From IMG/VR virus record IMGVR_UViG_3300044843_000942, positions 1 through 29,923 of that record: a stretch of 29,923 nt of DNA; one strand, 5' to 3'. Positions 1 to 29,923 of this stretch are shown piece by piece. The position numbers and the translations under genes were made by a program. Each line of letters opens with the position of its first letter. Within the stretch, counting starts at the first letter, position 1. Origin of the DNA: a virus. Under the pieces are notes generated by a model. That model ran no database searches. It saw only the letters and a program-made list of their open reading frames with translations, and was not told the origin of the DNA.

Positions 1-935
1 TGTTTCTTTAACTCTAAATATTTGTCATATTTTCTAGTTAATCTATTGCTGTCAGATGATGGCGAATATAACCAATGAGCTAATGTTAAAACTTTTTTAT
101 TACCACTCGCCTCTAAATTAAAAGTATTATTTCCAGTTTCAGAAATATTATATAGGGTTAATGTTAATCCTAGTTCTTCCATTATTATGTTCTTAATTAC
201 TTCTCCACATTCTTGAGTGGTAGTTAATGACCATTTCCATTCATTATTTAATTTTCTTTTGCACAAAGACCCATCTCCATCAAATAATCCTCGAATAAAA
301 TCTACTTGTAGCTCTTTTCTTAACCAAGTAGGAAAAGTTATAGTAAAACTTTTGGCTCGAGGACAGCCTAAAGAACTCATCTGCTGGCAAATATGTTTAC
401 TATATAATTTTAAGGAAGCAATTGGATAAATCTTATGGTTGACCGATAAATTACTAGTTTTAATTTTACTGCTTGGTAAGTGTAATAATTCTGCTAATTT
501 AACCAAATGAGAATAATCTTCTCCCTTCAACGTTAGAATGAAAGTGTTATTAGTATCACAATTATAAGCATCGGCATAACAAAATCCTAACCAATAAGCT
601 TTATTAGCATCATCAATGATATCAAAATAACTTTCTTGAAAATTAGTGGTTCTAATGGCTTGAGAACTAGTTCGAATCGTTATTTGATGCTCAGTTAACC
701 ATTTGATTATTCTTCGTTTATCAATGGAAAACTTTTCTGCTAATGCCTTAATGGATACTCCTTCTTGATACAATTGAATAATTGTAACTATATGTTGTTC
801 GCTAAATGTTTCTTTGACTAAAGATAATTGATTGTCTGCTATTATTTGTTTAACTGCTACTTCTGGTAAATGTAATTTTTCTGCTATCTTCTTAATAGCA
901 AAACCATTAGCTATCATCTCTTTTACTTCGATCAT
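1..935 (-). CDS. Free-standing LAGLIDADG homing endonuclease (3' end cut by window)
   Basis: An open frame begins at ATG 935-933 and runs without a stop to base 1, giving about 311 residues; the C-terminus lies outside the window. The N-terminal ~80 residues hold two helix-turn-helix-like stretches (for example 'GVSIKALAEKFSIDKRRIIKW'), as often found in front of LAGLIDADG domains. The two endonuclease motifs are 'YWLGFCYADAYN' and 'FIRGLFDGDGSL' (the latter near bases 265-300), both keeping the catalytic-position aspartate. It is clearly related to the plus-strand gene at 11191-12012, sharing the order HTH, LGFxYAD, GDG and a C-terminal 'KYDKYLELK'-type end. It lies downstream of the capsid gene and an HNH gene. 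Such enzymes cut an allele lacking the element and spread by repair. Confident in family; target unknown. Confidence 0.88.
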   Translation of the reverse strand, partial: MIEVKEMIANGFAIKKIAEKLHLPEVAVKQIIADNQLSLVKETFSEQHIVTIIQLYQEGVSIKALAEKFSIDKRRIIKWLTEHQITIRTSSQAIRTTNFQESYFDIIDDANKAYWLGFCYADAYNCDTNNTFILTLKGEDYSHLVKLAELLHLPSSKIKTSNLSVNHKIYPIASLKLYSKHICQQMSSLGCPRAKSFTITFPTWLRKELQVDFIRGLFDGDGSLCKRKLNNEWKWSLTTTQECGEVIKNIIMEELGLTLTLYNISETGNNTFNLEASGNKKVLTLAHWLYSPSSDSNRLTRKYDKYLELKK

Positions 936-1257
936 ATTGTTTACTACCTAATCCTAGGATATACCCTCTACCTTTACTAAATATTTCAAAAAATAGGTTA
1001 AGTAGTACTAATCTACTTCCCCTATTAAATACCCCATTCATTTGTCGAGACTCAGTTCCATATTTTATTTTCATTTAACCCATTTATTTGTTTTAAACTT
1101 ATAAATAGTTTGCTAAATTGTAAATTACCTGCGCCTCACCCATGGTCAATTTTAACCAAGACTTAATGTATAAATTATAGGACAAACCTATAAAATGAAA
1201 ATTATAGGTTAACCTAACCGAGAGGTTGGATCTGGCTATTGACAGTCAAGAGGTTAA
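936..1257. other. Non-coding interval between two endonuclease genes
   Basis: About 320 bases with no convincing coding frame on either strand. It is AT-rich and holds the repeat cluster at 1175-1219, described separately. I looked for a tRNA fold and for group I intron core sequences and saw neither. It may be leftover DNA from insertion of the endonuclease genes, or the promoter/leader of the gene at 1-935. Confidence 0.5.
1175..1219. repeat. Alternating TTATAGG / CCTATAA inverted repeats
   Basis: TTATAGG (1175-1181) is followed after 5 bases by its inverse CCTATAA (1187-1193). The longer AACCTATAA (1185-1193) pairs perfectly with TTATAGGTT (1202-1210) across an 8-base loop. The last arm runs into the palindrome GGTTAACC (1207-1214) and then AACC again. 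The middle arm can pair with either neighbour, so two exclusive hairpins are possible. It could be an operator array or an alternative-structure leader; no function is proven. Confidence 0.55.
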
Positions 1258-1824
1258 TTATTTTGGTTGAAGATAAAAATGATAAACTTTAATGATCCAA
1301 TCTTTGAATTCTTGTTCAGTTCTTTCTCTTTTAGCATAATTACAATATTTGCAACAAGCGACACAATTATCTTTTGAATGTTGTTTGTTATTATCTAAAC
1401 GATCTAATCCATTATAAATAAAATGACCTTTATCTTTCATTTCTTGAGAAGATTTTTTAGTGGCAACATTTTGTGAATTAGCGGGAGCAGAATTACAATA
1501 ATAACAATTTTGCTGAGAGATATGATAGAAATCGTCAAAATTTATTTCTGGATATCTAGTTTTCCAAATTTTTCTCGCTGATGCTATTTCTGGGCTATAT
1601 TTAATGCATTTAGAATACATGTTCTTTACTCGTTTGGCGCGTTGCTCGACATTCCAACAACCACAAGATTTAGTGCCTCCCGATCGTAATTCTTCCGTTT
1701 TGATATTCTTAATGGTTCCACATTCACATTGACATACCCAGGCCGAACGATGATTAATGTCCGGAGCTTCCGCCATCACAGTTAATCGGTGAAAAGTTAA
1801 TCCAATTAAATTTAATTTTTTCAT
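1258..1824 (-). CDS. HNH homing endonuclease with N-terminal zinc-finger region
   Basis: 188 residues from ATG 1824. A longer reading could begin at GTG 1851, but that codon lies inside the terminator stem, so I chose the ATG. Residues 29-56 hold a cysteine cluster (C31, C33, C35, C54, C56) typical of DNA-binding N-termini of phage HNH proteins. Residues 107-161 form the HNH/treble-clef part: C107-xx-C110, the 'GLDRLDN' segment around 139-144 (with Asp where many members have His), N153 and C158-xx-C161. It sits directly after the capsid gene terminator, so expression probably depends on read-through or an unseen promoter. No clear ribosome binding site is visible. Free-standing HNH genes like this usually home into or beside a conserved neighbour, here perhaps the capsid gene. 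Confidence 0.85.
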   Translation of the reverse strand: MKKLNLIGLTFHRLTVMAEAPDINHRSAWVCQCECGTIKNIKTEELRSGGTKSCGCWNVEQRAKRVKNMYSKCIKYSPEIASARKIWKTRYPEINFDDFYHISQQNCYYCNSAPANSQNVATKKSSQEMKDKGHFIYNGLDRLDNNKQHSKDNCVACCKYCNYAKRERTEQEFKDWIIKVYHFYLQPK

Positions 1825-1842
1825 ATGAATTGATATAACGAC

Positions 1843-1866
1843 AAAAGCCACCGTAAGGTGGCTTTT
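1843..1866 (-). terminator. Intrinsic terminator after major capsid gene
   Basis: Perfect 10-bp stem AAAAGCCACC / GGTGGCTTTT with a 4-base loop, 30 bases after the capsid stop codon. The outer A/T tracts give a U-run on either strand, so it could act in both directions. Confidence 0.88.
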
Positions 1867-1896
1867 GAAGACTATTTGGCTAATTAGCCGTAGTTA

Positions 1897-2910
1897 TCAG
1901 GCTCCGATAACTACGCTCTTGCGCCCAGCCGCACAACCACGAGGGTTGACGATGGCGATACCGATGATTTCGGAAACTACCCAGCCTAGCTTTAATTGCT
2001 TCGGTTCGTCAGCCGGCAACACTTCGATGTCTTGGCGAATTGGCATTACACCAACGAACTCGGGATCGGCAGCGCCGTAGATCGTGCCCGGGGGGACAAT
2101 CTTCGACACCATAATATCCGTACCCCAAATATGGGCATACAAGCCGGTTTGTAGAACTTCTCTCATGGTTACAGGATCGAAGTCACCACCACCGACACCT
2201 TGACCACCACCGCTACCCCACTTGAGAATATCAGTGAATTCATTGATATTCATGAAGTATTTGGTGGTGACTAAGTCCCAACGATCGATTTGTTGTTTAA
2301 TTTCAACGAGGTCTCTCTTTAATAAGCCGGCATCAGCGACATCGACTAAAGAGTTTTCAACGCTAGCAGCAGCATCTAATGCGGCAAACACGTTGGCGTC
2401 TTCTTGAGCCATGATTTCTTGACGAGCTTTTTGAACTGCACGATCAATAACATTGAATCGGCGTCTTTTAACTTCGGCAATTCTAACGGTGGGGTTGGCG
2501 AAAATTTCAAACTCTGGAACAACTACGCGGTCACCGAAAACACGAGACTCTGGTCCGGTACCATTGCTAGAAATAACAACAGCAGCCACATCAATATCTC
2601 GGTCATAAGTGGGCATGGCTCCCATAGGAAGTGGGTCTACCACTAATGCTCGACGAGCAATGCCGTGGTAGTCCAAATTTCGGCGAATCGGATTCGCCAT
2701 AGCTTGAGCTAAGGCCACTTTACCATCTTGAGTATTAATAGCGCGAGAAATTAATTCATCACGTTTGTCATCGCTTAAAGATGGTTGACCTGCGAAACCC
2801 ATGTTTGAGGGTTGATTTTCTTCCAACACTGAAGCATATTTAGCCAGTGATTGTAGAGCGTCTTTTAAAGAACTTGCGTTCAATTCGCCCTTGTTATTAA
2901 ACATATTCAT
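1897..2910 (-). CDS. Major capsid protein (HK97-fold, giant-phage type)
   Basis: 337 residues from ATG 2910, chosen because GGAG lies 5 bases upstream; an in-frame start at 2958 would run across this ribosome binding site. Recognisable segments of the large-phage capsid family are 'NPIRRNLDYHGIARRALVVD', 'LPMGAMPTYDRDIDV', 'VPEFEIFANPTVR', 'EVKRRRFNVIDRAV' and the C-terminal 'VVSEIIGIAIVNPRG'. The first ~35 residues are charged and helical and end near 'KYASVLEEN', so they could be a propeptide removed by the prohead protease; that is inference. Codons are richer in G+C than in most neighbouring genes, most markedly in the last ~110 codons beside the HNH gene. It is bracketed by hairpin terminators, suggesting its own high-level transcript. 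The role is self-assembly of the icosahedral head shell. Confidence 0.88.
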   Translation of the reverse strand: MNMFNNKGELNASSLKDALQSLAKYASVLEENQPSNMGFAGQPSLSDDKRDELISRAINTQDGKVALAQAMANPIRRNLDYHGIARRALVVDPLPMGAMPTYDRDIDVAAVVISSNGTGPESRVFGDRVVVPEFEIFANPTVRIAEVKRRRFNVIDRAVQKARQEIMAQEDANVFAALDAAASVENSLVDVADAGLLKRDLVEIKQQIDRWDLVTTKYFMNINEFTDILKWGSGGGQGVGGGDFDPVTMREVLQTGLYAHIWGTDIMVSKIVPPGTIYGAADPEFVGVMPIRQDIEVLPADEPKQLKLGWVVSEIIGIAIVNPRGCAAGRKSVVIGA

Positions 2911-2955
2911 GTTTTCTCCAAAGTATAAAAGAATTGTTTGCCGAACTAAATCAGC

Positions 2956-2972
2956 CACACAATTATTGTGTG
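2956..2972. promoter_or_regulatory. Palindrome CACACAA-TTA-TTGTGTG upstream of capsid gene
   Basis: A perfect 7-bp inverted repeat with a 3-base centre, between the terminator at 3027-3056 and the capsid start at 2910. The interval is AT-rich, with possible promoter boxes on the minus strand (TATAAC near 2978). This position suits an operator or a 5' hairpin stabilising the capsid mRNA. Which one is not shown by the sequence. Confidence 0.4.
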
Positions 2973-3026
2973 ATATTGTTATAAGTAATTATTGCTATAA
3001 AGATAGAAAATATTTTTCGATAAAAT

Positions 3027-3056
3027 AAAAAAGCCGAGAATAAACTCGGCTTTTTT
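3027..3056 (-). terminator. Intrinsic terminator between decoration-like and capsid genes
   Basis: Perfect 12-bp stem AAAAAAGCCGAG / CTCGGCTTTTTT with a 6-base loop, 21 bases after the stop of the upstream gene. A/T tracts on both sides permit action in both directions. It isolates the capsid gene as a separate transcription unit. Confidence 0.9.
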
Positions 3057-3077
3057 GATACTCTTAATTAACTAAGA

Positions 3078-3782
3078 TCAGACCTTAGATAATTCACCAA
3101 AGAAGAATGTAGCGAAAGCAAAGGTACGAGGACCAACGGAGCTACCCGAAGGACTGTTCAAAGCGGCTACTAATCTGTTAGGCGTATTGACTAAAGAACC
3201 GTTGGTCTCGAAGTCAACGAAGCGACCACACACTGTTTTACCAGTGCTACCATCAGCCGTGCTACCCGTAGGAGCAGAAGCTGCCGTAGGAGTTAATAAA
3301 CCAGCCGTAGTATAGAATAAGGGAGAACCCACAGCGACTGTGGTATTGGTGGGTTGTAAACCAGTGGAAGCGTTAGGATCACAAGCATCTAACGACACGG
3401 CATATAAACCGGGTTTATCCCAGCAAGTAACTTTGCCAGAACCGCTAGCAGTGTGAGGGCCTAATACAGCGCCCGTGGTATTTTGTCCAACAGTTCCACC
3501 AACTACCGAACCGAATAAGGTTCCGTAACCAGAGATACCATCGTCAGCTAACATTAAAGGACGCGAATAAGCGTCTAAGGTTTTGGTGACCACTGGGCGT
3601 CTAGCAGACGAACCAGTGTTAACATAACCGTCAAAAGAATCAGAAGCAGCTTTATCACCAGGAGGAACGGCAGTTGCTACTAACGTAACAACTTCTCCAC
3701 CTTTTAAGGTTAATACTTCAGAGTCTAAGCCGTCAAATTGGCCTAATGGTTGAGTACCAGGTTGTAATAATTTTAATGCCAT
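3078..3782 (-). CDS. Capsid decoration / minor head protein (putative)
   Basis: 234 residues, starting 7-8 bases after AGGA. The N-terminus 'MALKLLQPGTQPLGQFDGLD' followed by 'KGGEVVTLVATA' matches, from memory, virion proteins encoded just upstream of capsid genes in giant phages. The rest is rich in Gly, Ser, Thr, Ala and Val with few charged residues, as expected for a beta-rich surface protein, and ends with a hydrophobic 'FAFATFFFGEL'. No membrane anchor or enzyme motif is visible. Its place directly before the capsid gene and its G+C-richer codons suggest a highly expressed structural protein bound to the shell. It could instead be a head fibre or cement protein. Confidence 0.6.
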   Translation of the reverse strand: MALKLLQPGTQPLGQFDGLDSEVLTLKGGEVVTLVATAVPPGDKAASDSFDGYVNTGSSARRPVVTKTLDAYSRPLMLADDGISGYGTLFGSVVGGTVGQNTTGAVLGPHTASGSGKVTCWDKPGLYAVSLDACDPNASTGLQPTNTTVAVGSPLFYTTAGLLTPTAASAPTGSTADGSTGKTVCGRFVDFETNGSLVNTPNRLVAALNSPSGSSVGPRTFAFATFFFGELSKV

Positions 3783-3889
3783 GTTATTTTCCTAAATTTT
3801 TACATATCGATTTATTCGATAGAAACTTACACCTTACTTACAAAATTTAATTACATATTTGTTTATTGCCAGATTTTATGAAAATTATT

Positions 3890-5107
3890 TTAATCTGTCG
3901 ACAAAAGTTTAGGGGGTCCACTTAAATCTAACGGAGAGCCAAAATCTTCTTTTGCTTTATCTAAAGATGCCGATAATTTATCTAAACTGTCTTCTTCAAT
4001 AGACCCTGCCGCCTCCATAACTTTTAATAATTCAGCAATGCTAGTTCTAAAAGTATTCATCGCATTAATAACATCTTGAAAATCATCAGCTATTAATCCG
4101 GTCTGACCGCCTTTTAAGCTCACACCTAAAATACTAGTTTCTAATAATTTATCGACTACACCTTTACTTTTAGTATGTCGATTTTTATACATACTGGAGC
4201 TAAAGTTCTTATAAATAGTATCCATAAAGGTACTCATATTAGTTGCTAATTCTCTTAATTTTTTAACGGCATTGATTACGGTATGAGTTTTTGGTTGTTT
4301 AGATAATTCCATTAATTCTTTAGCGTCTCTGGGCTTTTCTAATTCTCTAATAACTTCATTTAAAGATCGGTATAATTGCATAAAATCAGCTAGTCTATCT
4401 TTAAATTCTCTAATATCTGATAACATTTCTTGACTATATTCATGACCGGTAATACCTAAACCAGAGTTATTGTCATCTAAGAAATCATCTAATTGTTTGA
4501 CTAAATTTTTATAATTTTCTTCTAATCCTTCATCTGCATCTGCAATATGTTGATGAGCATAAATAGCACCAATAGTGGCAGCTGCAATAGCAATAGGTAT
4601 CAATATTGCAGCTTTTTTCTGCAAAGACTTTTTCGTTTGTTGAGACGATAATTTTAATAAACAAGAATCGGCTAGTTTTCTTAATTTATCTTGATCAGTA
4701 TTATCAAAATTATTAGCTAATTGAACTAAGGTTAAAGTTAATTCTTGCTCTGCATATTTACGTTGAGTAGATAATCCATCCGGAGTTTTGTTAACAATTC
4801 TCAATAAGATATTTTGACGCTCTTGATTATTTTCTACTAAGGCATTTAATTTATCATAAGAGGGACCAATAATAACTGGTTTTTTATGAGCAATTTCAAT
4901 AATATTTTGTTGATACTCCATATCTTTAGGAGCGGGATTTTTTACCCCATATAATTGACTGATTGCTTTAGCATCTAAAGAATCGGCTCGTTTAGTTTCT
5001 TCTAATTTCTTTTTGGCCTCAGAAGAATCATTAGCAATTAGACCTTTTTCTTGTGAAATTTTTATAAAATTATCAAAAATTTGGCTTCTGGTCATAGTTA
5101 TACTCAT
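3890..5107 (-). CDS. Unknown helical virion-cluster protein with one membrane segment
   Basis: 405 residues; I do not recognise the family. Near the N-terminus is 'NFIKISQEKG' (residues 13-22), the local version of the motif shared by neighbouring proteins. Residues about 164-184 ('KKAAILIPIAIAAATIGAIY') form a hydrophobic segment preceded by lysines, a plausible transmembrane helix. The remainder is charged and helix-forming, with likely coiled coils around 200-280 and 320-390. It ends a run of five similar unknown genes and is separated from the next gene by 58 bases. A late-operon position plus a membrane segment would suit an internal or ejected protein that meets the host membrane during DNA entry; this is inference. 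Start M1 or M5 (5095) are both possible; 'GGATGAG' lies a suitable distance before M5. Confidence 0.65.
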   Translation of the reverse strand: MSITMTRSQIFDNFIKISQEKGLIANDSSEAKKKLEETKRADSLDAKAISQLYGVKNPAPKDMEYQQNIIEIAHKKPVIIGPSYDKLNALVENNQERQNILLRIVNKTPDGLSTQRKYAEQELTLTLVQLANNFDNTDQDKLRKLADSCLLKLSSQQTKKSLQKKAAILIPIAIAAATIGAIYAHQHIADADEGLEENYKNLVKQLDDFLDDNNSGLGITGHEYSQEMLSDIREFKDRLADFMQLYRSLNEVIRELEKPRDAKELMELSKQPKTHTVINAVKKLRELATNMSTFMDTIYKNFSSSMYKNRHTKSKGVVDKLLETSILGVSLKGGQTGLIADDFQDVINAMNTFRTSIAELLKVMEAAGSIEEDSLDKLSASLDKAKEDFGSPLDLSGPPKLLSTD

Positions 5108-5165
5108 CCATCTAGAAATTAAAAGTTACACAATGTAATCAATAATATGTCGAGCTATGCCTTAA

Positions 5166-6230
5166 TTAAGTAGCTTTTTCTGCTACATCATCAATAAACA
5201 AATCTACAATTTTCTTTTTAGACTTAAAATATTTAGGAATAAAGACCATCGTTTGTCCGGGAGTGGTTCTATTGTAGGTAATTATTCTATTTTTAATAAT
5301 TTCAAACGCAGGAGAAGTGCGAATAATATTTTCGTAACCCTCTAATCCGTTATACACGTCTTTAGCAAATTGGATTAACATCGCCGTAATAGAAGGATCA
5401 TTGTTAGCGACGCTTTCCACCCAATTAGTATCTCCGGAATTAAATTGTTCTTCTATATAATTAGATTGCTTTGGAAATTTAGTTTGTTTGGAAGTTACTA
5501 AGGGTACTGGAGTGGCAGCAATTGGCTTGCCATCTTTTAAGCCGCCATCAAAAGCGTTAGGGCGGCCGACAAATTTATTCACTACATCTCCAGCTACCAA
5601 TAAGCCAGCCGAAGCTAAAATAACTTTAAAAATCCAACCTAATACTTTTGCTAATAAAGTCATGGTGGTTTTTTGTCGAGCTGCTAATCCGCCGCCCCAT
5701 TTAGCAGTTTTAATAGGTTGTACAATAGCTAATTTAACTAATCTAATATCTTTAGATAACTGAACAGTAGAAGTAGACTTTAATAACTTATTTAAAGTGT
5801 CTTCCATGACACTCGTATCATTACTAGTTTCACTAATAGGTTTATCAAATTCTTGAACTGAGCTAGCCACAATTTCATCAACTTTTTCAGAATTAGTTGG
5901 TTTATTACCAGTAATTAATCCTTTAATTTTATTAATAATAGAGGAAATAATACCTTTGACATCTACATGAAATACGTTGATGGCTAAGCCAATTAATCCG
6001 CCTAACCAGCCATAACCTAAAAAGCTAAAAATTAATCCTGGAGTTAATATTCCTAATAAGCTGCTGACAGGATCATTCGGATCAATATGTTGACCGAAAT
6101 AATCTTTTACTTTATTAATCAATTCTGTTAACGGTCCGCCTTCTTGGGCTATTTTAATTAGAGAATGATTTTGTAGCAAAGATTCTACAATAAAGCAATC
6201 AGTATAGAAGCTAATTTCTTGCTGATTCAT
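5166..6230 (-). CDS. Unknown membrane-associated virion-cluster protein
   Basis: 354 residues. The start ATG overlaps the stop of the preceding gene by 4 bases (ATGA), indicating translational coupling. 'LIKIAQEGG' at residues 24-32 is the clearest copy of the shared N-terminal motif. Two hydrophobic regions are seen: about 55-87 (Gly/Leu/Ile-rich, containing 'FLGYGWLGGLIGLAI') and about 190-214 ('GWIFKVILASAGLLVAG'), both candidate membrane helices. The C-terminal third is soluble and basic, with 'KYFKSKKKIVDLFI' near the end. No enzyme motif is recognised. An internal head or injection protein with membrane activity is a reasonable guess; a tail-tube or membrane-puncture function is also possible. 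Confidence 0.65.
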   Translation of the reverse strand: MNQQEISFYTDCFIVESLLQNHSLIKIAQEGGPLTELINKVKDYFGQHIDPNDPVSSLLGILTPGLIFSFLGYGWLGGLIGLAINVFHVDVKGIISSIINKIKGLITGNKPTNSEKVDEIVASSVQEFDKPISETSNDTSVMEDTLNKLLKSTSTVQLSKDIRLVKLAIVQPIKTAKWGGGLAARQKTTMTLLAKVLGWIFKVILASAGLLVAGDVVNKFVGRPNAFDGGLKDGKPIAATPVPLVTSKQTKFPKQSNYIEEQFNSGDTNWVESVANNDPSITAMLIQFAKDVYNGLEGYENIIRTSPAFEIIKNRIITYNRTTPGQTMVFIPKYFKSKKKIVDLFIDDVAEKAT

Positions 6231-7915
6231 TTTTTAAATCCTTGAACTCTTCCCGCCTCATTGAGCCAACGATTAATAACTCGCATATTAGAGTTATAGA
6301 TAGGCGTTTGACCTTTAACAATATTTTGTTGTTCAGAATTAAACTCTGCTCTATCTTCTGACGATCGAACTCTACCATAGGTATCATAAAATTTTTGAAT
6401 TACACTAAAAGTAGTAACTAATATTTCTGATAAGTTTTGGATAAATGGCGTGTAACTAAATAATGGATTTCTAATCCACTTCACTACAGTTTCAGACCCA
6501 CCATTTAATGGGAATACTAATTGTGGCAAGACTGTTACTTTTTTAATTTCTTGAATAATAGAGATTACACTGGCCTGTGCTGTTTTAACAAATTCCTCTT
6601 CCGCTCCAGAAGTTTTTTCTAAAAAGTTGACATAAGCATTAAAAAATGATAGTATGTCATCTAAATTAATAGTGTGCAAATTAAGCGGCATATATTGCAC
6701 TAGATTTTTTAACATTTGAGATTTGACTTGAGGATTACTAGGGACGAGTCCAGTAGTAGTTGCAGGTCCAGCTCCTCCAGCAGGAGAGCCACTACCACCA
6801 GGATAAACTCTGGCATTAGTATCCGAAGTAGGAGATAATACGGTGCAGGGATGACCATTTTTATCTGTAAATTCTCGACCAAAAGCAGTTACAGCATTAA
6901 TATATAAATTAATAGCTTTACTATAATTAGTAACAAATTGATCATGTCCTTCAGCGGCATTTCTTAAATGTAATGCACGTTTATATAAAATATGAACAGC
7001 TAAACAAGGATCTCCAGATTCTGGGTCAAATACTTTGACAACTTTAGTAGTTGGATTTTTACCTCCTAAGTTGACTTTTATTTGTCGATTACTCAGCCAA
7101 TTAGTAAAATTTGATTTACTTTTTAAATCTTCAACAGTTAAAGCATTAACATTGTCGGCTTTGAATAAATTAAACGGTGCATTATTTAAATTCTCATTGA
7201 TAGTATCATTGCCTAAAATAGCGGGTAAGATATCTACAATTAAATTAGGATCTAAATTATCTGCCGGTTTGGGACTAGTTTTTGTTTCAATGGGTTTCTC
7301 ACCTTGTATTCTAAGAAAACCGTTTGCTTCTCCAATTAAACTGGCTAACATAAATTTTAATACATTATTTTTTTGAGTTTCTGGACTATCTCTTAAAGCA
7401 GCTAAATATTCTATTAGTGCATCTTTATTTGCATAAGCTATGGTTCTTATTGGTTGACGATCTAAAGATCGATCATTTCTATCAAATGGTAAAGAGGTAA
7501 AAGTCCAATTATTATTAATAATCGAACGATCTTTATCAGCTTCTTCTTTAGTCCAAGCAAATCTTTGATTTTTCCAAGTTAATTTGTTAGCTGCCGCCCA
7601 GTTTAAAAAATCTCCTAAAGTTCTAAAATTAGCGGTATTAGCTTCTATTTGAGTACTACCGCTTTGAGTTCCAATTGGAATTCCTGCCGGGGGAGCTTTA
7701 GGATCTTTTAATTCTCGTTGTAAATTATACAATAATTTTAATGCCAAATCATAATCAGGTAAAGCCTTTACTATTTCTTGATTTTGATTAAAGTCTCGAA
7801 AATTTTCTAAAATATTTTGTTTAGATTGTTCATTATCTTGAGCTTTTTTTTCCAAAGCTCCGCCCGCCTCTAATAAAGCTTGTAATAACAGTTTATTTTC
7901 ATAAATAAAAGACAT
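6227..7915 (-). CDS. Unknown virion-cluster protein, 562 residues
   Basis: The largest of the five unknown genes. The N-terminus is helical and contains 'ALEKKAQDNEQ' (residues 20-30), a variant of the shared motif with Asp in place of Glu. The middle is mixed, with a Gly/Pro-rich linker near residues 370-390 ('YPGGSGSPAGGAG') dividing two folded regions. The second part is helical with hydrophobic faces. No signal peptide, membrane helix or catalytic motif is recognised. It lies 11 bases after the upstream gene and overlaps the downstream gene by 4, so the three are probably made in fixed ratio. A structural or internal virion protein is most likely from context; not proven. Confidence 0.65.
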   Translation of the reverse strand: MSFIYENKLLLQALLEAGGALEKKAQDNEQSKQNILENFRDFNQNQEIVKALPDYDLALKLLYNLQRELKDPKAPPAGIPIGTQSGSTQIEANTANFRTLGDFLNWAAANKLTWKNQRFAWTKEEADKDRSIINNNWTFTSLPFDRNDRSLDRQPIRTIAYANKDALIEYLAALRDSPETQKNNVLKFMLASLIGEANGFLRIQGEKPIETKTSPKPADNLDPNLIVDILPAILGNDTINENLNNAPFNLFKADNVNALTVEDLKSKSNFTNWLSNRQIKVNLGGKNPTTKVVKVFDPESGDPCLAVHILYKRALHLRNAAEGHDQFVTNYSKAINLYINAVTAFGREFTDKNGHPCTVLSPTSDTNARVYPGGSGSPAGGAGPATTTGLVPSNPQVKSQMLKNLVQYMPLNLHTINLDDILSFFNAYVNFLEKTSGAEEEFVKTAQASVISIIQEIKKVTVLPQLVFPLNGGSETVVKWIRNPLFSYTPFIQNLSEILVTTFSVIQKFYDTYGRVRSSEDRAEFNSEQQNIVKGQTPIYNSNMRVINRWLNEAGRVQGFKK

Positions 7916-7926
7916 GGAGTTTACCT

Positions 7927-9057
7927 TTAGGCTATATTAGAGTTTGGATCGAATGATATTTCTTTTATTTGATTTTTATCAATTATTGGATTTAATGATT
8001 GACGATTAGTAGCAATTATTTTATTAATACGATCAATTAAATTATTAACCGTTTTTCTCATAGCAGGAAAGCTATTAACTTCATTAGGTTGATATTTTAA
8101 AAAATCTACCATTAATTTTTGTAATCCTTGTTTACTTTGTAAATAGTCTAATGCTACATTACCATCAATATTAATGGGACGATTATCTTTATCTAAGACT
8201 CGTAAAAATGGTAAACGAATATCTTTTGATTGTTCTAAACGCTTTTGATCTGCTTCATTTAACATAGTCGGATCTTTGCCGGGTTCTACTGTCAATAAAG
8301 CTTTTGTCTGGTCTATATAGCTTTTATAGGCCGGATGATCTAAAATAGTTTTAGAATAAAAATCATAAAACTCAGTTAGTTTATTAACTAATTTAGTAAT
8401 AGTCACTGCTCTTTGAGAGAGATTTTCTTTAGTTAAACCGCCTTCTGCTACAGGATCTTTATAAGGAGGAATAGCTGCTTTAAATGCAGCTAAATCTGAT
8501 CTGGTAAATACTCGGCGATCATTAATTGAAGTTCCACCCAATGCTTCATTAGCTTCTACTAATGCTACAGCTAAAGCATACACATTACGAACTGCATTAT
8601 TAGTGCGAGTTTCCCAGCTACCATCTGGTAATTTTTCATTTATTTGAGATCCTGTTCTACGTAATTGATCAATAACATTATCTAATTGAATTAGATCTGT
8701 AGGTTGTTTAGATGACAGGGTCGTATCTCCCGGATCTGGAGAGTATTCATCGCCTCGTAATTCAGCATTATTAGCAAATTGTTCTACCAAAAAATCATTA
8801 AAGTCTCTTCTGGTATCGTTTTTATCAACTTCTTTTACTAGTTTACCGTTTTTATTGACAGGTACTGTTTTATATTTAACCGCTGCTGCTGCAAAATTTT
8901 GAATAGCTTTTTGCATGCGACTAATATCATTATTAGCTACATAGCCAGTAGGTTTAGATGACACGCTAGGACTGCTCTTTTGAGTAGAAGGAAGAGGAAT
9001 CGAGTCATATTCTTGGGCTATTTTGTTTATTTCTTGTATAATATTACGTTTCAACAT
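7927..9057 (-). CDS. Unknown virion-cluster protein with N-terminal KIAQE motif
   Basis: 376 residues, 4 bases after the upstream gene. The N-terminus 'IIQEINKIAQEYDSIPLP' (residues 6-23) holds the motif at 12-16 and then a Ser/Pro-rich, probably flexible stretch to about residue 35. The rest is predominantly helical and hydrophilic, without cysteine clusters or membrane segments. No family is recognised. Folded structure following a short motif and a flexible linker is consistent with a targeting peptide joined to a cargo or structural domain; inference only. Confidence 0.65.
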   Translation of the reverse strand: MLKRNIIQEINKIAQEYDSIPLPSTQKSSPSVSSKPTGYVANNDISRMQKAIQNFAAAAVKYKTVPVNKNGKLVKEVDKNDTRRDFNDFLVEQFANNAELRGDEYSPDPGDTTLSSKQPTDLIQLDNVIDQLRRTGSQINEKLPDGSWETRTNNAVRNVYALAVALVEANEALGGTSINDRRVFTRSDLAAFKAAIPPYKDPVAEGGLTKENLSQRAVTITKLVNKLTEFYDFYSKTILDHPAYKSYIDQTKALLTVEPGKDPTMLNEADQKRLEQSKDIRLPFLRVLDKDNRPINIDGNVALDYLQSKQGLQKLMVDFLKYQPNEVNSFPAMRKTVNNLIDRINKIIATNRQSLNPIIDKNQIKEISFDPNSNIA

Positions 9058-9061
9058 ATTA

Positions 9062-10336
9062 TCAAAACCAGTTTTTTATTTGTTGTAGCAAGTTAGAATT
9101 AACCTTAGAGTATACAGGTAGTTTTTTAAGCTCAGTGTCAATATGATTTAAAAACTTTTCAAATTCATGAATTTGATCTTGAAATTGATCTTCTGTTATT
9201 TCATTGTTCTTTATGTTTTCCAAACAAGCAGAAGCTTTCATCTGCATTTTTTCTATTTTTTGTTTAATCCAAAGTTTTGTGTTTTTCACCTCGGGCGTAT
9301 CTCCTAATTCTTTATGGATCTTATCCATTTTACTAAGCATTTTACTGTATTCGCCTAAAAATTCAATCCAGATATTGTGCTTTTTTTGCTGGTTTGTAAA
9401 AACTTTTACTTTTTCTTCGTTTTCTGGTTTTTTTTCTTCTGGCGCCTCCTTTGATTCTAATAAATTTATTTTATTCACTAACTCTATCGCTTTAGTTAAA
9501 TCAGAGCCAATTGGATTCATTATTGGTTCTACTATGCTCCAACCATCTTCCGAAATTCCTTTCTGGAACCCAGGCTTCAAGAAATCATAAAAATTATGAT
9601 AAACATTTTTAGCTTTTTTAAAATTATTAGCATTATATACGCTTAAATTATTTCTAATAATAGAAACAAAATTAGAAATTTTTTTTGTTGGTTCGTCAAG
9701 CCAGAGCGCGCCTAGTCCCAGGGGACCAGCTAACATCAGCGGCGCTTTCTCAATTTGTGAAGATAGGTGTTCAGTCGTATATTGTGAAGCTATGTTACCA
9801 ACTTTTTCTATTCGCTCTTTAATAGAGGCTACTAAAGAGCCTAATTCTTTTTTTACTTCTTCTAATGTTTTATTTTCTTCAGCTAAAATAACTTTCACTG
9901 CGTCAATAATCTCTCTATTAGCTAATTTACCCGTTGGCTTCTTCTCCACCATTTTTAAACTTTTTAATTGTTGATCAATAACCGTTTCAATGATCCCTAG
10001 CTCCCCTAATCCCGGCATGTGATAACTTCCCTTAGGATGAGCTTGATCAACCAAATCTTCTCCCGTTTCTTGAGAAGTTTGATACAAAGTATTAGCTCTT
10101 TTATAATTAAGTAATTTATGCTCTAAATCTCGAGCCTCTTTTTCTAAGCCAGATTTCTTCATCTCCGCACATAAGTAAATAACCTGCTCCACCAAACTAC
10201 CAGAAGTGGGCTCCGGGCTTTTAACTGATGCTGTTTTGTTTAAAGTTTCTGGCTTTACTAATCCCTTATCAAACGCTAATTTCTCTAATGAACGCATGAT
10301 GGCAGAATCTTCAAACTTAATGTGTTTAAAAGTCAT
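9062..10336 (-). CDS. Unknown coiled-coil virion-cluster protein with DQAH motif
   Basis: 424 residues and the first gene of the five-gene unknown block. 'LEKLAFDKGL' (residues 17-26) is the degenerate shared motif. Residues about 48-75 resemble the helical hairpin seen in the small proteins at 12009-13617 ('SGLEKEARDLEHKL'). Residues 95-112 hold 'LVDQAHPKGSYHMPGLGE'; the first part recurs in the phosphatase at 18817, and 'H-x-PGLGE' recurs in the fragment at 12765. From about 120 to the end it is strongly helical, lysine/glutamate-rich and probably coiled coil, with a short hydrophobic loop at 203-215 ('PLMLAGPLGLGALW'). No enzyme motif is seen. It is preceded by an 89-base gap with candidate promoter motifs. 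Confidence 0.65.
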   Translation of the reverse strand: MTFKHIKFEDSAIMRSLEKLAFDKGLVKPETLNKTASVKSPEPTSGSLVEQVIYLCAEMKKSGLEKEARDLEHKLLNYKRANTLYQTSQETGEDLVDQAHPKGSYHMPGLGELGIIETVIDQQLKSLKMVEKKPTGKLANREIIDAVKVILAEENKTLEEVKKELGSLVASIKERIEKVGNIASQYTTEHLSSQIEKAPLMLAGPLGLGALWLDEPTKKISNFVSIIRNNLSVYNANNFKKAKNVYHNFYDFLKPGFQKGISEDGWSIVEPIMNPIGSDLTKAIELVNKINLLESKEAPEEKKPENEEKVKVFTNQQKKHNIWIEFLGEYSKMLSKMDKIHKELGDTPEVKNTKLWIKQKIEKMQMKASACLENIKNNEITEDQFQDQIHEFEKFLNHIDTELKKLPVYSKVNSNLLQQIKNWF

Positions 10337-10370
10337 ATGGCCTCAATAAAATTATTTATTCTATATAATG

Positions 10371-10380
10371 CCACAATATA
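10371..10380 (-). promoter_or_regulatory. Candidate phage promoter motif TATATTGTGG
   Basis: On the minus strand this reads TATATTGTGG, 35 bases before the start of the 424-residue gene, with a TATA-like TTATATAG just downstream. A second copy (TAATATTGTAG) lies at 10418-10427. Similar ATATTGT words occur in other gaps of this operon. Activity is inferred only from recurrence and position. Confidence 0.3.
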
Positions 10381-10425
10381 GAAAGTTTCACTCATAAAAG
10401 ATAGTTTTTGTTACTCTCTACAATA

Positions 10426-11115
10426 TTAGTACCATAAAACTTCAATAAATGGTAAGGTGGGTGACGGTGGCGCAGTCACCATCCCGACTGCCGGATGAAT
10501 ATTGCTAGGTCTTCGGGTAGTTAACATTCCAATTTCACTCACATACAAATTAGCTCTCACTGGATATTGTTGATTCGTCTCATATTGATCAGTCTGAAAA
10601 AAGATTCTATCAAACCAGACCGTTACTCGACCTGATCCTTGAGTACTATCATCTCCCGGAATATTAGCCACATAATAAGTATAATTAACTATGGTTCGAA
10701 TCGCATTCGGTGTGCCCGTGCCAGTTAAATCAAAATTTAACGGAGTGCCCGCCACAAATTTAATAACTCCATTTTCCGCATTTAACACCACATCAATAGT
10801 AGAAGTAAAACTAGACGGCACAATATTCGGTTTTCTTAATTCTGCCTTAATATCAATCGGAGTAACGGTAGTTCCATTAGGTCCTGGTACCCCAACTGCA
10901 GGTACGACCACTACCTCATTCCACGATACGTTGGTAAAAGCACGAGTCTTGATATCATCAATAATGCCAATAGGAGCGGTGCCGTTGCTGACAGTGGCCA
11001 TGACTTGGTTGCCGATGACGGTCAGCTCCGCTATTTGCCCCGGTTGGAACTCAGCCGACGGATCCACAATAAACGACATCGGCAACGCATTGCCGGTTTG
11101 AACTAGCCTAAGAAT
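10426..11115 (-). CDS. Virion structural protein of the PGQIAEL family, likely ATT start
   Basis: About 229 residues if it starts at ATT 11115-11113, which follows a perfect GGAGG by 5 bases. The first standard in-frame codons, TTG 11085 and ATG 11079, lack any ribosome binding site, and the frame upstream of them ('ILRLVQTGNALPMSF') reads as protein. 'VDPSAEFQPGQIAELTVIGN', 'PIGIIDDIKTRAF', 'GSGRVTVWFDRIFFQTDQY' and the C-terminal 'IEVLWY' match, from memory, a virion protein family of giant phages. It is beta-rich with no membrane segment. The first ~50 codons are G+C-rich compared with the rest. The plus-strand endonuclease gene begins just beyond its 5' end, so its upstream region may have been altered by that insertion. 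The exact role in the particle is unknown. Confidence 0.72.
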   Translation of the reverse strand: MLRLVQTGNALPMSFIVDPSAEFQPGQIAELTVIGNQVMATVSNGTAPIGIIDDIKTRAFTNVSWNEVVVVPAVGVPGPNGTTVTPIDIKAELRKPNIVPSSFTSTIDVVLNAENGVIKFVAGTPLNFDLTGTGTPNAIRTIVNYTYYVANIPGDDSTQGSGRVTVWFDRIFFQTDQYETNQQYPVRANLYVSEIGMLTTRRPSNIHPAVGMVTAPPSPTLPFIEVLWY

Positions 11116-11190
11116 GGTGTCCTCCAGACTTTAATCTCTTTACAATATTGCATGGTTTTTCCTTACAGATATATATCTTGTTATCCAACC

Positions 11191-12012
11191 ATGGTAAGAA
11201 AAAAATATAATTCTACTGTTATTTCCCAGATAATTGATCTATATCAATCTGGATCCACTAGTTCACAAATAGCACACCAATTTAATTGTTCGGCTACTTT
11301 TGTTCTTAATTCTTTACGTCGGAATAATATTCCAATTCGTTCCACGACCCAATATACTACCAAATATTTAGCTGATGAAAATTTTTTTCAAGTTATTGAT
11401 TCTCAAGAAAAAGCTTATATTTTAGGATTTTTATATGCTGACGGCAATAATTATATTAAGCCACCACATCATTACGAAATTAGCTGCAAATTACAGGCAT
11501 TAGACAAATCTCATCTAGAAACAATTAGAGATATTATTTCTCCGACCAGCATCATTAAAGAAATAGATAATCCTCCTTATCCAGCTTGCCTATTAAAAAT
11601 AAATAATAAAACTATCTCTCAGCAATTAACTAACTTAGGCTGTACGCCTAATAAAAGTTTAACCTTAACTTTCCCTTCTTGGTTAACCTCAGTTGAGATG
11701 CAACAACATTTTATTCGTGGATATTTTGATGGAGATGGTTGTTTATACCAGAAACAGCCAACACCCACGGGCTATATCAATTGGGGCTGGCAAATAACAT
11801 CAACTCATGATTTTTGCCAAGGTGTTAAAAATATTATCCAACAACACTTAAATATTACGCCGAGTTTGCATTTAAGCGGTAAAAATACAATTACCACCAC
11901 ACTTTCGGTGGGTGGCAATTTGCAAGTTAAGAAGTTATTATCTTGGATGTATCAGGAGGCTACTATATATTTACCTAGGAAATATTCTAAATATTTAGAA
12001 TTAATTAGTTAA
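11191..12012 (+). CDS. Free-standing LAGLIDADG homing endonuclease
   Basis: The only plus-strand gene. It has 273 residues from ATG 11191 ('MVRKKYNSTVISQII'), preferred because the helix-turn-helix domain begins there; ATG 11152 is also in frame, and neither has a clear ribosome binding site. Layout: an N-terminal HTH ('STSSQIAHQFNCSATFVLNS'), first catalytic motif 'ILGFLYADGNNY', second motif 'FIRGYFDGDGCL', and a C-terminal 'PRKYSKYLELI'. Both catalytic aspartates are present, so the enzyme looks intact. It is homologous to the gene at 1-935. Its stop overlaps the stop of the convergent minus-strand gene in the shared TTAA at 12009-12012. Its orientation against the operon marks it as an insertion with its own expression. 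Confidence 0.88.
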   Translation: MVRKKYNSTVISQIIDLYQSGSTSSQIAHQFNCSATFVLNSLRRNNIPIRSTTQYTTKYLADENFFQVIDSQEKAYILGFLYADGNNYIKPPHHYEISCKLQALDKSHLETIRDIISPTSIIKEIDNPPYPACLLKINNKTISQQLTNLGCTPNKSLTLTFPSWLTSVEMQQHFIRGYFDGDGCLYQKQPTPTGYINWGWQITSTHDFCQGVKNIIQQHLNITPSLHLSGKNTITTTLSVGGNLQVKKLLSWMYQEATIYLPRKYSKYLELIS

Positions 12013-12533
12013 TCTGCATCTTCAAATAAATCGTCTTCATCGCTTTCTTGATCTTCATCTTGTAAATTTACTAACTCATCATCTTCATCTAATTCCATGG
12101 CGATACTTTTAAATAATAAGTCATCATTGGAGGGTTTAGGATCATTTTTTTGCGTTAATAAACTTTGAAAAGTTAATTCATCTTTGGCTGGCTCGGTTAA
12201 TAGACTGTTAAATGATAATTCTTCTCCGGGTTGTGGATGTTCTGGGTCTACTGGAGTTTTTGGATCATCTAACCACTTCATTATTTTTTGATAAAATTCT
12301 TCATCTGAAGACAGTTTAGCCTGATTAATATCTTGTTCTTGAGCAATTTTAGCTAAGATTCTTAATACTCGATCTGCTTTAGCGGTTAACCCAGCATCTT
12401 CCAATATTTCCATAGCAGAATTAAGATATTCTGCCGCTTTGACCAAATTGGTCATTGCTTGCTTTTTTTCATAAGGTTGCAATTCTTGTTGCATTCCTAA
12501 GACTAATTCGTGTTCTATGCTGGGTTTTGCCAT
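12009..12533 (-). CDS. Small acidic scaffold-like protein with helical hairpin and repeated LxFxS motifs
   Basis: 174 residues, starting after GGAGTAACG. Residues 30-68 form a helical hairpin ('VKAAEYLNSAMEILEDAG' then 'AKADRVLRILAKIAQEQD') shared with the two upstream neighbours. The second half is acidic and probably disordered. It carries three short repeats: 'ELSFNSLL' (105-112), 'ELTFQSLL' (119-126) and 'DLLFKSIA' (138-145), then an Asp/Glu tail. Repeated short linear motifs on a flexible acidic chain suggest multivalent binding to a partner such as capsid or portal; inference. No enzyme motif is seen. Function is unknown, but a scaffold or head-assembly role fits the position after the protease/scaffold gene. 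Confidence 0.65.
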   Translation of the reverse strand: MAKPSIEHELVLGMQQELQPYEKKQAMTNLVKAAEYLNSAMEILEDAGLTAKADRVLRILAKIAQEQDINQAKLSSDEEFYQKIMKWLDDPKTPVDPEHPQPGEELSFNSLLTEPAKDELTFQSLLTQKNDPKPSNDDLLFKSIAMELDEDDELVNLQDEDQESDEDDLFEDAD

Positions 12534-12541
12534 CGTTACTC

Positions 12542-12760
12542 CTATTTAGCCATTTCTTGAGCTAAATCTTGCAAGACTTCTGTTATTTCGTCAGCTTGTT
12601 GTAACATTCCAGCTTGATCAAAGATCTCAGCCGCCGCTTGCAAATAATCAGCGGCTTGAGCTAATCGTTTAAATCCAAACCTAGTTTCTACTTGATGAGA
12701 AACTAATTGTTTTTCCATTGAACGATAAATTTCTTCTGTTACATTAGTATTTTTAAACAT
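12542..12760 (-). CDS. 72-residue helical protein, LAQE-ended
   Basis: Almost the whole protein is the helical hairpin shared with its neighbours: 'RLAQAADYLQAAAEIFDQAG' then 'QADEITEVLQDLAQEMAK', ending right after the AQE motif. No ribosome binding site is obvious before ATG 12760, which lies 5 bases from the stop of the fragment at 12765, so translation may be coupled to upstream reading. It is 8 bases from the next gene. Real coding is supported by the clear similarity to two adjacent genes. Function is unknown, perhaps a small scaffold or core subunit. Confidence 0.6.
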   Translation of the reverse strand: MFKNTNVTEEIYRSMEKQLVSHQVETRFGFKRLAQAADYLQAAAEIFDQAGMLQQADEITEVLQDLAQEMAK

Positions 12761-12764
12761 TTAA

Positions 12765-12980
12765 CTATTGAGTCCAATCTTCGTAGTCTAAATCTTCATC
12801 TTCATAGCCATCATAATATTTTACTTCAGCAGACAAAGGTTCATAGCCAGGATAATCATCTTCTCCTAATCCTGGCACATGAGCGCCTAAATCTGCAGGT
12901 AAACTATCTAAAACATTTTTTGATAATGATTTATGTACACGAGCTACTACATTATCATTTTTGTCCTTAATTTCTACAAA
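12765..12980 (-). pseudogene. Possible broken or unusual-start small gene (71 codons)
   Basis: An open frame of 71 codons ends at TAG 12765-12767 and reads like real protein: 'VVARVHKSLSKNVLDSLPAD', 'AHVPGLGEDDYPGYEPLS', and an acidic Tyr-rich end 'DEDLDYEDWTQ'. It has no ATG, GTG or TTG start before these segments. A strong ribosome binding site with ATG (AAGGA, then ATG near 12950) is present but in the wrong frame, giving only three codons. Beyond the TAA at 12981-12983 the same frame continues with protein-like 'VSKASWNDQE'. 'H-x-PGLGE' also occurs in the protein at 9062-10336. Either a single-base deletion broke the start, or an ATT start (GAA-ATT near 12971) is used, or the assembly contains an indel. 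It is unresolved from sequence alone. Confidence 0.45.
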
Positions 12981-13005
12981 TTATTCCTGATCGTTCCAAG
13001 ACGCT

Positions 13006-13617
13006 TTACTTACTTTTTTTTTGAGAGGCTTTTTCTTTCTCAGCCTTTTCTTTAGCCATCTTATCTTTAGCGGCTTTTTCTTTGGCTAATTTTTCTTTTT
13101 CTTTAGCAGCTTTATCTTTAGCCATCTGCATATCTTTCTTTTCTTTTTCTTTGGCTTTTTCTTTAGCCATTTTTTCTTTGGCTTTGGCTTTAGCTTTAGC
13201 GTCATTCATATCAGCTTTTTCTTTCTTTTTATCCTTAGCCTTATCTTTTTCTTTCTTTTTGGCCTCTACTACTAAGGAGGCTAATTTTAAGCTAAATGTA
13301 GCAGTTTTTTCCATACCAACTGCATCTAAAGCGGCCGAAGCAGTGAGTAAGCTATCGATCGCAACATCAAAAGCAGCATCAGCTTTCATGTCATCATCTT
13401 TGGCATCTTTCTCATCTTTATCCCAAGCTTCCCCGACATCAGCGGCAGAGGTATCATGAGCATGAGAAGTATCATTGCAATCATCCGTATCGCAATCATC
13501 TTTTTCTTTTTCTTCAGCATATTTATATTGAGTATTGAACAAAGTTTTATACTCGGGGCTTTTTAAGGCTGCATCCATACTAGCAGCGACAAAATCTGAT
13601 ACACTATTTTTAGACAT
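13006..13617 (-). CDS. Lys/Glu/Ala-rich scaffold-like protein
   Basis: 203 residues, starting 5 bases after GAGGA. The N-terminal third is acidic and Asp-rich around residues 37-80 ('DDCDTDDCNDTSHAHD' is a possible metal-binding patch). Residues 84-115 resemble the helical hairpin of the downstream small proteins ('LLTASAALDAVGMEKTA'). From 115 to the end it is a long run of AKEK/MAKEK-type repeats, expected to form a single alpha helix or coiled coil. Highly charged helical proteins beside a prohead protease gene are often scaffold or core proteins. The frame ends in a run of nine A's (minus strand). One base fewer would change the C-terminus to '...KKVSKASWNDQE', so the end is uncertain. 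Confidence 0.65.
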   Translation of the reverse strand: MSKNSVSDFVAASMDAALKSPEYKTLFNTQYKYAEEKEKDDCDTDDCNDTSHAHDTSAADVGEAWDKDEKDAKDDDMKADAAFDVAIDSLLTASAALDAVGMEKTATFSLKLASLVVEAKKKEKDKAKDKKKEKADMNDAKAKAKAKEKMAKEKAKEKEKKDMQMAKDKAAKEKEKLAKEKAAKDKMAKEKAEKEKASQKKSK

Positions 13618-13647
13618 AATATCCTCTATTCAGTTTGTTGATTTTGC

Positions 13648-16600
13648 TCAGAATAATCTTTTGTTAGTCTTAGCAAATGCTGCCGATAATTGAGACCAAT
13701 CATCATCTGCGGATGTTGCACTATGAGTTTCGCCCGCACCAATAAACCCTACTTGCGGCATACGATGAGCAGACTTTTGTAACATTGGGTTATGTTGAGC
13801 GACGACTCTCTTTAAAGATTCAAATGACTCATCATTAAACTTCATAATTTCTTCTACTTGAGCTGTCACATGAATACGATCGGAAGCGCACAAACCACGT
13901 TCCACCATATCATAAGCTAATTCATAAGCTCTAGCAATTTTAACTTTATAGTTATTTAGCTCTTCTTCCATCTTAGCTTTCACATGCTCTTTAGCTAATT
14001 CATTAGCAAATTCAGAGCCACCATCTACTTGACCCCAGTATTTGCGGTAGTAAGCTACGGCATCTTTATCTAATCCTTCAGAGACTAATTCATCTAAATC
14101 TGATGGATCTAATTTGCCTTCCGAGACTAATTTGTGAATAGCTTCAGCCTCTTTACGAACCTTAGGTGGAGCTTTAGCCAAATCCATCATGGATTTGTTA
14201 ACTTCCGATAAGGTTTCTACATAACCTAAGTTATTAGAAGGCTTTACATCTAATTCTGTTTGACCATCAGCTAAATCATTAGCCTCATCTAACATATCGC
14301 TAAAATGAGCCCGCGACATATCTTGAACTTGACCATCATCTTGTTTACCTAAGGCATCAGCAGCTAATTTGGCTCTTAAGGCAGCGCGACCAGCTTTGCT
14401 ATTAAAGGCTTGAGATAACATTTCTGGCTTGAGTTGAGTTTCTGGCTTCAAATCTCCAGCCTTGAGATCATTGTCATCATCTTTATGATCATCAGCTAAA
14501 GCGTCAGCTTCCACTTCGCCTTCTTCTACGACAGTTTCAAATAATGATTTTTCATGTTCATCTTCCATGTCTTTATCTTCTTCCATTAAAGATTTGACAT
14601 CTTCTAATTCAGAATTAGTGTCAGAAATCATGGCCATTAAATCATCATCGCCATCGTTACTGCTATGTACGCCATCCATATTTTCTCCTTCAGCTAATGC
14701 TTCAAGTTCAGCTTCAATTTCTGCACGTTTGACAATAGCTTGAGTGCCACGAGCATACTTCACGAAAGCAGACATTAATTTGAATCCATCAGCCACTGCA
14801 GTCTTAGCTTCTGTTAAGGCATCTTCTGCAATGTTATTTACTAATTCTTGATTGGCTGTGGATACCACTCCCTTATCATATAATCCACTAATAAGATCTA
14901 ATTCTTCCGCATGACCATCTAAACTAGCTACCGCTTCTTTCATCGCTTCTGTTAACATTCCATTTAATTCTTTTCTAAAAGAATTTAATGTTTTGGTACT
15001 AAAGGAAGCTGCAGCGGCCATCTCGCCACCGGCGCCATCTACTTCGCCCATTTCAGCTTTTTCGCCTTCTAACGCGCGAACTGTTTCTACTAAATCAGAG
15101 CTTAAATCTCTAACTTTTTCAGCTAACTCAGAAGCAGACTCTTTGACATCGCCAGATTTACCTGCGTCTTCTACTGGATCTAATCCAGCTGGAGCAGGAG
15201 CAGGAGCCGGAGCCGGAGCTGCTTCAGCAGGAGGCGCCATTTCTTGGGTCATTTCAGGAGCAACTTGAGCGCTTTTAACTAAGGCACGAACTTTATCTAC
15301 TCCATGAGCTTTTACTTTTTCTAATAGTTTAGCTCCAAATGGTTTGGTAGCAATGTTGGCATATAATTTATTTGGTTTTCCACCAGATAATTCATTAACT
15401 GAAGCGCTCAAAATTAATTTGTCGCCACGATAAACTTCCCACGCACAATCACCTTTATTAATCGAACCGTCATTATTGCTAGCATAAGCAAATTTAGCAC
15501 TCAGGGTAGAGGCTCGGCGTAACATTTCTTTACGCTTTAATTCGTCTGCCATATCAGCCGAACTAGGACTAGGGTGTAATCCATCGACCGGGCCTACACC
15601 AGGGAAAGGTTTTTGGCCAACCATTTGCTTATCTTCTTTATCACGAGCTTGTTCATTTAACTTGTCAGCAGGATATTTGGTTTTACCAGGAGTGGGCTCA
15701 TTCACGCCGCCACCACCTTGGAAATAAGCTTGCTTATTCTCTAAGGCTGATTTAGCTAAATTAATAATGGCTTGTCGGCGAACTGCGCGCTCTTCGGATT
15801 CTGCCCGAGCTAACATTTTTTTGCGCTCTAATTCATTAGCAGGTTCTGCCGAATCTGGGCTGGGATGCATTCCATCCACGGGTCCAACACCAGGGAATCC
15901 TGATTGACCAACCATTTGTTTATCTTCCCGTTCACGTAATTGCTCGTTTAACGGATCTTTAGGATATTTAGCTTGTCCTGGAGTAGGTTCATTAACTCCA
16001 CCAGCGCCTTGGTAATAACCTTTCTTATTCATATTGTTTGTACCTGACATAGTTTCCTCTTGTGTATGTGTAGAAGTGTTTACTAACTTATCTAAGCTGT
16101 GTTTCATTTGGCTTAACTTGGCCTCAATACCTTTAGTGACCTCTTGAAGCTCAGCAATAGGGTCCACCCCTACTTTAGCGGATGCAAATCTTGCATGTGG
16201 GGGAGCCAATCCAGAATCAGCCGAAGAGTTAATCTCTTCTGGCAATTGATCAAATGCAGTTTCATTAGTATGTTCTTGCATTTTTTCTTCTTCATTTAAT
16301 GAAGATTGCAGTTCCTGGAAATCTGCAATAGCTTTTTCAACATCTTTTTTGAAATTTTCTAAATCACTAGAATTAACTTCAATATCAGTGACCGAAGCAT
16401 TATCTCTTTGATCCCCAACATTAAAACTCAAACGAGCGCTAAAATTATCCGCAAACTTATTTATTTCTTGTTGTTTGCTTTCTACATAAGAATTTAAAGT
16501 GTTAGCCGCCGCAATAATATGCTTAATGCTAGCTTTAGGATCTGCACCATTTACTACTATCGATAATTCTATAGGATTTAAATCTAAATTAATTTCTCCA

Positions 16601-17247
16601 TAACATGATTTGCGTCTCATATGATCACAAAAATCATGTTCTGTTCTAGCTACGGTGGCACAATCAGAACAAATAGCTTTTCCTACCGCCGTACCCATGG
16701 ATACACAATTAGAAACTCCAGTAGCTACTTGTCTAGCTAATTGAGGGTAACCAGCCTTATCTAAAGCGCATAAAGCAATCACTCGTTTTAAATTACGATC
16801 ATAGTAAGTATCAACGATAAAACCTCTGACATGATCGACGGAACTGGATTTATGATCAATGCACAGAGGTTTTCCTACCCATTTTTTATAGGCTTTAACT
16901 AATTCTTCTTCTGGAAAAATATCGCCATTCGCATTTTTATAAGGTCTCACATTGGGGTCATTAGAAGTCCATCTCCAAGTGTTTCCTCGTTTATCCCAAC
17001 CTACTTCGACTGGTTGGCCTTTGGCATTGAGTTTGCGGGTGCCGTCATCGTTGAGAGCGGCTGCCTCTGCGGCATGCATCATTACGGCAGAGAAGTAGAG
17101 AAAGTCCTCGGCCTTGGGGGCAATCTTTTTTAAATTAGAGGCGATTTTTTTGAAATTTTCTAAAATTTCGGGATTGACAGCGGGTAGACAAGACTCAGTG
17201 CTCTCTACTCCATTAATTTCTATAGCTTCACCTATTTTAAGAAACAT
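13648..17247 (-). CDS. Prohead maturation protease-like domain fused to a long scaffold-like region
   Basis: 1199 residues, starting after AGGAG. Residues about 50-245 resemble capsid maturation proteases of large phages: 'GKPLCIDHKSSSVDHVRGF' with candidate catalytic His132, 'VATGVSNCVSMGTAVG' with candidate Ser179 or Ser183, then a possible zinc knot C193-xx-C196 with H204, C207 and H209 ('CSDCATVARTEHDFCDHM'), and 'LNPIELSIVVNGADPKA'. From about 250 on it is acidic and helical. Two ~72-residue repeats lie at 411-482 and 508-579, a Pro/Ala linker ('APAPAPAPAP') follows near 690, and long Glu/Asp-rich helices run to the end. It would cleave scaffold and capsid propeptides during head maturation, with its own C-terminal region acting as scaffold. 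Codons near 17000-17120 are unusually G+C-rich. Protease assignment is from memory of the family; the catalytic residues are inferred. Confidence 0.7.
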   Translation of the reverse strand: MFLKIGEAIEINGVESTESCLPAVNPEILENFKKIASNLKKIAPKAEDFLYFSAVMMHAAEAAALNDDGTRKLNAKGQPVEVGWDKRGNTWRWTSNDPNVRPYKNANGDIFPEEELVKAYKKWVGKPLCIDHKSSSVDHVRGFIVDTYYDRNLKRVIALCALDKAGYPQLARQVATGVSNCVSMGTAVGKAICSDCATVARTEHDFCDHMRRKSCYGEINLDLNPIELSIVVNGADPKASIKHIIAAANTLNSYVESKQQEINKFADNFSARLSFNVGDQRDNASVTDIEVNSSDLENFKKDVEKAIADFQELQSSLNEEEKMQEHTNETAFDQLPEEINSSADSGLAPPHARFASAKVGVDPIAELQEVTKGIEAKLSQMKHSLDKLVNTSTHTQEETMSGTNNMNKKGYYQGAGGVNEPTPGQAKYPKDPLNEQLREREDKQMVGQSGFPGVGPVDGMHPSPDSAEPANELERKKMLARAESEERAVRRQAIINLAKSALENKQAYFQGGGGVNEPTPGKTKYPADKLNEQARDKEDKQMVGQKPFPGVGPVDGLHPSPSSADMADELKRKEMLRRASTLSAKFAYASNNDGSINKGDCAWEVYRGDKLILSASVNELSGGKPNKLYANIATKPFGAKLLEKVKAHGVDKVRALVKSAQVAPEMTQEMAPPAEAAPAPAPAPAPAGLDPVEDAGKSGDVKESASELAEKVRDLSSDLVETVRALEGEKAEMGEVDGAGGEMAAAASFSTKTLNSFRKELNGMLTEAMKEAVASLDGHAEELDLISGLYDKGVVSTANQELVNNIAEDALTEAKTAVADGFKLMSAFVKYARGTQAIVKRAEIEAELEALAEGENMDGVHSSNDGDDDLMAMISDTNSELEDVKSLMEEDKDMEDEHEKSLFETVVEEGEVEADALADDHKDDDNDLKAGDLKPETQLKPEMLSQAFNSKAGRAALRAKLAADALGKQDDGQVQDMSRAHFSDMLDEANDLADGQTELDVKPSNNLGYVETLSEVNKSMMDLAKAPPKVRKEAEAIHKLVSEGKLDPSDLDELVSEGLDKDAVAYYRKYWGQVDGGSEFANELAKEHVKAKMEEELNNYKVKIARAYELAYDMVERGLCASDRIHVTAQVEEIMKFNDESFESLKRVVAQHNPMLQKSAHRMPQVGFIGAGETHSATSADDDWSQLSAAFAKTNKRLF
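15511..15726 (-). repeat. Second copy of intragenic 72-codon repeat
   Basis: Encodes residues 508-579 of the protease/scaffold protein. Key shared blocks with the copy at 15802 are 'GGVNEPTPG', 'KYP', 'LNEQ', 'EDKQMVGQ', 'FPGVGPVDG', 'HPSP' and 'KxMLxRA'. Confidence 0.85.
15802..16017 (-). repeat. First copy of intragenic 72-codon repeat
   Basis: Encodes residues 411-482; it aligns without gaps to residues 508-579 at an offset of 97 residues. The Pro/Gly-rich conserved core suggests an extended binding peptide rather than a folded enzyme domain. Confidence 0.85.
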
Positions 17248-17279
17248 TCAAAATCTCCTGGTCTAGATATTTAAGGATT

Positions 17280-17942
17280 CTAGCTTCCATTGCTGATACT
17301 CATTTCTTGGAATTCAATATCTGTTTTAGTGCCTTTTCTTAAATTGCATGTAGCACATGCCGGAACTAAATTATGTATGTTATGTTGCCCACCACGAACT
17401 AAAGGTATTTTATGATCTAAATGCAGATTAAAACCAGAATTTACACTACATTTGCAATAATAACAACTATTATTATGTTTGATTAGTAGTTGTTTAATTT
17501 CTAATTGTGAGATATTTGATCCCGAAAGTAATCTTTTTCGCTTTCTATTTTTTAACAAAATATACTCTCGGTTAGCTAATCGATAATTCTTATTCTTAGA
17601 TTGAAAATAGTTTTTATGAGATAAATAATATTTTTTCTGATGTTCTCTAATACTTTGCTTATTTTTTTGATATCTTAACTTGGCTAATTGTCGATGTTTC
17701 TCTGGATTATTTTTTCTATTTAAGCGACGCAAATAGTTGGCGCGTTCTTTATTTTGATGGCGATATTCTTTTTTATACTCCAGAGAAGAAGAAGGATATT
17801 TCTTTTTATCTGCTTGATGTTGTTGTCGATATAATTTAGCACAGTGTCGGCACTGATCAGATAAATTATCTGGTCTATTTTTGTGTTGACAAAAATTATC
17901 AGTGTCTTGAGCTATTTTACACATACAACAAGTCTTCAGCAT
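17280..17942 (-). CDS. HNH endonuclease with N-terminal zinc finger
   Basis: 220 residues. The N-terminus has C5, C6 and C8 and the pair C31-xx-C34, a likely zinc-binding module. Residues 40-140 are extremely Lys/Arg/Tyr/Gln-rich, consistent with DNA wrapping. The C-terminus is a canonical HNH domain: C160-xx-C163, 'LHLDHKIPLVRGG' with catalytic His177, 'HNIHNLVPAC' with Asn191, and C196-xx-C199 followed by 'NLRKGTKT'. All key residues are present. It begins 3 bases after the 48-residue gene and ends 32 bases before the protease/scaffold start, so it appears inserted between two structural genes with little disruption. It is probably a free-standing homing endonuclease; the G+C-rich patch in the protease gene lies close downstream. 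Confidence 0.88.
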   Translation of the reverse strand: MLKTCCMCKIAQDTDNFCQHKNRPDNLSDQCRHCAKLYRQQHQADKKKYPSSSLEYKKEYRHQNKERANYLRRLNRKNNPEKHRQLAKLRYQKNKQSIREHQKKYYLSHKNYFQSKNKNYRLANREYILLKNRKRKRLLSGSNISQLEIKQLLIKHNNSCYYCKCSVNSGFNLHLDHKIPLVRGGQHNIHNLVPACATCNLRKGTKTDIEFQEMSISNGS

Positions 17943-17945
17943 ATC

Positions 17946-18092
17946 TCACTGTTCTATTTTTTTAGTAGTGGATTCTTTAGTCTCTTTTTCTTTTTTAACT
18001 AAATCTTGAGCCACTTTTTTTTGTTCTTCTGGTACAGCTTCTGGCTCTACTACAGAAAGTATTTTGCCATCGCCACGTTTAATAAAACCCAT
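17946..18092 (-). CDS. 48-residue charged protein (MGFIKRGDGKI type)
   Basis: ATG 18092 follows GGAGTAACA, the same leader as the gene starting at 12533, and the frame ends with TGA at 17946. The sequence starts 'MGFIKRGDGKILSVVEPE' and then becomes Lys/Glu-rich ('QDLVKKEKETKESTTKK'). From memory, small proteins with this kind of start occur in structural operons of other large phages, but the function is not known. The good ribosome binding site, and the fact that the endonuclease gene sits immediately after its stop instead of inside it, support a real gene. A candidate promoter motif lies 19 bases upstream. Confidence 0.7.
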   Translation of the reverse strand: MGFIKRGDGKILSVVEPEAVPEEQKKVAQDLVKKEKETKESTTKKIEQ

Positions 18093-18110
18093 TGTTACTC
18101 CACTTATTTA

Positions 18111-18120
18111 CTACAATATA
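18111..18120 (-). promoter_or_regulatory. Candidate phage promoter motif TATATTGTAG
   Basis: Minus-strand TATATTGTAG, preceded by a second AATATTGC and followed by TAAATAAG, in the 40-base gap before the 48-residue gene. It belongs to the recurring ATATTGT set also seen before 10336 and 27084. Confidence 0.3.
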
Positions 18121-18132
18121 GCAATATTACTA

Positions 18133-18780
18133 TCAATTTATTCTTTTGTTAACAATTGCGTCATTTAATTGATCTTGTCTTTTATTGAACAGCTCCATAA
18201 TTAATGGAGTTTTCTTTTCAATTTTTAACTCATAATTGTTACTCACACTATCAATCCAGCTAGTAGCTAAAATATTAGTTTGAATATGAGTTTTGATTCG
18301 ATCATCAATTATTTCTTCAATCTCTTCACATTTATCTTGCACCGCTTCAATTGCACCCACCACATCTTTAGAAAAAGATTTAGACTCTAAATCATCAAAT
18401 AATCCAGAAAATTTATTTACTTTATCTTCTAATTCATCTACAGAAGCAATAAAAGATTTAATTAATTTAACAATCTGAGTATCTGATTCAAAAGATTGCA
18501 TGATATTAACACATTTAAAGCCTTCTCGTTTGAAATCATTAAAATTTTCAATAGATTTATCTCTAAATCTTCGCATCGCAGCTCGAACTTTCATTATTTC
18601 TGTCGACTCTATTTCGGGATTATCTTTGAACGGAGTCTTCATAATATTTAAATGATCTTTAGCAATCTCTAATACTTTAATAGCATGGTTAAAAAATATT
18701 AAAGCTTTCTCTGCCTGATGCTTTTCTTCATCAGAGACTTCATAAGTCATAGATACTGCATAAGCTTTAGTTATTTTCAT
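18133..18780 (-). CDS. Unknown helical protein, 215 residues
   Basis: The start follows CGGAAATT. The protein is almost entirely charged helix with heptad-like spacing (residues 15-75 and 100-165, for example 'ELEDKVNKFSGLFDDLESK'), so coiled-coil bundles are likely. There are no cysteine clusters, no membrane segment and no recognised motif. It lies 36 bases after the phosphatase gene and 40 bases before the next start. Function unknown; a head-assembly or internal helical protein is possible from context. Confidence 0.65.
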   Translation of the reverse strand: MKITKAYAVSMTYEVSDEEKHQAEKALIFFNHAIKVLEIAKDHLNIMKTPFKDNPEIESTEIMKVRAAMRRFRDKSIENFNDFKREGFKCVNIMQSFESDTQIVKLIKSFIASVDELEDKVNKFSGLFDDLESKSFSKDVVGAIEAVQDKCEEIEEIIDDRIKTHIQTNILATSWIDSVSNNYELKIEKKTPLIMELFNKRQDQLNDAIVNKRIN

Positions 18781-18816
18781 AATTTCCGTTATTATATATC
18801 TTGATTTATGCCTAAT

Positions 18817-19572
18817 TTAGTCGTAGATGAATCCACCATTGTTATCTGTCGGTCCTGCTCCACGCATTCCAGCATCATTATTATAAACTCCGACTTGAGG
18901 AATCACATTATTAGAAGTACCAGGAATAACTGGTTGATGATAATTTTGACGGGTTTGTGGTTGATCCATAATAAAATTATAAACCGGATCAATTGGCTGT
19001 TGTCTCGTATCCACAATATGAGGGGCAAAAGAACCTTGGTGAGCTTGATCTAAGAAAGAATCTTTAGAATCACCTATGTATTCTCTTTGATTAGACACAA
19101 TATCTGCCTCATTGATATCAGAGACAGGTCGACAAGAAGTAATTAATTTTTCAAATATTTTAATCACTTTAGGATCAACATTTTTGCCAAAATCTAATTT
19201 TTTAGCCTCAGCTAATGCTTGTTCTGGTTTTTTACCTAAATATTTACATTCTACTAACGCTACCGCTAATCCCGTACGATCTTTACCTGCATAACAATGA
19301 ACAAAAGTGGGCCCATTAGTTAATAATAATTCTTTTAAATCATATCGTAAAAAATTTAATAAACTAGGTAAAAAATTATCTAATTCTAATGGTAAGATAA
19401 TGTGGTCAATACCCAGTTTATTAGTAATATGAGCAATTTTTTCACCCGATTTACGATCCAAACTAACAATTTTGTTAATATCAAATTTGTTTTTTAATTC
19501 AATTACTTCTAAAGGATGGGGCGCGCTGCCTCGAAATAACTGAGGAGTGACTTGTTTAAATCTTTGAATCAT
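18817..19572 (-). CDS. Dual-specificity/tyrosine phosphatase-like protein with disordered tail
   Basis: 251 residues. Residues 85-105 contain the complete cysteine-phosphatase signature 'FVHCYAGKDRTGLAV', with nucleophile C93 and R99. An aspartate-bearing loop upstream (around 34-66, 'IVSLDRKSG' and 'IILPLELDNF') could supply the general acid. The catalytic domain ends near residue 150. The last ~100 residues are Gln/Asn/Pro-rich and probably disordered; they contain 'FLDQAHQGS' (173-181), similar to a motif in the protein at 9062-10336. The start overlaps the upstream gene by 4 bases. A phosphatase between head genes is unusual. It may act on host phosphoproteins after packaging in the virion or on phosphorylated assembly proteins; the substrate is unknown. 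Confidence 0.78.
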   Translation of the reverse strand: MIQRFKQVTPQLFRGSAPHPLEVIELKNKFDINKIVSLDRKSGEKIAHITNKLGIDHIILPLELDNFLPSLLNFLRYDLKELLLTNGPTFVHCYAGKDRTGLAVALVECKYLGKKPEQALAEAKKLDFGKNVDPKVIKIFEKLITSCRPVSDINEADIVSNQREYIGDSKDSFLDQAHQGSFAPHIVDTRQQPIDPVYNFIMDQPQTRQNYHQPVIPGTSNNVIPQVGVYNNDAGMRGAGPTDNNGGFIYD

Positions 19573-20297
19573 AAGTTTCTCACTAAATTATTGAGAACTT
19601 CACGAATATAATGAGGATTATGATTAAATAAGACGTGTTTGACGAAAGTAATAGATTGCCCAATTCCTGAAGTAGGTGGTAGATTCTTTTGCGCTATTTC
19701 ATTAGCATTTAATCCATAAAATTTCTTTCGTAAACTATCTAAAGCTTTAGATCTTTTATCTGGAGGTATTTTGTTAATAGTGAATTTAACAATATCAGAT
19801 AAATATTTACCTACTTTAGCCGGGTCTCCTAACTCACTCACCGCTGCCGCTTTAACTAATTTACCTTTAACCTTAATTTTATGTTTTTTATTAAATTTAG
19901 TTAATGAGTTTTGTAGCGCCACCTTTTCTGGTTGTTGCAATTCTTTTCGATAGGCTTGATTAAACTCTTGATGAAATAATTTTAAAAAATAATTAACTTG
20001 TTCAGCTGAACCATGTTGTCTTAACTCTCTCATAATAGCAGAGAAAGAAAAATCAGTAGCTTGGGTTAAATCAATCATGGATTCAGCATGATGTTGGTCT
20101 TGATGTTTAAAAAACTCTATTTGACGTAATCTTTTTTCTGCTTTCTCTTTGGTGTCACTGGTTCCTAAATTTTTACCTTTTTCTGATAATACTCGATATT
20201 GACCATTGGGTAGTTTTTTTATTTTAGCCGTAGCTATCCATTGGCAGTGGTCTGCATAGTCAGAGGCCAAAGATAAGAGCTGTTTAACAGTAGACAT
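19569..20297 (-). CDS. Unknown protein with short 'YRVLSEKGKNLG' domain
   Basis: 242 residues. Residues about 22-65 hold a compact pattern 'GQYRVLSEKGKNLGTSDTKE' then 'AEKRLRQIEFFKH', which I have seen as a small stand-alone or N-terminal module in phage proteins of unknown role; it may form a beta hairpin plus helix. The rest is basic and helical with no enzyme motif. It overlaps the upstream gene by one base (TAATG) and the phosphatase gene by four, so the cluster is translationally coupled. It could be a head-completion or neck protein by position (after portal, before protease), but nothing in the sequence proves this. Confidence 0.68.
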   Translation of the reverse strand: MSTVKQLLSLASDYADHCQWIATAKIKKLPNGQYRVLSEKGKNLGTSDTKEKAEKRLRQIEFFKHQDQHHAESMIDLTQATDFSFSAIMRELRQHGSAEQVNYFLKLFHQEFNQAYRKELQQPEKVALQNSLTKFNKKHKIKVKGKLVKAAAVSELGDPAKVGKYLSDIVKFTINKIPPDKRSKALDSLRKKFYGLNANEIAQKNLPPTSGIGQSITFVKHVLFNHNPHYIREVLNNLVRNL

Positions 20298-20716
20298 TAT
20301 TTTTTACTTTTAACAGGTCGTGGCAAACCATCAATAAATTGAGACTTGATATCTAAAGATTCACTACTTCGTAAAAACATATCTTCCATCACGCCTTTAC
20401 CATCAATGGCATTTAAACCACGAATAGCTCGCTCACTAATAAAAACCAAATTACCTAACTCTAAAGATTTAGTTGATTTATTAGTATATACAGAACTTAA
20501 TACTAAACATTCTCTATAAGCAGCCACTACTTTTCCACAAAATACTGCCGGATAAGCTGTAGAAATTTGTTCAGTGCTGACTTCTTCATAAGAATCGCCC
20601 AAATAAATTTCCACAAATTGGTCCTTAAACAAAGTGGCAATAAATTCTGCCATAGTTTTGGATTTATCCTTGCTACATTCGGCTATAGTTTCAAGAACCA
20701 ATTCTTCAGTAATCAT
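20297..20716 (-). CDS. Unknown small protein between portal and protease
   Basis: 139 residues. A central stretch of alternating hydrophobic residues ('QFVEIYLGDSYEEV', 'AVFCGKVVAAYRECLVLSSV', 'LELGNLVFISERAIRGLN') suggests a small beta barrel between helical ends. It ends with a basic 'PRPVKSKK'. It overlaps both neighbours by 1 to 4 bases. No family is recognised; the fold suggestion is by eye only. Confidence 0.65.
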   Translation of the reverse strand: MITEELVLETIAECSKDKSKTMAEFIATLFKDQFVEIYLGDSYEEVSTEQISTAYPAVFCGKVVAAYRECLVLSSVYTNKSTKSLELGNLVFISERAIRGLNAIDGKGVMEDMFLRSSESLDIKSQFIDGLPRPVKSKK

Positions 20717-21708
20717 GGATATTCCTTAAATTTTGATAAAAATTGCAAGTGATACTCATAAGCTACAGCGGGATCTAATAGCTGATGCGCAGCACGTTTG
20801 TTAATTACTTGAGCTGAAATATACGGAGACCCAATTTTTTGGGTAGCTTGTTTAAAAGTATCAGTTAATAATTCATTTATTTGAGCCACCGCTTGAAAAC
20901 ATTGAGGTTTCGGTCCCATTATTTTACACTCTACCTCTACCTGATTATCTTGATGATAAATCGCAGTTGAAGCTAATAATTCTTCTTCTAAAACGGCCGA
21001 TAATACTCTAGCATACTCGGAGGAGTCACAAATATTATTAGAAGTTATTTTTATAGAAAAATTATGGTGCGGCAAATATTTCTTATATAATTGTTTATTG
21101 CTTTTTTCGCTCGCCGCCACCATTTGCAGATATTGATTTAAGACAGAGGATAATTCATCTTCATAATATTGAAAATCTTTATTAGATACATTCTTAGTGG
21201 ATGTTTCAAGAGGTAAATCTTTTTTAGCTAATTGATTATAAATAGTCGTTAAATATTTAGTATAGGGAGCTTCATTAGCAGTATAATATCTAGATTCTTT
21301 TAATCCTTTAGAAAAGGCAGCAATATCTGGATTCAGAATATGTTTCCAGGCATTAGCATATTTAGCATTGCTTAATAATTTTAAATAATCTTTAACTCCT
21401 TCTAATAAATTAGGATAAGCTCGATATTTAAGATTTCTTTTTTCCCATTTTCCGGGTTTAATTTGTTCATCAGTGGTTAAATCATCAAAATAATTAAAAC
21501 TACCCTTACCATCCGTAGTAATATTTCCAATATTATAATTCCACATGCTTTTACGGTGACCCGTTTCTAAAGCATTATGAGCCATAAGCATGTTAATTTG
21601 CTCTTTAGAAGGAGTTGTTCTAAAAAGTTCTTCCCACGCTTTTACCATGGTATTAGCTAATTCAGAATCAGACACAGTAGTTCTAACTCTTTTTACTCTT
21701 TGACCCAT
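20713..21708 (-). CDS. Peptidoglycan hydrolase, glucosaminidase-like domain plus C-terminal extension
   Basis: 331 residues. Residues about 12-170 match the lysozyme-like glucosaminidase fold: 'LMAHNALETGHRKSMWNYNI' with probable catalytic Glu48, 'GNITTDGKGSFNYFDDLTT', 'LKYRAYPNLLEGVKDYLKLL' and 'GLKESRYYTANEAPYTKYL'. It would cleave the glycan backbone of the host cell wall. There is no signal peptide, and the gene lies in the virion cluster next to the portal, so it is more likely a particle-borne wall-penetration enzyme than a lysis endolysin. The C-terminal ~150 residues form a separate domain that I do not recognise. It overlaps the downstream gene by 4 bases and follows the upstream gene after 2. 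Confidence 0.8.
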   Translation of the reverse strand: MGQRVKRVRTTVSDSELANTMVKAWEELFRTTPSKEQINMLMAHNALETGHRKSMWNYNIGNITTDGKGSFNYFDDLTTDEQIKPGKWEKRNLKYRAYPNLLEGVKDYLKLLSNAKYANAWKHILNPDIAAFSKGLKESRYYTANEAPYTKYLTTIYNQLAKKDLPLETSTKNVSNKDFQYYEDELSSVLNQYLQMVAASEKSNKQLYKKYLPHHNFSIKITSNNICDSSEYARVLSAVLEEELLASTAIYHQDNQVEVECKIMGPKPQCFQAVAQINELLTDTFKQATQKIGSPYISAQVINKRAAHQLLDPAVAYEYHLQFLSKFKEYP

Positions 21709-21710
21709 AA

Positions 21711-22949
21711 TTATCTCCGAGAAGTATTAGCTAATTTAAATAAATTGCTAGCAAGAGTAGGCTGAGTTTTTTGTATTAAAGTCGCATATTTCTTAATATA
21801 GGATTTGACAATCATCGGGTCTTCATTAGCTAAGGCTTCTAAGCAATGAAGAAATTTTTGATGAGAGGTTTTACCCCATAGTTCTTTAGCTATTTGATCG
21901 CTTTTAAACTCTGGATCTTCATCTTCTTCTAAAGAAAAAGATGGCGGTGGAGCTTGCATAGTATCAGCTTCTGAATTTACTGGAGATTGCCAAGTAGATA
22001 ACGGCGACTCTTCAGCTTTCATTGGCAAAGTAGTAGTTACTGTAGATTTATTTTCCACGGTATCTGTATTGTCAAAAGCAGTAGGAGAAGGTTTAGCCGG
22101 AATAGTAGCAGGCTTATCAACTAAAGAAGGCATCGCTTCTGCTGGCACGGGTTGTTGCTCTAATTCTTTAACTTTGGTGGGCGGAACCGGAATAGATAAA
22201 TCTACTTTATCCAAAAATCCTTTGACATTAGCCAAATAAAAATCTCTAAAAGATTTATCATAATTATTAAATGCTTTTACTATTTTATCTGTTCCTTTGA
22301 GATAATTATCAATATCTCTCACCGACCTGGCAGAGGCCATTACTTTAAGAGCAGAAAGCATAGAATCTAATAAAGTTTCAGACTTATCTGTCATCGCAGC
22401 AGTATCTTTTTTCAATTTTCCTATTTGTTTAGGATATCTTTTTTCCCACGCAGCTAAAGCTCGATCTCGTTCGGTTCCAAAAAATAAATCAAAAAAACCA
22501 GCTGTTTTAATACTAGTCATATTAGTACTAGCAAAACGATTTTTAATTTCTTGCAAATATTTTTTTTGCTCATCTCCTAATTCTTTAAACAAGAATTCTT
22601 GATGAACCGCACTGACATCCAAATTTAATTCATTAATAATGTCTATTATTTTAGCGGACTTTTTATGAAATCTACCTAAATCAGCGATAGCGGACATATA
22701 TTCGCGTTTTTTAATATTAGAATTCATGGATTTAATTAAAGTTTTAAGAGCCACCGAATCTTCTCCAGCGTCTCCATCACCAATTACTTCGCCCGCTACA
22801 ATAGAACGAATGGTATCATCCTTTAATCGTAAACTATCCATTACTTTTTTAAATTCTGGATTAAAGAAATTTTCTGTCGCAATCCCACTAAGATTGGTTT
22901 TTTCTCTTATTTTATTTAAAATGCTTCTTTTTTGAGCAATTTTTTCCAT
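21711..22949 (-). CDS. Unknown helical protein after portal (412 residues)
   Basis: Starts after AAAGGATTATT. The N-terminus is 'MEKIAQKRSILNKIREKT', another KIAQ start, here with Lys after Gln. Residues to ~240 are helical; 'GFFDLFFGTERDRALAAWEK' (about 151-170) is an amphipathic patch. Residues ~255-345 are Pro/Ser/Thr-rich and likely disordered ('PVPPTKVKELEQQPVPAE'), and the end is helical again. The position immediately after the portal gene suggests a head protein, possibly internal or portal-associated. No enzyme motif is visible. Confidence 0.65.
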   Translation of the reverse strand: MEKIAQKRSILNKIREKTNLSGIATENFFNPEFKKVMDSLRLKDDTIRSIVAGEVIGDGDAGEDSVALKTLIKSMNSNIKKREYMSAIADLGRFHKKSAKIIDIINELNLDVSAVHQEFLFKELGDEQKKYLQEIKNRFASTNMTSIKTAGFFDLFFGTERDRALAAWEKRYPKQIGKLKKDTAAMTDKSETLLDSMLSALKVMASARSVRDIDNYLKGTDKIVKAFNNYDKSFRDFYLANVKGFLDKVDLSIPVPPTKVKELEQQPVPAEAMPSLVDKPATIPAKPSPTAFDNTDTVENKSTVTTTLPMKAEESPLSTWQSPVNSEADTMQAPPPSFSLEEDEDPEFKSDQIAKELWGKTSHQKFLHCLEALANEDPMIVKSYIKKYATLIQKTQPTLASNLFKLANTSRR

Positions 22950-23010
22950 AATAATCCTTTAGCGGCATCTGATTTATAGAATGCACCTTTATATCCAAAT
23001 ATTGCTAGGA

Positions 23011-26000
23011 TTACGCTCCAGGTGGAGGTGGGACTGGAGGTTCTTCTCCCGAACCCTTCTCTAATCCAGGAAGTCCTCCACCAGCATCTTGTCCTGGTAA
23101 AGCTCCCTCACTACCACCAGCCTCATTAGGATCTTTTTCTATTTCTGGAATTTCATCCTCTTCATCCAAGGCTCGTAAGGCATTCAAATCCATAGCCGCT
23201 AAAGACTCTTTCTCTTTTACAGCGATCGCACTTTGAATCGATTCTTTTCTCATCTTTCTAATTTCATCTTCAAACTCTAGACCCAAAGAACGATACAGCG
23301 TATGCAATGACGCACGTTTAGCGTCTCCTTCGCCTTGCGTTAAGGTTAACAAAGTATTAATATAATCACCAGCATCAAATAATGCCATATGATTCCAATC
23401 TACTTCGGGCACAATTAATTGCTTTTCTCCATGAGAATAATCATAAAATCCCTGGATCTTAGAAATAGGAGCGAAGATTTTTCTCTTTAACCAAGTAGAT
23501 AGCATGTTTCGGAATTGCATATAGCGTTGCTTTAATACATCCAAGGCCACACTACCATTAGCATAAGTGGTATCCGCGCCACCATCCATTAATACCGGCG
23601 GTACTTGTAACCCAACATAAATCTCTTTAATAATTTGGGTAATATCTCCAGAAATGTCATAAATGCCTTGACCATAACCCACTCGTTCTACCGCTACGCC
23701 AGAATGAGTAAAAATCTTAAAATCCTTATCATATTGAGCTTGCTCAAAGACATTGCGCCAGGCTTCTAGGTCGGCAAAGGTGGGGTGAAGGCCGTCGGCA
23801 GCGTCGGTGCCGATTTTGACCAGGGTGAGGGGGTTTACCATATTATCCGCCTGGGCGTACTTCGAATTCCCCTGCACCGTCACCTTCCCATTTCTTCTCG
23901 TCACAAACAATCCCGTCGGTACCTCAAAACACCACACCAAACCATGATAATTTACTTTGTTAAAAGAAGCGCCTTTTTGATTTTTACCGCTACCATTAAT
24001 TTTAGGTGTTAACCCTTTATTAGTATCAGACCATCGAATTACATATTCAGTACAAGTCTTTCTCTTGAAAGCTTGTAAAATAGGCACATATCCTAATTTA
24101 TAAACTAACTCATAAACATCATCTGCTAATTGTTTAGAGGCAGTAGAATACTTATAAGACGATTGCGAGTTATTTAATTTCTTTCTAGAACCATCACCAT
24201 CCAATAAAGCGTCTAAAATAATTTGCAATTTATCTGGAGATAAATCTAAAACAAATCTAGGAATTCGTTTGTTTTTAGAATCACACTTACCATCGATCCC
24301 AATAGTCTCAATTAAGTACTTATTGAGCAAATTATAATAAATAGTTCCGCTCCATTGTTCTTTGGGACAATGAGCCGAGAAGCCTCCGCCTTTAACTTTA
24401 ATGGAGGTAGATACTTTTTTATCGAAAATCTGAGCAAAATTTTCAATATTCTCTCTCATATTGCGATAATATAAAGATTGCGTTAATTGAGTAACTACCA
24501 CCCTATTTCTATGTTGATTGGTTTTTTTATTCAAACTACTATCAACACAACCCTCACTAATCACATTGCCAATAAATTTTAAATATACCTCAATCGGAAC
24601 TTGTTTATCAATGACTGTTACCGACTCTACATTATTACCGGCCCAATCAATAACATTATTAAATTTATAAGAATGTCCAACGGATAATTCTCGAGCTGGA
24701 ATTTTAGCATATCCCATTTCTTGATTGTTAATAATTGGATTGACCCACATTTTGTGATTGGGAGTAACTAAGCAATCTACTTTTTTACCTTGAAAATGAA
24801 TCATATCTCCATCATAGTGAGACATATGCATTTCAATAGGCGTATGATATTCCATGGCTTGAGTCTTAGGATTAACACAAGCAATTTTAATATCATCTTT
24901 CAAAGTTAATAACGATAATGATTGATCCTCATTGACAATGATGCCATTAATGTAATTATCTTTCTCTAATTGGTGTAAATATTTAAAGCCTTCTTCTGTT
25001 AAAATTTCAGTGTGCTCATCATAAGAATTAGCATATTGGACTGTGATTTTACCATTTCTTCTAGAAATAACTTTTTTATTGGTCGCAATATTCCATAATT
25101 TACCAGTATACTCATTAAGAGCAATAGTCGCACCACCAAATTTATTCTTGTGATCAAAAGAACAGACATATGGATGATTGCCATACTCAGTAGTCGACCA
25201 CATGACAATATATTCTGTCACTGATTTGTTATTGGTTTTAGTCGCAGTAGAAATACACAGATTCGGCGCAAACCCTAATTTAAATACTAATTCATATACA
25301 TCATCAGCTAATTGCTTAGAAATGGTAGAATATTTAAAACTAGTCGACTTATTTGCTACTCGTTCTGAGCCATCTCCTTTAACTAATGCCTGCAATAATG
25401 TATTCATTAATTCGGGAGTTAAATTTAATACCCATCGAGGCAAACATTTATGAGCCGATAAGGTATTTTGATTAGTACCAATTTCTTTTTTAAAATGGTC
25501 AACGAGATCTTTGCCATGAATCACTACTTGCCATTTTTCTTTGGGAGTATGAGCAGAATATCCAGAACCAATTACTTTAACAGTATGATTAGCCTTTTTA
25601 TTTAATAATTGGGCAAATACATCAAAAGACTCTCTCATCTCTTGATAACAATCACTAGAAGTTAATTGACTGACCGAGATAGACGCATCATGTCTATTAT
25701 TTTGATCATTAGCATAAATGCATCCTTCGGAGACCAAATAGCCTAATACTTTTAAGTATAATTCGGTTGGAATATGCTTGCCATTGACTACCACGGTGGC
25801 CGGATGGTCAGTATTATTAAATTGGACTTGAGAATTAAATTGATAATAGGATTTCTTTTCTAATAAAGAAGAGGCCATCACCTTTTGAAAGTTATTATCA
25901 GTTTTAGCTACATCTAACCAACTAGTTGGTAAAACTGCTAAATCTACTTTTTTACCAGTCACCGAAAATATTTGACCAGAATATTGCTCAATAGATAAAT

Positions 26001-27084
26001 TTTCAGGATAATCATAATTAACTTGGTTATTATCATCTACTAAGGCTAGTTTAATACGAGCTAGTTTATGATTGACTGTATTATTGACTTGTAAAAGGTC
26101 GGTGATTTTTTTAAAACCTTGATTGGTGAGAACTTCGGTGTCAGCGGAGTAGCACTCGCGTAACTTATCAAACAACATCAGCTGCCGGAAAATACACACC
26201 GGCAACCCCGTCCCTCGGATTTCATACGGACTAATTCTTCTCGCCAAATGAGAGACATGAAAATTATCTAAAGGAATATTCTCGCCACGTTTAACGGAAT
26301 TAATAATGTGACTATTTAATTGTTTTCTTTGCTCAATATCAGTAGGTCGATTAGAAAAGATAATTTTCTTTAAATTTTCATCCGGGCGTAACATAATGAT
26401 GGGCTCATTCGCCACTACAGTACGTTTGACAATCATATAATCTGGATTTTGAATTAATAACCGGCTCCATTTGCCACGACTTTCATCTAATTCTGAATAG
26501 ACGAAAGACTCTCCCAATAACCAATATTCTTGGGCAATTTGAACGCAGACATTCATTAAATCAATTTCTTCAATCATATCATTGAAGAATCTTTCAATTT
26601 CTTTATTGGGACAAGTAATATTTAATTTACTAATAGGATAAGTGCTATGCAAATTAATAGCATTATGGACAAAGGGATTTAGTGCATAAAAGCTGCGACA
26701 CCAAGCATTAATAGTGGCTCTATCTCGTGGTAAGTTTAAATTAGAATTCAACCATAATGGAGAATAAACTTCTGGAGATTGTTTAACAGTATCTCCGTTA
26801 CCACCACGATAGTTTCCTCCAGAAGAGCTAACTACTTGAGCAAATTTATTTTGACCAACTGAAGATACTACCCTTCCATTAACCGTACTACCATCTTCTG
26901 AGGCTGACGGGCCCGAACCATCACGAAAAAATCCTTGATTGACTTCATTTGAGATTCCATCTCGTCTAAACTGTGACACTGATTTTGCCATCAAAGCGCT
27001 AACTTGCGGTACATCAGATCGAGATGCTAAATATTGCTCCGATTTAGAAGGGCCATCCCAACGTGTTAATTTATTTTTAGCCAT
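23011..27084 (-). CDS. Portal protein precursor containing two tandem inteins
   Basis: 1357 residues, starting after ATGAGGATAC. The exteins are residues 1-310 and 1074-1357, joined as '...LFDKLRE-SKYAQADNM...' to give a 594-residue portal, a normal length. Portal-like segments include 'WCRSFYALNPFVHNAINLHS', 'CVQIAQEYWLLGESFVY', 'HLARRISPYEIRGTGLPV', 'IIKEIYVGLQVPPVLMDGGA' and 'LKQRYMQFRNMLSTWLKRKI'. The C-terminus is acidic then Pro/Gly-rich. The portal forms the ring at the unique capsid vertex through which the terminase pumps DNA. The inserted 763 residues must be removed by protein splicing. Coding around both outer junctions (about 23760-23930 and 26160-26240) is G+C-rich, unlike the rest. 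The gene follows the terminase after 55 bases. Confidence 0.88.
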   Translation of the reverse strand: MAKNKLTRWDGPSKSEQYLASRSDVPQVSALMAKSVSQFRRDGISNEVNQGFFRDGSGPSASEDGSTVNGRVVSSVGQNKFAQVVSSSGGNYRGGNGDTVKQSPEVYSPLWLNSNLNLPRDRATINAWCRSFYALNPFVHNAINLHSTYPISKLNITCPNKEIERFFNDMIEEIDLMNVCVQIAQEYWLLGESFVYSELDESRGKWSRLLIQNPDYMIVKRTVVANEPIIMLRPDENLKKIIFSNRPTDIEQRKQLNSHIINSVKRGENIPLDNFHVSHLARRISPYEIRGTGLPVCIFRQLMLFDKLRECYSADTEVLTNQGFKKITDLLQVNNTVNHKLARIKLALVDDNNQVNYDYPENLSIEQYSGQIFSVTGKKVDLAVLPTSWLDVAKTDNNFQKVMASSLLEKKSYYQFNSQVQFNNTDHPATVVVNGKHIPTELYLKVLGYLVSEGCIYANDQNNRHDASISVSQLTSSDCYQEMRESFDVFAQLLNKKANHTVKVIGSGYSAHTPKEKWQVVIHGKDLVDHFKKEIGTNQNTLSAHKCLPRWVLNLTPELMNTLLQALVKGDGSERVANKSTSFKYSTISKQLADDVYELVFKLGFAPNLCISTATKTNNKSVTEYIVMWSTTEYGNHPYVCSFDHKNKFGGATIALNEYTGKLWNIATNKKVISRRNGKITVQYANSYDEHTEILTEEGFKYLHQLEKDNYINGIIVNEDQSLSLLTLKDDIKIACVNPKTQAMEYHTPIEMHMSHYDGDMIHFQGKKVDCLVTPNHKMWVNPIINNQEMGYAKIPARELSVGHSYKFNNVIDWAGNNVESVTVIDKQVPIEVYLKFIGNVISEGCVDSSLNKKTNQHRNRVVVTQLTQSLYYRNMRENIENFAQIFDKKVSTSIKVKGGGFSAHCPKEQWSGTIYYNLLNKYLIETIGIDGKCDSKNKRIPRFVLDLSPDKLQIILDALLDGDGSRKKLNNSQSSYKYSTASKQLADDVYELVYKLGYVPILQAFKRKTCTEYVIRWSDTNKGLTPKINGSGKNQKGASFNKVNYHGLVWCFEVPTGLFVTRRNGKVTVQGNSKYAQADNMVNPLTLVKIGTDAADGLHPTFADLEAWRNVFEQAQYDKDFKIFTHSGVAVERVGYGQGIYDISGDITQIIKEIYVGLQVPPVLMDGGADTTYANGSVALDVLKQRYMQFRNMLSTWLKRKIFAPISKIQGFYDYSHGEKQLIVPEVDWNHMALFDAGDYINTLLTLTQGEGDAKRASLHTLYRSLGLEFEDEIRKMRKESIQSAIAVKEKESLAAMDLNALRALDEEDEIPEIEKDPNEAGGSEGALPGQDAGGGLPGLEKGSGEEPPVPPPPGA
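23866..25026 (-). mobile_element. Portal intein copy 2 (LAGLIDADG, splicing motifs largely intact)
   Basis: Residues 687-1073. Block A begins at Ser687 ('SYDEHTEILTEEGF'), block B is 'VDCLVTPNHKMWV' with the TxxH pair T774/H777, endonuclease motifs are 'FIGNVISEGC' and 'ILDALLDGDGS', block F is 'WCFEVPTGLFVTRRNGK' and block G is 'VTVQGN' before Ser1074. The final block has Gly rather than His before Asn, which other inteins also show. The last ~25 codons are G/C-ended and match the adjacent extein in composition. The nucleophile at position 1 is Ser, while copy 1 has Cys. Confidence 0.88.
25027..26154 (-). mobile_element. Portal intein copy 1 (LAGLIDADG, degenerate splicing motifs)
   Basis: Residues 311-686. 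Block A is 'CYSADTEVLTNQGFKKI' with Cys311. The block B position reads 'VDLAVLPTSWLDV', so the TxxH pair is lost (TPNH in copy 2 becomes LPTS). Endonuclease motifs are 'VLGYLVSEGC' and 'LLQALVKGDGS'; the second keeps the catalytic-position Asp but has Lys for the earlier Asp. Block F 'LWNIATNKKVISRRNGK' lacks the CFEVP core, and block G is 'ITVQYAN'. It aligns along its whole length with copy 2. Splicing ability is doubtful when alone. Confidence 0.85.
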
Positions 27085-27105
27085 GTATCCTCATTTTATA
27101 CTATG

Positions 27106-27115
27106 CAACAATATG
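27106..27115 (-). promoter_or_regulatory. Candidate phage promoter motif CATATTGTTG
   Basis: Minus-strand CATATTGTTG followed by GTATAAAAT, in the 55-base gap before the portal gene. Third member of the ATATTGT set. The combination with a TATA-like box about 4 bases downstream is seen in several gaps. Confidence 0.3.
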
Positions 27116-27139
27116 ATATATATCAATTCTTAGCAATAA

Positions 27140-29470
27140 TCAGAATTTACGAGAAATATAACCACCAGTTACTAATGGCTTATTCATATTAGAAAAATTA
27201 GATTTTTGCAAAATAGGATTATTATTAGTAAATCCCTTAGTAATGATAAATTTATATGCCAAATAGGCATTCAATAAGGCCATAAATCCGTCATTGGGAG
27301 TTCCGCCCTTGACATAATGGATTTGAGGATCCGCCCCCATTCGAGAAATAGAGGGCTTAATTTCCATACTACAACAATGATCAATTAACCAAGCAATTTT
27401 TTCATAGTCTCCAAAAGGAAACTTAATCATCCCATTCTTTAATTGTTCATATAATTCTCCAATATAATAATCTCTTTCAAAGACTAATTCTTTGGGAAAA
27501 GCATCTATACTATATTTGATATGATTATTGACTTTTGGATGAGCACGAGAGACAATATATTTGTCCCCATAAATTTGATGTAACGTTTGAGAAAAATCAT
27601 TAGAATATCCAATATCACCAATCGCTAAATTCACACCATATTGTCTAATAATTTGTTCAATCAGACCCTTTTTGCTTTCCGGATCGTTTCTTTTAAATTT
27701 AGTGGCAAATTCAATATGTAATAATCCTGGGCCTTTAGCCGATAACACCACTGCTGTACTATAGGATTGACCTTTAGATTTAGAATTTTCAATATCGGCT
27801 AATTGTTCTACGTCTGCTCTAGCACCATAATCGATACCTAAGACTACGATTTGTTGATCGGTACCATTTCGAGAAGGAGCAATACGAGCACTAAATTTAC
27901 GGTCATCTCCACATTTCTCTTTAATTTCTTCTGGAGTAATGGGACTAGAATCTCCTTGAAAGAATTCTCCCATAACTTCGTTCATGAAGACACGTTCAGT
28001 ATTAATAGGATGATTCCCCGGCATTTCATTATCCATATCTTCTCGACTAAACATAGGCATGTATAATTGATTGATATGGAACCCAACCATTTTGCAATCC
28101 GGATCATCTGGGTCTCGTAAGGCAGTCCATTTACCTCTTTCTGCCGCTTCTAATTTATTTTGCTCATGACCACAATGTGGGCATTTAACCATAAATCCAT
28201 AAATCCAAATATTCTTCCAATCATCTGATCCAGGAGTATATAGAGGAAAATATTCTTTACATTTTCCACATCCTAAATAATAATATTGTTGAGAAGAAGT
28301 TTGCCACATTTTATGGAAATCAGAGCCTTTTCTTCTAGGAGTTCCAAAATAAACTTGAACTCCTTTAGACGGTTTACCATATTTGGCTGTTGTTAAAGTT
28401 TTAAGAGAATTTCCAATGGCAATACTAGTAGTTTTCTGGCAATTATGAACTATCGGACCACCTTGATGCTTTCCATTTTTATTTGGCGCCAAAATAAAAT
28501 TATGATTATCTTCTACTTCAATATCATAGACTGTTTTTGTCTCATTCGAATATTCAATGCTATCTAAAACTAACCAACTAACTTTTTTATAAGTATCATC
28601 GTAGCTTTTAATTAATGTTCCAATAGGAATATCTTTTATTTCTTTCCAGCCAAATTCAGTCAGAAACCGATGATTATCAGTACATGAAATTTTTCTTCCA
28701 CTTAATTTAATATTAACTAATTTTTTATCTCCACGATTAAAGACATTAACAATTTTTTTGTATTCAAAATTTTCATTTTCTAAATTAAAAGTTAAAACTA
28801 ATGGAACATTTTGATTATTGGTAAATAAATCATATAATTGACCAATAGATTTTTTACCTTGATTAGTTGCTATTTTTTGATTATACGGAAAACATTCATC
28901 AAAGAAGATAATATCCGCACTGCGTCCCATTACTCTATCACCATCTAAACCCACAGACTCAATCCATAAATGATTACCACCTACAAATTGCTTAAAATGT
29001 AACGAATCATTAGTGGAAGTAGATTGATCCAATAACGATTGCATATAAGCTTTGGGCTTTAATGACTTATTATTGGGATCTGATGGTAATGGGACCGAAG
29101 AAGAAATAATTTGATTTAATTTGGTTTTAGAGTAGGCTGCCGCTAATTCTAATTGGGGAAAGGCATGAATAATTCGAACCGGAGGCTTGCTGCCGGTGCC
29201 AAAAATGCCGGAGCCCATGAAGTACATTTCTAGGGCGGAGGCCATGGTGGTGGCGCCCACTTGTCTACCTTTCACGATAATGATCGGCTTCGAATTTGGC
29301 TCCAACGCCTTAATCCCAATATACCGATAAATCTCCGCAAAGGGTCGATATCCATTCCCTCGCAATCTAAAAGGCTTGCCATCTAATGTCAGGTTAGATT
29401 CCACAAAGACTACCGGATCTAACATCATCAATTGATTCTTTAATTTTAAAAATAAACTATCATCGGCCAT
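27140..29470 (-). CDS. Terminase large subunit precursor with mini-intein
   Basis: 776 residues. The ATPase Walker A-type loop is 'VKGRQVGATTMAS' (66-78) and Walker B is 'ADIIFFDE' (185-192), immediately followed by the intein (193-343). After splicing the protein is 625 residues, usual for the family. A zinc-finger insert with C401-xx-C404 and C430-xx-C433 recalls gpA-type terminases. The RNase H-like nuclease has D547 ('VLGIDYGA'), D619 ('LAIGDIGYSND') and D727 ('TPNDGFMALLNAYLAY'). It powers DNA packaging and cuts the concatemer at the portal. The start overlaps the end of the upstream endonuclease gene and has no ribosome binding site of its own, so it may depend on coupling. Codons at about 29160-29350 are markedly G+C-rich. 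Confidence 0.9.
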   Translation of the reverse strand: MADDSLFLKLKNQLMMLDPVVFVESNLTLDGKPFRLRGNGYRPFAEIYRYIGIKALEPNSKPIIIVKGRQVGATTMASALEMYFMGSGIFGTGSKPPVRIIHAFPQLELAAAYSKTKLNQIISSSVPLPSDPNNKSLKPKAYMQSLLDQSTSTNDSLHFKQFVGGNHLWIESVGLDGDRVMGRSADIIFFDECFPYNQKIATNQGKKSIGQLYDLFTNNQNVPLVLTFNLENENFEYKKIVNVFNRGDKKLVNIKLSGRKISCTDNHRFLTEFGWKEIKDIPIGTLIKSYDDTYKKVSWLVLDSIEYSNETKTVYDIEVEDNHNFILAPNKNGKHQGGPIVHNCQKTTSIAIGNSLKTLTTAKYGKPSKGVQVYFGTPRRKGSDFHKMWQTSSQQYYYLGCGKCKEYFPLYTPGSDDWKNIWIYGFMVKCPHCGHEQNKLEAAERGKWTALRDPDDPDCKMVGFHINQLYMPMFSREDMDNEMPGNHPINTERVFMNEVMGEFFQGDSSPITPEEIKEKCGDDRKFSARIAPSRNGTDQQIVVLGIDYGARADVEQLADIENSKSKGQSYSTAVVLSAKGPGLLHIEFATKFKRNDPESKKGLIEQIIRQYGVNLAIGDIGYSNDFSQTLHQIYGDKYIVSRAHPKVNNHIKYSIDAFPKELVFERDYYIGELYEQLKNGMIKFPFGDYEKIAWLIDHCCSMEIKPSISRMGADPQIHYVKGGTPNDGFMALLNAYLAYKFIITKGFTNNNPILQKSNFSNMNKPLVTGGYISRKF
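28442..28894 (-). mobile_element. Terminase mini-intein at Walker B
   Basis: 151 residues from Cys193 to Asn343, followed by Cys344. Block A 'CFPYNQKIATNQG', block B 'ISCTDNHRFLTEFGW' with T264 and H267, block F 'VYDIEVEDNHNFIL' with D316 and H323, and block G 'GGPIVHN'. All splicing residues are present. There is no endonuclease domain, so it cannot home by itself. The insertion point splits the catalytic acidic pair from the rest of the motif ('FFDE / CQKTT'), a known favoured intein site in terminases. Confidence 0.92.
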
Positions 29471-29923
29471 AAATATTCACAAAATCAACTTCCCAAATAG
29501 ATATAACTTTATAGCCATGTTTTTTAAACTCTACTTCTTTAGCTAAAGTTTGTTGATATAATTGACCAAAACTACATTTAGTATGATTATTAATTTTATC
29601 CGGACAAAATTTACTAGGATTACCATGCCAATAATCACCATTGAACTCGTAAATAGTTTTAGTCATTGGATCATATCCATCGACATAATATGACTTGCTT
29701 AAGTTAATTTTATAATTTCTAAATTTTGGGTCGATGCTCATTAAATCTAACCATCGAGTTTCGTTTTTGGATACTTTATTAATGCATTTAGCACAGCCTT
29801 TGCCGGCCAAATGATCATGCATCGTCTGCCAAAACGGCCCATGGATTTTGCAAATTATTTCTACTTTTTGGCGAGTCGAAAGAAATTGCATCTTAGAATA
29901 ATCATATCGATCTTGATGCACTA
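29460..29923 (-). CDS. Vsr-like homing endonuclease with zinc-knuckle repeat (5' end cut by window)
   Basis: About 154 residues are visible and the frame is open to the window edge; GTG 29921 is probably an internal valine because the motif it opens ('VHQDRYDYSKMQF') normally sits inside such proteins. Next comes 'IICKIHGPFWQTMHDHLAGK' then 'GCAKC', a Cys/His module typical of the DUF723-like DNA-binding repeat. The C-terminal part 'YYVDGYDPMTKTIYEFNGDY' with 'WHGNP', and then 'HGYKVISIWEVDF', matches the very-short-patch-repair (Vsr)-like nuclease fold used by some phage homing endonucleases. It ends 11 bases inside the terminase start. It is likely a free-standing homing endonuclease targeting the terminase region. 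Confidence 0.78.
   Translation of the reverse strand, partial: VHQDRYDYSKMQFLSTRQKVEIICKIHGPFWQTMHDHLAGKGCAKCINKVSKNETRWLDLMSIDPKFRNYKINLSKSYYVDGYDPMTKTIYEFNGDYWHGNPSKFCPDKINNHTKCSFGQLYQQTLAKEVEFKKHGYKVISIWEVDFVNIYGR

Follow-up and report, generated by a model that had tools for sequence, protein, structure and literature searches.

The portal gene of the virus IMGVR_UViG_3300044843_000942 contains two homologous inteins fused head to tail, and the 763-residue segment that runs from Cys311 to Asn1073 probably constitutes a single composite intein built from the two, as judged from their sequence. The fusion lies in the window (the whole 29,923-nucleotide stretch of DNA analysed) and recurs in an independent contig, IMGVR_UViG_3300013133_003734 (L052). 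The host gene (23011-27084; minus strand, as are all features below) is one uninterrupted ORF of 1357 amino acids, and the element is thus not a split intein made as two separate polypeptides. Predicted removal of the 763 residues would leave a portal protein of 594 amino acids. Each extein half matches the portal family phrog_16240 (7.8e-29 and 2.2e-19) and the phage G portal was recovered with tblastn, bearing out an earlier sequence-only reading that had named the gene as a portal gene; phages in GenBank gave weak matches only. The insertion site is empty in 19 related portal loci, which read [KR]E|[SC]K-x-[AV]-Q-A without an insert (e.g. LRE|SKFAQ), and the same point is occupied by one intein or none in many related phages. 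The insert is thus an exact in-frame addition at a site empty in relatives, as expected of an intein. Single-intein alleles, which the sequence-only reading had suggested looking for, are present at this same point in other phages, both as alpha-clade and as beta-clade inteins.

Copy 1 (residues 311-686, 376 amino acids; 25027-26154) is an alpha-clade intein and copy 2 (residues 687-1073, 387 amino acids; 23866-25026) a beta-clade intein. They align end to end at 37% identity (E 2e-72) and abut directly, with no extein between them, at the internal junction Asn686/Ser687 (25024-25029; Asn/Ala in L052). Both the full-length homology and the sharing of one Asn-Ser junction residue by two abutting paralogues had been proposed from the letters alone, and the boundaries proved to be exactly as claimed. 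Each copy has the two motifs and acidic residues of a LAGLIDADG homing endonuclease, namely VLGYLVSEG (25723-25749) and LQALVKGDG (25369-25395) in copy 1, and FIGNVISEG (24550-24576) and LDALLDGDG (24190-24216) in copy 2; the second motif of each also matches Pfam LAGLIDADG_3. The tandem is real and no accident of assembly, since L052 has the same abutting pair. The first copies of the two tandems are sisters and the second copies are not. No third tandem was found by searches with junction patterns, a copy 1 pattern, a copy 1 alignment and a copy 1 end pattern; the 18 stretches matching a junction pattern held no new intein besides that of L052's own contig, and a scan of genome contigs returned distant inteins and no abutting pair. 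The known tandems thus number only two, those of the window and L052, whose portal exteins are 86% identical.

Inteins are self-sufficient as a rule. The description of each copy as carrying block A, two LAGLIDADG motifs and block G stands as far as the motifs go; it omitted that copy 1 is without functional blocks B and F. Among 66 non-redundant single-intein relatives, residue 1 is Cys, block B has its His and position F:4 is Cys in every case, and the block-B Thr is replaced by Ser in six. From this set of Cys1, block B and F:4, copy 1 of both tandems retains Cys1 alone (Cys311, the N-terminal splice nucleophile; 26152-26154). Block A of copy 1 is intact, but its splicing domain is disarmed: the block-B TPNH is replaced by LPTS (L385, S388; 25921-25932), which is LPSS in L052, and the F:4 Cys by Asn in both tandems (Asn665 in the window; 25090-25092). 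Copy 2 of both tandems retains block B (an intact TPNH in the window, T774 and H777; 24754-24765) and F:4 (Cys1052; 23929-23931), block G and the endonuclease being likewise intact in the window, and has Ser or Ala in place of Cys1.

Judged as a class 1 intein, copy 1 alone has a suitable first residue (C311) and lacks the block-B TxxH, while the residue that follows it in the precursor (+1) is Ser in the window and Ala in L052. Copy 2 alone has a suitable residue 1 in the window (Ser) and not in L052 (Ala). The predicted composite from Cys311 to Asn1073 has the full set, C311, T774/H777, N1073 and S1074, with the same set in L052; its C-terminal splice junction, Asn1073 and +1 Ser1074, lies at 23863-23868. 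Copy 2 also departs from class 3, which has no residue-1 nucleophile: it has the F:4 Cys (Cys1052), but residue 1 is Ser in the window, Ala only in L052 and Cys in all 66 single relatives, and the class-3 pairing of Trp/Met in block B with a G:5 Thr is incomplete, with Met present and Gln before the penultimate residue. The composite had been offered by the sequence-only reading as an alternative; the complementary losses and their recurrence in L052 make it the probable one.

Under the composite reading, alpha- and beta-clade inteins of the same portal site would have been joined head to tail, probably via homing into an occupied site, after which each copy would have shed what the other could provide. 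Copy 1 would contribute Cys311 and block A, and copy 2 the block-B Thr/His, the F:4 Cys and the C-terminal Asn, with the inner junction disarmed from both sides. We infer that block A of copy 1 docks into the copy 2 Hint, and block A of copy 2 possibly into the non-catalytic Hint of copy 1; the outer junctions would then react in the usual manner to yield the 594-residue portal. A profile test, scored by best single domain because summed domain scores inflate controls through duplicated segments, is consistent with such docking. The best match to a single intein was obtained when block A and the next loop of copy 1 (A1; about 29 residues, 311-339; 26068-26154), which would supply the catalytic Hint of the composite with its N-terminal piece, were fused to a copy 2 beginning at about residue 20-23. 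The gain over copy 2 itself was 33 bits in the window and 25 bits in L052, with single inteins as the yardstick and with Cys1 and the loop supplying part of the gain; the best junctions fell at equivalent positions in the two tandems. The best summed gain of 14 alpha/beta control pairs was 0.0-0.2 bits. A more specific architecture, which we hold tentatively and at not quite an even chance, is a nested, strand-exchanged intein, in which copy 1 block A and copy 2 blocks B, F and G would form the catalytic Hint. Its block-A loop would carry a circularly permuted Hint without catalytic function, formed by copy 2 block A and the remaining parts of copy 1 and equipped with its own endonuclease, the two selfish elements being obligately interdependent via their complementary losses.

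The disarmed splicing domain of copy 1 is constrained by purifying selection and not decaying, as indicated by comparison of the two tandems (pS 0.81 and pN 0.32 in the N part of the Hint; pS 0.78 and pN 0.20 in the F-G part), and its pseudo block B lies in a run of 14 identical residues. AlphaFold2, with an alignment that included copy 1's relatives, predicted an intact Hint and endonuclease for copy 1 (pLDDT 89), and the model resembles known inteins (VIA Z 26) along residues 1-375, with Z 26.3 to 2cw7 and Z 25.9 to 7qsu. Copy 1 is thus modelled as a Hint fold with an endonuclease. A prediction of the whole tandem from a two-row alignment (pLDDT 42) was discarded, and an alignment that combined tandems with singles, in which the singles were placed across both copies, was not used for folding. 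The block A segments are also conserved between the tandems. That of copy 2 (A2, residues 687-707; 24964-25026) is 72% identical, vs 41% for the remainder of copy 2, and is followed by a loop deletion common to both tandems; A1 is 57% identical.

The conservation of A2 is a counterpoint to the composite, as copy 2 may fold with its own block A; another is that Asn686 is kept in both tandems, though a purely internal junction has no need of Asn. A composite without strand exchange would accommodate both conserved block A segments: each Hint would fold with its own block A, the Hints would pack together and Cys311 would react in an active site to which copy 2 also contributes. It is rather improbable, however, as it requires a new shared active site and leaves unexplained the completion of copy 2 by A1 and its loop in the profile test. 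Removal of two separate inteins in sequence, the route favoured by the sequence-only reading, is unlikely. Copy 2 would leave first, through Ser687 or a class-3-like F:4 Cys, and copy 1 would follow with Ser1074 as its +1 residue. Ser687 could act as residue 1 in the window and copy 1 retains Cys1 and its terminal Asn; furthermore, among solved structures the class 3 AceL NrdHF intein lies closest by profile, and this intein splices well with Ala1 and an F:4 Cys (PMC7891396), suggesting that copy 2 might work without Cys1. However, copy 1 is missing the block-B Thr/His and F:4 Cys that the 66 relatives conserve, save for the Ser in six, and the shared residue at 687 is Ala in L052, which can serve as nucleophile for neither copy and hence argues against sequential splicing. 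Moreover, copy 2 has Gln, not the class-3 Thr, just ahead of its penultimate residue, and a class 1 intein that received the class-3 motif by grafting mostly underwent cleavage (PMC7664689).

The loss of copy 1 catalytic residues could alternatively mark a decaying double insertion, with copy 1 a dying parasite and the portal of this contig no longer made in working form. This is very improbable, given that a second virus shows the same losses, both reading frames are open, and copy 1 and the portal exteins alike show saturated synonymous and limited non-synonymous change (pS 0.69 and pN 0.09 in the exteins). That assembly merged two single-intein alleles of a mixed population into a chimera, conceivable where other phages carry single alpha and beta alleles at the site, is scarcely credible: exactly this junction recurs in a separate contig obtained from a different data set, and neither of the copies resembles a functional single allele.

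No abutting intein pair was found in the open-access literature searched for tandem, composite, nested, consecutive or double inteins. The tandem shares with LAGLIDADG class 1 inteins (PI-PkoII, 2cw7; TliVMA, 7qsu; PI-SceI) the Hint and LAGLIDADG fold, N-terminal Cys, TxxH, terminal Asn and +1 Ser, but distributes these residues between two fused inteins, each half incomplete. Two inteins per host protein also occur in haloarchaeal MCM-a/MCM-d (PMC10643990) and at portal sites a and b in the loci L002, L009 and L011; those pairs occupy distinct sites with extein between and are each complete, whereas the tandem has no extein between and both its members are incomplete. AceL NrdHF (6zgq; PMC7891396), the solved structure that the profile matches best (2.6e-5), is alike in its block-B PNH with Met, its F:4 Cys and an Ala1 as in L052 copy 2, but is 146 amino acids long, split at the usual site and has the G:5 Thr, unlike a portal family whose singles have Cys1 in 66/66. 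Engineered S1 split inteins function with an N-terminal piece of 11-12 amino acids (PMC3620165), so that a block-A-sized piece completes the remaining Hint; in the tandem the piece is in the same chain, linked via ~370 residues of another intein. Domain-swapped dimers (Npu DnaE; P. horikoshii PolII, PMC8175363) exchange Hint segments between two intein units, as is proposed for the tandem, but are intermolecular, involve identical copies and use other breakpoints, and the swapped PolII form is thought to be inactive (PMC8175363). At the RNA level, group II twintrons (e.g. PMC4649490) likewise join one self-splicing element to another, although they are introns comprising two complete elements spliced in sequence.

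If the composite reading is right, two inteins have become interdependent through loss of complementary catalytic parts, a division of labour at the protein level after duplication or fusion, and the tandem would be the protein counterpart of intron-in-intron elements. It would provide a natural setting in which to test if two fused inteins can jointly form a single active site, a route for the stacking of selfish elements at one site, and a case of a catalytically dead Hint domain held under selection; it could also suggest splicing tools that carry a large inserted domain. As a separate observation, GC3 rises at both outer borders of the tandem, more weakly in L052, a pattern that fits co-conversion of the outer edges with the exteins, though only suggestively.

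The portal gene of the window, a 29,923-base virus record, is a 1357-residue open reading frame on the minus strand (23011-27084), whose outer parts each represent half of a portal protein (phrog_16240 matches) distantly related to that of phage G. Residues 311-686 (copy 1) and 687-1073 (copy 2) align with each other end to end (37% identity, E 2e-72), with zero extein between them; the proposal of two homologous, abutting inteins in the sequence-only reading therefore holds, and its copy coordinates are exact. The insertion point is uninterrupted in 19 related portal loci (e.g. LRE/SKFAQ), and at exactly this point, termed site a, many other loci carry a single intein of the same family, the single-intein alleles that reading had suggested seeking. 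Because site a is empty or singly filled in relatives, the window holds two inteins where there is normally one. Other loci have a single intein approximately 40 residues downstream (site b), three (L002, L009 and L011) are occupied at both sites, and the family has a third portal insertion site, RYFYD/TNPIV, in locus L022 (4998-6188). Two inteins of this family, both complete and 37 residues apart, are also present in an open reading frame of locus L095 (+3760).

The catalytic losses of the two copies are complementary, a point overlooked by the sequence-only reading. In a set of 66 non-redundant single relatives, residue 1 is Cys, block B has its His and position 4 of block F (F:4) is Cys without exception (66/66 each), with the block-B Thr present in 60 and replaced by Ser in six. 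Copy 1 of the window keeps Cys1, with block-B Thr and His changed to Leu and Ser and F:4 Cys to Asn; copy 2 keeps the block-B Thr/His pair and F:4 Cys, with Cys1 changed to Ser. Some single inteins end in Gln rather than Asn (L019 and L020 at site b, L077 at site a; VQQQ/S, SIQFQ/C).

A second contig, L052 (IMGVR_UViG_3300013133_003734), is collinear with the window and has an identical arrangement, two abutting inteins in the same portal site, making an assembly chimera very unlikely. Its copy 1 likewise has a disarmed block B (LPSS), Asn at F:4 and the QYAN end, and its copy 2 begins with Ala. In the L052 precursor, copy 1 thus lacks a +1 nucleophile and copy 2 a residue-1 nucleophile, so the conserved feature is not sequential splicing of two ordinary inteins, and the previously favoured route, with copy 2 excised before copy 1, is not supported. 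Common to both tandems are the outer N-junction Cys and, from copy 2, TxxH, F:4 Cys, Asn and the +1 Ser.

These residues probably serve one composite intein. Block A of copy 1, carrying Cys311, would dock into the splicing (Hint) domain of copy 2, where T774/H777 would activate the N-junction; the acyl group would move to Ser1074, possibly helped by Cys1052, and Asn1073 would cyclise, joining the 310- and 284-residue portal halves and releasing a single 763-residue intein. Block A of copy 2 may fill the empty place in the copy 1 Hint. Engineered inteins with an N-terminal piece of only 11-12 residues can splice (4 of 14 tested; PMC3620165), and swapping of Hint segments between inteins is also known (PMC8175363). 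The leading rival to the composite model has the two inteins splice one after the other, with copy 2 working in a class-3-like manner. By profile, the closest relative with a solved structure is AceL NrdHF (6zgq, 2.6e-5), which belongs to class 3 and has Ala1 together with F:4 Cys (PMC7891396). However, this route would require copy 1 to splice without block-B His and F:4 Cys, and the Thr typical of class 3 is missing from copy 2. To see which parts belong together, hybrids made of copy 1 up to residue i and copy 2 from just past residue j were scored, as an alignment exercise only, with a profile built from 15 single site-a inteins. For the window and L052 alike, the top-scoring join falls in the loop that follows block A: it exceeds the score of copy 2 itself by 33 bits in the window (i 30, j 22) and by 25 bits in L052 (i 26, j 19), gains that owe partly to Cys1 itself. 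Among 14 control pairs of clade alpha and clade beta inteins, the best summed gain was 0.0-0.2 bits. The loop residues are also complementary, copy 1 retaining the first part (LLQVNNTVN) and copy 2 the second (NYINGIIV...).

Substitution patterns and modelling argue that copy 1 is not a dying copy. Between the window and L052 its synonymous sites are saturated and non-synonymous change is limited, and this holds for the disarmed Hint as well (pS 0.81 and pN 0.32 in its N part, pS 0.78 and pN 0.20 in its F-G part); the portal exteins share 86% identity (pS 0.69, pN 0.09). Portal residues 373-386 (pseudo block B, FSVTGKKVDLAVLP) are 14 consecutive residues identical in both tandems, despite loss of the catalytic residues. 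The predicted structure of copy 1 (pLDDT 89, pTM 0.90) matches complete endonuclease-bearing inteins over its entire length (Z 26.3 to 2cw7); as the alignment included functional relatives, the model indicates a sequence compatible with the fold, rather than an observed fold.

Site-a inteins form two main clades in a tree of 53 inteins. The copy 1s are sisters within alpha (100/100); the copy 2s both fall in beta and are not sisters, that of the window pairing with L053 (95/88) and that of L052 grouping with L011, L051, L056 and L058 (100/99). The copy 2s are nevertheless 72% identical over their first 20 residues, against 41% over the remainder, and share a loop deletion directly following that stretch. 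The simplest history suggested by these sequences is a single joining of an alpha and a beta intein, probably when one homed into a site that was already occupied; recombination with a different beta allele would later have replaced the downstream part of copy 2. In the window, GC at third codon positions is raised at the two outer intein borders and in the adjoining exteins (23866-23940 and 26095-26250), unlike at the inner junction, a pattern that would fit co-conversion of the outer intein edges with the exteins; the rise is weaker in L052.

Open-access literature on tandem, composite, nested, consecutive and double inteins yielded no abutting, interdependent pair, though neighbouring inteins in one gene do occur. 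The terminase large subunit gene of the window (27140-29470) contains a 151-residue mini-intein without endonuclease (28442-28894, minus strand; FFDE/C...VHN/C), distinct in type from those of the portal gene. Its insertion point holds a longer insertion in L052 and none in locus L015.
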